This document shows, piece by piece, positions 1 to 64,000 of a stretch of 64,000 bases of DNA; the stretch's first letter is position 1; each line of letters starts with the position of its first letter. Source of the DNA: Nesterenkonia aurantiaca (GTDB lineage: Bacteria > Actinomycetota > Actinomycetes > Actinomycetales > Micrococcaceae); contig NZ_SOAN01000001.1 of the NCBI RefSeq assembly GCF_004364585.1, positions 1 to 64,000 on the forward strand, read 5' to 3'. The notes under the pieces were generated by a model that was not told where the DNA came from, did no database searches, and was given only the letters and a program-made list of their open reading frames with translations. The position numbers and the translations under genes were made by a program.

Positions 1-90
1 GGTGTTCGTCATGATCTGACCAGTCTTCCCGCCCGAGGACTCGGGCAACAAGACGACTCTCACAACGACTGGATCTAAAAAACGGGGTCA
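1..90 (-). mobile_element. Probable end of an insertion sequence, cut by the window edge
   Basis: Bases 1-90 do not continue the glycosyltransferase reading frame that begins right after them: an in-frame TAA lies at 76-78 and the upstream codons show no family similarity. Read on the minus strand from 90, the sequence begins TGACCCCGTTTTTTAGATC, a TG-starting tip as in IS3-type elements. It then has an inverted repeat (GCCCGAG/CTCGGGC) and an ATG at 12 that runs out of the window. The opposite orientation, a right-hand end finishing in CA with a short plus-strand frame stopping at 76, is also possible. The other end and any target duplication lie outside the window. The assignment rests on the abrupt junction and the terminus-like sequence only. 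Confidence 0.5.
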
Positions 91-783
91 GCCCACACCG
101 GCTACCTCAGCCACGGACGCCCCACCGATGAGCTCTCCGACTCCAGCGTGCGGGCACCGAGGCCCTATGTGCTCTCCATGGTCGGCGGAGGATCCGACGG
201 CGGCAGGCTCGCCCTGGCCGCGGCCCAGGCCCGGGTCCCCGCCGGCCATCGGCACATCATCCTCACCGGACCGCAGATGCCGCCGGAAGACCACAGCCGG
301 GTGCAGAAGGCCGTCGCGGCCTCCCCCGACGCGGCCCAGATCCAGGTCACCCGGCTGGCGCCTCATGTCCCGCAGCTGGTGCGCGAGGCCGCCGCCGTCG
401 TCTCGATGGCTGGGTACAACTCCACGGCCGAGATCATGGCCACCACCACGCCGGCGCTGCTGGTGCCGCGCGCCACTCGTCGCGCCGAACAGCCTCGCCG
501 GGCTGCGGCGCTGGCCGCCGTGGGCGCCGTCGACACCCTTGCGCTCGAGGACCTCAGCGCCCGCACGCTGGGCCGGTGGCTCACGGGCGCGGTGACCCGG
601 CGGTGCGATCGAAGCGCCGTGGACCTGGACGGGCTCACCCGGATCGGGGCCCTGGCCGCCGCAGAGCTCTCACTCACGGCGCGTCCGGTCCCGAGGCATC
701 CGGCCTCCGCGGCGGCGCTCGGCGCCGCCACCCCCCTGTCTCCCCCAGCCGCCGAAGCGAGGATCGAATCCCATGTCCGTTGA
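91..783 (+). pseudogene. Glycosyltransferase, 5'-truncated (MurG/GT28-like C-terminal half)
   Basis: This is the C-terminal part of a two-domain glycosyltransferase. The reading frame is open from about base 79. From base 91 it encodes A-H-T-G-Y-L, then VLSMVGGGSDGG, the glycine-rich nucleotide-sugar loop typical of MurG-like and glycosyltransferase-28 C-terminal domains. Later SMAGYNSTAEIMA matches the donor-binding segment of that domain. The whole N-terminal acceptor domain, about 180 residues, is missing and is replaced by the IS-like sequence. A GTG at 148 could start a 211-residue product, but it would lack half the fold. The 3' end overlaps the next glycosyltransferase start at 773 by 11 bases, so the gene was the first or an early member of this operon. 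The insertion may also have changed transcription of the operon. Confidence 0.7.
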
Positions 784-2137
784 GCACCCAGACCAGAAGT
801 CCGACCCGCGCCCCCTCGAGACGGCGCGGCCCACGATCGGCGAGCGCTCCAGCCTCCCGAGGAATCCCGTGATCGGCTACGTTCTGAAGATGTATCCCCG
901 CTTCTCCGAGACCTTCATCGTCTCGGAGATCCTGGCCCGGGAAGCCGCCGGGGAGCAGCTCGTGATCTTCTCGCTGCGACCCAGCACCGATGCCCGCTTC
1001 CATCCGGAGCTCGCCCGGGTGAAGGCTCCGGTCATCCAGGTGCCTCGTCATTCCTCCCCCGCCCGGCTCTGGACCGAGCTGAGCCTCGCCGCCGAGTCAC
1101 CCATGCTGGCGGAGGGGCTGCAACGCAGCCTCCTGGAGATGCTCGCCGCGAACCACGATGACGCACAGCAGGCGGTCGCCGTGGCCCGCGCGGCGCAGGA
1201 GGCCGGGGTCACCCACCTGCACGCTCACTTCGCCTCCATCGCCACCACGGTGGCCCGGCTGGCCGCGCGGATCAGCGGCCTGCCGTATTCCTTCACCGCC
1301 CACGCCAAGGACATCTTCCACCAGGACGTGGACGAGTCCGAGCTCGCCGTGAAGCTCACCGACGCGCATCATGCGATCACCATCTCCGGCTATAACCTCG
1401 AGGATCTGCGCACCCGGTTCCCGGCCGCCACCACCCGGCTGCACCTGGTGCGCAACGGCCTGGAGCTCTCCCGCTTCCCGTTCGCCCCCGGACTCGGGCC
1501 CGCCTCGGCGCCGCCTCACGACGGCACCAGGCGCCCAGCACGGATCCTGGGCATCGGCCGACTGGTCGAGAAGAAGGGGTTCCACCTGCTCATCGCGGCG
1601 GTCGCCCGACTCCAGGAACGAGGCCTCGCGGTCCAGGCGGACATCGCCGGGGACGGACCGCTGCGAGACGAGCTGCAGCGCCAGGTCGACGAGGCCGGTC
1701 TGGGAGCCTCGGTCCGGCTGCTGGGCCCGTGCACCCAGCAGGAGGTGGGCCAGCTGCTGGGCACCCATGACGTCTTCGCCGCCCCCTTCGTCATCGGCGC
1801 CGACGGCAATGCCGATGGTCTGCCCACGGTGCTGCTCGAAGCCATGGCCCGCGGCATCCGCTGTGTGGCCGCTGAGGTGACCGCGGTGGGCGAGGTGGTC
1901 CGCACCGGACAGACCGGGTGGCTGGTGCCCTCCGGGGACCTCGACGCGCTCACCGCGGCACTGGGTGAAGCGATCACCGAGGACCCAGACCACCTGCCCA
2001 TGCTCGACGCGGCACGCACCATGATCGAGCAGAGCTTCGACTCGCTAGCTCAGGCCCGCAGGCTCCGAGCCCTGGTCGCAGACCCAGAGTCTCCGGTCAC
2101 GCAGGAGCCCCTCGCAGCAGTGAAGGAATCAGCATGA
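773..2137 (+). CDS. Family-4 glycosyltransferase
   Basis: This 454-residue GT-B retaining glycosyltransferase (GT4 clan) probably transfers a sugar from a nucleotide donor in the cytoplasm to a growing glycan or glycolipid. After a polar 30-residue leader comes the N-terminal acceptor domain, with YPRFSETFIVSEI, HLHAHFAS and YSFTAHAKDIF as in colanic-acid WcaL-type enzymes. The C-terminal donor domain has GIGRLVEKKGF, GDGPLRDEL and DGLPTVLLEAMARG, the E-x7-E region that holds the nucleotide sugar. It overlaps the truncated gene upstream by 11 bases and the next gene by four (ATGA), so translation is probably coupled. The substrate cannot be read from the sequence. Confidence 0.88.
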   Translation: MSVEHPDQKSDPRPLETARPTIGERSSLPRNPVIGYVLKMYPRFSETFIVSEILAREAAGEQLVIFSLRPSTDARFHPELARVKAPVIQVPRHSSPARLWTELSLAAESPMLAEGLQRSLLEMLAANHDDAQQAVAVARAAQEAGVTHLHAHFASIATTVARLAARISGLPYSFTAHAKDIFHQDVDESELAVKLTDAHHAITISGYNLEDLRTRFPAATTRLHLVRNGLELSRFPFAPGLGPASAPPHDGTRRPARILGIGRLVEKKGFHLLIAAVARLQERGLAVQADIAGDGPLRDELQRQVDEAGLGASVRLLGPCTQQEVGQLLGTHDVFAAPFVIGADGNADGLPTVLLEAMARGIRCVAAEVTAVGEVVRTGQTGWLVPSGDLDALTAALGEAITEDPDHLPMLDAARTMIEQSFDSLAQARRLRALVADPESPVTQEPLAAVKESA

Positions 2138-3435
2138 GAATCGGTTATCTGCTCCCCGATCCCGGCATCGGGATCTTCGGCTCCAAGGGGGCCAGCGTGC
2201 ACGCCCAGGAGATGATCCGCGCCTTCCGCGCCCTCGGGCACGAGGTGACGGTCTTCTGCACCAAGCGTGGGGACAAGCATGACGATCCCACCTCGGCCTC
2301 GGTCCCGGAGGACCTCGGGGACCTGCCGGTGTTCGTGGTCCCGGTGTCCGGGGTCAAGGGCGCCGCGGCCCGTGAGGCCGCCGTCGTCCGGGTCGCCGGC
2401 AGGATGGCCGAGCTCGCCGCAGAGGGCGGCTTCGACCTGCTCTACGAGCGGTATTCACTGTTCTCCACCGCAGGTGCCGCGGCCCGGCGTCGTCGTGGCG
2501 TCCCGCTGGTGCTGGAGGTCAACGCCCCGCTGCTGGATGAGCAGAGGCGACACCGAGTCCTGCATGACGAGCAGACCGCCGCCGCCGCCACCCTGGAGAG
2601 CTTCACCCAGGCGGATTTGCTCTCCTGCGTCTCCGCACCGGTTGCCGAGTGGGCGCGCCGGCTGCTGTCCGAGCATCACGCTGTCCATGAGGCGGCTCCG
2701 GTGGTGCGCGTGACCCCCAACGGGGTCGACCCCGCCCGGTTCAGGCCAGCCCGGTTCAGGGCAGGACGGTTCAGCCCTGCACAGGTCGGCCCCGGGCCGT
2801 TCGACCCGAGGCCCGCCGACCCGGAGCCCGCCGACCTGTTGGACACCGTGACCATAGGGTTCCTCGGCACGCTGAAGCCTTGGCACGGCACCGATCTGCT
2901 GCTCCGGGCGTTCGCCGAGGTCCTCGCGCCTGCCCCGGAGCTGCAGCGTGTGCTCAGGCTGCGGATCATCGGCGGCGGGCCCGAGCGGCAGCGACTGGAG
3001 TCCCTCACCGCGGAGCTGGGCCTCGGCGAGCGCGTCGAGTTCACCGGACCGGTGTCTCCGGCACAGGTGCCGAAGCTGCTGGCTGGTGTGGACATCGCGA
3101 GCGCGCCCTATCCCGCCCCCACTCCCGATGCGGAGCACTACTTCTCTCCGCTGAAGGTCTACGAGTACCTCGCCGCCGGCGTGCCGGTGATCGCCTCCGC
3201 AGTCGGTGAGCTGCCCGAGCTGCTCCACGGCGATGCCGAGCCGGCAGGGATCACTGTCCCGCCCGGCAACGTGGAAGCGCTTGCCCAGGCGCTGATCCGC
3301 CTGATCCAGGATCCCGCGCGCCGCGCTGACATGGGGACCGCTGGGCGCCGACTCGTGGAGGCCCAGCACAGCTGGAGCATGCGCGCGCAGCACGTGCTCG
3401 CAGCGGTCCCGGCCCAGAAGGTGGCGCAGCGATGA
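2134..3435 (+). CDS. Family-4 glycosyltransferase with low-complexity linker
   Basis: This is a 433-residue GT4-type glycosyltransferase. The N-terminal half has the usual glycine-rich start (GIGIFGSKGASVHAQEM), and the C-terminal half has IGFLGTLKPWHG, the GGGPERQRLE segment and SPLKVYEYLAAGVPVIAS, the donor-binding E-x7-E region. Between the domains, residues 201-235 are an imperfect repeat of ARFRPARFRAGRF followed by DPRPADPEPAD, a flexible low-complexity linker absent from typical family members. Its DNA shows short duplicated units (ccggttcagg). The start overlaps the previous stop (ATGA) and the stop overlaps the ABC transporter start in the same way. The protein is probably cytosolic and works in sequence with its neighbour on the same glycan; the target is unknown. 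Confidence 0.88.
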   Translation: MRIGYLLPDPGIGIFGSKGASVHAQEMIRAFRALGHEVTVFCTKRGDKHDDPTSASVPEDLGDLPVFVVPVSGVKGAAAREAAVVRVAGRMAELAAEGGFDLLYERYSLFSTAGAAARRRRGVPLVLEVNAPLLDEQRRHRVLHDEQTAAAATLESFTQADLLSCVSAPVAEWARRLLSEHHAVHEAAPVVRVTPNGVDPARFRPARFRAGRFSPAQVGPGPFDPRPADPEPADLLDTVTIGFLGTLKPWHGTDLLLRAFAEVLAPAPELQRVLRLRIIGGGPERQRLESLTAELGLGERVEFTGPVSPAQVPKLLAGVDIASAPYPAPTPDAEHYFSPLKVYEYLAAGVPVIASAVGELPELLHGDAEPAGITVPPGNVEALAQALIRLIQDPARRADMGTAGRRLVEAQHSWSMRAQHVLAAVPAQKVAQR

Positions 3436-5372
3436 GCAGACGTTCCGAGGCCAAGGCCTCCCGCACCCTGCACCGCCAGGGACTGCGCCGCACCCTGCGC
3501 ATGGTGCTGCCGCACCTCGGGGAGCACAAGCTGCTGATCACCGTGGGACTGCTGGCCCTGCTGGGCGACGTCGCCTTCCGGGTGCTCGAACCCTGGCCGG
3601 TGAAGTTCGCCGTGGACGCGGTCACCGAGGCGCTCGGGGCGCAGATCAACGAGACCATCGACTCCAGCCACAACGTGGAGGGGATGCTGGTCTTCTGGGC
3701 CTTCGCCCTCGCGCTGATCGTCGGCGGCCGGGCATTCTGCAGCTACGCCTCCACGATCGCCTTCGCGAAGACCGGGGTGAAGGTGGCCACGAGGCTGCGC
3801 ACCCGGGTCTTCGACCATATCCAGGCGCTGTCCCTGAGGTATCACTCCAAGGCCTCGATCGGTGACACCTCGCAGCGCCTGGTCGGGGACATGGGCCGGC
3901 TCCAAGAGGTCGCCGTCACCGCCGGGCTGCCGATGGTGGGCAACCTGCTGACCCTGCTCACGCTGCTGATCGTGGTGCTGATCCTTAATCCCGTGCTCGC
4001 GATCATCGTGCTCCTCACCGGCGCCGGGTACCTTCTGTTCAGCCACGTGCTCAGCCCGAAGATCACCTCCGCCTCTCGCACCACCCGCAAGGGCGAGGGC
4101 CAGCTGGTCGGAGACGCAGCCGAGGCGCTGGGCGCGATACGGGTGGTGCAGTCCTACGGTCTGGAAGACACCGTGGCCTCAGGGTTCGCCGCCGGAAATG
4201 CCAAGGCGCTGACCGCCGGGATCCGCGCCCGCAGGCTCGCGGCGCAGCTGGAACGGTCCACCGATCTGCTGGTGGGGATCTCCACCGCCGTGGTCCTTGG
4301 ACTCGGAGGGTGGCAAGTCCTGCAGGGGTCGATGACCCCCGGAGACATGGTGCTCTTCCTGATGTACCTGAAGATCGCGATGAAGCCGCTGCGCGACATG
4401 GCCAAGTACACCGGTCGGATCGCACGCGCCACCGCCTCTGGGGAACGCATCGCGGACCTGCTCGATGAAGAGATCGAGATCCAGGACCCGGCCCGACCCT
4501 TCCCGCTGGGACGCGCCACCGGGGAGCTGACCTTCTGGAACATCAGCGCCAACGATCACCGTGGCACGCCGCTGTTCGAGAAGCTGAACCTGACCATCCC
4601 CGCGGGCCAGCGCGTGGGACTGCTGGGGCCCTCCGGCGCTGGGAAGTCCACCCTGGCCGGGTACCTGCTCCGGCTCGCGGATCCAGACTCCGGCTCGGTG
4701 CTGGTCGACGGGTACTGCGCGCGCAACGTCACCAGAGCGAACCTGCGCGGCAACATCGCGGTCCTGCTCCAGGAGTCGGTGCTCTTCAGCACCTCGGTGC
4801 GGGAGAACATCCGGTACGGACGGCAGGACGCCTCAGACGAGGAGGTCGAGGAGGCCGCCCGGCGGGCAGGTGCCCACGAGTTCATCATGACGCTGCCCGA
4901 AGGTTATGAGACCGAGCTGGGCAACCGCGGAGACACGCTCTCTGGCGGACAGCGTCAGCGGGTGGCGATCGCCCGGGCACTGGTCCGCGATGCGCCCATC
5001 ATCCTGCTCGACGAGCCGACCACCGGTCTGGACCCGGCCTCGCGCGGCGTGGTGGAAGAATCTATCCGCGAACTGACCCGGGGACGCACCACGGTGGCGA
5101 TCACCCACGACATCAGCATGATCCAGGGTCTGGACCGGGTGCTGTGGCTCCAGAACGGCCGGATCCACGAGGACGGAAGTCCGGCGGAGCTGCTCGCTGA
5201 TCCACGCTCCCAGCTGGCACAGTGGGCGGCCAGCCAGCGCAGCGCCGCGGGACCTGAGGCCGCAGGGCCCGAAGCCACAGAACTTGAGGCCACAACATCC
5301 GAGGCCGACGATCCAGCTGCCTCGGCGACTGCGCCGCGCACGGCAGAGAAGACCGAATGGGTGAGCCGATGA
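3432..5372 (+). CDS. ABC exporter, fused permease and ATPase
   Basis: This 646-residue half-transporter of the ABC-B/multidrug-lipid export type would act as a homodimer in the plasma membrane. Residues 30-330 carry about six membrane helices (type-1 exporter domain). The nucleotide-binding domain has Walker A GPSGAGKST (399-407), signature LSGGQRQR (503-510), Walker B IILLDEP (523-529) and the H-loop histidine in AITHD. The C-terminal tail of about 40 residues is Ala/Glu/Pro repeats (AAGPEAAGPEATELEAT) with no known role. It sits between two glycosyltransferases and two kinase-fold genes, all overlapping by a few bases. The simplest inference is export of a glycosylated lipid or small glycoconjugate made by this operon. 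A drug exporter cannot be excluded from sequence. Confidence 0.9.
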   Translation: MSRRSEAKASRTLHRQGLRRTLRMVLPHLGEHKLLITVGLLALLGDVAFRVLEPWPVKFAVDAVTEALGAQINETIDSSHNVEGMLVFWAFALALIVGGRAFCSYASTIAFAKTGVKVATRLRTRVFDHIQALSLRYHSKASIGDTSQRLVGDMGRLQEVAVTAGLPMVGNLLTLLTLLIVVLILNPVLAIIVLLTGAGYLLFSHVLSPKITSASRTTRKGEGQLVGDAAEALGAIRVVQSYGLEDTVASGFAAGNAKALTAGIRARRLAAQLERSTDLLVGISTAVVLGLGGWQVLQGSMTPGDMVLFLMYLKIAMKPLRDMAKYTGRIARATASGERIADLLDEEIEIQDPARPFPLGRATGELTFWNISANDHRGTPLFEKLNLTIPAGQRVGLLGPSGAGKSTLAGYLLRLADPDSGSVLVDGYCARNVTRANLRGNIAVLLQESVLFSTSVRENIRYGRQDASDEEVEEAARRAGAHEFIMTLPEGYETELGNRGDTLSGGQRQRVAIARALVRDAPIILLDEPTTGLDPASRGVVEESIRELTRGRTTVAITHDISMIQGLDRVLWLQNGRIHEDGSPAELLADPRSQLAQWAASQRSAAGPEAAGPEATELEATTSEADDPAASATAPRTAEKTEWVSR

Positions 5373-6607
5373 GCCAGCCCCAGCCCCACGCGATGTGGAC
5401 CGACGCCGACGAGGCGGCCGCACGGGCCGTGCAGCTGCCCGGAGCGCGCACGCTGCTGGACTCCGCGGAGCTCTCTGCCGTGCTGGGCCAGCAGGCCACG
5501 ATCTCCCGGGTCCGGATCAAGCCCGGACATTCGGTGGTCGCCGCGTTCACCACCGCGGAGTCCGAATCCGGCTGGGCGATGCTGACCCTGGACCCGGACA
5601 AGCTCGGCAAGGCCCGGCACCGCGCCCAGGACGACGCCGGGGCGGCACGGGAGGGACTGCCGTTCCTCGTGCATGCGCAGCACCAGCCCTACCTGTTCAG
5701 CGGGAGCCTCTGGTCTGATCCGGTCCTGGCCAAGGACCTTCAGGGCGCCCGCCGTGCCCTGAACCAGGAGTCCTGCGGAAACCATGGACCCGGCGAAAAA
5801 CGGGAGCCCGGCACGATCCAGCCCTGGAAGATCCTGCGGCACAACCCGCGCCGACGGGTGGTGGCCGTGGTGCCCCCCGCCGGTGGGCGCGGCGAGAAGG
5901 TTCTCCGGGTCGCCTCCCGAGGGACCACCGGCACCGCGCTGGCGACGGCGCGGCGCTGGCGGGACCTGGGGCTGCCCTTGGTGAACAGCACCCCCGTCGG
6001 CAGCCGCGGCACCGCCCTGTGGGCCCCATTATGGGGCTGGGCCGATCTCAGCAGCCAGCCCTATGGCCCGGCCACCGTCTCCGCCGGGGAGGCGCTGGGC
6101 ACGCTGCATCGGCTCACCCTCGTCTCGCGCCGAACCCCGCTTCCCACGGACACCGTCACGGCCGCCGCATCGATCGCGCTGATCGCCCCGTGGTTGGGGC
6201 CTCAGGCCCACGCACTCGCTGAGCGGATCCAGGACCGGTTCTCAGACATGGGGCCCAGCCTCACCGCGGAGCTCCACGGCGACCTCTCCCCCGATCAGGT
6301 GGTGCTCGCTGCACCGGGGAGCCATAAGATCCGACTCATCGACTTCGATCGCGCCACCACCGGGGACCCGATGCGCGATCTCGGCAGCTGGGCCGCTGCT
6401 TGCCGCCGGCTGCACCGCAACATCCTGATCGAGGACTTTCAGACCGGCTACCTCAGCCGACGCGCTGCGGACCCGGCCCGGGCCGCGGTCTGGGAGGCCT
6501 ACGCCCAGCTGCACGCCGCACCGGACCCGTTCCGGGTCCGGGATCCACGCTGGCCCGACCTGATCCAACGCACCCTGACCCTCGGCGAGGAGGCCCTGGA
6601 CCGATGA
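5369..6607 (+). CDS. Kinase-fold (aminoglycoside phosphotransferase-like) protein
   Basis: This 412-residue protein has a phosphotransferase fold of the APH/choline-kinase type. The catalytic loop LHGDLSPDQ and the metal-binding LIDFDRATTGDPMRDLGSW are both intact, so ATP-dependent phosphorylation is plausible. The N-terminal lobe (about 1-200) is weakly conserved. The ATG at 5369 was preferred over one at 5357 because it makes the ATGA overlap with the ABC gene seen throughout this operon. The next gene overlaps by four bases. Position after a glycosyltransferase/ABC set argues against a simple antibiotic-resistance role. A sugar, lipid or polyol phosphate acceptor is more likely, but this is inference. 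Confidence 0.78.
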   Translation: MSQPQPHAMWTDADEAAARAVQLPGARTLLDSAELSAVLGQQATISRVRIKPGHSVVAAFTTAESESGWAMLTLDPDKLGKARHRAQDDAGAAREGLPFLVHAQHQPYLFSGSLWSDPVLAKDLQGARRALNQESCGNHGPGEKREPGTIQPWKILRHNPRRRVVAVVPPAGGRGEKVLRVASRGTTGTALATARRWRDLGLPLVNSTPVGSRGTALWAPLWGWADLSSQPYGPATVSAGEALGTLHRLTLVSRRTPLPTDTVTAAASIALIAPWLGPQAHALAERIQDRFSDMGPSLTAELHGDLSPDQVVLAAPGSHKIRLIDFDRATTGDPMRDLGSWAAACRRLHRNILIEDFQTGYLSRRAADPARAAVWEAYAQLHAAPDPFRVRDPRWPDLIQRTLTLGEEALDR

Positions 6608-7665
6608 GCACCCTGCACCTGCCCCCCGAGCTCATCCACGAATCGGGCCGCTCCCTCCGCGTCACCCGCGCCTGGCCGGTGCCCGAGGACACCCGACTCG
6701 CGATCGAATGCGAGGACGCCGGGCAGCGCCGCGCCGGATTCTGGGATCACGACGGTGCCCGGCTGCAGCCGGTCGGCACGGACCCCCGGCTGCCCAGCCT
6801 CGAGCGTCTCGCCGGGTCCGGCACTGTGGTCTCACATCGACCGGGCAAGCGCGCCGTGGTGCGCCGCGGCGCGGAGTTCATCAAGGTGGTGCGCCGCGGC
6901 CGAGCCGCCGCGATCCTGGACGGTGTCAGCAGCGCCGGCGCCTTCACGCACTCGTTCCGCACCCCCGAGGTCCTCTCCCAGGATGACTCCTGCGTGACCT
7001 TCGCCGAGTTGGCCGGGACCAGCCTGCACGACCCTGCCATGCTCGCCGGCCCGCACTGGGGACTGGCCTGGACCGAGACGCTGAGCGCCTGGACCCAGGC
7101 GGTCCGCAGCTCGGGCGACGGTTCGGGCCTCACCCGGATCACCAGCGGCGGATCTGCCGAGTCTCCGGAGGTCCCGCGGCATGCCGCAGAGGATGAGGCA
7201 GCGGTGCTGCGCCGCTGGGCCCACCTCGTAGGGCCGTACCTCGACCCGGCCGAGCCGCTCCCGGCCTTGGTGGAGGAGGTGGCGGTGAAACTGCAGCAGC
7301 TGCCCGAGGCGCGGCTGCGGCCCGCCCACCGAGACCTCCACGACAAGCAGCTGCTGTGGACCCCGGAGAACGGTCCGGGCCTGCTCGATGTGGACACCGC
7401 GTGCCTCGCGGACCCGGCGCTGGATCTCGGGAACCTCCGGGCGCACGCCCTGCTCCGGCGGATGCAGGGACTCTGGCAGTCCCACGAGGCCGACACCGTG
7501 ACCTCAGCGGTCGATGCCGCAGCGGATCGACTCGCGGTGCCGCCCGACGCGCTGGCGGTCTATGAGCGGGCCGCGGTGCTGCGGCTGGGCTGCGTCTACG
7601 CCGTGCGCCCGACCTACCGCGGGGTGGCTGCGCTGCTGCGAGCGCGCGCCGCGAGGTCCCAGTAG
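6604..7665 (+). CDS. Second kinase-fold (APH-like) protein
   Basis: This 353-residue protein belongs to the same broad kinase fold as its upstream neighbour but is only distantly similar. The catalytic loop reads AHRDLHDKQ and the metal-binding motif is LLDVDTACLADPALDLGNL. The N-terminal part contains VVRRGAEFIKVVRRG, a plausible ATP-lobe beta strand and lysine. The start at 6604 gives the ATGA overlap with the previous stop. A longer open frame upstream runs inside the neighbour and was rejected. It is the last gene of the overlapping operon, and an operator-like palindrome begins two bases after its stop. Two adjacent kinase-fold genes suggest sequential phosphorylation or one active/one regulatory partner. 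The substrate is unknown. Confidence 0.78.
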   Translation: MSTLHLPPELIHESGRSLRVTRAWPVPEDTRLAIECEDAGQRRAGFWDHDGARLQPVGTDPRLPSLERLAGSGTVVSHRPGKRAVVRRGAEFIKVVRRGRAAAILDGVSSAGAFTHSFRTPEVLSQDDSCVTFAELAGTSLHDPAMLAGPHWGLAWTETLSAWTQAVRSSGDGSGLTRITSGGSAESPEVPRHAAEDEAAVLRRWAHLVGPYLDPAEPLPALVEEVAVKLQQLPEARLRPAHRDLHDKQLLWTPENGPGLLDVDTACLADPALDLGNLRAHALLRRMQGLWQSHEADTVTSAVDAAADRLAVPPDALAVYERAAVLRLGCVYAVRPTYRGVAALLRARAARSQ

Positions 7666-7667
7666 AA

Positions 7668-7707
7668 GATGAGAATCTTCTCATCCTGGTCTCACCGGAC
7701 GCTCACC
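7668..7707 (+). promoter_or_regulatory. Operator-like palindrome plus three direct repeats
   Basis: Bases 7668-7685 are a perfect inverted repeat GATGAGAA-TC-TTCTCATC. Its right arm is also the first of three direct repeats, TCTCATC (7679), TCTCACC (7690) and GCTCACC (7701), spaced exactly 11 bases. Direct repeats at one helical turn are the usual binding pattern of OmpR/PhoB-type regulators, and such a regulator is encoded at 8316-8975. The site lies about 70-110 bases before the exported-protein gene at 7778. A related copy is at 10673-10690. Binding is inferred, not shown. Confidence 0.5.
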
Positions 7708-7777
7708 GGCACGGCCCAGAATGGAACCAGGAGAGAGAATCAGGCATCAGAGCAGAGACGTGAGAGGACGGGGCACT

Positions 7778-8257
7778 ATGGCCAGGCAGTCAGGATGGAT
7801 CATCACCGGGGCGCTGAGCATCGTCGCTCTGGGCGGCACGGCCGCCGTCGCCGGCCTGGGAGGTCCCGACCAGGGTCAGGACCTCGGTCCGGCCATGGAG
7901 GTGGCCTCGCCGAGCGAGGCCCCCATTGCTGAGCGTGAGTCTGCCTCACCGAGCCCGAGCTCCAGCGAGGACGACGCCAGTGCCAGCCCCAGCGTGCGTT
8001 CGAGTGCCAGTCCGATTCCCAGTTCACGTTCGAGCGCAAGCGCCAGTCCCACGTCCAGCCCCGCCGCACCCGCACCGAGCACTCCGCGCAGCACCGCACC
8101 GGCCCCGGAGTACGTGCCGCCGCAGGCTCCTGCACCCACCACGGTCGCCCCCGCACCGCCCTCGACCTACCAGCAGCAGGCTCCGCTGGCCTCTGCCCAG
8201 TCCTGGTCCAGCCCGGTGTCTGCGCAGAGCTGGTCGGCCCCCTCCGCGGCCAGCTGA
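7778..8257 (+). CDS. Small exported Ser/Pro/Ala-rich protein
   Basis: This 159-residue protein begins with MARQSGW and a hydrophobic stretch (IITGALSIVALGGTAAVAGLG, about residues 8-28) that can act as a signal peptide or membrane anchor. The rest is low-complexity Ser/Pro/Ala/Thr, ending in two copies of SAQSWS. It has no catalytic domain and no family I recognise; such segments usually span the cell wall. The ATG at 7778 was chosen over an in-frame one at 7721 because the signal sequence starts there and a GAGAGGAC-type ribosome site precedes it. It lies directly downstream of the operator-like repeats and convergent with the two-component genes, so it may be their target. High Ser/Pro bias makes it look coding but low in information. 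Confidence 0.62.
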   Translation: MARQSGWIITGALSIVALGGTAAVAGLGGPDQGQDLGPAMEVASPSEAPIAERESASPSPSSSEDDASASPSVRSSASPIPSSRSSASASPTSSPAAPAPSTPRSTAPAPEYVPPQAPAPTTVAPAPPSTYQQQAPLASAQSWSSPVSAQSWSAPSAAS

Positions 8258-8315
8258 CCCGCTTCGAGGCTGTGCTGCGCCGGAGGAATCGCGCGCGACG
8301 TGACCTGTGCACGGT

Positions 8316-8975
8316 TCAGAGTTCGAGCCGGTACCCGACGCCCCGCACCGTCCGGATCGCACCGGCGCCGATCTTGGCCCGCAGATACCGGACGTAGACG
8401 TCGACCAGGTTCGACCCAGGATCGAAGCTGTAGCCCCAGACGCGTTCCAGCAGCTGCTCCCGGGAGAGCACCTGGCCGGGGTGCCGCATGAACGTCTCCA
8501 TCAGCGCGAACTCCCGCGCGGACAGATCGTGATGCTTCTGCCCCGCCCTGATGCGACGGGCATGCAAATCCAGGATGAGCCCTCCGGCGCTCAGGGTGGT
8601 CGGCTCCTCCGCCGAGCCGCCGCGCAGACGCAGCCTGATCCGAGCGAGCAGCTCATCGATGCTGAACGGCTTCGACATGTAGTCATCTGCGCCTGATTCA
8701 AGTCCCGCCACCGTGTCCGCCGGGGTGCTGCGTGCGGTCAGGATGATCACCGGGACGCCGAAGCCCTGGCCGCGCAGCCGGCCCAGCAGCCGCAGCCCAT
8801 CCTCGTCGGGCAGCCCGAGATCCAGGACTGCGAGGCCCACCGAGTTGTTCATCGCGTATTCGAAGCCCTCCGACGCCGTGGCGCCCCGCAGCACGGCATA
8901 GCCGGCCGCGCGCAGGCCCTTCTCCACGAAGGACGCGATCCGGTCCTCATCCTCGATGAGCAGAATCTGGGTCAT
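8316..8975 (-). CDS. Two-component response regulator, OmpR family
   Basis: This is a 219-residue response regulator. The receiver domain (1-115) has the acidic pair ED near the N-terminus, the phospho-acceptor Asp in LAVLDLGLPDEDG, the conserved Thr in ILTAR and the Lys in SKPF. The C-terminal winged helix (about 125-217) carries the LSAREFALMETFMRHPGQVLSR and VRYLRAKI segments of OmpR/PhoB DNA-binding domains. Its ATG overlaps the stop of the sensor kinase gene (ATGA), so the two were made together. Candidate binding sites are the palindromes at 7668-7707 and 10673-10690. All key residues are present, although the partner kinase looks inactivated. It might be phosphorylated by another kinase or act unphosphorylated. 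Confidence 0.93.
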   Translation of the reverse strand: MTQILLIEDEDRIASFVEKGLRAAGYAVLRGATASEGFEYAMNNSVGLAVLDLGLPDEDGLRLLGRLRGQGFGVPVIILTARSTPADTVAGLESGADDYMSKPFSIDELLARIRLRLRGGSAEEPTTLSAGGLILDLHARRIRAGQKHHDLSAREFALMETFMRHPGQVLSREQLLERVWGYSFDPGSNLVDVYVRYLRAKIGAGAIRTVRGVGYRLEL

Positions 8976-10627
8976 CCATGACTCCTGGTGTCGATGGGGT
9001 GCGGCAGCGGCGCGGTGTCGCCGTCGTCCTCGGGGGTCTGCTCGAAGCTCTGGTCTGGGTCAGTCTGGTCCGCGGCGGGGCTGGTGAGCGGGATGATCAC
9101 AGTGAAGCACGCCCCCACCCCGGGCGCCGAGTCCAGTTCCACGCGTCCGACGTGGGCCTGCGCGATCGCGTTCACGATCGGCAGTCCAAGTCCGGATCCC
9201 GGTTTGGACGGGTCGGTGCGCCCGAAGCGCAGGAAGATCCGCTCCTGGTCCTGTTCGGCGATCCCTTGACCCTGGTCCCGGACGAAGATGCGCATATCCT
9301 CTGCCGTGAATTCTGAGCCGAGCGCGATCACCGAGCCGGGGGCGGAGAACTTCACCGCGTTCGCCGCAAGCTGCAGCCAGGCCTGGGTGAGGCGCTCCCG
9401 GTCGACCCAGGCGGGGCCCTCGCCGCGGGACTCCACGATCCAGCGGTTCCGGCCCAGCGCCAGCGCCTTGTCTTAAACCTCGTCGGTGAGCGTGCCGAGA
9501 TCGGTCAGCGAGCGCTGGATGAAGTCCGGGCGGGCAGACTGTGCCAGCGTGGTGAGGTCATCGATCACGCGGTTCATCCGGTTCAGCTCATCGAGGGTCA
9601 GCGCCCGGGTGGAGGTCACATCCTCCTGGTCCCCGACGTCGAGGACCTCGAGGTGACCGCGCACGATGGTCAGCGGGGTGCGCAGCTCGTGGCTGACGTC
9701 TTGGATGAGCTGGTCCTGGGCCCGGAAGGAGGTCTGGAGCCGGTCGAGCATCTCGTTGACCGCCTTGGTCATCTCGGCCAGATCGTCTTTGCCGGTCACC
9801 GGGATCCGCTCGGAGAGGTCCTCGCGGCCGATATGCCGGGCCGAGGAGGCCAGCACACCCACCGGGTGGAGCAGACGCCCGGCGATCACCCCACCCACGA
9901 TCGCCACGACACCCAGGGAGAGCAGGGCCACGGCGGCGTAGATCAGGAACCCCTCGGCGAACACACGCTTCTCCGCCGTGATGTCATAGGCCATCACCAG
10001 CGCGCCCACCTGCGGCACCTCGGTGATCGCCTGACCTGCCTCGTCCGCAGCCTCATCCTCGGCGGGGTCTGCCGCCTCCGCTGCGACGCGTCCCTGCACC
10101 GGCACGATGGCCGCACGGTAGCTGGTGGTCTCGGTCTCGATCGTGACCACCGTGGCACGGTCGCTGAGGGCATGGGGCTCCAGCGCGCGCAGCAGGGCGA
10201 GGTCCTCCTCCAGCCGCACCGGAGTGACCGGGGAGGTGTAGGCCACCTGCCCGTCCACCAGCCCCACGATGCCCTCATTGCGGGTCGGGATGATCCGCTC
10301 CATGGCGGTGCGGACCAGCTGACCCGGGGAGGTGAAGGGCTCGCCGGTGCCGGGGTCCACTCCGACCTCGTGCAGCACCCGGAACTGCTCGGCATCGGCC
10401 GCCAGCTCGGCGTCGATCCGACCCTCGACCTGCGCCTGCTGGATCGCGAAGGCGGTGTAGCCTGCGACGGCGAGCGCGAGCGCCGCGAGTCCGACCACGG
10501 CGGTGAGGATCCTCATGCGCACGTTGACCCGGACCGGCCGCCAGCCGCGCGGGGAACGGGGGCGCGGGCTCGAGGCGTCGGGCGGGCTGGTCGCCCCGGC
10601 GTCGTCGGGCGGGCTCGAGTGGGTCAT
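8972..10627 (-). pseudogene. Two-component sensor histidine kinase with an internal stop codon
   Basis: Two pieces in one frame make up a 550-residue membrane histidine kinase. From ATG 10627 (GAGG ribosome site) come a short cytoplasmic leader, a membrane helix, an extracytoplasmic domain, a second helix, a HAMP linker and the HisKA motif QDVSHELRTPLT. The frame then meets TAA at 9473-9475, just after LTDLGTLTDEV. Past the stop the same frame continues DKALALGRNRW and the complete ATPase domain (NAVKF, DQGQGI, GSGLGLPIV) to 8972, overlapping the regulator start. A TAC or TTC codon would restore the protein with one base change. This is either a genuine nonsense mutation that separates dimerisation and ATPase domains, or a sequencing error. 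The C-terminal piece has internal GTG/ATG codons but no obvious ribosome site. Confidence 0.82.
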
Positions 10628-10672
10628 GGACCTCAGTTTCTCACTGAAGGACCGCCGACAAAGGTCTTGGGC

Positions 10673-10690
10673 GATGAGAGTTCTTTCATC
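10673..10690. promoter_or_regulatory. Second operator-like inverted repeat
   Basis: GATGAGAGTTCTTTCATC matches the palindrome at 7668-7685 in 14 of 18 positions and lies in the 84-base divergent region between the sensor kinase start (10627, minus) and the kinase-fold gene start (10712, plus). A further TTCTCACTG half-site lies at about 10637. The pair suggests autoregulation of the two-component operon and control of the gene at 10712. It is imperfect, so confidence is limited. Confidence 0.42.
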
Positions 10691-10711
10691 TGGATGCGGG
10701 AGGATGAGGGC

Positions 10712-12118
10712 ATGGATGGGCATCAGGCGCGCGGTGATCTGCTGGGCGTGCTGTGTGGACCCGAGGCCGAGACGCTGCTGCGGCAGGCGCTGGAGTCTTC
10801 CGGCGTCGTCCTGAGCGGCTGGGCGCTGGAGCAGGTCTACGCTCGGCCCGGCGCCGAGGTCTCAGCCCGGTACCGGGTGCAGTGCACCGCACCCCTGGGG
10901 TCCCCTCCAGGACCCCTACCCAGGCAGACCGGCGCCGCTGAGCCGACCGGACTGACCGCGACCATCGAACTGACCGCGACGAACGACAACACGCCGCCCA
11001 CGGAGCTGACCATGGTGGCGAGCACGGTGACGCTGACCCCGGAGCAGCGCGCTCTCATGGGGGCGGTCCGGGCCGACTCCTCGCAGGGCACGGTGCACCT
11101 GTGGGTGCACCCGGTGGACCCGGAGCTGCCGGGACTGCTCGTGGTGGAACAGCCCACCCACTCCCCCGCAGCCGGTGGCGCCGAGCTTCCTGGCGAGACC
11201 GAACGTCTCGAGGGCTCCGAGCTTCTGGGCAGCACCGAGCTGGAATCGCGACTCAGCCGTCTGCTCGGCGAGCCGTGCCGGCTGCAGAGTCTGCAGCTGC
11301 TGGTGCTGCGTCCGCTGCGCCGCGCCGTCTACCGTGCGGTGGTGGCCTCCGCACGGGGCCAGCGGGTGGTCTATCTGAAGGTGGTCAGGCCATCCCGAAC
11401 GGCGCAGCTGCTGGCACGCCACGGGTGTTCTCCGCTGATCCCCGCCGTGGCCGACGCCGGGGACGGCATCCTGGTGATAGACCAGGCCCCTGGGCTGGCG
11501 CTGACCAGTCTGCTCTACCGACCCGCCGCACAGGCTGACCTCCAGCTGACCGTCCCGCCCGACCCGGAGGTGCTGATCTCCGCACTGGAGACGCTGCGCC
11601 CCGAGAGCCTCGAGATGCCGCCCCGGGTGCCGCCGGTTCAGCGGCTCGATGCTCTGGCGGCCTCCGCCCTGGCAGCAGGCGCTGATCCGGACCGGGTGGC
11701 GCGGCTGCGCATCCGGATCGCCGCCGGCCTGCGCGAGAGGCCCGGGCCGGTGGTGCCCACGCACGGGGACTTCCACCCGGCGAACCTGTTCCTGGACGTG
11801 GAGGCGCATCGTCCGAGCGGACTCATCGATGCAGACACGGTCGGTCCCGGTTACCGGGCCGATGACCTCGCCACCATGCTGGGACACCTGCTGGTGCTGC
11901 CGAGCTTCGACGCACACGGGTACGCCGCGGTACCAGAGTTCGCCCGCCGCTTCCACTCCCGCTGCCTGATCGAGACCGAGGCGGCCGATCTCGGTGCGCG
12001 CACCGCAGCGGTGCTGCTCTCACTGCTGCCCGGAGCCTCCGGCCCGGATCAGCGCGAACATCATCTGGGCTGCGCGGAGCAGCTGGTACGGCAGACCGGA
12101 GCGCGCGCTCAGTCCTGA
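10712..12118 (+). CDS. Third kinase-fold (APH-like) protein
   Basis: This 468-residue protein has an APH/choline-kinase fold. The C-terminal half has the intact catalytic loop PTHGDFHPANLFLD and metal-binding LIDADTVGPGYRADDLATMLGHLL. The N-terminal 200 residues include a Thr-rich insert (about 70-100) and VVYLKVVRP, which may carry the ATP-lobe lysine. The ATG at 10712 follows GGAGG at a normal distance; a long open frame further upstream runs antisense through the sensor kinase and was rejected. It is divergent from the two-component genes and shares the operator region with them, tying it to the kinase pair at 5.4-7.7 kb. Its 3' end overlaps the convergent gene's stop by ten bases. The substrate is unknown. 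Confidence 0.75.
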   Translation: MDGHQARGDLLGVLCGPEAETLLRQALESSGVVLSGWALEQVYARPGAEVSARYRVQCTAPLGSPPGPLPRQTGAAEPTGLTATIELTATNDNTPPTELTMVASTVTLTPEQRALMGAVRADSSQGTVHLWVHPVDPELPGLLVVEQPTHSPAAGGAELPGETERLEGSELLGSTELESRLSRLLGEPCRLQSLQLLVLRPLRRAVYRAVVASARGQRVVYLKVVRPSRTAQLLARHGCSPLIPAVADAGDGILVIDQAPGLALTSLLYRPAAQADLQLTVPPDPEVLISALETLRPESLEMPPRVPPVQRLDALAASALAAGADPDRVARLRIRIAAGLRERPGPVVPTHGDFHPANLFLDVEAHRPSGLIDADTVGPGYRADDLATMLGHLLVLPSFDAHGYAAVPEFARRFHSRCLIETEAADLGARTAAVLLSLLPGASGPDQREHHLGCAEQLVRQTGARAQS

Positions 12119-12561
12119 GGCTCGGTCTCGCTCAGCCAGACCTGCGTGGGGCGGATGAACAGCAGCACCAGCGCCACCGCCGCGGGCACCAGGAATGCCA
12201 GACCGATCGGGACGGCGCCTGAGGAGAAGAAGCTGAAGGAGAGCACCACGATCAAGAGCTGGAGCACCATCGCCGGGGTGCGGGCGCCCTGGGCGCCGAG
12301 GAAGATCCTGAAGCCGAGCACGACCAGGATCAGTCCGAAGAGCACGTAGAGCACCACCAGGGCGATCTGACCGGCGGCGTCGAGCACCTGCGGCGGGGAG
12401 GCCACCGCGGAAGCGATCACGTTGAAGACCACCGCGAGGCCCTGGACGAAGAGGATCAGGAAGATCAGCCACACCGCCAGCGGTCGGGGCCGCGCCTGGA
12501 CGAAGCGCCGCGGGGGTCGCGGGGCGTTGAAATCCGGCTGGACGGGGTCATCTGAGGACAT
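12109..12561 (-). CDS. Small polytopic membrane protein
   Basis: This 150-residue protein of unknown function has a polar Pro/Arg-rich N-terminus of about 30 residues followed by four predicted membrane helices (LAVWLIFLILFVQGLAVV; ALVVLYVLFGLILVVLGF; MVLQLLIVVLSFSFF; LAFLVPAAVALVLLF). The ATG at 12561 has GGGGAG just upstream; a longer frame to 12687 runs into the whiB1 promoter region and was rejected. The C-terminus RPTQVWLSE is typical of small actinobacterial membrane proteins of this type. It is convergent and overlapping with the kinase-fold gene and divergent from whiB1. No enzymatic motif is visible. Confidence 0.72.
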   Translation of the reverse strand: MSSDDPVQPDFNAPRPPRRFVQARPRPLAVWLIFLILFVQGLAVVFNVIASAVASPPQVLDAAGQIALVVLYVLFGLILVVLGFRIFLGAQGARTPAMVLQLLIVVLSFSFFSSGAVPIGLAFLVPAAVALVLLFIRPTQVWLSETEPQD

Positions 12562-12983
12562 CTCCCCATTGAACCACTCGACCGACCCGGCTGAGTCCCT
12601 CGGCCCTCTCTCGGAGCGAATTCTGGGGTTCAATCGCCTGACCTGGGGGTTCGCTGAAGTCTGAGAATTCTGTGACAGAATACACACTGTTTCGGAGTCA
12701 TTTCAGTCGCGCAAAGTCTTGTCTGCCAGCCGTTAACATGCCAACGTTGATGGCGTACTTATTCGGGATGGCAGAACACCTCACCCGAGGTCTGGAGATG
12801 TACATCCGTCCAGGCACTGCGGAACAGCTGGACCGTGGCACATTCTGTCGCCTGGAAGCGGATGTGACTCCCTGGAGACTCATTCACGAGCAGCTCATCA
12901 TGAGGCTCGGTCGAGGAATCGCCGCTGAATGCCCAATGACCCGAACATCGGCGCCCACGTGGCGCCCTAGGAGTAGTGATCCC
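12562..12983 (+). promoter_or_regulatory. Long intergenic leader of whiB1 with a CRP-like site
   Basis: This 422-base region between divergent genes is clearly less GC-rich than its surroundings. At 12671-12686 it has TGTGACAGAATACACA, a near-perfect match to the CRP consensus TGTGA-N6-TCACA (one mismatch). An open frame crosses the stretch from 12672 but gives no recognisable protein before the WhiB domain, so I treat it as an untranslated leader. A leader of up to 300 bases before whiB1 would allow regulation by the CRP homologue, as known for whiB1 in Mycobacterium tuberculosis (Rv3676). The transcription start cannot be placed with confidence. Confidence 0.55.
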
Positions 12984-13232
12984 ATGGATTGGCGCAGCCG
13001 AGCAGCCTGCCTGGACAAGGACCCTGAGCTTTTCTTCCCCGTCGGCAACACCGGACCGGCCCTGCTTCAGATCGAAGAGGCCAAGAGCGTCTGCCGGAGG
13101 TGTCCTGTGATGGACACCTGCCTGCAGTGGGCGCTGGAGACCGGTCAGGACTCAGGCGTCTGGGGCGGGATGAGCGAGGACGAGCGCCGGGCGCTCAAGC
13201 GTCGGGCCGCACGCGCTCGCCGCGCCTCCTGA
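12984..13232 (+). CDS. whiB1: WhiB-family iron-sulfur regulator (WhiB1 type)
   Basis: This 82-residue WhiB-like protein binds a [4Fe-4S] cluster and regulates transcription with the principal sigma factor. The four cluster cysteines are visible: one in RAACLDKDPELFFP, two in VCRRCPV and one in MDTCLQW. They are followed by the GVWGG turn and a basic tail (KRRAARARR) that contacts DNA. The start MDWRSR at 12984 has AGGAG upstream and gives the normal WhiB1 length (about 84). pdtaS lies convergent only four bases from its stop, the same neighbour as in mycobacteria, which supports the WhiB1 assignment. In mycobacteria WhiB1 is essential and nitric-oxide sensitive; the same is likely but unproven here. 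Confidence 0.95.
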   Translation: MDWRSRAACLDKDPELFFPVGNTGPALLQIEEAKSVCRRCPVMDTCLQWALETGQDSGVWGGMSEDERRALKRRAARARRAS

Positions 13233-13236
13233 GGCC

Positions 13237-14904
13237 TCACCCTCCAGTTTTCATCGACGCGGCGAGGATCGGCGCACGGAGCTTCACCCGTGTCCCCGTC
13301 CTCGCCGTTTCTGTGCCCGGCTCCGCGACGGCGCCAGCCTCCGAGGCAGGATCGCTCGCGGTCTCCCACTCGATGGAGCCGGAGAGCTCTCCTCGAACCA
13401 GGGTGCGCACGATCTGCAGCCCCAGCCCAGGTTCCCATTCGTGCTCCGGCAGCCCCACCCCGTCGTCGGTGAGCTCCAGCTCCAGGCGCTGACGTCCGGC
13501 GGCGTCGGAATGACGCTGCACGCTCATGCTCACATGCAGCTCCCGACGCGCGGGATCCGGGCCGAAGCCGTGCTCCACCGCGTTGGCGACGATCTCGGTG
13601 ATCACCAGCGCCAGCGGGGTGACCATCTCGGGGGGAAGCTGCCCGAAGCTGCCCTCCAGCGCGGTGATCACCTGCCGGTCCGACTGCGCCATCTCTGCGG
13701 CCAGGTGCAGCTGGCGGCGCATCAGCTCATCGACGTCCACCGTCTCTTCCAGTCCCTTGGACAGCGAGTCATGGACCATCGCGATGGTCTCCACCCGGCG
13801 CATCGCTCGGCGCAGACCCTCCCGGCCCTCCTGGGAGTCCATCCGACGCGACTGCATCCGCAGCAGCGCCGAGACGGTCTGCAGGTTGTTCTTCACCCGA
13901 TGATGGATCTCCTTGATCGTGGCGTCCTTGCTCATCAGCTGCTTGTCCCGGCGTCGCAGCTCGGTCACATCGCGGCAGAGCACCAGCGCGGCGAAGCGCT
14001 CTCCGCCGCGGGCCTCGCGGGCGCCGCGGCTCGAGGTCGGCGGCACAGGCGCCACAGCAGTCCCCGCGGAGCTCGCGCCAGCTCCGCTGCGGGAGGCGCG
14101 GTAGAGCGGGATCGAGCGCAGCGTCACCGCGGCGCCGTGGGCCTCCAGCTCGGCCCGCATCGCACGTCGCCCGGTGAGCATCATCGGCTGAGACTCATCC
14201 ACCGCCACCCCGGTGGCGCGCTGCAGCTCGGACCCGATGCCGGCCAGCGAGCGTCCCTCCAGAGTGTCCGAGACGCCCAGGCGCAGCAGCGCCGAGACCG
14301 CATTGGGCGAGGCGAAGGTGATCCGGCCCTCGGTATCCAGGCGCAGCAGCCCGTCGCCCACCCGAGGGGCTCCGCCGTAGCCGGTGAACTCCTGGCTCGC
14401 GTCGGGCCAGCGGCCCTCGGCCACCATGACCAGCAGATCCTCGGCGCAGCGCCGGTAGGTCAGCTCCAGCCGGGAGGGGCTGCGCATTGCGGCCACAGCG
14501 AAATGCAGCGTGATCACCCCGACCGTGCGGCCGCGGTGGATCAGCGGGATGGCCTGGACCCGCATCCGCGCCGGGGAAGGCTGGCCCTGGTCCGAGGAGT
14601 TGGTCTCCACCTGGGAGGTCCAGGCCCGCTCCACCATCGGTTTGAGATCCGCCCGGATCCGGTCCCCGACCACGTCCCGGTGGATCAGGGTCTGCGTGGT
14701 CGAGGGGCGAGCCTGCGCGAGCGCGATGAAGGACCTCTCCTCCGGGGAGAGGAACCCCTCCTCGGTGTGGGGGAACCACAGCACCACGTCGGAGAACGCC
14801 AGGTCCGAGAGCAGCTGCCAGTCCCCCACCAGGGCGTGCAGCCACTCGACGTCATCCTTGGAGAGGTGGCGGTGCCCGATGAGCGGATCCTGGAAGACGG
14901 CCAT
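13237..14904 (-). CDS. pdtaS: Cytosolic sensor histidine kinase PdtaS
   Basis: This 555-residue soluble histidine kinase has an N-terminal GAF-like domain (about 10-150), a PAS domain (about 180-315) and a HisKA_2/HWE-type dimerisation domain with KEIHHRVKNNLQ at 331-342 (phospho-acceptor His334 or His335). An ATPase domain follows (ITEIVANAVEHG, DDGVGLP, GLGLQIVRTLV). This architecture and the position beside whiB1 match PdtaS, which pairs with the antiterminator-type regulator PdtaR; no pdtaR is in the window. A Ser/Ala/Gly-rich insert at about 270-300 interrupts the PAS domain. In mycobacteria the system senses nitric oxide and copper and affects ribosome/energy gene expression; that role here is by analogy. 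Confidence 0.92.
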   Translation of the reverse strand: MAVFQDPLIGHRHLSKDDVEWLHALVGDWQLLSDLAFSDVVLWFPHTEEGFLSPEERSFIALAQARPSTTQTLIHRDVVGDRIRADLKPMVERAWTSQVETNSSDQGQPSPARMRVQAIPLIHRGRTVGVITLHFAVAAMRSPSRLELTYRRCAEDLLVMVAEGRWPDASQEFTGYGGAPRVGDGLLRLDTEGRITFASPNAVSALLRLGVSDTLEGRSLAGIGSELQRATGVAVDESQPMMLTGRRAMRAELEAHGAAVTLRSIPLYRASRSGAGASSAGTAVAPVPPTSSRGAREARGGERFAALVLCRDVTELRRRDKQLMSKDATIKEIHHRVKNNLQTVSALLRMQSRRMDSQEGREGLRRAMRRVETIAMVHDSLSKGLEETVDVDELMRRQLHLAAEMAQSDRQVITALEGSFGQLPPEMVTPLALVITEIVANAVEHGFGPDPARRELHVSMSVQRHSDAAGRQRLELELTDDGVGLPEHEWEPGLGLQIVRTLVRGELSGSIEWETASDPASEAGAVAEPGTETARTGTRVKLRAPILAASMKTGG

Positions 14905-14967
14905 CTCAGGGCTCCTCGGTGCAGGCGGTGGTGCTGGACACGCTGGTGACCAGGCAACGACGTCGGC

Positions 14968-17900
14968 TCACGAGTCCACCAGCCCGCGCAGGTGCCGCAG
15001 CAGCACGGTCAGCGAGGCGATGTTGTCATCGGCGAGCGCGTCCACCTCGGCGACGAGCTTCTCGGCTCGCGCCAGCTTGGCCCCGTTGGCCTGCTTCCAC
15101 TCCTCGAGCCGCTGCTCGGGCGCGGTCTCGGCGGAGGTGGTGCGCAGCACCGTCCCGGCGATGTCGGCCATCGCGCCGTAGAGCTCGTCGCGCTGGGCGC
15201 CGCGGGCCAGAGCCTGCCATTTGTCCTCACGAGGCAGGTTGGTGATCCGGTTCAGCAGCGAGTCTGCGCTGAAGTCGGCGTAGACCGCATAGTAGACCCC
15301 GGCGACCTCGCGGGAGTCCAGCTCGAGGTCCCGAGCCAGGGTGGCGATGTCGAGCAGCGAGAACGCCTCGAAGAGCTGCGAGACCCAGGTCGCCAGCTGG
15401 GCCGGCATGCCCGCCTCCAACGCCTCCTCGTGGAGCCGTTCGACCCGTTCGCGGTCCTCCCCGCGCAGGTAGCTGGAGAGATCGCCGTAGAGCGGGGCGA
15501 TATGTTCTGCGTAGGTCGCGACGTCCTCGCGGACCGAGGTGCCGCGGCTGACATGGTTGATGAACCAGCGCACCGCGCGATCCAACAGCCGGCGCATGTC
15601 CCGGTAGGTGTTGGCCCAGGCGTCCCGGTCGAAGCCGACCGGCAGTTCACGCATGGCGGCGTCGAAGTCTTCCAGGGCGAAGAGCTCGCGCACCGCCACG
15701 AAGGACCGGACCACCTGTTCCTCGGCGGCGAAGGTCTCCTCGATGGCACGGAACACGAAGGCCGCCCCGCCGACGTTGATCACGTCGTTGGCGACCACGT
15801 TGGCGATGATCTCGCGGTGCAGCGGGTGACGGGCGAGCTGATCGGAGAACCGCTCGCGCAGCGGTGCCGGGAAGTACTGCTGGAGCGTGACCCCGAACCA
15901 GTCGTCATCAGGCACCGAGTTCTCCACGAGGGCCGCCTTGAGCTGGATCTTCGCATAGGCGGCGAGCACCGAGAGTTCCGGCGAGGTGAGGATCCGCTGC
16001 TTATTCGCGGCGCGTTCCTCGAAGACCCCATCGGTGGGCAGCACCTCGAGCTCCCGGTCCAGCCCCACGGTGTCTTCCAGCCAGCTGATCAGCCGCTGGA
16101 AGCTGGGCGACCACTCGCCCACCCGATGCCGGTCGGTCATCAGCAGCACGTTCTGGTCCCGGTTGGTCTCCAGCACCAGCGCGGCCACATCCTCGGTCAT
16201 CGAGCTGAGGAGATCGCTGCGCTCGTCGACGTCGAGATGACCCGATTCCACCAGCTGGTCGATCAGGATCTTGATGTTGACCTCGTGGTCGGAGCAGTCC
16301 ACTCCGGCGGAGTTGTCGATTGCGTCGGTGTTCAGCAGCACCCCGGTCTGGGCTGCCTCGATCCGGCCGGCCTGGGTGAGTCCGAGGTTGCCGCCCTCGC
16401 CGACCACACGGGCGCGCAGCGCCTCGCCGTCGACCCTGATGGCGTTGTTCGCGCGATCCCCGACCTGCTCGTGGGTCTCGGTGGAGGCCTTCACGTAGGT
16501 GCCGATGCCACCGTTGTAGATCAGGTCCACCGGCGCCTTCAGCAGCGCGTTGATCAGCTCCGGGGGTGTGAGCCGCTGCTGCGCCTCGGGAAGGTCGAAG
16601 CGGCGGCGCATCTGCTCGGTGACCTCGATGGTCTTCGCGGTGCGGGAGAAGACCCCGCCGCCGGCAGAGATCAGGTCCAGGTTGTACTCGCTCCAGCCGG
16701 AGCGCTGGGCGGTGAAGAGCCGCTGTCGTTCGGCGAAGCTGGCCGCGGCGTCGGGGTCCGGGTCGATGAAGATGTGCAGGTGGTTGAACGCCGCGACCAG
16801 TTGGATGTGCTCGGAGAGCAGCATCCCGTTGCCGAAGACGTCGCCGCCCATGTCCCCGATGCCCATGACGGTGAAGCCCTCGCGCTGGGTGTCCAGGCCG
16901 AGCTCGGAGAAGTGCGACTTGACCGATTCCCAGGCACCCCGGGCGGTGATGCCCATGGCCTTGTGGTCATAGCCCACCGACCCGCCGGAGGCGAAGGCGT
17001 CACCGAGCCAATGCCCGTATTCCTTGCTGATCGCGTTCGCGGTGTCGGAGAACGTGGCGGTGCCCTTATCGGCGGCGACCACGAGGTAGGCGTCGTCCCC
17101 GTCGTGGCGCACGACCCGCTCGGGATGGGTGATGACCATCTGTCCGTCACGTTCACTCTGGTTGTCGGTGATGTCCAGCAGCGCCCGGATGAAGATCTTG
17201 TAGGCATCCTGGCCGGCCTGCGCCCACGCCGCGCGGTCGGCGGCCGGATCGGGAAGCTGCTTGGGGAAGAAGCCTCCCTTGGCGCCCGAGGGGACGATCA
17301 CCGCGTTCTTCGCCATCTGCGCCTTGACCAGTCCCAGGACCTCGGTGCGGAAGTCCTCGCGCCGGTCAGACCAGCGCAGCCCGCCGCGCGCGACCTTGGC
17401 GAAGCGCAGGTGCACCCCTTCCACCAGGGGCGAGTAGACCCAGATCTCGTGGGCCGGGCGGGGCGCGGGTGCCGCGTCGATGGTTGCCGGGGTCAGCTTC
17501 AGCGAGAGCCAGTCGCGGTCCTGGTAGAGGTTGGTGCGCTGCGTGGAGTCGATCAGGTTCAGCAGGGCGCTGAGCACCCGGTCCGCGTCCAGCGTGCGGA
17601 CCTGCTCCAGCGCTTCGGTGACCCGCTCGCGCGCCGCGGCGCTGAGCTGGTCCCGGTCACCGTCGAGGTCGGGGTCGAAGCGGGCCTCGAAGTAGTCCAC
17701 CAGGGCGGTGGCCATCTCGGGGTTGGCCAGCAGCGACTCCGCCACGAAGCTGTAGGAGTTGGTGCTGCCGAGCTGGCGGTAGTACTTCGCATAGGCGCGC
17801 AGCACGGTCACGCTGCGGATGCTCAGGCTCAGCCGCAGCACCAGCTGGGAGAAGATGTCCGATTCGGCCCGGCCGATCAGGACCTGCTGGTAGGCCTCCT

Positions 17901-19800
17901 GGAGCAGCCCGATGGTGGCGTCGGCGTCCACCGATTCGGGGTAGAACAGGCCCAGGTCGTAGAGGTGGAAGGTGGCTCCGTCGGGGCACTGCAGGGTGTA
18001 GGACCGCTCGTCGAGGACCTCGAGTCCGAAGTCGTCGATGACCGGCAGGGTGTCGGTGAGCGTCTTGGGCTCGGTGAGGTAGAGCTTCAGCCGCATGTCC
18101 GCCACGCCGTTGTCCCCGGTGCGGTAGAAGCTCATCCGGGGCACCGCCTGGCCCTGCGCGGCGGCCGCCTCCAGCGCCTCGAACTGGGCGGCGTCGGCGA
18201 GTGCGTCAGGGACCTCGTAGAGCACCCGGTAGTCATCCGGGAACGCCTCGCCCCAGCGGGCCGCGACGGCGCTGGCGTGGGAGGAGGAGTAGCGGTCCCC
18301 CGCCTCGGCTGCGATGCCTTCGGACCAGGAGCGCACCGCCCGGGTCAGGCGCTGTTCCAGCTCCTGCTGGGTGCCGGTCGGCTCGGCGGCGTCGTCGGCG
18401 AGCCGAAGCCGGAAGAACACCCGAGCCAGCACCGAGTCGGTGAGCCGGACGTTGAAGTCGATGGAATCCGCCGCGATGTAGTCCAGCAGCTCCTGTTCGA
18501 TGCGCCGGCGCACCGCGGTGTTGTAGCGGTCCCTGGGCAGGTAGACCAGGGCGGTCATGAACCGTCCGTAGTGGTCCCGGCGCAGGAACAGCTTGACCCG
18601 GCGTCGTTCCTGAAGCTGCATGATCTGCCAGGTGGCCTGCTCGATCTCGTCGATCTCCATCTGCAGCAGCTCGTTGCGCGGATAGGTCTCGAGGATCTGC
18701 ATCAGGTCGTTGCCGGAATGCGAGTCCGGGGCGAAGCCGGAGCGGCGCAGCAGCTGCTCGGCCCGGGAGCGCAGCAGCGGGATGTTCACGATCGACTCGC
18801 TGTAGGCTCGCTCGCTGAAGAGCCCGATAAATCGGCGCTCACCCTTGACGGTGCCGTCCGAGTGGAAGGTCTTGATCGCCACATAGTCCATGTAGGTGCG
18901 GCGGCGCACGGTGGAGCGCGAGTTGGCCTTGGTGATCACCAGGGCCCGGCGCTGCCCGGCGCGCTGCCGACCGGCCGCGGAGAGCTCGGTGGAGCGTCGG
19001 GTGATCGGCTTGCCGTTCTGGTCCGCCAGGATCCCCAGCCCGGTCCCGGTCAGCGGGTCGAGGTGGACGGATCCGTCGGGGTAGTCGGCGAGCTGGTACT
19101 CGCGGTAGCCCAGGAACAGGAAGTTCCCGGAACCCATCCACTGCAGCAGGTCGGCTGACTCCCGGGACTCGGGCAGGTCGCTGGCCTCGCGCAGCGTACT
19201 GCCGGCGGCCTTGACCTGGGCGATCATCCGGTCCTGGTCCCGGTGGCTGGCCTTGACGTCGAGCAGGATCTTGTGGAGTCCCGCGACCAGGGTCTGTGCG
19301 TCCTGCTCCGGGATCACCCGGTCCAGCTCGATGGTGATCCAGGATTCGATCTTGACCAGGTGCTGCTCGTCGAAGACGGCGGCGAGGTTGGGCAGCGTCT
19401 GGGTGTCCCCCGAGGAGACGCCGCGGTGCTCCGAGGGCAGGGACTTCACCGAGACCAGATGGCCGGTGTCGGTGCTGCGGCTGCTCAGCAGGATCGGGTG
19501 CACCACCAGGGAGATGCCGTGGCCATGGCGGGTCACCTCGGCGGTGACCGAGTCCACCAGGTACGGCATGTCATCGGTGACGACCTGGACCAGGCTCTGA
19601 GCCCCGACCTGGACCACCTGGATCACCGGGGAGGAGTCGGTCCGGGTCTCGGCGAGGTGCAGGTGCTCGCGCACCCGCTGCTGCTGGCGGTCTGCGCTGA
19701 CCTGGTGGCGATCCTCGCTGGCGATATGGGCGAAATACGCATCGGTCAATGTCTCAAGATCGGCGTCGTTGCTGGTCCAAAGAATTGTCTCGGCGGGCAT
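14968..19800 (-). CDS. gdh: NAD-specific glutamate dehydrogenase, large (about 180 kDa) type
   Basis: This 1610-residue enzyme converts glutamate to 2-oxoglutarate and ammonia with NAD+, the catabolic direction, in the cytosol. The length fits the Bac_GDH family (about 1600). The N-terminal half holds ACT-like regulatory segments. The catalytic core near the middle includes [47 protein letters not shown] and the Rossmann part [17 protein letters not shown]. The ATG at 19800 (MPAETILW) is preferred over a GTG four codons upstream. The gene is monocistronic, between pdtaS and a ParA-like gene with all three on the minus strand. In mycobacteria this enzyme is linked to the GarA switch; garA is not in the window. 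Confidence 0.96.
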   Translation of the reverse strand: [1610 protein letters not shown]

Positions 19801-19890
19801 GTGTGCTCTCACTCTTTCTGCAGGTTCTTCAGCACGCGTGGTCCTCGACCCCGGAGGGTCGGAGGCGGCGCGTTGCCTGTGCCGCTCAGC

Positions 19891-21324
19891 CTACCTTCTG
19901 CCCCGTGCGCGCAGGCCGCGGCGGCGCACCGAGAGATCGACGCCGGCCAGCCGGGCGATGCTGCGCCGCAGCGCGGAGTTCGGGGCGGCCTCGGCCAGGA
20001 CCTGCCCGGCCAGCAGCCCGGCGTCGCAGCCGACCGGATCCCAGGGCAGGAATGCCTGGATCTGGGCGGAGGGGCCGAGCCGGAGCCAGGTCTGGCTGAG
20101 CTGATCCCGCGGCGAGCGCCCGATCACCTCGCTGCGCACCTTGTTGATGATCACCTCCGGCGCTGCCAGTGGCGCGTCTTCGAGGGCGAGCTCCAGGGCC
20201 TCCACCGCCTTGACCAGTCGCGGAAAGCTCACCGGATCGGCGGCTCCGACGACGAGGAGCCGATCAGCCGCTCGAAGACAGGTCAGCGTGGCGGCGTTGC
20301 GCTGCGGCGCAGCGGTGTCGAAGCTGAGCTCCTCGTCCTCCTCGACCGGGGCGGCGACGTCGATGATCACGTGGTCATAGTGGCTGCGGACCAGCTCCAG
20401 CACCGCGATGAGGCTGCGCTCCCGCAGCTCCGGCCAGCGCTGCGCCCGCGGCAGCCCGGAGAGCAGTCCCAGCCGGGCACCGCTGATCTGTACGGAGAGG
20501 GTTGCGGCGTCAAGCGCGGCCGTGTCCAGCCGGCCCAGGTCAGCGGCGCGGCAGACCCTCGCCAGCCCGGCGGTCTCCTCCATGAGTCCCAGCTGCGCCA
20601 CCAGCGAGGCGGCGAAGGTGTCGGCGTCGATCAGCAGCACCGAGGCGCCCTGCAGCACCAGCTCGGCGGCGAGGTTGACCGCCACCGTGCTGCGACCGGG
20701 ACTGCCCGGCGCACCCCAGACCACGGTGATTCCGGGCGCCGCGCCGGGCAACGTGCGCCGCGCCGCGCCGCCGGGCTCCGGCGGGACGTCCGGGGTGGCA
20801 GAGGCCTCCGGGGTGGCTGAGCTGTCCTCGGCTGTGAAGGCGGCCGGCGCAGGAGCCCCGGCTGGCTCCGAGGCGCCGTTGGTCAGCTGGTCCGCGCCAC
20901 GGGTCCGCTCGGCTGCCGCAGCGGGGAACCCGTAGGTCGAGCCCCATGTGGCCTCGGGCAAGCCTGTGCCGGTCTCATGGATCGGCTCGCGGCCCTGCAG
21001 CGCCCGCGCCAGCGCCGAGGGACTGACCTCGTCGCTGAAGGTGCGCGCTCCGAGCCGCTGCAACCGGCTGCGCTCCTCCACGATGTGTGAGAGCACGACG
21101 ACCTGCCTGCCACCGGCCTGGAGCTCGCCGAGCACCGTAGCCGTGAGCTGCTGGGTCTCGCCGATGATCAGCGCGGCGTCGGCCCGCCCGGCGCGGCACA
21201 CCGCGATCAGCTCGGGAAGGTCGGCGCAGCGGCGTTCGATCGTGACGGGCCCCTGGAGACCCTCGACGGCTGCGATGTGGTCCACACTCAGCCGACCCAT
21301 GGTCACCACCGCCCACCGGCCCAT
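19891..21324 (-). CDS. ParA/CpaE-like P-loop ATPase with Arg in the Walker A signature
   Basis: This 477-residue protein has an N-terminal receiver-like region (about 1-110), a Pro/Ala-rich linker (125-195) and a MinD/ParA-type ATPase domain (200-475). The Walker A stretch WGAPGSPGRSTVAVNLA (203-219) has Arg where MinD proteins have the second Lys, and the signature Lys at its start is absent. Walker B is likely HVIIDVAAP. It starts exactly at the end of the SAF-domain gene, so the two form an operon. CpaE and CpaB/SAF proteins act together in Flp-pilus assembly, but no TadA ATPase, pilin or TadB/C is present. A different membrane role is therefore likely. Whether ATP is hydrolysed is uncertain. 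Confidence 0.72.
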   Translation of the reverse strand: MGRWAVVTMGRLSVDHIAAVEGLQGPVTIERRCADLPELIAVCRAGRADAALIIGETQQLTATVLGELQAGGRQVVVLSHIVEERSRLQRLGARTFSDEVSPSALARALQGREPIHETGTGLPEATWGSTYGFPAAAAERTRGADQLTNGASEPAGAPAPAAFTAEDSSATPEASATPDVPPEPGGAARRTLPGAAPGITVVWGAPGSPGRSTVAVNLAAELVLQGASVLLIDADTFAASLVAQLGLMEETAGLARVCRAADLGRLDTAALDAATLSVQISGARLGLLSGLPRAQRWPELRERSLIAVLELVRSHYDHVIIDVAAPVEEDEELSFDTAAPQRNAATLTCLRAADRLLVVGAADPVSFPRLVKAVEALELALEDAPLAAPEVIINKVRSEVIGRSPRDQLSQTWLRLGPSAQIQAFLPWDPVGCDAGLLAGQVLAEAAPNSALRRSIARLAGVDLSVRRRGLRARGRR

Positions 21325-22062
21325 CTAGGCCCCGTCCTCCGGCGCGGGTTCCGAGACGGAGCCGGCATCGGCTCCCGCCGGGACCACGGACAGGGCCGAG
21401 GCCGAGCTGGTGGCGCCCAGCAGCGCCGGCAGCTCCGCCGGGTCCACCAGCAGCTCCACGGTGACGCGATCCTGCGCCCCGAAGCTGCTGCTGGACTCGG
21501 TGATCACCGAGACCTGGGCGCCGGCGGCGATCTGTTCCACCTGGACCTCTTCCTGGGCTCCCAGCGGCCCGGCGTCGGCGGACCAGACATCGACCAGGCG
21601 TCCCGGTTCCACACCTCGGGCGAGGGTGTGCTCCACCTCGATGGTCAGCGCCTGTCGCCCCAGCGGGTCCTCCTCGGCCAGCGCGCGGCGCGGGATCAGC
21701 TCGCCCTCCTCCACCAGGGCGATGAATGCCGTGTCCTCGGGCAGCGCCTCGGTGACCAGGAGGTAGGCCCCGGAGAGCTCGTCGATCTGCACCTGGACCA
21801 CTCGCAGGTCCTCGGTGCTGAGCCGGTCCCCCACGGTGAGCAGCCGGTCGGCCGCGTAGACCTGGGTGGTCTGGTTCTGGGCGGTGAGCAGGGCGATCAC
21901 CCCGGAGACCGAGAGCGCGACGATGAGCACGCCGGCCAACAGCCGGGGATCTCGCCAGCTCGGCCGGCGCAGCCGCTGCGCGGCGGGTCCGGATCTGGGG
22001 GCTTCGGGGGTCCTTGGACGCGGCCCGGAGTCTGCGCTCGGCGGCGAATACGACTCAGGCAT
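21325..22062 (-). CDS. SAF-domain membrane protein (CpaB/RcpC-like)
   Basis: This 245-residue protein has a polar N-terminus of 40 residues, one membrane helix (LLAGVLIVALSVSGVIALL, 41-59) and an extracytoplasmic SAF domain (about 65-130; RLLTVGDRLSTEDLRVVQVQ). The C-terminal beta-rich region is like CpaB/FlgA proteins, which bind wall or chaperone pilus parts. The ATG at 22062 is preferred because it begins the natural polar leader; longer frames read through the intergenic promoter. Its stop codon abuts the start of the ParA-like ATPase. Together they look like a stripped-down CpaB-CpaE pair, conserved as such in Micrococcaceae to my knowledge; the function is unknown. Confidence 0.72.
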   Translation of the reverse strand: MPESYSPPSADSGPRPRTPEAPRSGPAAQRLRRPSWRDPRLLAGVLIVALSVSGVIALLTAQNQTTQVYAADRLLTVGDRLSTEDLRVVQVQIDELSGAYLLVTEALPEDTAFIALVEEGELIPRRALAEEDPLGRQALTIEVEHTLARGVEPGRLVDVWSADAGPLGAQEEVQVEQIAAGAQVSVITESSSSFGAQDRVTVELLVDPAELPALLGATSSASALSVVPAGADAGSVSEPAPEDGA

Positions 22063-22267
22063 GATCTCTCCCTGGCTGAGGGCCCGCCAGCGCGGGCGCA
22101 CAGGCCTCAGCGTAGGTACAGCCTCCCAAGAAGACAACGGGTGGAGCAGAAGCTGTGCAGAAGGGTTTCTGCCTCTGCCGTGTGGGAGAACTCGGAATCC
22201 GCCCTTGGAACGTGGGAGAATCGTGTGAAACGACATCAAACGTCACGCTGAATCATGGAGGCTCACG

Positions 22268-22525
22268 ATGCGACGGTTCTTGACCCTGCCCGACGTGGCG
22301 GAGGCGCTGAACATCTCCCTGTCGCAGACCCGGGCGCTGATCAAGACCGGGGATGTGGAGGGGATCCAGATCGGGGGTCGCGGACAGTGGCGCGTTGAGG
22401 AGTCGAAGCTCGATGAGTACATCGAGCGCCAGTACGCCGCGCAGCGGGCCTCACGAGCGACAGCAGCCCCGGCCGCTCAGCCCGCGTCACCGGCCCAGGA
22501 TGAGGCAGGGTCAGCACGATCCTGA
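22268..22525 (+). CDS. Small helix-turn-helix (excisionase-like) DNA-binding protein
   Basis: This 85-residue protein has the MerR/excisionase winged-helix signature FLTLPDVAEALNISLSQTRALIKTGDVEGIQIGGRGQWRV (4-43) and an Ala/Ser-rich tail. GGAGG lies at a good distance before the ATG. It diverges from the SAF/ATPase pair across 205 bases. In that region GTGGGAGAA occurs twice, at 22182 and 22212, 30 bases apart, a possible binding site for this regulator. There is no integrase or phage gene nearby, so it is more likely a chromosomal regulator of the neighbours than an excisionase. The function is inferred from the fold only. Confidence 0.82.
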   Translation: MRRFLTLPDVAEALNISLSQTRALIKTGDVEGIQIGGRGQWRVEESKLDEYIERQYAAQRASRATAAPAAQPASPAQDEAGSARS

Positions 22526-22544
22526 GTCGGCACGGAGCCTGCGG

Positions 22545-23111
22545 CTAGTCGAGGTCGACCCGCTCGCTGCGGAACCAGGCCACTGCGTGCAGCGGGATGA
22601 CCCGGGATGACCGCTCTCCCCCACCCCGTCGCAGCCGCTCATCCTGCGATGCCGGGGTGATCTCGACGAAGTCCCGCCCAGCCATGGCGATGAGGCCTGA
22701 ACCCAAGACTCCCTCTGCTCCGAAGGCGCTGACCGGTGCCCGGTCCCTCGCCAGCCTCCGCAGCGGAGCCGTGATGCCGAGTCGCCGTCGCGTGGCACTG
22801 GGTTCTCTGCGCGCCGCCGCGCGTTCCATGCCGTCCACGGCAAGGATCCCGCCCAGCGGCACCAGGACGCTGTGCGCAGCTGCCGTGCCAGCCAGCCAGT
22901 CGGCACCCACGGCCATGATTCGCACCTGTAGGCGCTGACCACCCACGACCTGCAGGACCAGTGGCCGGTCCTGGTGCGCACGCAGGCGTTCGGCGAACTC
23001 CAGCCTGGAAGATTCCAGTCGGGACGCGTCTGCCAGCGCGGCGTCGAACTCGGCGGTCTGTGCGGCCTCCAGCTGAGCCTCGAGGTCCGCGAACAGTGCA
23101 TCCCAACGCAT
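22545..23111 (-). CDS. Conserved actinobacterial protein of unknown function
   Basis: This is a 188-residue soluble protein. Its N-terminal 45 residues are an amphipathic helix rich in Ala/Glu/Arg (FADLEAQLEAAQTAEF). Beta-rich segments follow (PLVLQVVGGQRLQVRIMAVG; HSVLVPLGGILAVDGM), then a basic C-terminal half ending in HAVAWFRSERVDLD. It has no membrane helix or catalytic motif. The ATG at 23111 was chosen over 23213 because the upstream extension is Arg/Asp-rich noise. It lies convergent with the helix-turn-helix gene (19 bases apart) and divergent from the LysM gene. I recognise the style from actinobacterial genomes in this neighbourhood but not a named family. Confidence 0.65.
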   Translation of the reverse strand: MRWDALFADLEAQLEAAQTAEFDAALADASRLESSRLEFAERLRAHQDRPLVLQVVGGQRLQVRIMAVGADWLAGTAAAHSVLVPLGGILAVDGMERAAARREPSATRRRLGITAPLRRLARDRAPVSAFGAEGVLGSGLIAMAGRDFVEITPASQDERLRRGGGERSSRVIPLHAVAWFRSERVDLD

Positions 23112-23252
23112 ATCGGTCCCATCTCCGCGACCTGCTTCTCGGCCCGAGGCTACACGATCCGCCTCAGCTCTATCGCGGATCTGTCGATGCTGTGTACACT
23201 CTAAAAACACCAAACGTAAACAAACTTCACTACATTGGACCAGGTCGACATC

Positions 23253-24227
23253 ATGGGTAGTCGCAGCGCATCTCCAGGCTCGCCGGTTTCAGAAGACACC
23301 GGTGCCCGCCACCGGCTCGGGGACCTGCTGCTGAGCCTGGTCTTCATCGCCAGCGGCCCCGCCCTATGGGGTTTCGGAGCAACGATCCTTGACCAGCAGC
23401 CTGACCTCGGGACACGCCTCGGCCAGGTGCCGAACCAGCACGGCATCGATGCCGCGGAGACGCTGCTGGGCCTGCTCGCCGCGGCCTCGGGGCTCTTGAT
23501 CAGCGGCGGCGCGCTGATCGCGGTGCTGGCGATTCTCGCCCAACAGATCGCCCGCCGGTGCGGCGCCTGGCGGGTCGAGGGATTCCTCGCGCGGTTCAGC
23601 CCGGGATTCATGCGGCGCAGTGCGGCGCTGGCCCTGGGAGCCGGGCTCGCGCTGACCACGATGGCCGCGGGCTCCTGGCAGCATTCCCAGGCCAGCGAGC
23701 CGGTACAGAGTGCCACCACTCCCACCGAGATCCTCCCGCACCCGGGACCCCGGTCTGAGGACCCTGCAGCCCCTGCGCTCGAGCGGGCAGCGCACCAGGA
23801 TCGAGGCGGTGATGCCGACGGCGACAAGGACCTGGATCCGAACGGAGATACCGACGGCGACGCGGATGAGGTGCCGCACGACGTGCCGGACTCCGTCTTG
23901 TTCGACACCACCGAACCCGAGGCCGACCCGGGCACTCCAGGAAGCGCCGACCAGACCGACCCAGGACGCTCCACCCCCGGGGGCCCGGCGCCGCACCCGG
24001 ACCGGCTTGGCGGCCTTCCCACCCGCCCGGGTTCGGAGGCCGAACAGATCGTGGTCCGGCTCGGTGATTCGCTGTGGGACATTGCAGCAGAGCACCTGGG
24101 CCCCGACGCCACGGACTGGGAGATCGCGGCGAGCTGGCCCGAATGGTACGCCGAGAACCGAGACCGCATCGGCGCGGACCCCGGCCTCATCCTGCCTGGG
24201 ATGATCCTCAACGTTCCCGCCACCTAG
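23253..24227 (+). CDS. Membrane-anchored LysM-domain protein
   Basis: This protein of 324 residues has three hydrophobic segments in the first 150 (LGDLLLSLVFIASGPALWGF; ETLLGLLAAASGLLISGGALIAVLAIL; ALALGAGLALTTMAAG). A long acidic linker with GDADGDKDLDPNGDTDGDAD repeats follows, and a C-terminal LysM-type module (QIVVRLGDSLWDIAAEHLGP ... PGLILPGMILNVP) that binds peptidoglycan glycan. An ATG at 23253 was chosen; a TTG at 23235 in frame is an alternative. The Asp/Gly repeats resemble calcium-binding dockerin or thrombospondin-3 loops but are too irregular to assign. The next gene follows after 114 bases on the same strand, so they may be co-transcribed. Confidence 0.75.
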   Translation: MGSRSASPGSPVSEDTGARHRLGDLLLSLVFIASGPALWGFGATILDQQPDLGTRLGQVPNQHGIDAAETLLGLLAAASGLLISGGALIAVLAILAQQIARRCGAWRVEGFLARFSPGFMRRSAALALGAGLALTTMAAGSWQHSQASEPVQSATTPTEILPHPGPRSEDPAAPALERAAHQDRGGDADGDKDLDPNGDTDGDADEVPHDVPDSVLFDTTEPEADPGTPGSADQTDPGRSTPGGPAPHPDRLGGLPTRPGSEAEQIVVRLGDSLWDIAAEHLGPDATDWEIAASWPEWYAENRDRIGADPGLILPGMILNVPAT

Positions 24228-24341
24228 CCAGGCCGGCACCGGTGAAGAAACACCCCGAGATCCAGCATCCGAAGAACAGCAACCCCAGAATCAGCGACCC
24301 AGGCACCATCGCCCCGCACCAGCGAACCTTCGGGAGAGATC

Positions 24342-25070
24342 ATGTCAGTGAACCCAGCAGGTCAGCAGCCGCCGTCACAGCCGCGTGGCCGGAACGACGG
24401 TCGGGACGGCGCGCAGCACCGGGCTCGGGGTGACGCGCGTGAGGATCCGCTGGATTCGCTGCGTGCCTTCCTCGACGCGGATCCTCAGCTGCGCGGGCGC
24501 ACCACGGTCATCCCAGCGCCTGGCTCCTCGGGGCCAGGGCAGGGCTCCGCCGAGCGGGGAGGGTATCGACTGCAGCGCGAAGACGAGGTCCCAGCCCTGA
24601 TGCGGCGGCTTCGCGGGGAGCGCGGAACGGCTGCGGAGCGCGGAGCTCCGGGCGAGCCGCCCACCACGCTGGCCAGCTACCGCGAGGAGCGACGGCAGAT
24701 CTGCGCGATCTCTCGCATCGTGTGCCAGGTCACCACGGAGGTCCTGCAGGGCCTGCGCCCGGCCGCCCAGCTGCAGCGCTGGCTCGATCCGGAGGTGCAG
24801 CAGAAGGTGACCGAACGCGCCAGGCTCCTGACCGAGACCCGCCGTGCCTCGCCTGGAGCGGCGACCGGCACCGGGAATCGAGGCGCTGGAACCCATACCA
24901 TTCCCCGCCCCCAGCCGTTGACCTTCGGGCACCTGCGCGCCGAACGCCTCGTCTGTGGCGTGTGGGAGGTCTCGGTCGTATTCGGAGACGGCAAGCGGAT
25001 CCGGGCCTGCGCCCTGCGGATCGAAGCCCACCGACGGCGCTGGCGCGTGGTCGCGATGGAGCTTGGCTGA
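24342..25070 (+). CDS. Rv3235/DUF6459-like protein
   Basis: This 242-residue soluble protein has a disordered N-terminal half (residues 1-100, many Arg/Gly/Gln). Its C-terminal domain begins with an amphipathic helix (ICAISRIVCQVTTEVLQGLRPAAQLQRWL). That is followed by beta strands ending FGDGKRIRACALRIEAHRRRWRVVAMELG. The Leu-Arg-Pro-Ala-x-Gln-Leu-x-x-Trp segment and the terminal W-R-x-x-x-x-E pattern are those of the actinobacterial Rv3235 family, usually found next to secA as here (convergent, nine bases apart). The role is unknown. The start at 24342 (MSVNPAG) has GGGAGAG upstream. Confidence 0.72.
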   Translation: MSVNPAGQQPPSQPRGRNDGRDGAQHRARGDAREDPLDSLRAFLDADPQLRGRTTVIPAPGSSGPGQGSAERGGYRLQREDEVPALMRRLRGERGTAAERGAPGEPPTTLASYREERRQICAISRIVCQVTTEVLQGLRPAAQLQRWLDPEVQQKVTERARLLTETRRASPGAATGTGNRGAGTHTIPRPQPLTFGHLRAERLVCGVWEVSVVFGDGKRIRACALRIEAHRRRWRVVAMELG

Positions 25071-25079
25071 ACCCCCGGC

Positions 25080-27692
<2,613 letters not shown>

Positions 27693-27818
27693 AGCCAGTT
27701 CTCCATCGGTGTCTACTGGTTCGGCGGAGACTCACGATAGGCATGAATCACCATCAATCATTCTACGCGCTCCCTCCCGGAGCCCCCGAACACCTGCGCG
27801 CAACCGCTTCCCCACAGC

Positions 27819-27889
27819 GTTGAGGGGCGGATTCTCCGAGCTTCTAAGCCCGTTTGGGCATGAAGTGCCCGGAGAATCCGCCCCTCAAC
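27819..27889. repeat. Long perfect palindrome between hpf and secA
   Basis: Two 20-base arms, GTTGAGGGGCGGATTCTCCG at 27819-27838 and its exact complement at 27870-27889, enclose 31 bases that contain a second small hairpin (GCCC-GTTT-GGGC). Both flanking genes are on the minus strand, so the element lies just past the hpf stop (27916) and upstream of secA. There is no T-run, so a classical Rho-independent terminator is unlikely. A repetitive extragenic palindrome, MITE-like remnant or folded 3' end of hpf mRNA fits better. Confidence 0.75.
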
Positions 27890-27915
27890 ATGGGGGTTGG
27901 GGTGTGGGGTGGAGG

Positions 27916-28605
27916 TCAGGAGGCCTGGTAGGCCAGTTCCTCGACCACCGGCTCATGCTGATCGCTGCTGTTCTGATCCAGCGAGATCACGCCGTAGGTC
28001 CAGCCGCGGCGGCGGTAGACCGCTGATGGCTGACCCGTCGCGGCATCCACGAAGAGGTAGAAGTCGTGGCCGACCAGCTCCATCGCATCCACTGCCGCGT
28101 CGACGCTGACCGGCTTGGCCGGGAAGACCTTGCGTCGGATCTTGATGCTGGACTCCGCCTCATCCTCGGTGGGCGGCACATCGTCGGCCGCCTCAGCATC
28201 GAGGACCTGCTCATAGAGCGGACGGTCGGTGGCGACCGGCGGGATGCTGGCCATCGCGGCGGCCACATCGGCGGCTCCGTTGTGCGAGGCGTGGGCGCGG
28301 GACTTCTTCTTGTCCAGGGTGCGCCTGAGTCGCTCGGTGAGCTTGTTCAGGGCGATCTCGAAGGCGGCGAACTTGTCCCCGGCCTGCGCTTCGGAACGAA
28401 TGACCTTGCCACGGCCGATGACGGTCAGCTCGACGGTCATGCTGGTATCGGCTCGGCGGTGGGAATTCTCGCTGGAGACCTTGATCTCCAGGCGATGCCC
28501 CTTGTCGGTGAGCTGCTCGATCTTCTCGAGCTTCCCTTCGACGTGCTCCTTGAAGGCGGAGGGGATCGCGATGTTTCGGCCAGTGAAGTTGACCTGCAGA
28601 GTCAT
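27916..28605 (-). CDS. hpf: Long-form ribosome hibernation promoting factor
   Basis: This 229-residue HPF inactivates and stores ribosomes, forming 100S dimers or stabilising 70S in stress. The N-terminal S30AE domain (1-105: MTLQVNFTGRNIAIPSAFKEHV ... ALNKLTERLRR) sits in the mRNA channel. The C-terminal dimerisation domain (about 165-225) has KPVSVDAAVDAMELVGHDFYLFVDAATGQPSAVYRRRGWTYGVI. The ATG at 28605 has GAGGAGGAC upstream; an earlier ATG is ten codons away. Its position between secA and comF is the actinobacterial order. A GGGTAA element in the upstream 126 bases could be a stress-sigma -10, but no convincing -35 goes with it. Confidence 0.96.
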   Translation of the reverse strand: MTLQVNFTGRNIAIPSAFKEHVEGKLEKIEQLTDKGHRLEIKVSSENSHRRADTSMTVELTVIGRGKVIRSEAQAGDKFAAFEIALNKLTERLRRTLDKKKSRAHASHNGAADVAAAMASIPPVATDRPLYEQVLDAEAADDVPPTEDEAESSIKIRRKVFPAKPVSVDAAVDAMELVGHDFYLFVDAATGQPSAVYRRRGWTYGVISLDQNSSDQHEPVVEELAYQAS

Positions 28606-28731
28606 TCTGTCCTCCTCGTATCCAATATCAGGCACAGCGGGGAGGGGAACGATCTCCCTTCGCCGCTGCGATGGGACTGTAAGAAGTTACCCATACCTCA
28701 CACTAATCCCCCGAGCGACCCACGTCACCAT

Positions 28732-29748
28732 TTACGCCTCGGGCGAAGCTCTCCCGAGCTGAAACTCCAATCCAGCCCCAGGTCCAGGGGCTGCCGCGAA
28801 GACCGCGGCGCCGCGGACCCGGGCTCCCGCGGCGGTGAGCACCCGGTACAGCTCCGCCAGGGTGGACCCGCTGGTGAGCACATCATCGACCAGCAGCACC
28901 TGGGCACCGGGAAGCAGGCTCCGACCCCGCGGCGTCAGCTCGATGCTTCCCACCGAGCGGCGACGCCGCGCTCGCGCTCCACGGGTCTTCTGCCGGCCGT
29001 GCCGAGGGTTCAGGGAACTCAGCGCTGCGGCACGAGAGGCACGCAGCAGCCCTGGAACCCGCGTGGGCCTCAGTCCGAGCCGGCGCAGCTCCGGCTCGGA
29101 GATCGCAAGAGCACGGTCGAGCAGCAGCTGCACCGGATCAAAGCCGCGGGTCAGCCGGGACCGCAGCGACGGCGGCGGACTCACCAACAGCCAGGACGGC
29201 AACCCGCCAGGCTCCCCGGCAGCCTCCCCGTCAGCTTCCCCGGCAGGCTCCCCGTCAGCTTCCCCGGCAGGCTCCCCGTCAGCTTCCCCGGCAGGCTCCC
29301 CGTCAGCTTCCCCGGCAGGCTCCGCGCCGGGTTCCGCCAGGGCGCGCGCCGCCGCCAGGCGCAGCGCGCGGGCCAGCCCGGGTCCCAGCGCGGCGCTCAG
29401 GCCGATGGCCCCGTGGTCTTTGAATCCCAGCACCGTTCGAGCCAGCAGTCCCTCGTAGCGCCCGGCGGCGCTGACCGGCAGCACCGTGAGGACCTGCCCC
29501 TCCATCAGCAGCGGCAGGGCCAGGGCCTGGTCCTCGGCCGGGAAGGGCGTGCGGGTCACCAGGTGCAGTTCCTCCGCGCAGGGTGCGCACAGCACCATAT
29601 CCTGCTCGGCGCAGCCGATGCACCACACCGGGGAGACCAGCCCCGCCGCGCCGCGCAGCGCCGTGCGCAGAGCCACCCCGGTGGGACCGAACCAGATCCG
29701 GTCCACGGAGCGGACGAGCCGGGCCGGGCGCTGGGGCATCGAACTCAT
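28732..29748 (-). CDS. comF: ComF-like phosphoribosyltransferase-fold protein with tandem-repeat insert
   Basis: This 338-residue ComF-family protein has an N-terminal zinc-finger region with Cys pairs (CIGCAEQ ... CAPCAE) and a type-I phosphoribosyltransferase domain whose PRPP loop reads VLLVDDVLTSGSTL. ComF helps DNA uptake in competent bacteria; in most actinobacteria its role is undefined. Residues about 144-180 are (GEPAGEAD)n, coded by four exact 24-base repeats at 29224-29319. This lengthens the protein well past the usual 230-260 residues. The repeat lies in a surface region between the zinc finger and the catalytic domain. It is followed by hpf and preceded by lpqB at 202 bases. Confidence 0.88.
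   Translation of the reverse strand: MSSMPQRPARLVRSVDRIWFGPTGVALRTALRGAAGLVSPVWCIGCAEQDMVLCAPCAEELHLVTRTPFPAEDQALALPLLMEGQVLTVLPVSAAGRYEGLLARTVLGFKDHGAIGLSAALGPGLARALRLAAARALAEPGAEPAGEADGEPAGEADGEPAGEADGEPAGEADGEAAGEPGGLPSWLLVSPPPSLRSRLTRGFDPVQLLLDRALAISEPELRRLGLRPTRVPGLLRASRAAALSSLNPRHGRQKTRGARARRRRSVGSIELTPRGRSLLPGAQVLLVDDVLTSGSTLAELYRVLTAAGARVRGAAVFAAAPGPGAGLEFQLGRASPEA
29224..29319. repeat. 24-base minisatellite, four identical units, inside comF
   Basis: CTCCCCGTCAGCTTCCCCGG plus CAGG (24 bases) is repeated four times head to tail with no mismatch, and degenerate half-units flank it. Because 24 is a multiple of three, copy-number change by slippage keeps the comF frame and adds or removes eight residues. 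Exact identity of the units indicates recent expansion. Confidence 0.95.
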
Positions 29749-29950
29749 GCACCGATCTTCGCGGCACCGCGGCTCCGAGTCTTGAGCGCCGGTGCCGCTG
29801 GGGAGAACCGGGGTGCCGCCGCCCCGTCACCCGAAGCTGGGGCAGACCACGTGCGGCTGCGGCTCGGGCAGCACGCCGCGGCGGGCCCGAACATCAGCGG
29901 CTCAGCGTGCGAGCAGCCCAGCAGCCCAGCGGCTCAGCGGTCTCTGCGGC

Positions 29951-31675
29951 TCAGCCCGGGAACGCCAGGTCGCGGATCTCGATCTCCTCCAAGGCCACCC
30001 AGGCGTCACCGGAGAGGTTCTGGAAGGGCACGTCCACGGTCTCGGCGAAGACCTTCTGCTGGCCCTCCCCCACAGAGATGTTCAAGAGTCCCAGCAATTG
30101 GCTGTCAGCCCGGTTCGAGCCGGTCAGGGTGACCCGTTCCGGGGTCATGGGCTCCTCCTCGGAGCTGGCCCAGACGTAGAGCGCGTCGGGCCCCTGCCAG
30201 CGCACCTCTTCAAGCTCCACCGAGGTCTCCAGCCGCATGGGCTGACCCAGTCCGCGGGGTATCCCGCTGGAATCGCGGATGACACCGGCCACGTAGAGGT
30301 CCCGTTCGCCGTCGTCGTCGAGGATCAACGCAGCCCGAGCGCCGTCCTGCGCGATGCGCAGGGAGGTGATCGTGCGGCCTTCGAGCCAGTCGGCGCTGAC
30401 CTCCGCGGTGGCAGGCTCCAGGGACTCGTCGTACGCCAAGGCATGGACCGTAGCCTCACCGCCCTGTGCGGAGGCGGTCCAGGTCCAGCCGTAGTTGTCC
30501 ATGGAGGGGCGGGTCAGGTCAGGGGCCTCGAGCACCAGGTCCTCGGCGCGTTCCGGGCGCAGGTGGTAGAGCTGGTCTCCTGCGCCGTTGAGGAACGCGA
30601 AGACCTCCTCCGATGAGGATCCCGGGACTGCAGGCGCCTGTGGGTCGAGGTCCGCGATATCGGGCAGGCTTCCGATGGAGAGCGTGACCTGGTCGTTCTG
30701 CCATCGCAGGGTGTCGTTCTCGATGCCCACCTGGGTGGAGTCGACCTCGGGGGCGACTTCGATGCGCAGCCGTTCCGCCTCGGGAAGTTCCGTCTCCAGC
30801 GGGATGTCGAACTCCCGCTGGGCCACGGTCATCTCGACCTCATTGACCCGGGTCAGCGAGGTCAGCGCGAGCTCCAGCTGTTCCTGCATCAGGGCCCGTT
30901 CCGCAGGCGAGGCGTCCTCCACGCCCTCCGGGGCGAGGTCAACCGCTGCGGTGCTGTTGTCCACCGGCACCGAGGCGCGTTCGAGAGTGGCGTCCTCACC
31001 GAAGGCAGAGACCACGGCGGGCTCCAGGTAGGGCGCCGGACCGGCAAGCAGCGCGCCGACGATCTGCGAGGAGATGCCCGGGCGGTTGAGGAACCAGCGC
31101 TGATCCGGCACCGCGTAGCGCAGCTGCGGATCGAAATAGTAGAGCGTATGGGCCTGGTAGGCCTGCTGGAAGGAACCGTCGATGAGCATGGTGCCGTCGG
31201 GGGCGTCGGTGATCCGCCACTCCCCTTCGATCTCCTCCACGGTGAAGTCCAAGACCTCGGTGGAGTTCTCTGGCAGCCGGGTCAGAATCCCAGCCCCGTC
31301 CACCACGGAGTCCACCTGAAACTGGGCGCTCCAGGTGTTCTCTCCGGAGGCCAACACCGGGGGCTCCGAGGAATAGACCACGGTCCGGGCATCCGGTCGC
31401 CAGTCCCTGGCCGCCTCCGGCGACATGAACTCCCGGGCGACGGCGTAGTCGTCCTGGGCGCCGGCGCCGGCGCGGATGAATCCGGAGACGATCTGTTCGG
31501 CGTTGGCTCCGGTCTGCGGCGGCTGGGCCTGAGGGGTGTAGGTGAGCTCCTCGCCCGACTCTGGGGCGGAGGTGCCCACCGGCCCGTCGGTGGGCAGCAG
31601 CGGCGAGCAGGCGCCGAGCGTGAGCATCAACGCGAGCAGTCCCGTGATCAGGGCGAGCAGTCGACGGCGGATCAT
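29951..31675 (-). CDS. lpqB: Lipoprotein LpqB
   Basis: This 574-residue lipoprotein is the accessory partner of the MtrAB two-component system, modulating MtrB activity at the outer face of the membrane. It has a signal peptide with lipobox TLGAC, Cys23 being the lipidated residue. A GerMN-type domain follows (about 230-330: RASVPVDNSTAAVDLAPEG), then a beta-propeller-like C-terminal region rich in Trp/Leu/Asp. The ATG overlaps the mtrB stop (ATGA), so they are co-translated, the order mtrA-mtrB-lpqB being the actinobacterial standard. The downstream 202 bases carry short GC-rich repeats (agcggctcag, ggctcagc) and no clear terminator. Confidence 0.95.
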   Translation of the reverse strand: MIRRRLLALITGLLALMLTLGACSPLLPTDGPVGTSAPESGEELTYTPQAQPPQTGANAEQIVSGFIRAGAGAQDDYAVAREFMSPEAARDWRPDARTVVYSSEPPVLASGENTWSAQFQVDSVVDGAGILTRLPENSTEVLDFTVEEIEGEWRITDAPDGTMLIDGSFQQAYQAHTLYYFDPQLRYAVPDQRWFLNRPGISSQIVGALLAGPAPYLEPAVVSAFGEDATLERASVPVDNSTAAVDLAPEGVEDASPAERALMQEQLELALTSLTRVNEVEMTVAQREFDIPLETELPEAERLRIEVAPEVDSTQVGIENDTLRWQNDQVTLSIGSLPDIADLDPQAPAVPGSSSEEVFAFLNGAGDQLYHLRPERAEDLVLEAPDLTRPSMDNYGWTWTASAQGGEATVHALAYDESLEPATAEVSADWLEGRTITSLRIAQDGARAALILDDDGERDLYVAGVIRDSSGIPRGLGQPMRLETSVELEEVRWQGPDALYVWASSEEEPMTPERVTLTGSNRADSQLLGLLNISVGEGQQKVFAETVDVPFQNLSGDAWVALEEIEIRDLAFPG

Positions 31676-33453
31676 GACTCCCCCCTCTTGGGCTGGTAGA
31701 GCGCCTGTTCGTTGATCCGGTCATGCTCCGGCTCTGCCTCGGGGAGGTCCTGGATGTTTTCGATGCGGTACCGGTCGGTCGCCCGGTAGACCGGGGGCAG
31801 CGCCATCGGCGAGGCGCGGTAGGGCACTGACTGGCGGCGCGGCAGCACCAGACGGAAGCAGGAGCCCTGACCCTTCTGTCCCCAGGCGTCCAGCGCGCCC
31901 TGGTGCAGCCGGGTGTCCTCGGTGGCGATGGAGAGCCCCAGCCCGGAGCCGCCGGTCGTGCGGGCTCGGGCCGGATCGGCGCGCCAGAACCGGTCAAAGA
32001 CGTGGGCAACCTCGGAGGGGCTCATGCCGATCCCGTGATCCCGGACCGCGATGCCGATGGCTGTGGGGCTGGAGGAGACGACCACATCCACTGGGCGGGC
32101 CTCGGCGTGTTCGATCGCGTTGTTGATCAGGTTGCGCAGGATCCGGCTGATCCGACGAGCATCGACTTCGGCGCGGAAGTTCTCCCCCTGGACCACCAGG
32201 CCCAGCGGGGTGTTCGAGCTCTCCGCCAGCGGCTTGGAACTGATCAAGACCTCCCGGGTGAGGGCCAGCAGGTCAACCTCGGCGGTGGCGAGCTCTGCGG
32301 CGCCGGCGTCGAACCGGGACATCTCCAGAAGGTCCGAGAGCAGCGCCTGGAACCGTTCCACCTGATGGTGGAGCAGCTCGGTGGAGCGTCGGTTGATCGG
32401 ATCGAAGTCATCCCGGGACTCATGCAGCACCTCGGCGGCCATCCGCACGGTGGTCAGCGGGGTGCGCAGCTCGTGGGAGACGTCGGAGACGAAGCGCTGC
32501 TGCATCTTGGAGAGGTTCGCCAGCTGGGTGATCTGTTCCTGAAGGTTTGAGGCCATCCGGTTGAAGGACCGTCCGAGGCGGGCGATCTCGTCCTCCCCGC
32601 GCACCGCAAGGCGTTGGTCGAGCTGGCCGTCCGCGATCCGCTCCGAGACCTCCGCGGCCTGGGAGACCGGACGGACCACCGAGCGGGCCACCCAGGCGGC
32701 GATGGCCATGTTGATCAGCAGGATCGCGACGCCGGCGACCAGCATGGTGCGAAAGACGAAGGCGACGTTCTCCTGGACCGGGGAGAAGTCGTAGACGAAG
32801 TAGAGCGCATAGGGGCTGCCCTGGACGTCGACCTGGGTGCCGAACGCGATCCCGGGCGCCTCGGAGTCCCCCTCGGCCCGCAGCTCCACGGCCTGCCAGT
32901 ACTGACCGGTGCCTGCGGCGACGGCGTCGGTGAGCTCCTCGGAGATCACGCCCTGAGATACGCCCCCGGAGGTGATGCCGTCGACGTAGAGGTTCTCGCC
33001 AACGTCGAGCGGAGCCAAGATGACCTCTCGCCGGATCTGCGTGGAGGATTCACCCACGTCGTTGAGGATCGACTGGATGTCCTGCTGCGCCTCGGTCCGA
33101 CTGCTGGTGCTCAGCGCCGCGAAGCTGCTGCGGATCGAGTCGAGCCCTTCGGCGGCCTCCAGCTCGGCCTGGTCGAAGCGCTCCTGGAAGAGCCCCGAGG
33201 TGACCTGCTGGACCAGGAACGCCGCCACGGCCATGGTGCTGATCATGGTGAGCAATCCGGTGAAGAACACCGCCCGGATCAGCAGCGAGCGCGCCCACAG
33301 GCGGGGCAGCCCGCTGATCCTCCGGGCGGTGCCGGCGAAGCTGCGCTTGGCACCGGGCTGAAGCCCCGGCTGGGAGCTCGCGGCGGCGGCCTCGGCCGAC
33401 TCCGCAGTCGCCTGACTCTCCTCCTGCGGGCCCCGGGCTTGGTCCCGGATCAC
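31672..33453 (-). CDS. mtrB: Sensor histidine kinase MtrB
   Basis: This 593-residue membrane histidine kinase controls cell-wall, division and osmotic genes through MtrA. A polar N-terminus of about 60 residues precedes helix 1 (VFFTGLLTMISTMAVAAFLV). An extracytoplasmic domain, helix 2 (VAFVFRTMLVAGVAILLINMA), HAMP, HisKA (FVSDVSHELRTPLTTVRM) and ATPase domain (NLINNAIEHA, DHGIGM, GSGLGLSIA) follow. The C-terminal tail (about 60 residues) is variable. The GTG at 33453 is used because no ATG occurs upstream, but its ribosome site is poor. The frame stays open 70 bases further toward mtrA with only an ATT following an AGGGG motif, so the true start is uncertain. mtrA ends 77 bases before. Confidence 0.95.
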   Translation of the reverse strand: MIRDQARGPQEESQATAESAEAAAASSQPGLQPGAKRSFAGTARRISGLPRLWARSLLIRAVFFTGLLTMISTMAVAAFLVQQVTSGLFQERFDQAELEAAEGLDSIRSSFAALSTSSRTEAQQDIQSILNDVGESSTQIRREVILAPLDVGENLYVDGITSGGVSQGVISEELTDAVAAGTGQYWQAVELRAEGDSEAPGIAFGTQVDVQGSPYALYFVYDFSPVQENVAFVFRTMLVAGVAILLINMAIAAWVARSVVRPVSQAAEVSERIADGQLDQRLAVRGEDEIARLGRSFNRMASNLQEQITQLANLSKMQQRFVSDVSHELRTPLTTVRMAAEVLHESRDDFDPINRRSTELLHHQVERFQALLSDLLEMSRFDAGAAELATAEVDLLALTREVLISSKPLAESSNTPLGLVVQGENFRAEVDARRISRILRNLINNAIEHAEARPVDVVVSSSPTAIGIAVRDHGIGMSPSEVAHVFDRFWRADPARARTTGGSGLGLSIATEDTRLHQGALDAWGQKGQGSCFRLVLPRRQSVPYRASPMALPPVYRATDRYRIENIQDLPEAEPEHDRINEQALYQPKRGES

Positions 33454-33530
33454 CGGGATGCTGCCGGTGGAGCTCGCCGAGGATCGAGACGCGGTGCGAT
33501 CCGCGGAATGATCAGCTTCGCCTGGAATGA

Positions 33531-34220
33531 CTACCCCTGCCCTCCGGCCTTATAGCCGACGCCGCGCACGGTCTGCACGATCTCGGGGTTCTCCGGATCC
33601 TTCTCGATCTTTGAACGAAGCCGCTGCACATGCACGTTGACCAGCCGGGTGTCGGCCTGGTGGCGGTAGCCCCAGACCTCCTCCAGCAGCATCTCGCGGT
33701 TCCAGACCTGCCAGGGCTTCTTCGCCAGGGCGGTGAGCAGGTCGAACTCCAGGGGGGTCAGCGAGATCCGATGTTCGCCGCGGCGGACCTCGTGGCCGGC
33801 CACGTCGATGCTGAGGTCACCGATGGTGAGATTCTCGCCGTCGGGCCGGGCATTATGGTCGGCTGGGCGCAGCCGCGCGCGGACCCGGGCCACCAGCTCC
33901 GCCGGTTTGAAGGGCTTCGGGACGTAGTCATCGGCGCCGGCCTCGAGTCCACGCACCACATCAGCGGTGTCGGACTTGGCGGTGAGCATGATCACCGGGG
34001 TGTCCGCCTCCTCGCGGATCTCGCGGCAGACCTCGATGCCGTCCTTCCCGGGCAGCATCAGATCGAGCAGGACAACGTCCGGCTTGGAGCTGTGGAAGGT
34101 CTCCAGGGCGTCTTCGCCGTTGAAGCAGAAGGTGGGTTCGAATCCCTCATTGCGCAGCACAATGCCGATCATCTCTGCGAGCGCTTCGTCGTCGTCGACG
34201 ACCAGGATTCTGGCTTTCAT
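33531..34220 (-). CDS. mtrA: Response regulator MtrA
   Basis: This 229-residue OmpR-family regulator has a receiver domain with VVDDDE, phospho-acceptor Asp in VVLLDLMLPGKDG, Thr in IMLTAKS and Lys in PKPFKP. Its winged-helix domain (about 130-226) has SLTPLEFDLLTALAKKPWQVWNRE and VNVHVQRLRSKIEKD. The ATG at 34220 (MKARILVVDDDE) is preceded by GGAGAG and gives the standard MtrA length; two upstream ATGs (34235, 34301) are less likely. MtrA is essential or near-essential in many actinobacteria, linking division, wall hydrolases and chromosome replication. mtrA, mtrB and lpqB are in one operon reading away from the gene at 34369. Confidence 0.97.
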   Translation of the reverse strand: MKARILVVDDDEALAEMIGIVLRNEGFEPTFCFNGEDALETFHSSKPDVVLLDLMLPGKDGIEVCREIREEADTPVIMLTAKSDTADVVRGLEAGADDYVPKPFKPAELVARVRARLRPADHNARPDGENLTIGDLSIDVAGHEVRRGEHRISLTPLEFDLLTALAKKPWQVWNREMLLEEVWGYRHQADTRLVNVHVQRLRSKIEKDPENPEIVQTVRGVGYKAGGQG

Positions 34221-34368
34221 CTGCTCTCCATCCATAGGGGGCCTGCGGCGCAGAACGTCTTGCGCGCGCAGGTTCGGGCCCAGTTCCAAGCGGCACCGCA
34301 CTCAGGATATATGAGAGCGGTAGGCTGAGCGCAGAGGGCAGTCGCGCAGAGGCGCTTGAGGAGGGGCG

Positions 34369-35508
34369 ATGACCCATACAGCGGAGACACACCGTGCCAG
34401 GCCGTGGCCGGGCACCGGTTCCGCAACCTCCCGCGCCGCGCAGGATCCGGAGCTGACCCCGGGATCGGTCTTCCCGCTGCGCCGGATGGTCGCCGATGAG
34501 CTGTTCAGCGCCGCCGTGGCCGTGATCCGCCGTTCACCGAAGGCGGTGCTGGGCGTCCCGTTCCTCGCCGGGCTGGTGAACTTCGGGCTCACCCTGGTGA
34601 TGATGCTGGTGCTTCCCTCTTCCTCCTATATGCGCATGCTCACCGACCCGGGCGCCTTCGAGGACCCGGACCTGGCGCTGGGCGTGGCCGCCGATGCCGG
34701 CTTCCTGTGGGTGACCTTCGCGAGCTCCGCGCTGACCTCTCTGGTCATCGCGGTGGCTGCCGCCTATATGGTGCTGCCCACGCTGCGCGCCGCCTACGGG
34801 CTGCACACCGGGATGGGCCAGACGGTCCGGCTGCGGCTGGGCAGGGTCGGCCCGACCGTGGTCAACCTTCTGGTGCTGGGTCTGATCCTGTCCGTGGTGG
34901 CGCTGCCGGTGTTCTTCGTGGCCGTGCTGCTGCTGGTGATCACCCTGTTCCTGGGCGCCGTGGTGGTGCTGCCCGGACTCTTCCTGGCCCTGTGCTGGGT
35001 CACCGCCGCGGTGATGTACGCCCCGCTGACCGTGGTGGTCGAGCGACGGGGCCCCTTCGCCGCGATCGGACGGTCCTGGCAGCTCAACCGCGGCCGCTGG
35101 TGGCGCAACATCGGGCTGGTCGCGCTGCTCTACGTGATCCTGGGACTGGTGTTCACGATCGCGTCGATGCCGCTGATAGTCACCGTGGCCGCCGCCGAGC
35201 TGCTCGAGGGCTCACCGGTCCCCGGCGGAGAGTGGGCCGGTTTCGCCGTGTTTGCCCTCACCGAGCTCTACGGCACCGTGCTGACCACCTTGTTCATCGG
35301 TGTGGTGGGCACGGTGATCTCACTGATGTACCTCAACGCCCGCATCCGGCAGGAGGCCCTGGACGTGACGCTGCTGGCCGCGACCGACCCGGTGCGCCTG
35401 CCGCTGCAGTCCGCCCGGACCCCCGCCGATCGTCTGGTCCCCGGCTCGATCGAGCATCTCCACGAGCACTTCGCGGAGGTGGACCGCGGTGCAGCCCGAA
35501 CCCGATGA
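34369..35508 (+). CDS. Polytopic membrane protein (GDPD-type membrane domain)
   Basis: This 379-residue protein has about six to eight membrane helices between residues 50 and 330. It includes SSYMRMLTDPGAF and RGPFAAIGRSWQLNRGRWWRNIGLVALL, a motif of the glycerophosphodiesterase membrane-domain/DUF975-like group of actinobacterial membrane proteins. It has no catalytic domain. It is divergent from mtrA (148 bases apart) and is the first of five overlapping genes that continue to the DUF58 gene. The group is conserved in Micrococcaceae to my knowledge and is thought to assemble or mature a membrane complex with MoxR. The start at 34369 has GGAGGGGCG upstream. Confidence 0.78.
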   Translation: MTHTAETHRARPWPGTGSATSRAAQDPELTPGSVFPLRRMVADELFSAAVAVIRRSPKAVLGVPFLAGLVNFGLTLVMMLVLPSSSYMRMLTDPGAFEDPDLALGVAADAGFLWVTFASSALTSLVIAVAAAYMVLPTLRAAYGLHTGMGQTVRLRLGRVGPTVVNLLVLGLILSVVALPVFFVAVLLLVITLFLGAVVVLPGLFLALCWVTAAVMYAPLTVVVERRGPFAAIGRSWQLNRGRWWRNIGLVALLYVILGLVFTIASMPLIVTVAAAELLEGSPVPGGEWAGFAVFALTELYGTVLTTLFIGVVGTVISLMYLNARIRQEALDVTLLAATDPVRLPLQSARTPADRLVPGSIEHLHEHFAEVDRGAARTR

Positions 35509-36151
35509 GGCCCGGCGGCTCCTGGAGCAGGAGCTCAGCGATCCGCGCTACCAGCGCGACGCCACCGGGCCGCTGCGCGAAGCCGCAGACCGCTTCTTCG
35601 CCTGGCTGGACCAGCTGAGCCTGAATCTGGGTCCGCTGAACCTGCCCCTGGGTCCGGTGCTGCTGCTGGTGCTGCTGCTCGTCGCGGTGATCCTGTGCAT
35701 CGTGCTGGTGCGGCCCCGGCTGCAGCGCGGCGCCGACGCCGGCGAGCTGCTCACCAGCCCCGCCGGGGTGACCGCGGAGCAGCTGCGCCGGCGGGCGAAA
35801 TCCCACGCCCAGGCCGGACGCTTCGACGAGGCCTGCCGGGAGCTCTTCCGCGCCGTGATCCGCGCCGCCGAGGAGCGCCAGGAGCTCGCCGAGCAGGTTG
35901 GCCGCACCGCCACCGAGGCCGGCACCGCGTTGGCGCGGGCACACCCGGGCCAGGCCCGGCAGGCGATGCATGCCGCCGAGCTGTTCAACTACTCCCGCTA
36001 CGGCGGCGGCTCGCTGAACCAGGCCGCCTACGACACGCTGCTCGCCCTGGCCGAGCGGCTGCAGTCCCCGCCCGAGGCCCAGCACCCTGAGCCCCAGCAC
36101 TCTGAGGCCCAGCAGCATGAGGCCCAGCAGCATCAGGGGGCGCGCGGATGA
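35489..36151 (+). CDS. DUF4129-like membrane protein
   Basis: This 220-residue protein has a short cytoplasmic N-terminus, one strong membrane helix (LPLGPVLLLVLLLVAVILCIVLV, about residues 52-74) and a helical C-terminal domain with AAEELFNYSRYG-like character (QAMHAAELFNYSRYGGGSLNQAAYD), the DUF4129 signature seen in transglutaminase/MoxR clusters. The GTG start overlaps the previous gene by 20 bases. The tail is Gln/Pro/His-rich (EAQHPEPQHSEAQQHEAQQH). It should act with the next three gene products at the membrane. Confidence 0.75.
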   Translation: MQPEPDEARRLLEQELSDPRYQRDATGPLREAADRFFAWLDQLSLNLGPLNLPLGPVLLLVLLLVAVILCIVLVRPRLQRGADAGELLTSPAGVTAEQLRRRAKSHAQAGRFDEACRELFRAVIRAAEERQELAEQVGRTATEAGTALARAHPGQARQAMHAAELFNYSRYGGGSLNQAAYDTLLALAERLQSPPEAQHPEPQHSEAQQHEAQQHQGARG

Positions 36152-37435
36152 CGACGACGGCGACGCTCGGCTCCACGCTGCGCAACGGGTTCCAGCGCTG
36201 GCAGTTCTGGCTGCTGCTGCTGATCCTGGGGCTCCTGTCGGTGGCGCTGATCCAGTCGCTCAACGATGAGGACATGGATCGCTTCGGCCTGCAGAACACC
36301 GCGCTGGACGGCTATGCCGCCCTCGCCGGGGTGCTCGAGGAGCAGGAGGTGCAGATCCACCAGGCGGCCTCTGCGGAGATCGCCCGAGACCTGATGACCG
36401 AGCATCCGGAGGCCCCGCTGGTGGTCCTCTCCACCGGGGACGTTCCCGATGCTGCCTTCAACGAAGGCCTCCGCGAGCGCGACCAGCGTCCGGTGGTGCT
36501 GCTCAGCGAGGGACCCGAGCTGCTGACCGCGCTCTACCCCGAGGGCCCGGCGAGCTATGCCGGAACCCACCCCGGCGGCGGCTCCAGCGCGGCGCTGGAG
36601 GCCGGGGCGCAGTGCCCGGTGGACGCGGCGGTCAACGCCGCCACGGTGCAGGCCCCGGGAGCGCTGTTCTTCGGCGACGCGCCGGGCTGCTTCATCGGGT
36701 TCAGCGAGGACGCCGGCGAGGCGCAGATGCTGATCGAGACCGACGCCGGCCTGCTCTTCGGCGGCCCGGCGGCGTTCACCAACCAGAACATCACCGACGC
36801 CGGACACGCGGCGCTGGCGCTGTGGCTCTTCGGCGCCGAGGATGACCTGATCTGGTACACCCCGATGGGAGTGGACACGCTCGACGATCAGCAGTGGGCC
36901 TCCCCCATGGACTTCCTCCCCGACTGGGTCGTCCCGCTGGCCTGGTGGCTGCTGCTCTGCGTGCTGGTGATGATGCTGGTGCTCGGGCGACGTCCCGGTC
37001 CGGTGGTCGGCGAGCCGCTGCCGGTCCAGGTCCCCGGGGCCGAGACCGCCGAGGGACGCGGTCGGATGTATCAGAGCGCCAACGCGGTGGCACCCTCCGC
37101 GCGCACCCTGCGCAGCGCCCACCTGATCCGGCTCGCCCGGCTGCTCCGGCTCGGCGCCGCGCCGCAGGAGGCCAGCATCATCGCCGCCGCCGCCCGGCAG
37201 GTCCGCCGCGATCCCGCGCAGCTGGAAGGGCTCCTCGCCCAGCAGCCGCGCCGCAACTCAGAGCTGGTCGCCTACGCCCAATCGCTGGCGCAGCTCGAGG
37301 ACGAGGTCCAGCGCGCCGCGCTGAACCATCACCCCGGCGCCCACTCGGCCGGCGGAGCCCGCGACGGGCTCGGCGCCGGGCAGACCAGCACAGACCGTAC
37401 ACACCTGAACCGCCAGCAAGGGAAGAACACCAGCA

Positions 37436-37443
<8 letters not shown>
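36148..37443 (+). CDS. DUF4350-like membrane protein
   Basis: This 431-residue protein has an N-terminal helix (WQFWLLLLILGLLSVALI), an extracytoplasmic globular domain (about 45-250) and a second helix (VVPLAWWLLLCVLVMMLVLG, about 259-278). A cytoplasmic tail with GRGRMYQSANAV and AHLIRLARLLRLG follows. The layout matches DUF4350 proteins, which look like inactive Rossmann-type solute sensors. Its start overlaps the previous stop (ATGA) and its stop overlaps the moxR start. Two Cys in the outer domain (AQCPVD and PGCFIGF) could form a disulfide. The operon is discussed under the moxR gene. Confidence 0.78.
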
Positions 37444-38452
<1,009 letters not shown>

Positions 38453-38465
38453 TCGGAGCCGACCG

Positions 38466-39809
38466 ATGGTCCTGACCCGACGCTTCCTCTACGTGGCGCT
38501 GGGACTCAGCGCCGTCGTCGTCGTGTTCCCGGCGCCGGGCACGCTGCTCGGCTGCGCGGTGCTGCTGATCCTGCTCGCCGCGGTGGACATGGTGCTCGCC
38601 GGCTCGCCGCGCAGCGTGCGGGTCGAACGGGTGCCGACCGCCGAGGTGCGGCTGGGCCAGGCGACGACGGCGAGCACCACCGTCTACCAGGCCGGGTCGC
38701 GCCCGCTGCGGGGTCAGGTCAAGGACGGCTGGCAGCCCTCTGCCGGTGCACGCGCGCAGATCAGCCCGATCCGGCTGGGACCGGGCCGATCGAACGGTCC
38801 CAACGGGTCCGCCGCCCGGATCCAGACCGCAAGGATCGAGACCGCGCTGCGACCCACCCGGCGCGGAGACCTGCACAGCGAACATCTGAGCCTGCGCTCG
38901 ATCGGGCCGCTGGGCCTGGCCGGACGCCAGGTGACCCACCGGGTGCGGCACACCCTGCGAGTGCTGCCGCCGTTCCACTCGCGGCGACACCTGCCCTCGA
39001 AGCTGCAGCGGCTGCGCGAGCTCGACGGAGCGACCGCGGTGCAGATCCGCGGCGCCGGGCATGAGTTCGATTCGCTGCGCGACTACGTGCGCGGCGATGA
39101 TGTGCGCTCCATCGACTGGCGGGCCACCGCGCGGCGGCAGTCCTCCCAGGGTCAGCATCTGGTGGTGCGCACCTGGCGGCCCGAACGGGACCGGCGCGTG
39201 ATCATCGCCTTGGATTCCTCGCGCACCTCCGCGGTGCGCATCGAGGATGAGCCGCGGCTGGACTCCGGGATGGAGGCCGCGCTGCTGCTCGGCGCGCTCG
39301 CCGCGGGGGCCGGTGACCGGGTGGACTACTTCTCCTTCGACCGCGGGCTCAGCTCGCAGGCCCGATCCGGGATGCGTGGAGACCTGCTGCATCAGATGGC
39401 CGAGGCGATGTCCACGGTGGAACCCCGCCTGGTGGAGGCGGACTTCTCCCAGCTGCCGGGGCAGATCCGAGCGATCAGCTCGCAGCGCAGCCTGCTGGTG
39501 GTGCTGACCTCGCTGGACTCCGGTTCGCTGGAGGAGGGCCTGCTGCCGGTGCTGCCCGCGCTGACCCAGCGCCATCTCGTGGTGCTCGCCGCGGTGCGCG
39601 ACCCGGAGCTGGATCGGCGGGCCCGAGCCCGGGAGACCGCCGGAGAGGTCTACCGGGCAGCCGCCGCCGAGCGAGCGCTGATCGAGAAGGAGGCGCTGCG
39701 CCGCCAGCTCGCCTCGCTCGGGGTCGAGGTCGTCGAAGCCGCCCCGCACCAGCTGCCGCCGCAGCTCGCCGACACCTATATCCGGCTCAAGGCCTCGGGC
39801 CGGCTGTAG
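38466..39809 (+). CDS. DUF58 (vWA-like) membrane protein
   Basis: This 447-residue protein has two close helices at the N-terminus (FLYVALGLSAVVVVFPA; TLLGCAVLLILLAAVDMVLA). The DUF58 core includes FDSLRDYVRGDDVRSIDWRATAR, the family signature, and a metal-ion-dependent-adhesion-like stretch IALDSSRTSA with GSLEEGL later. DUF58 proteins are clients or partners of MoxR ATPases. It is last in the operon. Downstream 235 bases have GC-rich repetitive sequence (ggcgctgacacc, ggctctgacctc) and no clear terminator. Confidence 0.9.
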   Translation: MVLTRRFLYVALGLSAVVVVFPAPGTLLGCAVLLILLAAVDMVLAGSPRSVRVERVPTAEVRLGQATTASTTVYQAGSRPLRGQVKDGWQPSAGARAQISPIRLGPGRSNGPNGSAARIQTARIETALRPTRRGDLHSEHLSLRSIGPLGLAGRQVTHRVRHTLRVLPPFHSRRHLPSKLQRLRELDGATAVQIRGAGHEFDSLRDYVRGDDVRSIDWRATARRQSSQGQHLVVRTWRPERDRRVIIALDSSRTSAVRIEDEPRLDSGMEAALLLGALAAGAGDRVDYFSFDRGLSSQARSGMRGDLLHQMAEAMSTVEPRLVEADFSQLPGQIRAISSQRSLLVVLTSLDSGSLEEGLLPVLPALTQRHLVVLAAVRDPELDRRARARETAGEVYRAAAAERALIEKEALRRQLASLGVEVVEAAPHQLPPQLADTYIRLKASGRL

Positions 39810-40044
39810 TTCCGGGGCCGGGGCTGAGGCTCAGGCTGGGGCGAACTCGGGGGCTGGCTCCGGCGCTGGCACCGGCACTGACCTCGGCGCTGACACCGGC
39901 TCTGACCTCGGCGCTGGGATGTTCACTGACACCCGCGCTGACCGGCGGGAATGCATCGACCCCCGGAAGTGCTGAATACTGGGCAGAAGAACCAGCTCGG
40001 CGCACAGGCGTGCGCAACCACTACAGGGAACCGGGAAGAGATTC
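39810..40044. repeat. Imperfect short repeats in the gap before mnmA
   Basis: The 235-base gap between the DUF58 gene and mnmA holds a run of degenerate units around GGCGCTGACACCGG/CTCTGACCTCGG (about 39850-39921), each about 12 bases. The DNA is low-complexity and shows no protein-like pattern. Nothing else is visible here apart from the mnmA ribosome site. Confidence 0.6.
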
Positions 40045-41199
40045 ATGAAGGTATTGGCAGCCATGTCCGGCGGAGTGGACTCCGCTGTGGCCGCGGCGCG
40101 CGCCGTGGACGCCGGCCACGAGGTCGTCGGGGTGCACCTGGCGCTGAGCCGGATGCCCGGCACGCTGCGCACCGGGTCCCGCGGCTGCTGCACCATCGAG
40201 GACTCCTCCGACGCCTGGCGCGCCTGCGAGAAGCTCGGCATCCCGTTCTACGTCTGGGACTTCTCCGAACGCTTCAAGGCCGATGTGGTCGATGACTTCA
40301 TCAGCGAATACGCCGCTGGCCGCACCCCGAATCCCTGCATGCGCTGCAACGAGAAGATCAAGTTCGAGGCGCTGCTGGACAAAGCCATCGCACTGGGCTT
40401 CGACGCCGTGGCCACCGGACACTACGCCAAGGTCTTCCGCGACGCCGAGGGCAGCCCGGAGCTGCACCGGGCGGCCACCTGGACCAAGGACCAGTCCTAC
40501 GTGCTCGGGGTGCTCACCACCGAGCAGCTCGAGCACTGCATCTTCCCGCTGGGCGAGACCCCCTCAAAGGACCTGGTCCGCGCCGAGGCGGCAGAGCGCG
40601 GACTCTCCGTGGCGAAGAAGCCCGACTCCCACGACATCTGCTTCATCCCCGACGGGGACACCCGGGGCTGGCTCGCCGAGCAGATCGAGCTGCGCAACGG
40701 CCCGATCCTCGACGCCGAGGGCGAGCAGATCGGCGAGCATGAGGGCTCCGAGGCCTACACCGTGGGCCAGCGCCGCGGCCTCAAGCTCGGCCACCCCGCC
40801 CCGGACGGAAAGCCCCGGTTCGTGCTGGAGATCCGGCCCAAGGACAACACCGTGGTCGCCGGGCCGCGCGAGCTGCTCGAGATCGACCGGCTCACCGGCA
40901 TCCGGCTCTCCTGGGCCGGCGCCCCGGTCCCCGAGGCCGCCACCGGGGAATGGTTCTCCCTGGACCTGCAGATCCGCGCGCACGCCGACCCGGTGCCCGC
41001 CCGCGCTCGGGTCGAGGCCGAGCACCCGGAGACCGAAGACGGCGCACCACGGCTGATGGTGGAGCTCGAGGATGCTCTGCAGGGCGTCGCCCCCGGTCAG
41101 ACCGCCGTCATGTACCAGGGCACCCGGGTGCTGGGACAGGCCACCATCGACACCGCCCGCTCGAAGAACTACCAGCCGGTGGCCTCCGCCGCCCAGTAG
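40045..41199 (+). CDS. mnmA: tRNA 2-thiouridylase MnmA
   Basis: This 384-residue MnmA makes 2-thiouridine at wobble position 34 of tRNA-Glu, Gln and Lys. The PP-loop SGGVDSA is at 8-14, and the catalytic cysteines are Cys98/Cys101 in [13 protein letters not shown] and Cys199 in [11 protein letters not shown]. The central tRNA-binding region and C-terminal beta barrel are intact. It takes sulfur from a cysteine desulfurase; one (iscS) is encoded nearby at 43656-44888, the same neighbourhood as in mycobacteria (Rv3024c-Rv3025c). A chorismate mutase starts nine bases after its stop. Confidence 0.96.
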
Positions 41200-41208
41200 G
41201 CTGGATGC

Positions 41209-41643
41209 ATGAGCACTGATCCCCGCGCCGGCGAGGCCGGCACCCAGATCGAACCCGAGATCCTCGATGAGCTGCTGTCCATGCGGGCCAGCATCGACAA
41301 CATCGATGCGACGCTGGTCTACCTGCTGGCCGAGCGGTTCAAGGCCACCCAGCGCGTCGGAGTGCTCAAGGCCAAGCACCAGCTCCCCGCGGCCGATCCG
41401 GCCCGGGAGAAGAACCAGATCTCGCGGCTCAAGCGCCTGGCGAATGAGGCCCAGCTCGACCCGGAGTTCGCCGAGAAGTTCCTGAACTTCATCATCGAAG
41501 AGGTCATCCGCCACCACCAGGCGATCTCCAGCGCCGGCCTCGGCTCCGAGCAGTCCAGCACGGAAGCCCCCGGCGCCGCAGCGGTCGGCCCCGGAGAATC
41601 CGCCGCCGACGCGGCCGCACCCCACGATTCGACCGACCGCTGA
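41209..41643 (+). CDS. Chorismate mutase (AroQ type)
   Basis: This 144-residue protein has the AroQ-delta chorismate mutase domain at about 20-105 (ILDELLSMRASIDNIDATLVYLLAERFKATQRVGVLKAKHQLPAADPAREKNQ condenses to the helix-1 arginine and the VGxxKA motif). It converts chorismate to prephenate for Phe/Tyr synthesis. The C-terminal 40 residues are an Ala/Ser/Gly tail. Several actinobacterial chorismate mutases need an aroG partner for full activity; none is in the window. It is linked to mnmA upstream and overlaps the next gene by one base. Confidence 0.92.
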   Translation: MSTDPRAGEAGTQIEPEILDELLSMRASIDNIDATLVYLLAERFKATQRVGVLKAKHQLPAADPAREKNQISRLKRLANEAQLDPEFAEKFLNFIIEEVIRHHQAISSAGLGSEQSSTEAPGAAAVGPGESAADAAAPHDSTDR

Positions 41644-42782
41644 TGCCCCTGCGCTCCGCCGCGGCCGGTGTGATGCCTGGGACCGATCTGCTGCACAGCG
41701 CAGAGCTGCAGGCCGCCGAGCTGCCGGCACCGCACCTGCCCGGACTTCCTGAGCTTCCCGGACGCGGACTGCACTCGCAGCTGCTGGGCCGCAGTCTCGC
41801 TCAGCTCTCCGAGCTCGCCACCGAGCTGACCTCCTACGGCTGGCGGCTCACCCAGCGACCCGGCGCCGATGACCAGCGCGCCCGCGGCTGGCTGCGCTCG
41901 GATGTGGACACCCTGGCCGACGTCCGGGGGCGGCGCCGCGAGGCCGGCCTGGACGCCACCGACGAGAACGGACTCGCCGCTCCCCTGGTGCTGGAGCTGC
42001 TGGGACCGATCAGCCTGATGGCGAGCCTCGCGCTGCCCTCCGGCGAGAAGGTGCTCACCGATCATGGGGCACGCCGGGACCTGGCCGGCTCACTGGCCGC
42101 CGGGGTCGCCGAGCACCTGACCCATGTGCGGCGAGCCTGCGCGCCGTCGTCGTTGACGGTCATCATCGCCGAACCCGACTACATCCGCGCTCGCGGAGGC
42201 CTGATCCCCACGGTCAGCGGCTACCGGACGATCCGGGCGCTGGACCGCGAGGAGGCCCGCGGCCACCTGGGCATCATGATCGAGACCCTCCAACGCGGCG
42301 GTGCCGAGGAGATCCTGCTCGACCTCGGCGGCGGCGTGGAGGCGGAGCATCTGCAGGACTTCCGCGCGACCCAGGGGCCGCGGGTCAGCGGCTTCGGAGT
42401 CGATCTGACCGTGATGCAGGCACAGGGTTGGGAGCGCACCGCCGAACTGGTTGAATCTGGGGCCACCATGCTCGCCTCCACAGTGACCGCCGCGGAGGCC
42501 GCTGCAGCCGCGCGGCCTCACTCCCCGGAGGCCGCACGCCGCGGGGACGCCCAGCTTCCCCAGGTCAACGACCTGGCACGAAGGCTGCGTGGGCCTTGGG
42601 ACCGGATCGGGATGCCGCTGAGCAGTCTGGAGAGCTTCATCCTGGTCGGCTCCGCAGCCCGGCACCAGGCAGAACCAGCCCGCTCGCAGTTCGCCTCGCT
42701 CACCGAACCCGCCGCGATGCGGGTGCTCACCCGGGTGCGCGACACCGCCGAGGCGCTGCGCGACCAGCTCCGCGAAGCCTGA
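41643..42782 (+). CDS. MetE/UROD-like protein (Rv3015c type)
   Basis: This 379-residue protein is related to the C-terminal half of cobalamin-independent methionine synthase. It has the strand QxLGPISLMASLALPSGEKVLTDHGARRDLA (about 115-147), LTVIIAEPDYIRA and a region LDLGGGVEAEHLQDF. The zinc ligands His/Cys/Glu/Cys of MetE are not all recognisable, so methionine synthesis is doubtful. Similar orphan proteins lie near mnmA and ligA in actinobacteria (Rv3015c). The role may be in methyl transfer to an unknown acceptor. Its ATG overlaps the chorismate mutase stop (TGATG). Confidence is higher for family than for function. Confidence 0.7.
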   Translation: MPLRSAAAGVMPGTDLLHSAELQAAELPAPHLPGLPELPGRGLHSQLLGRSLAQLSELATELTSYGWRLTQRPGADDQRARGWLRSDVDTLADVRGRRREAGLDATDENGLAAPLVLELLGPISLMASLALPSGEKVLTDHGARRDLAGSLAAGVAEHLTHVRRACAPSSLTVIIAEPDYIRARGGLIPTVSGYRTIRALDREEARGHLGIMIETLQRGGAEEILLDLGGGVEAEHLQDFRATQGPRVSGFGVDLTVMQAQGWERTAELVESGATMLASTVTAAEAAAAARPHSPEAARRGDAQLPQVNDLARRLRGPWDRIGMPLSSLESFILVGSAARHQAEPARSQFASLTEPAAMRVLTRVRDTAEALRDQLREA

Positions 42783-42862
42783 GCGGGGTGCGCCCCTTTC
42801 CGCTTCCGTCACCGCTTCCCTCCCCCTCCCCTCGCGCCTTTCCCCTCACGTCCCTCCCCTCC

Positions 42863-42935
42863 ATCGCTGGGGCGGCAACGGGTGGAATGCGGCCGCAGGA
42901 AGACCTCAGAGCACCTGGATGCGCCCCACGGACAC
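42863..42935. repeat. Structured repeat, copy A
   Basis: This element is related to the array at 43459-43634. It shares the exact 23-base run GCTGGGGCGGCAACGGGTGG plus AAT, then GCGGCCGCA and the end AGAGCACCTGGATGCGCCCC. The inverted ends CTGGGGCG and a degenerate CGCCCC border it. It lies between the MetE-like gene and the VOC gene; copies B-D lie after that gene in the same orientation. Confidence 0.85.
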
Positions 42936-42977
42936 GCTTCACCCCGGAAACTCGCCCCTCTATCCGAAAGAGACCCC

Positions 42978-43391
42978 ATGGACCAGCGACTCTCCCTGAT
43001 CACCCTCGCCGTGGCCGACCTGCCGGCGACCCGACGCTTCTACGTGGAGGGTCTCGGCTGGGCGCCCAGCGTGGAGGCCCCCGGGGTGCTGATGCTGCGC
43101 GCCGGCGAGCACCTGCTTCTCTCGCTCTGGGACCGCGCGGAGTTCGAGACCGAGGTGGGCCCGATCATGACCGGTCCAGGGTTGGCGCCGCTGACCCTGG
43201 CGCACAACGTCGCTGAGGACGCGCAGGTCGAGGAGGTCCGGAACCAGGCGCGCGCGGCTGGAGCCACTGAGATCCAGCCCGCCGAACGTCGCGCATGGGG
43301 CGGCTACAGCGGATACTTCGCCGACCCCGACGGATTCCGCTGGGAGATCGCCTGCGCGCCGGGCGAGGTCAACGACGTCGTCCTACCCTGA
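42978..43391 (+). CDS. VOC-superfamily (glyoxalase-like) protein
   Basis: This 137-residue protein of the vicinal oxygen chelate fold has paired beta-alpha-beta-beta-beta modules: LSLITLAVADLPATRRFYVEGLGW, then TLAHNVAEDAQVEEVRN, then SGYFADPDGFRWEIA. It may be a metal-dependent lyase, dioxygenase or binding/resistance protein; the metal ligands cannot be fixed with confidence. The start MDQRLS at 42978 has GAAAGAG upstream; a longer frame from 42882 would pass through repeat copy A. It is bracketed by copies of the structured repeat on both sides, a sign that it may be an inserted module. Confidence 0.85.
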   Translation: MDQRLSLITLAVADLPATRRFYVEGLGWAPSVEAPGVLMLRAGEHLLLSLWDRAEFETEVGPIMTGPGLAPLTLAHNVAEDAQVEEVRNQARAAGATEIQPAERRAWGGYSGYFADPDGFRWEIACAPGEVNDVVLP

Positions 43392-43458
43392 GCCGAAGTC
43401 ACTCCGCCTGGCCTTCCTTGCCGCATCCCGCCTCCCGCCTCCCGCGCCCACCCGCACC

Positions 43459-43634
43459 ATTGCTGGGGCGGCAACGGGTGGAATACGGCCGCATAGGGAG
43501 CTGAGAGCACCTGTATGCGCCCCAGAGACACCGGGATACCGGGAATGCGGCCGCATAAGGAGCTGAGAGCACCTGTATGCGCCCCAGAGACGCCGGATAG
43601 GCGGTATGCGCCCCAGAGACGCCGGGATACGGCG
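43459..43634. repeat. Structured repeat array, copies B, C and D
   Basis: Three direct copies follow one another: B 43459-43535, C 43543-43597, D (short) 43604-43634. Each ends with TATGCGCCCCAGAGAC. In B and C a 30-base hairpin, CGCATA ... TATGCG, lies at 43490-43519 and 43552-43581. One G-U pair in B becomes A-U in C, so pairing is preserved. B also has bordering arms CTGGGGCG and CGCCCCAG. The array lies at the 3' ends of the convergent VOC and iscS genes. It fits a repeated RNA hairpin or terminator-like element, or a small mobile repeat. Confidence 0.88.
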
Positions 43635-43655
43635 AATGCATGACCGTGCCCCCGC

Positions 43656-44888
43656 TCAGCGTCGGGCGGCGGCCATTCCGGCGGTGCGCGCCTGGGCGAT
43701 CACTGCGGGCAGCGCGGCGGCCAGCGCGGCCACATCGCGCTCCGTCGTCGTCCAGCCCAGGGTGAAGCGCTGAGCACCGCGGGACTGTTCCTCGCTGAGG
43801 CCCATCGCGAGCAGCACGTGGGAGGGGCGCGGGACCCCGGCGGTGCAGGCCGAGCCGGTGGCGGTGTCGAAGCCCGCCATGTCCAGCATGAACAGCAGCG
43901 AATCGCCCTCGGCGTCGTCCACGGTGATGTGCAGGTTGTTCGGCAGCCGCAGCTCCGGGTGGGTTCGCGGGTCCGGCCCGCGCAGCGTGACTCCTTCGAG
44001 CCCGACGACGGCGTCCAGCAGCTCATCCCGCAGTCCCGCCAGCCGCTGAGACTCCTGCTCCTGAGAGGCCACCAGCTCCTGGGCCACCGCGGCGAAGGAA
44101 CAGATCCCGGCGACGTCGAGCGTGCCGGAGCGGATGTCGCGCTCCTGCCCGCCGCCGTGCAGCACCGGGGTCAGCACCACGTCGCGTCGGACCAGCAGCG
44201 CGCCGATCCCCACCGGGGCGCCGATCTTGTGCCCGCTGATCGCCAGGGTCGCGGCGCCGGAGTCGCGGAAGCTCATCGGCGCCGTGCCGGGCGGAAGCGA
44301 GCCGAAGACCTGGACCGCGTCGGTGTGCAGCGGCACCCCGAAGCGCGCACAGAGCTCGCCGATCTGAGGGATCGGCTGTATCGCCCCGGTCTCGTTGTTG
44401 GCCCACATCACGGTGACCAGCGCGACCGAGTCCGCGGACTCGGCCAGGGTGGCCTCCAGTGCGGGCAGATCCACGATCCCCTGCGCGTCCACGGCGACGA
44501 TGCCCAGTGCGGCGCCCTCGTGAGTCTCCAGCCATTCAGCCGTCTCGAGCACCGCGTGATGTTCGATCCCGGGCAGCAGGATCCGACGCCGGGCCGGGTC
44601 CTGCGCGCGGCGCTGCCAGTAGAGCCCCTTGACCGCGAGGTTGTCCGCCTCGGTGCCCCCGGAGGTGAAGATCACCTCCGAGGGGTGGGCTCCTGCGGCG
44701 CGGGCGAGCTGCTCGCGGGCGGAGTCCACCGCCAGCCGGGCGCGACGGCCGGAGCCGTGCAGCGAGGAGGGGTTCGACAGCGCCGGCATCACTTCGGTGA
44801 GCACACGCATGGCGGTGGGCTTGATCGGAGTGGTGGCGGCGTGGTCGAAATAGGTTCCGCCCGGCAGGGCCTCAGGTGCAGATGACAT
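43656..44888 (-). CDS. iscS: Cysteine desulfurase IscS/NifS
   Basis: This 410-residue PLP enzyme takes sulfur from cysteine for FeS clusters and tRNA thiolation (see mnmA). The PLP-binding lysine is in ISGHKIGAPVG and the sulfur-carrying cysteine in TATGSACTAGVPRPSH. The start is uncertain: ATG at 44888 (MSSAPEALPGG) or GTG at 44897, neither with a strong ribosome site. The VIFTSGGTEADNLAVKG segment and NNETGAIQPI are intact. It is divergent from the J-domain gene across 43 bases and convergent with the repeat array. Confidence 0.94.
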   Translation of the reverse strand: MSSAPEALPGGTYFDHAATTPIKPTAMRVLTEVMPALSNPSSLHGSGRRARLAVDSAREQLARAAGAHPSEVIFTSGGTEADNLAVKGLYWQRRAQDPARRRILLPGIEHHAVLETAEWLETHEGAALGIVAVDAQGIVDLPALEATLAESADSVALVTVMWANNETGAIQPIPQIGELCARFGVPLHTDAVQVFGSLPPGTAPMSFRDSGAATLAISGHKIGAPVGIGALLVRRDVVLTPVLHGGGQERDIRSGTLDVAGICSFAAVAQELVASQEQESQRLAGLRDELLDAVVGLEGVTLRGPDPRTHPELRLPNNLHITVDDAEGDSLLFMLDMAGFDTATGSACTAGVPRPSHVLLAMGLSEEQSRGAQRFTLGWTTTERDVAALAAALPAVIAQARTAGMAAARR

Positions 44889-44931
44889 CGTGTCCACGAT
44901 TCTACGCTTTTGGGGCTATCGTGAATCCTCG

Positions 44932-45990
44932 ATGAGCAGTCACTCCGAAGATCTCTACAGTGTGCTGGGCATCGGCCCCGACGCCGACGCCCAGGCCGTC
45001 CGCGCGGCCTACCGCAAGCAGGCCAGGCGGGCCCACCCCGACGCCGGCGGCACTGCGGAGGAGTTCCACGAGGTGCAGTCGGCCTGGGAGGTCCTCGGCG
45101 ATGAGGCTGCCCGGGCCGCCTACGATCGGAAGCTGCGCCAGCCGCAGGGCGCCGGCGCGGAAGAGGACTCCGAGAACGACGGGCCCACCTACGGCCGCCC
45201 AGGGTTCGGCGGCTTCGGCGGGTCAGGGGCGGCATTCCGGACCACCGCCTCGGGCAGCACCTCGGCGCGCTCCGGCAGCGCCGATTCCGCGCGCACCCCC
45301 TCGGGGACCGCCCATCTGGCCCCGATCTACATCCCGGACCTCTCCCGGCCCGAGCCGCTCTCGCTGCCGCTGACCAGTCAGCGCACGCATGGTCGGTTCG
45401 CCTCGAAGGGACTCTTCGGCGGAGGCCGCACCCGCCGCGCCGAGCGGATGGCGGCGCTGTTGGAGAAGCACGTGCTCGCCGAGCTGCCCACCGCGCGACT
45501 CTTCAACGCCGTCGCCCTGGAACCGGCGGGCAAGGATCGCCGCGGAGCCAGCCGCCCCCCGCGCGGGCCGGCTGTTGATCACGTGCTGGTCTGCGGGGAC
45601 ACCCTGGTGGTGGTCTCCTCCTTGGAGGTACCCGCTGCGGCTGCCTCCTGGGACGGCCACCGGCTCCACGCCGCCGGACGCTCGCTGACCCTGCCTGACC
45701 TCACCGGAGACTCCCGGTTGCTGCGGGCCACCCTGGAGGCCGCGATGCGTGATGCCGGCCGCGAGACCAGCCTGAACCTGGGGCAGCAGCTCGTGCTGCA
45801 CTCCCCCGACGGCGGCATGCAGAGCCCGGTGGTGGAGTCCCGCGGGGCCGGCATCGCCCGGGCCCCGCTGGCCCCGGCGCGTGCCTTCCGCAGCATCCGC
45901 GAGCAGCTCGCCGCCTCCGCCCAGGCCAACGTGATCGACCGGCATCTGCTTGCCGCGCTGCGCCGGCAGCTGCAGCACCCGTTCGAGTGA
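44932..45990 (+). CDS. J-domain (DnaJ-like) protein with unknown C-terminal domain
   Basis: This protein of 352 residues starts with a J-domain (6-70: DLYSVLGIGPDADAQAVRAAYRKQARRAHPDAGG), whose HPD motif stimulates DnaK. A Gly/Ser-rich linker follows (about 90-130). The C-terminal domain (about 165-345) includes RMAALLEKHVLAELPTARLFNAV and VDHVLVCGDTLVVVSSLEVP, a pattern resembling restriction-like NERD-type folds seen in nuclease-related proteins, though not certain. There is no zinc-finger or classic DnaJ C-terminal domain, so it is a specialised co-chaperone. The ATG at 44932 was chosen over one at 44890. Confidence 0.82.
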   Translation: MSSHSEDLYSVLGIGPDADAQAVRAAYRKQARRAHPDAGGTAEEFHEVQSAWEVLGDEAARAAYDRKLRQPQGAGAEEDSENDGPTYGRPGFGGFGGSGAAFRTTASGSTSARSGSADSARTPSGTAHLAPIYIPDLSRPEPLSLPLTSQRTHGRFASKGLFGGGRTRRAERMAALLEKHVLAELPTARLFNAVALEPAGKDRRGASRPPRGPAVDHVLVCGDTLVVVSSLEVPAAAASWDGHRLHAAGRSLTLPDLTGDSRLLRATLEAAMRDAGRETSLNLGQQLVLHSPDGGMQSPVVESRGAGIARAPLAPARAFRSIREQLAASAQANVIDRHLLAALRRQLQHPFE

Positions 45991-46031
45991 CCGCGCGATG
46001 AGCCGAGTCCGGCGCCGGTAGGATGACCGGC

Positions 46032-46505
46032 GTGAACACTCCGATTCGGGTGCTGGTGGACCAGCCTGAGATCCCCGGCAACACCGGCAACCTGATCCGG
46101 CTCGCCGCCGTCACCGGGGTGGAGCTGCATCTGGCCGAACCGATCGGCTTCGACTTCGCCGACGCCAAGCTGCGCCGTGCGGGTCTGGACTACCACGATC
46201 TCGCCGTGATGACCGTGCACCCGAACCTGGAAGCGGCCTATACGGCACTTGCCCCCCAGCGCATCTTCGCCTTCACCGGCGAGGGCACCGTCACCCACAC
46301 CTCGATCACCTACCGCCCGGGCGATGTGCTGCTCTTCGGTCGGGAGTCCACCGGGCTGGATGAGGCGGTCAAGGCCGATCCGCGTATCACCGATCGGGTG
46401 CGGATCCCGATGCTCGCCTCGCGGCGTTCGCTGAACCTGGCGAACTCGGTCTCGATCGCCGTCTACGAAGCCTGGCGTCAGGACGGTTTCGGCGGAGCCG
46501 TCTGA
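46032..46505 (+). CDS. trmL: tRNA (cytidine/uridine-34 2'-O)-methyltransferase TrmL
   Basis: This 157-residue SPOUT-fold methyltransferase of the TrmL group methylates the wobble ribose of leucine tRNAs. The knotted SAM site is seen in PEIPGNTGNLIRLAA, LLFGRESTGLDEAV and SRRSLNLANSVSIAVYEAWRQ. The GTG at 46032 fits AGGA eight or nine bases upstream better than the ATG at 46023, which would sit directly on it. It lies between the J-domain gene and the sigma/anti-sigma fusion, with its own short intergenic gaps; no functional link is evident. Confidence 0.92.
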   Translation: MNTPIRVLVDQPEIPGNTGNLIRLAAVTGVELHLAEPIGFDFADAKLRRAGLDYHDLAVMTVHPNLEAAYTALAPQRIFAFTGEGTVTHTSITYRPGDVLLFGRESTGLDEAVKADPRITDRVRIPMLASRRSLNLANSVSIAVYEAWRQDGFGGAV

Positions 46506-46563
46506 CGCTCATGAGGGTGTTGGTGCCGCTGAAGCCCTCTGGGGATCGCTACACTCACCAACC

Positions 46564-48213
46564 ATGGACACCGCCTCTGACCGCTCTGCATCGGATCACC
46601 CCGAAGACCTCCCCGACGGCGACCTGAACCGCGCAGAACACGACCGCGGGTCCGTCCATGACACCACCGGCAACGACGACGTCGGCGGCCGGCCCGACTC
46701 CGCCGAGTCCTCGCACGATCCGAGGCTGAGCGAGCTCCTCGCCGGTTCCGCCCGCGGCGACCAGCCCTCCTTCGCCACCTTCTACGAGGCCACCTCCGAT
46801 GTGGTCTACGGGCTGGCGCTGCTGATGCACGAAGAGCCTGAGGGGGCGCAGGCCTCCATGTTGGCGGTCTACCACCAGCTCTGGGACCAGGCCGACGAGC
46901 GCGCCCAAGACCTCCGGCTGCAGTCCCAAGCCTCGGAGCTGCTCACCGACGAGCACGCCGCCGACGAACATCGCCCCGACGACGCCTACCGGCCCACCGA
47001 ATACGAGCTGGTCCTGGAATGGCTGGTCCCGCTGGCGCACCGGATCTTCGTGGAGCGCTTCCGCGAGGGCCTGGCCACACCGATCCGCCTCGCAGTGGTC
47101 CCGGCCGATGAGGGGGGCGGGATCGCCGGTCTTCCCGAGGAGATCATCGAGGACATCAGCGTGCTCTCGGACTCGCAGTCTCAGGCGCTGGCGCTGAGCT
47201 ACCTCGCCGGCGACACGCACCAGCAGGTGGGCGCCGCGGTGGGCGCAGCCGTTCCGGCCGTGAAGTCCCGACTGCGCGACGGCATGACCCGGATGCACAC
47301 CAGACGCACCACCCGCGAGGCGGAGCTCGATCCGATCCTGCGGGCCGCGGTGACGAAGAAGGACGTGGAACGCTCCGGCGCGGTGAACCGGAACTTCACC
47401 GAGGACATCGGCGCCGACGTCGAACACGGACTGCTCGTGGAGCTCGCCGAGGTCTACGCGCTGGACGCTATCGACAACCGGGAGCGCGCCGTGCTGGATG
47501 AGGCCGCCCTGACCGCCGACGAGGCCACCGCGCGCGCCTGGGACACCCGGGTGCTCTCGGCCCGGCGCACGCTCGCCGAGATCTTCACCGCCTACCCGGT
47601 GGTCCCGCCTGGCCAGCTGCTCGAGGAGGTGCTCTACAACCTCTCCGACCAGGAGGTGGGCATGGGGATGGTGGAGTCCATCTCGAGCCACACCGAGGTG
47701 GCTCCCAAGCGCGAGCCGGTGGTGAAACGTTGGATGATCGTCAGCGGGCTCGCCGTCGTCGTGCTGGCCGCGGTCCTGCTGATCTGGGGACTGACCATCG
47801 GCCAGGACGTGCAGGCCACGGCCGACGGGGACCCCGAGGCGCGGGTGGTCGACGGCATCGAGCTCGCCGAGGGCGGCACCGCACGGGCGGTGATCTCCGA
47901 GGCCGAGAATGTGGGCTATGTGGACTTCTCCGAGGTCGGGGAGCTCGAGGGCGACGCCACCTACCAGCTCTGGCTCATGCCGCGCGACGACGCCCAGCCC
48001 AGTTCGCTGGGCAACTTCACCGCCGCGGAGCTCGAGGAAGAGATCGTGACCCTGCGCAATATCGAATCGAACCGGGCGCTGCAGATCACGGTTGAACAGA
48101 TCCGCGGCGAGGAGCGCCCGATGGGCGAGACCGTCGGCGAGATCGAGATGCGTGAACGAGTCACCGACGGCCCGCAGTACGGCGGGTCCGCCGATCAGGA
48201 GGAAGAGGACTGA
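46564..48213 (+). CDS. ECF sigma factor (SigK-like) fused to an anti-sigma factor (RskA-like)
   Basis: One 549-residue reading frame joins two proteins that are normally separate. Residues 60-112 and 148-170 resemble sigma region 2 (GDQPSFATFYEATSDVVYGLAL; LEWLVPLAHRIFVERFREG), with an acidic insert of about 35 residues between them. Residues 195-245 match region 4 (LSDSQSQALALSYLAGDTHQ ... VKSRLRDGMTRM). Residues 288-355 resemble the RskA cytoplasmic domain (VELAEVYALDAIDNRERAVLDEAALT). A membrane helix lies at 389-410 and the outer RskA domain at 430-515 (YQLWLMPRDDAQPSSLGNF). The protein would hold its sigma part at the membrane. Some sigma residues are degenerate, so RNA polymerase binding is unproven. 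The stop overlaps the next gene start. Confidence 0.82.
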   Translation: MDTASDRSASDHPEDLPDGDLNRAEHDRGSVHDTTGNDDVGGRPDSAESSHDPRLSELLAGSARGDQPSFATFYEATSDVVYGLALLMHEEPEGAQASMLAVYHQLWDQADERAQDLRLQSQASELLTDEHAADEHRPDDAYRPTEYELVLEWLVPLAHRIFVERFREGLATPIRLAVVPADEGGGIAGLPEEIIEDISVLSDSQSQALALSYLAGDTHQQVGAAVGAAVPAVKSRLRDGMTRMHTRRTTREAELDPILRAAVTKKDVERSGAVNRNFTEDIGADVEHGLLVELAEVYALDAIDNRERAVLDEAALTADEATARAWDTRVLSARRTLAEIFTAYPVVPPGQLLEEVLYNLSDQEVGMGMVESISSHTEVAPKREPVVKRWMIVSGLAVVVLAAVLLIWGLTIGQDVQATADGDPEARVVDGIELAEGGTARAVISEAENVGYVDFSEVGELEGDATYQLWLMPRDDAQPSSLGNFTAAELEEEIVTLRNIESNRALQITVEQIRGEERPMGETVGEIEMRERVTDGPQYGGSADQEEED

Positions 48214-48713
48214 TGAGCGCAGAATCCACACCCACCACCGGCAGCGCTGACTTCGCGACCTGCGATCTCTACGACGCCGACGAGTCGCTGCAGTCGCTCT
48301 CGCTGCAGCTGCTGAACCTCGGCGGCCGCGCCCGATTCACCGGCCCGATCCGGACCATCCGCTGCCACCGGGACAACGGACTGGTCAAAGAGCTGCTGAA
48401 CTCCCCCGGTGACGGTGCCGTGCTCGTCGTCGACGGCTCAGGCTCGCTGGACTCGGCCCTGATCGGTGACATGATCGCCGCCTCCGCTATCGAGAACGGC
48501 TGGGCCGGAGTGGTCATCCACGGCGTGATCCGTGACCGTGAGCAGCTCGCCGAGATGGACCTCGGGGTGCGCGCGCTGGGCTCGAACCCGCGGAAGTCGG
48601 TCAAGGACGGAGCCGGCGAGGTCGATGTGCCGGTCCAGTTCGGCGGCGTCAGCTTTGTGCCCGGGGCGACCCTGTGGTCCGACGCCGACGGCGTGCTCGT
48701 CAGCAACGTCTGA
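48213..48713 (+). CDS. rraA: RraA-like (HMG aldolase / RNase E regulator family) protein
   Basis: This 166-residue RraA-fold protein has the family core DGSGSLDSALIGDMIAASAIENGW, GVVIHGVIRDREQL and LGSNPRKSVKDG; the Arg-Asp pair is the aldolase catalytic signature. Members are either 4-hydroxy-4-methyl-2-oxoglutarate aldolases or inhibitors of RNase E-type endonucleases; sequence alone does not decide. The start overlaps the sigma/anti-sigma stop by one base, so they are translated together. Just after the stop come three 16-base direct repeats. Confidence 0.9.
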   Translation: MSAESTPTTGSADFATCDLYDADESLQSLSLQLLNLGGRARFTGPIRTIRCHRDNGLVKELLNSPGDGAVLVVDGSGSLDSALIGDMIAASAIENGWAGVVIHGVIRDREQLAEMDLGVRALGSNPRKSVKDGAGEVDVPVQFGGVSFVPGATLWSDADGVLVSNV

Positions 48714-48719
48714 GTCACT

Positions 48720-48770
48720 GCCGGTCGGAATCACCGCCGGTCGGAATCACCGCCGGTCGGAGTCACCGCC
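48720..48770. repeat. 16-base tandem repeat, three units
   Basis: GCCGGTCGGAATCACC is repeated three times (48720-48767; one base differs in the third) with a partial fourth. It lies between the convergent stops of the rraA-like and PIG-L genes. It is not long or regular enough for a CRISPR, and no spacer is present. It may be a slippage product or a simple protein-binding tract. Confidence 0.85.
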
Positions 48771-48778
48771 TTCAGGGC

Positions 48779-49615
48779 TCAGAACCCGCTGATCGTGTCC
48801 GGGGCGTTGACCGTGACCCAGTGGAACTCCTCGGCGAAGCCGCCGGCCCCGTGGATCTCACGCATCTGCTCCAGCACGAAATCCTGCATCCGCTCGGCGT
48901 CGGGGTGCTGGCTGAAGTGGGCCCGCAGCGCATCCAGCTTCACCGACTCCTGACCCGAGACGTCGAGCCGGAGGTTCACCCGCTCCTGCGGCGCTGTGGT
49001 GAGCAGCAGATGCCGGATCTTGAAGGCCTCGAGCCCCGCGGCCGCGAGCTCCGGGTAGGCGAAGGGGTTCTCCACGGAGGGGTAGGCGGCGCGGACCACG
49101 GCCTCGCCGCAGGCCAAGTGATCGGGGTGCGACTTCTGCAGCCGGTCCCAGGCGCGTTCGGGATGCGGAGAGACGACCACCTCTGGCCGCACCTGGCGCA
49201 TGATCCGCACGATCTTTCCGACCAACTCCGCGGTGGGCGCGACGAAGCCGTCGCGCTCGTCGAGCAGGATCACCTCGTGAACCCCCAGTGCCGCGGCCGC
49301 CTGACGCTGTTCGGCCTCCCGCACTCGGGCCAGCTCGGCCCCGTCGCGCCCGGGTTCGAAGCCCCCGGCGTCCCCGGCGGTGAGCAGGCACAGAGTCACC
49401 TGCACCCCGGCCGCGGTGAACGCCGCGATGCTGCCGGCCGCGCCGAAGTCGATGTCATCGGGATGAGCCCCGAAGGCGAGCACCCGGCGGACCTCGTGCT
49501 CCGCCGCCAGCGCGGCGGGGGTGGTCAGCTCGGCACGGGTGGAGGATCCGGGGGTTGCCGACATCGCGGTCTGCGAAGAACCGGCTGGGAACGACTCAGA
49601 CTCAGGTCGCGCCAA
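48779..49615 (-). CDS. PIG-L family N-acetyl-sugar deacetylase
   Basis: This is a 278-residue zinc hydrolase of the PIG-L/MshB group. Zinc-binding AHPDDIDFGAAGS (His-x-x-Asp-Asp) and SHPDHLACGEAVV (His) are intact, as is VSPHPERAWDRLQ. Substrates include GlcNAc-Ins (mycothiol) or other acetylated sugars; MshB-specific residues cannot be confirmed. A TTG at 49615 with GAGG upstream overlaps the HtrA gene stop by 14 bases and is preferred; ATG at 49564 gives a 261-residue product. It is co-directional with HtrA, whose end it overlaps, so the two are likely co-expressed. Confidence 0.86.
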   Translation of the reverse strand: MARPESESFPAGSSQTAMSATPGSSTRAELTTPAALAAEHEVRRVLAFGAHPDDIDFGAAGSIAAFTAAGVQVTLCLLTAGDAGGFEPGRDGAELARVREAEQRQAAAALGVHEVILLDERDGFVAPTAELVGKIVRIMRQVRPEVVVSPHPERAWDRLQKSHPDHLACGEAVVRAAYPSVENPFAYPELAAAGLEAFKIRHLLLTTAPQERVNLRLDVSGQESVKLDALRAHFSQHPDAERMQDFVLEQMREIHGAGGFAEEFHWVTVNAPDTISGF

Positions 49616-51353
49616 GGGTCACCTCGGTCTCTTCCTGCTGGCCGTCCCGCGTGTAGCTGATCGTCACGGTCTCCCCGGCCGCGTACTCGCGGATCGTGGC
49701 GGTCAGCGCCAGCGAGTCTTCGATCCGCCGGTCGTTGACCGCGGTGATGATGTCGCCGGTGGTAAGCCCCGCTTCGGCGGCCGGGGTGTTTCCCGGCACG
49801 TCATCGATCAGCGCGCCCACGGTGAAGCCGGGCATCACCGGAGCAAGTCCGGTATCGGTCTCGTCCGGGACCTCCTGGGAGCCGGCGGCCGCGACCGTGA
49901 CGCCGAGCAGCCCGTGCGAGACCTCACCGGTATCGATGAGCTCCTGCGCGACCCGCTGGGCATAGTCGATCGGCACCGCGAAGCCCACACCGATGGACCC
50001 GGCGTCGGACTCGGCGCCTCCCCCGGAGGAGGCGATGGCCACGTTGACGCCGATCACCCGACCCTCGTCGTCGACGAGGGCGCCGCCGGAGTTGCCGCGG
50101 TTGATCGCGGCGTCGGTCTGGATCACGTTGAGATGAATCGAACCCTGGGTGGGGGAACCCTCCATGTCAGGGAAGTAGAACTCGAAGCCGTCCTCTTCGC
50201 TGCCCTCCTCAGGTGCCTCCGGGGCGTCGGCACCCTCGTCCTCCACGGCGGAGGAGGCGACCGAGATGGTGCGGTTCAGCGTGGAGACGATCCCGTCGGT
50301 GACCGTGCCGGCCAGGCCGAGCGGGGCACCGATGGCGATGGTCTGATCGCCGACGTTGAGATCCCCGGAAGAGCCAAGCTCGGCCGGCTGGATCCCTTCG
50401 ATGTCCTCCAGCTGGATCACCGCGAGATCACTCAGCGGGTCGGTGCCCACCAGGGTGGCGTTGGAGACCGAGCCATCGCTCATCCGGGCCTGAATGTCGG
50501 GATCCGGGGCGGCCCCGCCGAGGGTCACCACGTGGGTGTTGGTCAGCACATGGCCTTCCTCGTCCAGGATGATGCCTGAGCCCGAACCGCCCTGGCCGCC
50601 TTCGCTGACTGCCAGGGTGACCACCGATGGAGACGCCTTCGCGGCCGCGGCGGTGACCACGGTGGCGGAGTCGGGGTTGTTGATCTCGATGCCTCCGGCG
50701 GAGGAGGTGCTGATGCTTCCGTCGTCGAGCACGGCCTGGGTGCCGGCCACCACACCACCGCCGAGCAGCCCGGCGAGCAGCACCGCGAGCGCGAGACCGC
50801 CGACGCCCACGGTGCGCCTGGCGCCTGGCTGCTGCTGGCTGGGGTGCGCGAAGGCGGCACCCGATCCGTACCCGCCGTAGGCGCCATGGCCCGCTCCGCC
50901 GTAGGAGGGGTCCTGGTTGTACTGCGGCTGGCCGTACTGACCCTGCTGGTCCTGTCCGTACTGACCCTGGCCGTATTGGCCGTACTGACCGGACTGGTCC
51001 TGACCGTGCTGACCGTACTGGTCATGACCATGCTGATCCTGGCCGTACTGGTCATTAGCATCCTGACCGTACTGCGGCTGACCGTGCTGTGGCTGACCGT
51101 GCTGGGGCTGGTGCTGTTCCTGGCCTGGCTCGCCCGGGGCGTAGCCGCCCTGCTCAGCGCGGTGATGCTGGGAGGAGGGAGTCCCGGAGGGCGAGGCGGG
51201 CCAGTTCGCGGAGTAGGACTCCGCCCCGGCCTGGGCCGGCACATCAGCTTCGGGAGAGACCGGTCCCGGTGGGACAGGATCGATCCGCGCGGTGGCGTCC
51301 TCCGGGGGGTCAACATCGTCCCGGCGAGGGCCGTTGTGCGGATCTGAACTCAT
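49602..51353 (-). CDS. HtrA/DegP-type membrane serine protease with repeat-rich cytoplasmic tail
   Basis: This 583-residue protein has a long cytoplasmic N-terminus (1-180) whose residues 80-150 are Gln/Tyr/Gly/His repeats (variants of GQYGQDQ). It then has one membrane helix (VGVGGLALAVLLAGLLGGGVVAG, 182-204), a trypsin-like protease domain and a C-terminal PDZ domain (about 480-575). The catalytic triad is His274 (NTHVV), Asp309 (SDLAVIQ) and Ser422 (GNSGGAL). Such HtrA proteases degrade misfolded outer-face proteins and cut sigma regulators. The repeat tail is coded by short degenerate DNA repeats and is a candidate for length variation. The sensor genes that usually precede htrA in mycobacteria are absent here. 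Confidence 0.93.
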   Translation of the reverse strand: MSSDPHNGPRRDDVDPPEDATARIDPVPPGPVSPEADVPAQAGAESYSANWPASPSGTPSSQHHRAEQGGYAPGEPGQEQHQPQHGQPQHGQPQYGQDANDQYGQDQHGHDQYGQHGQDQSGQYGQYGQGQYGQDQQGQYGQPQYNQDPSYGGAGHGAYGGYGSGAAFAHPSQQQPGARRTVGVGGLALAVLLAGLLGGGVVAGTQAVLDDGSISTSSAGGIEINNPDSATVVTAAAAKASPSVVTLAVSEGGQGGSGSGIILDEEGHVLTNTHVVTLGGAAPDPDIQARMSDGSVSNATLVGTDPLSDLAVIQLEDIEGIQPAELGSSGDLNVGDQTIAIGAPLGLAGTVTDGIVSTLNRTISVASSAVEDEGADAPEAPEEGSEEDGFEFYFPDMEGSPTQGSIHLNVIQTDAAINRGNSGGALVDDEGRVIGVNVAIASSGGGAESDAGSIGVGFAVPIDYAQRVAQELIDTGEVSHGLLGVTVAAAGSQEVPDETDTGLAPVMPGFTVGALIDDVPGNTPAAEAGLTTGDIITAVNDRRIEDSLALTATIREYAAGETVTISYTRDGQQEETEVTLGAT

Positions 51354-51617
51354 GGTGGAACCTGCCTTTGTGGTCTTGCGCTGTGATAGTGGGGCGGCGA
51401 GATCGGGACACGCATACTCTCGCGGGCTCGACTGCCATTGTCAGCGCCCATCCTGTATCGACGACGATAACGGCCTGGATGCCTCCTGGACGATTCCAGG
51501 AGACTGCGATCCGCCCGCCACCGTTGACCTCGCAGGCCGCGAGCCCCCTGCTACGCCCACAGACGAGCTGACCGTTGGCTGATAGACGATGTCATAGGCC
51601 ACTTATAGACTCGGCCC

Positions 51618-53102
51618 ATGGTGCCCGATATAGTCCTCAATCCACCCATCAGCCTCGGGATGATCGTGATCGGCCCGCTGCTGATCGGTGCGGTCATCCT
51701 CGGTCTGATCGGCCTGGGCGCGGTGTGGCTCTCCGGCGGCAAGAAGCAGAACCGCCGGCTTCAGGGCTTCGCGAACAACCAACAGCTCTCCGGCGGCAAG
51801 AACTCCGGAACCGAATCCGCCGAGGAGCGACGGCTGGCTGCGATGAGCCTCGAGGAGCTTCGGCGCGAGGCCGGTTCGCTGCTGATCGCGGCGGACAACG
51901 CGGTGAACTCCTCCGAACAGGAGATCCTCTTCGCCAGCGCCGCCTACGGCGATGAACAGGTCGCCCCTTTCCAGAAGGACGTGGACGAGGCGCGGGAGCA
52001 CCTGCAGGAGTCCTTCCGGATGCAGCACACGGTGGACCGCGATCCGCCGGAGGATGAGCACGAGGCCCGCGAGCTGCTGCGCAAGGTCATCGAGAACTGC
52101 CAGCGGGTCAGCGAGACCCTGGAGTCACACCGCCAGGACTTTGAGTCTCTGCGCAGCCTCGAGCTGGACCCGCGTCCGGCCCTGGAGCAGCTGCGCAGCC
52201 GGATCGGCGAGCTCCGGGACCGCCGCGGAGAGGCCGAGAAGCGTCTCCCGAACCTGCAGTCCAAATACGACGACGAGGCGCTCACCTCCTTCACCGAAGG
52301 CCTGGCCCATTCCGCGCGCAGCCTTCAGCACGCCGAAGGCTCGGCCCAGGACGCCGAGCAGGCGCTCACCGATTCCCAAGCCTCCGATGCGGTGGTCGCG
52401 ATCCACGCCGGAGAGGAAGCCGCCGGGGAGGCCGGGAAGCTGATCGAATCCCTCGAAGAGACCCAGTTGCGGCTGCGCAGCGCCGAGCAGAACCTCAGCA
52501 TCGGTCTGGACCAGACCGAGCAGGACATCGCCCAGGCGCGCGCCACCATGCAGGCAGGCCAGTCCGCGGAGCTCGCCGGCCCCATCGCCGCGGCCGAGGC
52601 CGCGGTCAAACAGGTGCGCCGGGCGCTGGACGCAGGGTCCAAGACCAACCCGCTGGAGCTGCTGAACTCGCTCGAGATCGCCCATCGCGAGCTCGACGAG
52701 CCCTTGAACGCGGTCCGGGACCAGCAGGCCCGGGACCGACGGGCCCGTGAGGTGCTGCAGACCGAGATCCTCACCGCACGCCACCAGGTGCAGTCCTCCC
52801 GGGACTACCTGCGCTCCAAGCGCAGCGGCGCCACCTCGCGCACCCGGATGGCGGAGGCCGAACGCACCCTCGCCGAGGCGGAGGCCATCGGAGACCGCGA
52901 ACCGGCCAAGGCGCTGGAGCTGGCCACCCAGGCCAAGACCCTGGCCGTGCAGGCCGCTCAGATCGCCCGCCAGGAATCGGCTGAAGACGCGCTCAGCGGC
53001 GGGGGCGGAGGCTACGGCGGCGGATTCGGCGGATTCGGCATGCCGGGCGGCTATGGCCATATGGGCGGGGGCGGCTTCGGGCGCCGTCGTCGGATGTTCT
53101 GA
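51618..53102 (+). CDS. Membrane-anchored coiled-coil protein next to pspA
   Basis: This 494-residue protein has one N-terminal helix (SLGMIVIGPLLIGAVILGLIGLGAVWL, about 12-38). A long helical coiled coil (about 65-450, rich in Ala/Glu/Gln/Arg) follows, and it ends in a Gly-rich tail (GGGGGYGGGFGGFGMPGG). The tail and position just upstream of pspA match the TPM-type Psp partners of actinobacteria. However, the outer TPM domain that normally precedes the helix is absent, since the coding begins only about 11 residues before it. It may anchor PspA at the membrane. The ATG at 51618 is the first start in frame after the divergent htrA. Confidence 0.78.
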   Translation: MVPDIVLNPPISLGMIVIGPLLIGAVILGLIGLGAVWLSGGKKQNRRLQGFANNQQLSGGKNSGTESAEERRLAAMSLEELRREAGSLLIAADNAVNSSEQEILFASAAYGDEQVAPFQKDVDEAREHLQESFRMQHTVDRDPPEDEHEARELLRKVIENCQRVSETLESHRQDFESLRSLELDPRPALEQLRSRIGELRDRRGEAEKRLPNLQSKYDDEALTSFTEGLAHSARSLQHAEGSAQDAEQALTDSQASDAVVAIHAGEEAAGEAGKLIESLEETQLRLRSAEQNLSIGLDQTEQDIAQARATMQAGQSAELAGPIAAAEAAVKQVRRALDAGSKTNPLELLNSLEIAHRELDEPLNAVRDQQARDRRAREVLQTEILTARHQVQSSRDYLRSKRSGATSRTRMAEAERTLAEAEAIGDREPAKALELATQAKTLAVQAAQIARQESAEDALSGGGGGYGGGFGGFGMPGGYGHMGGGGFGRRRRMF

Positions 53103-53103
53103 G

Positions 53104-53137
53104 TCTTCACCGGGGCCGTGCCATGGCCGTGTGAAGA
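53104..53137 (+). terminator. Hairpin after the coiled-coil gene
   Basis: TCTTCAC and its complement GTGAAGA pair at 53104-53110 and 53131-53137, with GGCC/GGCC pairing inside. The loop has no following T-run. The hairpin lies two bases after the stop and 67 bases before pspA, so it may attenuate or process rather than fully end transcription. Confidence 0.45.
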
Positions 53138-53203
53138 ACCCGTGACTAGTATCGACCACGTGAGCAATCGATAGACATTGATGCACAAGGAAAGGTGAAC
53201 ACT

Positions 53204-54025
53204 GTGAGCAAGCAGTCCATTTTAGGTCGCATGTCCCAGCTGGTCCGCGCGAACGTCAACGCCATGTTGGATCGTTCCGAGGACCCGGAGAAGATGCTGG
53301 ACCAGATGGTCCGAGACTTCACCAACAACATCGCAGAGGCCGAAGAGGCGATCGCCCAGACCATCGGCAATCTGCGCATGATGGAGGACGACTACAGCGA
53401 GGATCTCGAGAACTCGAGGTCCTGGGGCCAGAAGGCGCTGGCCGCCTCCCGGAAGGCGGACGAGTTCCGCGACGGCGGCAACGCTGAGAACGCGCAGAAG
53501 TTCGACAATCTGGCCAAGGTCGCCATCCAGCGCCAGATGGAGGCAGAGTCCTCGGCGAAGTCTGCCGAGCCGACCATCACCTCCCAGCGCGAGATCGTGG
53601 ACCGGCTCAAGACCGGTCTCGAGCAGATGAAGACCAAGCGTCAGCAGCTGGTGTCCAAGCGCGACGAGCTGATCGCCCGCTCCCGCGCCGCGCACGCCCA
53701 GTCCCAGGTCCACGACGCCGTGAAGTCCATCGACGTGATGGACCCGACCTCCGAGGTGGGACGCTTCGAAGAGAAGATCCGCCGCGAAGAGGCCAAGGTG
53801 CGGGGGCAGAACGAGCTGGCCGCCTCCTCACTGGATGCGCAGTTCGAGTCTCTGGAGGATCTGGGCGAGCAGGCCGAGGTCGACGCCCGGCTCGCCGCGC
53901 TGAAGTCCGGCAGCTCCGCTCCGGCGGCCCTGGGCGCCGGATCCTCAGAGGCAGGGTCCTCCGATGCGCAGGCCACCGAGGACTACACCGCGCAGCTCGA
54001 GGCCCAGGAGCGCAACCGCGCCTGA
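53204..54025 (+). CDS. pspA: PspA/IM30-family membrane-stress protein
   Basis: This 273-residue PspA homologue binds the inner membrane surface and protects against envelope stress. Nearly the whole protein is helical with heptad spacing (DRSEDPEKMLDQMVRDFTNNIAEAEEAIAQ; ARSRAAHAQSQVHDAVKSID), like ESCRT-III. The start is uncertain; GTG at 53204 with AGGAAAGG upstream fits better than GTG at 53195. The C-terminal 40 residues are an Ala/Gly/Ser tail. Two genes (coiled-coil partner and pspA) make a compact Psp module here; no PspB/C or ClgR-type regulator is next to it. Confidence 0.93.
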   Translation: MSKQSILGRMSQLVRANVNAMLDRSEDPEKMLDQMVRDFTNNIAEAEEAIAQTIGNLRMMEDDYSEDLENSRSWGQKALAASRKADEFRDGGNAENAQKFDNLAKVAIQRQMEAESSAKSAEPTITSQREIVDRLKTGLEQMKTKRQQLVSKRDELIARSRAAHAQSQVHDAVKSIDVMDPTSEVGRFEEKIRREEAKVRGQNELAASSLDAQFESLEDLGEQAEVDARLAALKSGSSAPAALGAGSSEAGSSDAQATEDYTAQLEAQERNRA

Positions 54026-54068
54026 ACGCAGTATGACGCCGGTTCGGCAGCGGTGCTGAAGTGATGGA

Positions 54069-54105
54069 ACAATGGGGAGTGAACGCGACGTTCACTCCCC
54101 ATTGT
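54069..54105. terminator. Perfect 17-base hairpin between pspA and pdxS
   Basis: ACAATGGGGAGTGAACG at 54069-54085 pairs without a mismatch with CGTTCACTCCCCATTGT at 54089-54105, around a three-base loop (CGA). It has no T-run. It lies 44 bases after pspA and 33 before the pdxS start, so it may end pspA transcription, or act as an operator or 5' hairpin for pdxST. It is symmetrical and so may work in both directions. Confidence 0.7.
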
Positions 54106-54138
54106 CGTCGCAGCAACCCAAACCTTCAGGAGACCTCC

Positions 54139-55050
54139 GTGACCACTGAGTCCACCTCGCACACTGCCGCCGCCACAGGTGCCACCGCGGTGAACACCGG
54201 ATTGGCCCAGATGCTCAAGGGTGGCGTGATCATGGACGTGGTCACCCGCGAGCAGGCGCGCATCGCCGAAGACGCCGGTGCCGTCGCTGTCATGGCCCTC
54301 GAGCGCGTGCCCGCCGACATCCGCGCCACCGGCGGTGTCGCCCGGATGTCTGACCCCGATCTGATCACCGGCATCATCGATGAGGTCTCCATCCCCGTGA
54401 TGGCCAAGGCCCGGATCGGTCACTTCGTCGAGGCGCAGATCCTGGAGCACCTCAAGGTCGACTACATCGACGAGTCCGAGGTCCTCTCCCCTGCGGACTA
54501 CATCCACCACATCGACAAGTCCAAGTTCAAGGTGCCCTTCGTCTGCGGTGCGACCAACCTCGGTGAGGCGCTGCGCCGGATCACCGAGGGTGCTTCGATG
54601 ATCCGCTCCAAGGGTGAGGCCGGCACCGGTGACGTCTCCGAGGCGATGAAGCACATCCGCACGATCAACGGTGAGATCGCCCGGCTGACCTCGCTGGCCG
54701 AAGATGAGCTCTATCTGGCGGCGAAGGAGCTGCAGGCCCCCTACGCGCTGGTCAAGCAGATCGCCCGCGAAGGGCGCCTCCCGGTGGTCCTCTTCGTCGC
54801 CGGCGGTGTGGCCACTCCCGCCGACGCCGCGATGATGATGCAGATGGGCGCCGACGGCGTCTTCGTCGGCTCGGGCATCTTCAAGTCCGGCAACCCCGCC
54901 GAGCGCGCCGCCGCGATCGTGAAGGCCACCACCTATTACGACGATCCCGCCGTGGTCGCCGAGGCCTCCAAGGGCCTGGGCGAGGCGATGGTCGGCATCA
55001 ACGTCGCAGACCTCCCGGCCCCGCACCGGTTGGCTGAGCGCGGCTGGTGA
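54139..55050 (+). CDS. pdxS: Pyridoxal 5'-phosphate synthase subunit PdxS
   Basis: This 303-residue PdxS makes PLP from ribose 5-phosphate, glyceraldehyde 3-phosphate and ammonia from PdxT, forming a 12-subunit ring. The core has [59 protein letters not shown] and [15 protein letters not shown]. The phosphate-binding [14 protein letters not shown] is present. The GTG start at 54139 has AGGAG upstream; a longer frame to 54061 would run through the hairpin. The stop overlaps pdxT (GTGA), so the two subunits are made together. Confidence 0.97.
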
Positions 55051-55658
55051 GCACACCCCGCATCGGGGTCCTGGCGCTGCAGGGGGCCGTGGCCGAGCAT
55101 GCTCGCGCCCTGCGCGCCGCCGGTGCTGAGGTCTCCACCGTGCGTCGCCCCTCCGAGCTCGAGGGCCTTGACGGGCTGATCGTGCCCGGCGGGGAATCCA
55201 CCACCATGGCCCGGCTCGCCGCCCCGGTGCGGCTCTTGGAGTCCATCCGGGAGCGGCACGCCGAGGGCATGGCGATGTTCGGGACCTGCGCCGGGATGAT
55301 CCTGATGGCGGATCAGATCCTCGACGCCGAGGCGCTCACCGGCTTTGAACGCATCGGCGGCCTGGACGTCGTGGTGCGGCGCAACGGCTATGGCGGCCAG
55401 CTGGAGTCCTTCGTCGGACCGCTGCAGGTGGCCGGACTCCCCGGGGACGACACCACCCCGTTTGAGGCCGTCTTCATCCGCGCCCCGGTGATCGAGTCCC
55501 TGGGCACCGACGTGGAGGTCATCGCCTCCTGGCAGGACCGGCCGGTGGCGGTTCGGCAGGGACGGATCCTGGCCGCGAGCTTCCATCCGGAGCTGACCCC
55601 GGATCACCGGCTGCATCGGTATTTCGTCGAGATCACCGCGGAGCACAAGGTCAGCTGA
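55047..55658 (+). CDS. pdxT: PLP synthase glutaminase subunit PdxT
   Basis: This 203-residue class-I glutaminase supplies ammonia to PdxS. The catalytic triad is Cys81 (FGTCAGMI), with His and Glu in SFHPEL near 178. PGGESTTM forms the oxyanion region. It has no separate regulation visible: GTG 55047 overlaps the pdxS stop. The end lies in a perfect 14-base palindrome AGGTCAGCTGACCT (55648-55661). The two surface proteins that follow are not related to PLP synthesis. Confidence 0.97.
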
Positions 55659-55732
55659 CCTGAAAATCAGCTCTGGTTCGGGCATGATGTCCCAAGGATG
55701 CCGTACGCGGAACCTTCGACCATGGAGAGCAC

Positions 55733-56746
55733 ATGACTGACGGACCACACCACGGGCAGAGCCCCACCGGCCCCGCTGCCCGCGCAGCGGACCCGCACAC
55801 GCCCCAGGTCCAGCTGCAGATGCTCGCCGGAGACCATCCCGAGCTGCGACCGCTGATCGCGCAGAATCCCAACACCTACCCCGAGCTGCTCCAGTGGCTG
55901 GCCGAACTCCATGACCCAGCCGTGGACGCCGCGCTGGCCCGACGCGCTGCCGGAACCGGCCCTCGGGCGGACCCCGGGACGGATGAGTTCTCCGCCGTGC
56001 GCGATGAGCGCCCGCAGGACTACCCGCAGTCGCAGCCAGGTCACGGCTACTACCCCGCCGCCCCCACCGGCCCGGCTCCTTGGGAATCCAATCCGGGTCC
56101 CGCTCCCTGGGAAGCTCCGGCCAACCAGGCGCCCTATGCCGAACCGGAGCCGCGCCGTCGTCGCGGCGGCACCTGCGCGATCATCTTCCTGATCCTGCTG
56201 GTCGCCGCGGCCGCCGTGGTGGCCGCCTACTTCCTGATCTTCAACGGGGTCTTCAGCGGCGACGATGAGCCGACCGAGGAGACCTCGATCTCCCAGGACC
56301 AGAATGAGCAGGACCAGAACGAACCGGGCGAGGACCCGGACGAAGCGGGGGCTCAGGGCGCCGAGTCCGATGCCCCCGAGGAGGACGACGCCGAGATCGT
56401 GCGCCCCGCACCCGAGGGCGCCCAGGACATCCCCGCGTTCACCGCGCCTTCGGGGAACATCAACTGCGCCATCGGGGAGGACGAGCTCGAGTGCAGCATC
56501 CTGGACTATGGCTTCGACGCTCCGCAGGACTGTGACGGGCCTGCACGCTTCTCGGTGGGGTCCGAGGATCCGCAGCTCGGCTGCGGCAGCACCGAGGGTG
56601 AGAACTCGGCGACCCTGCAGTACGGCCAGTCGGCCAGCAATGGTCGGTTCGCCTGCGTCTCCTCCGAGTCCGGCTTCGAGTGCTGGAACACCGAGACCGG
56701 CAACGGATTCTTCATGGCGCGCGAAAGCTACCAGCTGCAGAACTGA
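55733..56746 (+). CDS. LRV-type, transmembrane, Cys-rich surface protein, paralogue 1
   Basis: This is a 337-residue protein in three parts. Residues 25-70 form a variant leucine-rich repeat (LQMLAGDHPELRPLIAQNPNTYPELLQWLAELHDPAVDAALARR). Then come a Pro/Gly-rich linker, a membrane helix (CAIIFLILLVAAAAVVAAYFLIF, about 144-166) and an acidic linker. The outer domain (about 235-337) has about six Cys, in pattern PSGNINC, LECSIL, QDCDGPA, LGCGS, FACVS and FECWN. This resembles the actinobacterial DUF6636-type exported domain. A close paralogue follows. The LRV part is cytosolic, so it may bind partners inside. The function is unknown. Confidence 0.78.
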   Translation: MTDGPHHGQSPTGPAARAADPHTPQVQLQMLAGDHPELRPLIAQNPNTYPELLQWLAELHDPAVDAALARRAAGTGPRADPGTDEFSAVRDERPQDYPQSQPGHGYYPAAPTGPAPWESNPGPAPWEAPANQAPYAEPEPRRRRGGTCAIIFLILLVAAAAVVAAYFLIFNGVFSGDDEPTEETSISQDQNEQDQNEPGEDPDEAGAQGAESDAPEEDDAEIVRPAPEGAQDIPAFTAPSGNINCAIGEDELECSILDYGFDAPQDCDGPARFSVGSEDPQLGCGSTEGENSATLQYGQSASNGRFACVSSESGFECWNTETGNGFFMARESYQLQN

Positions 56747-56857
56747 TCTGGAGCCACCTCACCCGGTTCCTGCGACGAGAGTACACTTCGGACGCAACGA
56801 ATTGTTCACACTGAACGGCTGGCCTGGTGCCGCGTCGTCGGGACCGAAAAGGAACGC

Positions 56858-58192
56858 ATGGCTTCGAACGATCACGAGCTCAGTGGCATCGCCGCCGATC
56901 CGCGCACGGATTGGGAGACTCTGCACTGGATCGCGGAGAACCAGCCAGCCCTGCGCCCTACCGTCGCGGAGAACCCCGCCACCTACCCGGAGCTGCTCGA
57001 TGCCCTCGCCTCCCTCGGTGACCCGGAGATCGACGCGGCCCTGACCCGACGGCGCGAAGCCCTGGCAGCCGCTGCGGCGCAGCCGCGGCCTGCGGACCCG
57101 GCGACTCCCCCGGCACTTGCAGGCACCCCGACACAGAGCGCGCCATCGGCTCAGACCCCCGCAGACGCGGCTCCCCCGGCCCCTCCCCCGGCACCCGGCC
57201 AGGCACCCGGCCAGGACTATGCCGGCAGCACCCGCGATGAATGGTTCGCCACCGGCTCCCACGACGCCGGTGCGACCGGGGCCGGTTATTCAACGATCCC
57301 CGCGCCTGCCCGGTCCGGCGCAGTCAGGTCTGCCGCGCCGCCTCGCAGGCGCCGTTCCAGGGCTCCGAAGTTCCTGCTCACCGTGCTGCTGCCGGTCCTG
57401 GTGCTGATCGCCCTGAGCGCTCTGGCGCTGTCCCTGCTGGACGGGGGGTCCCCCCAGGACACCACCGCCGCAGAAGCCCCGGCGCAGGCCCAGTCTTCCC
57501 AGGAGGCTGAGGATGAGTCCGCAGAGGAGCCTGAGCCGAGCCCCACGGAGGAACCTCCGACTCCGGACGAGCGGCGCGCCGCGGTGGCTGCGCTTCCTGA
57601 GGAGTCCAGCTGCGACTCCCCCGCCGCGGACCGCGAGGTCTTCCTGGAACTGGCCTCAGCGGCCTCGGAGAACGGCAGCTGGGTCGAGTCAGAGGACGCC
57701 ACCCTGGTTCGAGACGCACTCATCGGGCTGCAGGACAGCTGCGACAACACTCACGCGGCGGCGTTGTTCCTGGACCTGCGTGGGTCAGAGCAGACCCCCA
57801 ACGCGCTGCGTGGCACCGTTGCAGACATGGGCTCCGCCTGGATCCAGGCGTCCTTCCCCGCGCAGGGCCAGCCCCTGAGCTCCTTCGTCTCCCCCGATGG
57901 CAATGTGGTCTGCGAGCTCGCAGACACGTTGCGCTGCCGGGTGCTGCAGCACAGCTTCAGCGCCCCCGAGGGGTGCACCGAGGGTGTCACCTACGCCATC
58001 CGAGTGGACCGCACCGCGGAACCCGATTGCGAGAACCCGGTGCCCCAGCAGGGGCAGCAGGTGCTGGGCTACGGGCAGACGGCCTCGAACGAGTTCTTCG
58101 CCTGCACGTCCTTCCAGTCGCAGATGTCCTGCTGGAACCAGCTCACCGGTGAAGGCATCAACCTTTCCGCGAGCCGCAACTTCACCTACTGA
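56858..58192 (+). CDS. LRV-type, transmembrane, Cys-rich surface protein, paralogue 2
   Basis: This 444-residue paralogue of the preceding gene has the same order. An LRV repeat (GIAADPRTDWETLHWIAENQPALRPTVAENPATYPELLDAL, about 9-50) is followed by a long Pro/Ala/Gly linker and a membrane helix (FLLTVLLPVLVLIALSALALSLL, about 172-194). An acidic stalk follows, then an extra region (250-330) and the Cys-rich outer domain (SPDGNVVCELADTLRCRVL ... FFACTSFQSQMSCWNQLTG). It is about 107 residues longer than its neighbour, almost all in the linker and stalk. The tandem pair arose by duplication. Co-expression is likely: the genes lie 111 bases apart on one strand. Confidence 0.78.
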   Translation: MASNDHELSGIAADPRTDWETLHWIAENQPALRPTVAENPATYPELLDALASLGDPEIDAALTRRREALAAAAAQPRPADPATPPALAGTPTQSAPSAQTPADAAPPAPPPAPGQAPGQDYAGSTRDEWFATGSHDAGATGAGYSTIPAPARSGAVRSAAPPRRRRSRAPKFLLTVLLPVLVLIALSALALSLLDGGSPQDTTAAEAPAQAQSSQEAEDESAEEPEPSPTEEPPTPDERRAAVAALPEESSCDSPAADREVFLELASAASENGSWVESEDATLVRDALIGLQDSCDNTHAAALFLDLRGSEQTPNALRGTVADMGSAWIQASFPAQGQPLSSFVSPDGNVVCELADTLRCRVLQHSFSAPEGCTEGVTYAIRVDRTAEPDCENPVPQQGQQVLGYGQTASNEFFACTSFQSQMSCWNQLTGEGINLSASRNFTY

Positions 58193-58280
58193 GCAGTTCC
58201 GGGCGCTGCTGGAGGCTGGACCGCCTCGGGTCCATGAGTGGTTCCATGGCCCGCGCCGGCTCGGCACGCGCGGGGTCGGC

Positions 58281-59273
58281 TCACCCCGCACCTCCTACGG
58301 TTTTGCGTGCTTGTCGCCCAGCGTCGGGAAAGAGCACCCGCGGAATGAACCAGACGCAGAAGATCATGCCCAGGAGCTCGATCAGAGACTGCATGACCAC
58401 CACGATCGCGGCGGTCTCCCAGCCCGCGGGCAGCGCCAGCGCGAAGGGCAGCACGATGAAGGAGTTGCGGGTGCCCATCGAGAACGCCAGCGTGCGTCCC
58501 TGCGCCAGGTCCAGGCCTGCCACGCTGGCCAGGGTCTTCGACATCAGCAGGCTGGTCGCCAGGAACAGCGAAACCACTCCCAGGACGATCGGCAGCAGAT
58601 GCAGGTCCGCAAGGACCGCACCGACGTTCGCGACGGCGACGAGCAGCACCACCACCGCCAACAGCGGCACCGGCACCCACCCGAGGCGGTCGACGGCGGC
58701 AGCCACCGCCGGTCGGCGTCCGGCCCAGGCCTCGGTCAGGACGGCCAGTCCCAGCGGCAGCAGCACCACGACGACGGCGGGCCAGATGTCTGCCGGTGAG
58801 AACACCACCCGCAGGTCAGCATCTGAGATCAGCCACAGGTACAACGGCAGGAGCAGCAGCTGAAGCACCAGCAGCACCGGGGTCAGCGCGGTCGCCCGGG
58901 CGGCGTCGCCTGAGCCCAGCTGGCTGAAGCTGATGAACCAGTCGGTGCACGGCACCAGCAGCACCAGAAGCAGGCCCAGCTGGAGGGCCTGATCATCCGG
59001 GAGGAACTGGACCATCGCCCAGACCGCTGCGGGGAGCAGGACGAAGTTCCCGAGCAGGGCCGCCGCCATGAAGCGCCCCTCGGCGAACGCTGTGGGCACC
59101 GCCGCCATCGGGACCTGGGTGAACGTCGCGTAGAGCAGCAGCCCCAGGACCGGCCAGAGCAGCGCATCGGCGGTCCCGGCCAGCTGCGGGGCCAGCGTGC
59201 CCAGGCCCAGTCCCAGCAGGACGGCGCCGAGGTAGAGCCAGACCTGGTGGCGCTCGAGTCTCTGGCGTCTCAT
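58281..59273 (-). CDS. BASS/ACR3-type anion transporter
   Basis: This 330-residue protein has about ten membrane helices of the bile acid:sodium symporter fold. ACR3-type features include PCTDWFISFSQLGSGDAARA and AFSMGTRNSFIVLPFALALP, the crossover helices. Arsenic efflux members and organic-anion symporters cannot be separated from sequence alone. GGAGGAG precedes the ATG at 59273; a longer frame was rejected. There is no arsR or arsC nearby, which weakens an arsenic assignment. It is convergent with the surface-protein pair. Confidence 0.85.
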   Translation of the reverse strand: MRRQRLERHQVWLYLGAVLLGLGLGTLAPQLAGTADALLWPVLGLLLYATFTQVPMAAVPTAFAEGRFMAAALLGNFVLLPAAVWAMVQFLPDDQALQLGLLLVLLVPCTDWFISFSQLGSGDAARATALTPVLLVLQLLLLPLYLWLISDADLRVVFSPADIWPAVVVVLLPLGLAVLTEAWAGRRPAVAAAVDRLGWVPVPLLAVVVLLVAVANVGAVLADLHLLPIVLGVVSLFLATSLLMSKTLASVAGLDLAQGRTLAFSMGTRNSFIVLPFALALPAGWETAAIVVVMQSLIELLGMIFCVWFIPRVLFPDAGRQARKTVGGAG

Positions 59274-59499
59274 CGGTCCGGCTCCTCCTGACTCTGCCCA
59301 CCACCGTGTCGGTGCACGACACTCTGCCACAGGCCTGACGCTGCGGCCGAGGGGACCTACGGCTCTACTCGCGCGCCGCGGGGCGCTGCATGGTGGGGAT
59401 ACCAGTGCATGGTGGAGACACCAGCGGCCGTTCAGCCTCCGCCGATCCTCGCGCTGACGCTGAGTCCCGCCATCCTCCAGATCGAGAGGCGCAGAGCAC

Positions 59500-60879
59500 A
59501 TGGACGCCACAGAGACCCGGGACCAGAAGATCGCCAGGTTGTCTGAAGAGGTCGCCCGGCTGCGGTCACAGCTCAAGACCCAGCCGGTGCAGGCGCCGCC
59601 CACGCGCACACGCCGGACCGGAGGGGGACGCGCGTTCCTCGCAACGCTGCTGATCCTGCTCGGTGTGCTCATGGCCCCGCTCGCCCTCGTCGCCGCGTGG
59701 ACGAAGGCCGAGGTCACCGACACAGATCAGTTCGTCGCCACCATGGCCCCGATCGTGGAGGATCCCGCCTTCCAGGCCTTCCTGGTCGAGGAGATCACCG
59801 TGGCGATCAACGAGGAGATCGACCTCGAGACGGTCACCTCAGACCTCTTCGACGGGATCGCGACCCTCGACCTTCCACCCCGGGCCTCCGACGCGCTCCA
59901 GCTGCTCGAACAGCCCGCGGTGGAAGGCGCGCAGTCACAGATCCGTTCCACCACCGAGCGGCTCATCGCCTCTGACACCTTCGAGCAGGTCTGGGACCAG
60001 GCCCTGCGGATCAGCCACGCCCGGCTCATCTCCGCGCTCAGCGGAGACACCTCCGGCGCCGTCGTGATCAACGAATCCGGCGAGGTCGGCATCCAGCTCG
60101 GACCCCTCGTCGCCTCCGTCAAGGAACAGCTGACCGCGCAGGGGTTCGCGCTGGCCGAGCGGATCCCCGAGGTCGATAGGACGGTCGTCCTCGCGCAGTC
60201 CGATGAGCTCGTCCAGGCACGAACCGCCTACCAGGCAGTGGATGTGCTCGGCTTCGTGCTCCCCTGGGTGAGCATCGGTCTGATCGCAGTCGGCGTCCTC
60301 GTCGCGGGGCGGAGGGCGAAGGCGCTGATCTGGGCCGGGGTCGGCCTGGCGTTCGCTATGGCCTTGCTCGCGATCGGCGTGGCGCTGGGACGTGTCCTCG
60401 CGGTCGCCACGGTCTCGCCGCAATACATGCCCTCGGGTGCCGCCGAGGCGATCTACGACGCCCTGGTGCCCCTGCTCTACTCGACGGCGCTCGCCGTCGG
60501 CACAGCTGGCGTCACCCTCGCGGCCGTCAGCTACTTCGCCGGTCCGTTCCGCGGGGCCATCGCGGTCCGACGCTTGACCGTTGATTCGGCAGAACACCTC
60601 CGGGTGGCAGCAGAGAAGGCCGGGGCCAGCACCGGCCGGTTCGGCACGTTCCTCCACCGAGCCCGCCGCTACATCCGGATCGGCATCGCCGTCATCGGCG
60701 CTGCGGTCGTGCTGCTCATGAGGCCGTTGACCCCAGAGGTGATCCTGTGGACCGTATTCGGTGCCCTTCTCTCCATCTTGCTGCTCGAACTGCTGTGGCG
60801 GCCGCCCTCCGTGGAGGCTGAGCCGGCGCAACATCGGGCGTCGGCAGCAGCGCATGAACAGTCGGGGGCGGCGCAGTGA
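59500..60879 (+). CDS. Polytopic membrane protein of unknown function
   Basis: This is a 459-residue protein. A short coiled-coil leader (KIARLSEEVARLRSQLKT) precedes a first membrane helix (AFLATLLILLGVLMAPLALVAAW, about 45-67). An outer domain of about 180 residues has the sequence TDTDQFVATMAPIVEDPAFQ. Three to five further helices (250-400) and an Ala/Glu tail complete it. I recognise the layout from actinobacteria, but no named family. The downstream antiporter gene ends convergently with it. A 15-base sequence, AGTGATCAGGGAAGC, is duplicated exactly over both stop codons (60875-60904). Confidence 0.75.
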   Translation: MDATETRDQKIARLSEEVARLRSQLKTQPVQAPPTRTRRTGGGRAFLATLLILLGVLMAPLALVAAWTKAEVTDTDQFVATMAPIVEDPAFQAFLVEEITVAINEEIDLETVTSDLFDGIATLDLPPRASDALQLLEQPAVEGAQSQIRSTTERLIASDTFEQVWDQALRISHARLISALSGDTSGAVVINESGEVGIQLGPLVASVKEQLTAQGFALAERIPEVDRTVVLAQSDELVQARTAYQAVDVLGFVLPWVSIGLIAVGVLVAGRRAKALIWAGVGLAFAMALLAIGVALGRVLAVATVSPQYMPSGAAEAIYDALVPLLYSTALAVGTAGVTLAAVSYFAGPFRGAIAVRRLTVDSAEHLRVAAEKAGASTGRFGTFLHRARRYIRIGIAVIGAAVVLLMRPLTPEVILWTVFGALLSILLLELLWRPPSVEAEPAQHRASAAAHEQSGAAQ

Positions 60880-60904
60880 TCAGGGAAGCAGTGATCAGGG
60901 AAGC
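60875..60904. repeat. Exact 15-base tandem duplication across two convergent stops
   Basis: AGTGATCAGGGAAGC occurs twice in a row. The first copy holds the stop of the plus-strand gene (TGA at 60877-60879). The second holds that of the minus-strand antiporter gene (TCA at 60895-60897). It has not altered either protein beyond the tail. It looks like a recent slippage event. Confidence 0.85.
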
Positions 60905-62133
60905 GGGATGTGGGAGGGCTGCTCCTGGCCGTCGCCGCCGTTGTGGTCCTCGGACCAGCGGTGATACGCCGCCACCAGCGGAACAGAGCTGAGTCCGTGC
61001 AGGACCACGCTGAGCGCGATGGTGACGACCACCGTGGTCAGCACCACTTCGCCCTCCGGGACCCCGCGCTCAAGGACGATGAGCGCGAACACCAGCGAGG
61101 CCAGTCCGCGCGGACCGAACCACAAGATGAAGACCACCGTCTGCCACGGGACCCCCTGGCCGGCGAAGGCGATCGCCACCGGGACTATTCGAATCAGGGT
61201 CAGGCTGAGCGTGGCATAGAGGAACACCTGCCAGGTGATGTTCGGGATGACCAGCGTCAAGGCGAGTGCTCCGAATCCGATCCACACGACGGCTGCGAGA
61301 AGACCGCCGGTCTCCTCGGTGAGCGGGATGACGGCCGACGCCTGCGCCCCCGAGACGCTGCCGAAGGCGAGCCCGCCGACGAAGGCGGCGATGAACGCGC
61401 TGCCGCCGAGCGTCAGCGCCATCGTGTAGGCGAGCAGCGCCGGCGAGAGGAGCAGCACCTGACGCCACTCGCTCCTGATCCAGCCACGCCGCTCCGCGAA
61501 GCGGAACAGCAGCCCGCCGAGGACGCCGGCAGCGAGCCCGCCGGTGAGCCCCCAGCCGATCTGGATGATCATGTTGCTGATCACCGCAGAGATGACCCTG
61601 GTCTGAAGCTCCGCGTTCGCGATCTCGAGTGCCACCAGGAAGAAGGGCACCGCCAGTCCGTCATTGAGGCCGCTCTCCACATCCAGCGAGTGCCGCACAC
61701 GGGTCGTCACCGCCGGGTCGGAGACGACCTTCTGGCCCAGCGCCGCGTCGGTGGGGGCCAGCATCGTGGCGAGCAGGAACACGGAGGCAAGGGCAACGGT
61801 GGGGAAGATGAGCGCCCCGACGCCGATGCCGGCGAGCATCGTCAGAGGCAGCCCGATCAGCAGCAGCCGTCTGGGCCATCCCCGCGTGGCGCGACGCGCT
61901 CCGAAGTGGAGCCGGGTGGCGTCACTGAACAGGATGAGAACGAGCGCGAGCTCTGCCACCCGGTGGACCGCTTCTGATTCCACCGAGATGTCGAGAACGC
62001 CGAGTACCGACCCGCCGAACAGGAAGCCTGCGGCGGCGAGGAACAGCGCAGGGGTGACGCCGCGCCGGTCCAGCGGACCGGAGACTGCACTCCAGATGAT
62101 GATGATCGCCAGTACCGTCGCTGCCACCACCAT
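60895..62133 (-). CDS. Monovalent cation:proton antiporter (CPA1/NhaP type)
   Basis: This 412-residue protein has 11-12 membrane helices of the Na+/H+ exchanger fold. It includes LVLILFSDATRLHFG, ATMLAPTDAALGQKVVSD and HSLDVESGLNDGLAVPFFLVAL, the ion-binding Asp residues of the CPA1 group, and FGPRGLASLVFALIV. It exports Na+ or K+ in exchange for H+ for pH and salt tolerance, which would suit a halotolerant organism. It has no C-terminal cytosolic regulatory domain. The start ATG at 62133 is followed at once by a helix, so a further upstream start is unlikely. Confidence 0.93.
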   Translation of the reverse strand: MVVAATVLAIIIIWSAVSGPLDRRGVTPALFLAAAGFLFGGSVLGVLDISVESEAVHRVAELALVLILFSDATRLHFGARRATRGWPRRLLLIGLPLTMLAGIGVGALIFPTVALASVFLLATMLAPTDAALGQKVVSDPAVTTRVRHSLDVESGLNDGLAVPFFLVALEIANAELQTRVISAVISNMIIQIGWGLTGGLAAGVLGGLLFRFAERRGWIRSEWRQVLLLSPALLAYTMALTLGGSAFIAAFVGGLAFGSVSGAQASAVIPLTEETGGLLAAVVWIGFGALALTLVIPNITWQVFLYATLSLTLIRIVPVAIAFAGQGVPWQTVVFILWFGPRGLASLVFALIVLERGVPEGEVVLTTVVVTIALSVVLHGLSSVPLVAAYHRWSEDHNGGDGQEQPSHIPLP

Positions 62134-62296
62134 GGGGTCCCGCTTCCGCTTGTGCCCTGTCCTGCAGCATCGGACAGTTCCTCGGACAGGATCCGGAGGT
62201 CTGGGCCCGACGCTACCCGCGGATCCACCGCCGAGACAGGGACCAAGTACCCGCTGTGACCATCCCCTGCCGGAAACTCAGAGAAAGAGCCAGTGG

Positions 62297-62490
62297 ATGG
62301 CCTGGGTCATCGCTGCCTCGCTCACACTGCACTCCTGGCTCCGCCAGGACGACATAGATCACGGACTCCGCTGCGGCCACACGACCCAGGAAACGGCTGA
62401 GCTACTCGCAGCCCGCGCCAGGGTCCGACAGCTCGAGCAAGAAATCTCGATCCTCTGACGAACATCCACCTGGCTCGACGAGGAGCCTTG
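62297..62490 (+). pseudogene. IS3-type transposase OrfA remnant
   Basis: The frame WVIAASLTLHSWLRQDDIDHG, then TTQETAELLAARARVRQLEQ and EISIL, stop, RTSTWLDEEP has the pattern of the helix-turn-helix end and leucine-zipper of IS3 OrfA proteins. It has a stop at 62456 and no start or preceding domain, and no OrfB follows. It is a decayed IS fragment, about 194 bases, lying between the antiporter and the initiator tRNA terminator. The window also begins with a probable IS3-like end; whether they are the same element type cannot be told. Confidence 0.62.
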
Positions 62491-62507
62491 AATCCGAGGG
62501 GGACAGC

Positions 62508-62547
62508 AAAAAGGCCCCCGACCTGGTGTTACCAGGTCGAGGGCCTT
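62508..62547 (-). terminator. Rho-independent terminator of the initiator tRNA
   Basis: On the minus strand, just after the tRNA, a hairpin with 16-base arms (one mismatch) AAGGCCCTCGACCTGG / CCAGGTCGGGGGCCTT and loop TAACA ends in TTTTT. It begins seven bases beyond the tRNA 3' end, as expected for a tRNA transcript terminator. Confidence 0.93.
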
Positions 62548-62553
62548 ATCTCG

Positions 62554-62627
62554 TTGCGGGGGCAAGATTTGAACTTGCGACCTCCGGGTTATGAGCCCGG
62601 CGAGCTACCGAACTGCTCCACCCCGCG
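62554..62627 (-). tRNA. Initiator tRNA-Met (CAT anticodon)
   Basis: The minus-strand transcript begins CGCGGGGTGGAGCAGTTCGG and has anticodon loop CTCATAA flanked by GGG/CCC, the three G-C pairs of the initiator anticodon stem. The acceptor stem pairs C1-A72 (no Watson-Crick pair), a bacterial initiator hallmark. T-stem/loop GTTCAAAT is normal. The discriminator is A73 and CCA is not encoded. It is 74 bases long. It is the translation-starting tRNA. Confidence 0.96.
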
Positions 62628-62640
62628 TTGCGACTTGTTT

Positions 62641-62668
62641 AGTCTACGCACACATTTCCTGTGTGCAA
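62641..62668 (-). promoter_or_regulatory. Promoter of the initiator tRNA
   Basis: On the minus strand a -35 TTGCAC (62668-62663) and -10 TAGACT (62646-62641), 16 bases apart, lie about 14 bases before the tRNA start. The spacer is an inverted repeat GCACACA-TTTCC-TGTGTGC (62648-62666), a possible operator. The promoter fits vegetative sigma consensus fairly well. Confidence 0.7.
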
Positions 62669-62775
62669 AATCAGAATGAACGACTTGGTGTGTGACCTCT
62701 GACACCCGCCTCCCCGTCCGGACCACGAGGGTCCGAACGGGGAGATTCTGCGGGTTTCAGATCAGCTCCGGAGGA

Positions 62776-64000
62776 TCACTCCTCCAGGTCAGCCTCGGCC
62801 TGCAGGGCATCATCGATGGCCTGCTGCAGCCGCTCCTGGGCCTCGCCATAGGTGGCGAAGTCACCGTCGGAGAGTGCCTCATCCGAGTCCTGGAGCGCCT
62901 CGCCTGCGCGATCCAGGGCATCGTTCAGACGCTCCTGAGCGGGACCGGTCGGCGCGGTGGGACCTTCGGTCTCCTCGGCGTCGGTCTCATCCTCGGTGGT
63001 GGCCTCTTCCTCAGCAGGCGCCTCCTCCTCGGTGGCCGCGTCGTCCTCGGCCGGAGCGTCACCCTCGGGCACGTCCAGCTCGGAGTCCACGGCGTCACCG
63101 GTGACACCTGCGCCATCGGCCACAGCCGCGCCGGAGTCGCCGCCGAAGACCTGGTCGAGGGCCTCATCGAGGGTGTCGGCGAAGCCGACCTCCTCGCCAT
63201 AGGCGACCAGCACCTTGCGCAGCGCCGGGTAGGCGGCCGCGGTGCCGGTGGACTGCACGTAGACCGGCTGGACATACAGGATGCCGCCACCGGCAGGCAG
63301 GGTGATCATGTTGCCGTTGATCACCTCGGACGCGCCCTGACGCAGCAGGTTCAGCTCCTGCGAGATCTGCGAGTTCGAGTCGAAGTTCGCCTGAGTCTGG
63401 CCTGGGCCAGGCACTGCGGTGTCACGCGGAAGCTCGAGCAGCCGCAGCTGACCGTAGTCCTCCGCCTTGACCCCGTCCTCGCCGGTGCCGGCATCGCCGG
63501 CGGCGGCGAGGAAGCCGTAGAGCACGTTGCGCTGCTGGGCGCCCTCGGCGATCTGCGGGATGAATGTGCCGGTCAGCGAGAAGGAGGGCTCCTCCTGGTC
63601 CGGCATCTGCAGCGTCATGTAGTACGGCGGCTGCGCCATCGCGTTCTCGTCCTCGACCGTCGGGTCCGAGGGAACGGACCAGGCGTCGTTGTTCTCGTAG
63701 AACGTGCCGGGGTCAGTCACGTGGTAGCGACCGAGCAGCTCGCGCTGCACGCGGAACATGTCCTCGGGGTAGCGCACGTGATCCAGCAGCTCAGCCGACA
63801 TGTTCTCGTAAGGCTGCAGAGCCTCGGGGAAGACCTGCTGCCAGGCCCGCAGGATCGGATCCTCGGTGTCCCAGGCGTAGAGCTCCACCGAGCCGTCATA
63901 GGCATCGACGGTGGCCTTCACCGAGTTGCGGATGTAGTTGACCTGACCGGTGAGCATCGGGGCTCCCTGAGTCAGGGTATCCGTGGTGGCCTGCTCCAGC
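62776..64000 (-). CDS. UPF0182 family protein, C-terminal part (runs off the window)
   Basis: This is the C-terminal 407 residues (to the window edge) of a large UPF0182 membrane protein (full length about 900-1000). The frame is open to base 64000, where it reads [14 protein letters not shown] before [22 protein letters not shown], so the ATG at 63957 is internal. The visible part is the outer domain with [16 protein letters not shown] and [21 protein letters not shown], then an acidic tail of Glu/Ala/Asp (about 110 residues: [20 protein letters not shown]) ahead of a C-terminal helix. The N-terminal membrane helices are outside. The function is unknown; members are conserved across actinobacteria and cyanobacteria. 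Confidence 0.9.

Follow-up and report, generated by a model that had tools for sequence, protein, structure and literature searches.

SigK, an ECF sigma factor (ECF18/19), and its anti-sigma factor RskA are two separate chains, as in the M. tuberculosis structure 4nqw, and RskA both inhibits and activates SigK according to the available part of PMC7509140. The window that we analysed, a stretch of 64,000 nucleotides of Nesterenkonia aurantiaca DNA, contains a single gene (46564..48213, + strand) that resembles both proteins of this pair in sequence, in their order, in having a membrane helix and an outer domain, and in its chromosomal place in related genera. It differs from the pair in encoding one chain instead of two and in being without the Q-E pair, the 10-residue loop, the H-R-R motif and the SigK-type promoter.

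Fusions of a sigma factor to an anti-sigma factor have been described before. The characterised example is IutY of Pseudomonas putida (ECF243), in which a sigma factor and a membrane anti-sigma factor are in one polypeptide, as they are here, and the groups ECF48, ECF52 and ECF53 are expected to work likewise (PMC8999054, available part). IutY is an active sigma factor after proteolysis and acts in iron-starvation signalling, whereas here sigma features have been lost and the anti-sigma part is RskA. The anti-sigma part of IutY is of the FecR type. The actinobacterial fusions of ECF48, ECF52 (SCO4117) and ECF53 also have an anti-sigma-like membrane part fused C-terminally, but they are described with zinc-finger domains in place of the RskA_N and RskA_C found here, and Table 2 of that paper, on groups that carry regulatory extensions, does not include ECF18 and ECF19 (PMC8999054, available part).

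Sigma-like domains that do not act as sigma factors are also known. PhyR of the Alphaproteobacteria has such a domain, which engages an anti-sigma factor (PMC4598750, available part), a property that for our protein is suggested from sequence alone. PhyR has a receiver domain and works with a separate NepR, whereas our protein carries an anti-sigma domain within its own chain and has a predicted membrane helix, and no Pfam match to a receiver domain was found in it. A literature search returned no paper on a SigK-RskA fusion among its best matches; the 2021 ECF reclassification could mention one. Our best explanation of the fusion in the window, in which we place about as much belief as doubt, is that a sigK-rskA pair fused once, that the sigma half lost features found in all of the separate SigK proteins compared, and that this half is now likely a pseudo-sigma, a domain of sigma shape that does not drive transcription any more and is probably bound by the anti-sigma domain of its own chain.

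The gene encodes relatives of SigK and RskA in one frame. As the preliminary description had stated, an uninterrupted frame of 549 residues runs from the ATG at 46564 to the stop codon at 48211-48213. The RskA half matched Pfam RskA_N at residues 291-338 (34.5 bits, cut-off 27), within an anti-sigma domain of residues 273-372 (47380..47679), and RskA_C at residues 398-520 (47755..48123; 54.8 bits, cut-off 29.4), and hydropathy predicted one membrane helix inside residues 385-417 (47716..47814), in agreement with the RskA-like domain, membrane helix and outer domain that had been proposed. RskA_N was also found in 42 of 49 fused proteins at E 0.01.

The sigma half was recognised less evenly. 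The Pfam model of sigma region 4 gave 22.8 bits at residues 199-244, slightly below the cut-off of 24.1, the Pfam model of region 2 had no match in the window's protein, and the NCBIfam SigK model reached 76.6 bits over two stretches, far below its cut-off of 226. Both chains of 4nqw, SigK (chain A, E 1.9e-10) and RskA (chain B, E 1.3e-4), hit the single fused protein, and a profile of the fused family matched them with E values of 1e-26 and 3.9e-9, respectively. When a profile built from 14 fused proteins was compared with one built from 20 separate SigK proteins, both sigma domains were aligned (probability 99.9, E 1.3e-32). The earlier proposal of region 2-like and region 4-like segments is supported by the match to chain A and by the profile-profile comparison, which spans both domains; the HMM search of this half bore it out for region 4, below the cut-off, and not for region 2.

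The fusion is fixed in six genera of the Micrococcaceae. A protein search yielded 76 proteins (the query included; 7997 candidates scored), all of 511-658 amino acids; those whose source is named come from Nesterenkonia, except for Garicola and one Actinocorallia label. The latter is a fused protein (P0025) with 66% identity whose label, Actinocorallia glomerata, is remote from the other names and probably reflects a mislabelled genome. Among 149 genomes of the family, the fusion was present in all 31 genomes of six genera, whole in 30 and truncated in one, and both halves in one frame were found in none of the other 26 genera of the sample among the matches listed. On named contigs, single frames were found in Nesterenkonia, Citricoccus, Micrococcus (M. 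terreus, M. lylae and M. lacusdianchii), Yaniella and Enteractinococcus in a scan of the best 80 of 106 relatives, and the 20 loci translated were free of stop codons. Wider samples of 396 genomes of the order (E 1e-30) and 394 genomes of the class (E 1e-40) were searched at a depth of three candidates per genome; among the matches listed, those that cover both halves in a single open frame came only from the six genera. Two long matches (G324 and G589) each have an internal stop codon.

We rejected a frameshift or a missed stop codon as the origin of the long frame because of the 76 homologues of 511-658 amino acids and the presence of the fusion in 31 of 31 genomes. The contrary case named in the preliminary description, separate genes in relatives together with a frameshift or missing stop here, fails in that six genera share the fusion and form one clade; the claim of a genuine SigK-RskA fusion stood up to this comparison with relatives. 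The truncated protein, from a Micrococcus-type genome (G139 of group g14; L206, 1450-2496), is a natural variant of 348 amino acids that ends past the membrane helix. It retains the pseudo-sigma, the anti-sigma domain and the membrane helix, and the outer RskA_C domain is gone.

There was one fusion event, in an ancestor of several Micrococcaceae genera. Sister genera have sigK and rskA as separate, out-of-frame genes at the same chromosomal place. We compared 18 loci, that is, 20 loci of 20 kb minus L090 (few genes called) and L092 (a separate cassette from the window's own genome). trmL adjoins the gene in all 18 (16 by clustering, L078 and L082 by motif), PIG-L is near it in 14 and HtrA in 14. 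Further upstream are genes that we take, from reading their sequences, to be mnmA and a cysteine desulfurase. We conclude that there was a single event because the trees group the fused loci together. In the tree built from seven neighbour genes of 12 fused and 6 separate loci, their clade has support of 100/100, albeit with 5 rows less than half filled. The sigma-RskA tree, made with a quick method that carries a long-branch warning, also shows this clade, on a stem 1.07 changes per column long. In none of the 20 separate pairs do sigK and rskA share a reading frame, and the offset is identical in 19, indicating that fusion took more than the loss of a stop codon. The fusion linker of the window's protein (residues 251-272, 47314..47379) contains DPILRAAVT, and its alignment with the separate pairs has a gap at P257. 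We dropped the motif DP..VT as a universal mark of the fused proteins; the pattern fails in six g14 proteins and in L024.

The sigma half of the fused proteins has lost features that all separate SigK proteins have. We compared the 30 whole fused proteins with 21 separate SigK proteins, 20 from relatives and one from the window's own genome; the latter is left out of the 20 used for cysteine and contact positions and for invariant positions. The region 2.1-2.2-like segment (residues 53-112, 46720..46899) has L100-A101 where the separate proteins have the Q-E pair of region 2.2, which we take to be a contact to the beta-prime coiled coil. Residues of sigma factors that touch this coiled coil are conserved from one factor to another (PMC6411747, available part). 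Q-E is present in 21 of 21 separate SigK proteins and in 0 of 30 fused proteins, and none of the 76 homologues and none of the 20 named loci (partly overlapping the 30) has it either. Partial forms do occur: Q alone in three homologues, E alone in one named locus (L105), and D at the E position in 7 of the 30 (Yaniella-type).

The -10 specificity loop and region 2.4 were altered as well. From the F position to the W of the loop there are 10 residues in 21 of 21 separate proteins versus 17-51 in 30 of 30 fused proteins; the distance is 40 in the window's protein, where an insert at residues 113-149 (46900..47010) replaces the loop, so that the insert reported earlier in the sigma part is real. 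The next segment, a remnant of region 2.3-2.4 (residues 150-170, 47011..47073), retains W153 and has H-R-I in place of H-R-R. This second Arg, found in 21 of 21 separate proteins, is lost in 30 of 30 fused ones. Two residues of this area persist: all 30 fused proteins have the loop Trp, and 14 of them, including the protein of the window, still have the Arg of region 2.4 that lies at the -10 pocket. At E 0.01 the Pfam region 2 model detected 20 of 20 separate SigK proteins versus 2 of 49 fused proteins.

The losses are concentrated in the loop, in region 2.3-2.4 and in the sigma2-sigma4 linker, compared with RskA_C. Positions invariant in the separate proteins are retained in the fused ones at 1 of 14 in the loop and region 2.3-2.4 and at 0 of 8 in the sigma2-sigma4 linker (residues 171-196, 47074..47151), versus 9 of 21 in region 2.1-2.2, 11 of 37 in region 4, 5 of 12 in the anti-sigma domain and 15 of 23 in RskA_C. 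The region 4-like segment (residues 197-250, 47152..47313) retains its KSRLRD-type recognition helix in the window's protein and in 24 of 30 fused proteins overall; the helix is lost in all six whole g14 (Micrococcus-type) proteins. The preliminary description had noticed some degenerate positions in the sigma part; Q-E, the 10-residue loop and the second Arg of region 2.4 are lost in all 30 proteins, and these lost motifs make a loss of sigma function likely. We dropped the loss of two SigK cysteines as a sign of a dead sigma factor: they are present in 20 of 20 SigK proteins of relatives and in 0 of 30 fused proteins, but the separate SigK of the window's own genome is without both of them there, too, and a cysteine-less SigK of Nocardia is active (PMC7509140, available part).

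The same changes bear on whether the protein is still a working sigma factor. It might be a sigma factor with altered promoter preference that is tethered to the membrane, silenced by its own anti-sigma domain and freed by proteolysis of the RskA part, as IutY is. The retained region 4 helix and loop Trp keep some weight on this explanation, and it fits with purifying selection, with a gene for an M50-family site-2 protease in the window's genome (128.9 bits), with an HtrA protease gene three genes downstream, and with the precedent of IutY and the like expectation for ECF48, ECF52 and ECF53 (PMC8999054, available part). However, Q-E, the 10-residue loop and the second Arg of region 2.4 are lost in every whole fused protein and none of the eight linker invariants remains, and the region 4 helix, too, is absent from the six whole g14 proteins. 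In M. tuberculosis SigH, a single alanine at loop position F72, T76, N77 or W81 severely lowers transcription (PMC6411747, available part). Taking these points together with the missing SigK-type promoter described below, we consider a tethered working sigma factor doubtful, if still a serious candidate.

The fused genes have lost the promoter element typical of separate sigK genes. We searched for the SigK-type promoter box, which we take to be CCATCC-N15-CCGAAT. With at most one mismatch, it lies close upstream of 16 of 20 separate pairs, in 11 cases within the upstream pieces compared and in 5 a little beyond them; among the remaining pairs, one has a box with two mismatches and the three pairs of genome G004 show none, two of them (L035 and L036) with fewer than 100 upstream bases examined. 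Near the 30 fused gene starts (350 bases upstream and 150 inside), the box was found in 0 of 30, no better than in shuffled sequences: the best match had two mismatches at one locus and three or four at every other, including three at L009, where the start is doubtful and the scan was extended further. A -10-like element, TANNCT, lies 3-9 bases 5' of the start in 29 of 30 fused loci (at the window's gene TACACT, 46550..46555, + strand, 8 bases 5' of the ATG), and TATGCT or TAAGCT is present in 17 of the 19 separate loci shown. Since TANNCT occurs with fused and separate genes and the box only with the separate ones, a housekeeping-like element was retained and the SigK element was lost. Genome-wide counts of the box overlap (0-5 in the 31 fused genomes and 1-8 in 17 larger separate genomes), and for this reason we used only the box next to the gene. 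The -10-like hexamer of the window's gene is flanked by an inverted repeat, GTTGGTG (46519-46525) and CACCAAC (46556-46562), a possible operator; both arms are also present in three other Nesterenkonia upstream regions (L005-L007).

The changed sigma domain is under purifying selection. In close pairs of fused proteins, dN/dS of sigma2a was at most 0.33 in 15 of 16 pairs and 0.69 in one pair with few changes; that of sigma4 was at most 0.16 in 14 of 15 pairs with a value and 0.77 in one g14 pair; and that of the anti-sigma domain was at most 0.20 in 14 of 14 pairs with a value. The weakly conserved N-terminal tail (residues 1-52, 46564..46719) had values of 0.26-2.0 in the 12 pairs with a value. 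A decaying relic, in which the sigma half has no function, would explain the many lost motifs, the long stem branch and the one high value in region 4, but the low sigma2a values and the whole open frames in 30 of 31 genomes from six genera speak against decay, and we regard it as very improbable.

The fused proteins retain part of the surface with which sigma factors contact anti-sigma factors. We used the anti-sigma contact positions common to four solved complexes (PMC7406223, Table 2, available part) and found that 9 of 15 equivalent positions are retained by residue or class in the fused proteins. In sigma2, 5 of 10 contacts are retained by residue, F70, Y74, G83, Y103 and W107 being identical in 28-30 of 30 proteins; at position 75, which varies in separate SigK, all 30 fused proteins have an acidic residue; and three region 4 contact positions are retained by class in 24-30 of 30. 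Positions 71 (17 of 30), 79, 95, 100, 194 and 214 (numbering of the window's protein) are not retained. We see in the retained positions a moderate argument that the sigma half is clamped by the anti-sigma domain of the same chain. Counting against such a clamp are the 6 of 15 contact positions that are lost and the anti-sigma domain itself, which keeps 5 of its 12 invariant positions, and the retained contact residues may serve folding alone. Additionally, the lost Q corresponds to a common anti-sigma contact, RpoE position 51 (PMC7406223, Table 2, available part), so that its loss touches the proposed internal clamp as well.

The contact positions also bear on what region 4 does. If region 4 alone mattered, the protein would be a membrane-tethered DNA-binding regulator that uses its helix-turn-helix without RNA polymerase. 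The KSRLRD-type helix in 24 of 30 proteins and the low dN/dS of sigma4 would fit, but in the six whole g14 proteins the helix is lost, and in the truncated G139 none is visible, while the rest of the protein stays. Moreover, RpoE residues 149-151 in region 4 serve anti-sigma contact (PMC7406223, available part), and the retained region 4 residues may do the same. We think such a regulator unlikely.

The window's genome also contains a separate SigK that serves as a control within the same genome. Outside the window (G000:C1:309283-311771; L092, 8283-10771) there is a fasciclin-sigK-rskA cassette and, after it, a gene for a molybdopterin oxidoreductase; CCATCC-N15-CCGAAC boxes are present at positions 8313 and 10786 of L092. 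The SigK of this cassette retains Q-E, the short loop and R-R, and is without the two SigK cysteines. Its presence would suit an arrangement in which the anti-sigma half of the fused protein targets a separate sigma factor in trans and the pseudo-sigma serves as a displaceable plug, much as the sigma-like domain of PhyR is able to compete for an anti-sigma factor (PMC4598750, available part). However, the cassette SigK adjoins its own RskA, and a close relative of it (62-100% identity) was found in 6 of the 31 fused genomes, all of them Nesterenkonia. This distribution leaves no shared role in trans unless another sigma factor is the target, and we rejected the free SigK as a general partner of the fused protein because it fails beyond Nesterenkonia. 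An action in trans seems to us improbable.

The lost motifs, the selection and the retained contacts lead us back to a pseudo-sigma, bound by the anti-sigma domain of its own chain, as the most likely way in which the protein works. Stated in full, with slightly more doubt than belief on our part, the proposal is that the sigma factor abandoned RNA polymerase and promoter, became joined to its own anti-sigma factor and, ever since a single ancestral event, has been maintained by selection as a membrane-held protein-binding module, the sigma counterpart of a pseudokinase. The anti-sigma domain would still clamp the sigma-like domain intramolecularly, beneath the predicted membrane helix. A change at the outer RskA_C domain, via a ligand or proteolysis, would open or release the module, and the exposed sigma-like or anti-sigma surface might then bind another protein in the fashion of a sigma mimic. 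The genome encodes a site-2 protease, so that release may be proteolytic, and the released piece could act as such a mimic. Counting against the proposal are the region 4 helix, which a dead sigma factor need not keep, the loop Trp in all 30 proteins, the region 2.4 Arg in 14, D at the E position in seven and the E of L105.

Of the two roles suggested in the preliminary description, a membrane-tethered sigma factor that acts after cleavage is not backed by the sequence, given the absence of Q-E, the 10-residue loop and a SigK-type promoter in 30 of 30 and the Pfam region 2 matches in 2 of 49. A non-transcriptional regulator is the better supported of the two; with region 4 largely retained, a working sigma factor keeps some probability. 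If the pseudo-sigma proposal is true, a sigma/anti-sigma pair is able to give up its role as a transcription switch and become a membrane-bound module for binding, which is concealed when databases call these proteins 'anti-sigma factor'. The clade is a before-and-after comparison: sister genera have the separate pair at the same locus, six genera have the fusion, and several Nesterenkonia have a separate SigK cassette within the same cell as well. It allows one to test, part by part, whether a sigma factor is using a region for anti-sigma contact or for RNA polymerase.

The genes around the pair vary among the loci. In some separate loci a gene lies between trmL and sigK that we had considered as a fasciclin target; it proved to encode a methyltransferase. 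All six separate loci (L086-L089, L091 and L093) have cluster C13 (electron transfer flavoprotein alpha in L089) downstream of the pair, and none of the 12 fused loci (L074-L085) has it there. In the window, an RraA-like gene (48213-48713) overlaps the stop codon of the fused gene (TGATG); this gene (cluster C30) adjoins the fused gene in only two Nesterenkonia loci of the 12 fused loci compared. Further downstream, 51618-53102 encodes a protein of 494 amino acids without a Pfam match, and its relative in a separate-pair genome (L089) has 700 amino acids and an N-terminal TPM domain that is missing from the window's copy.
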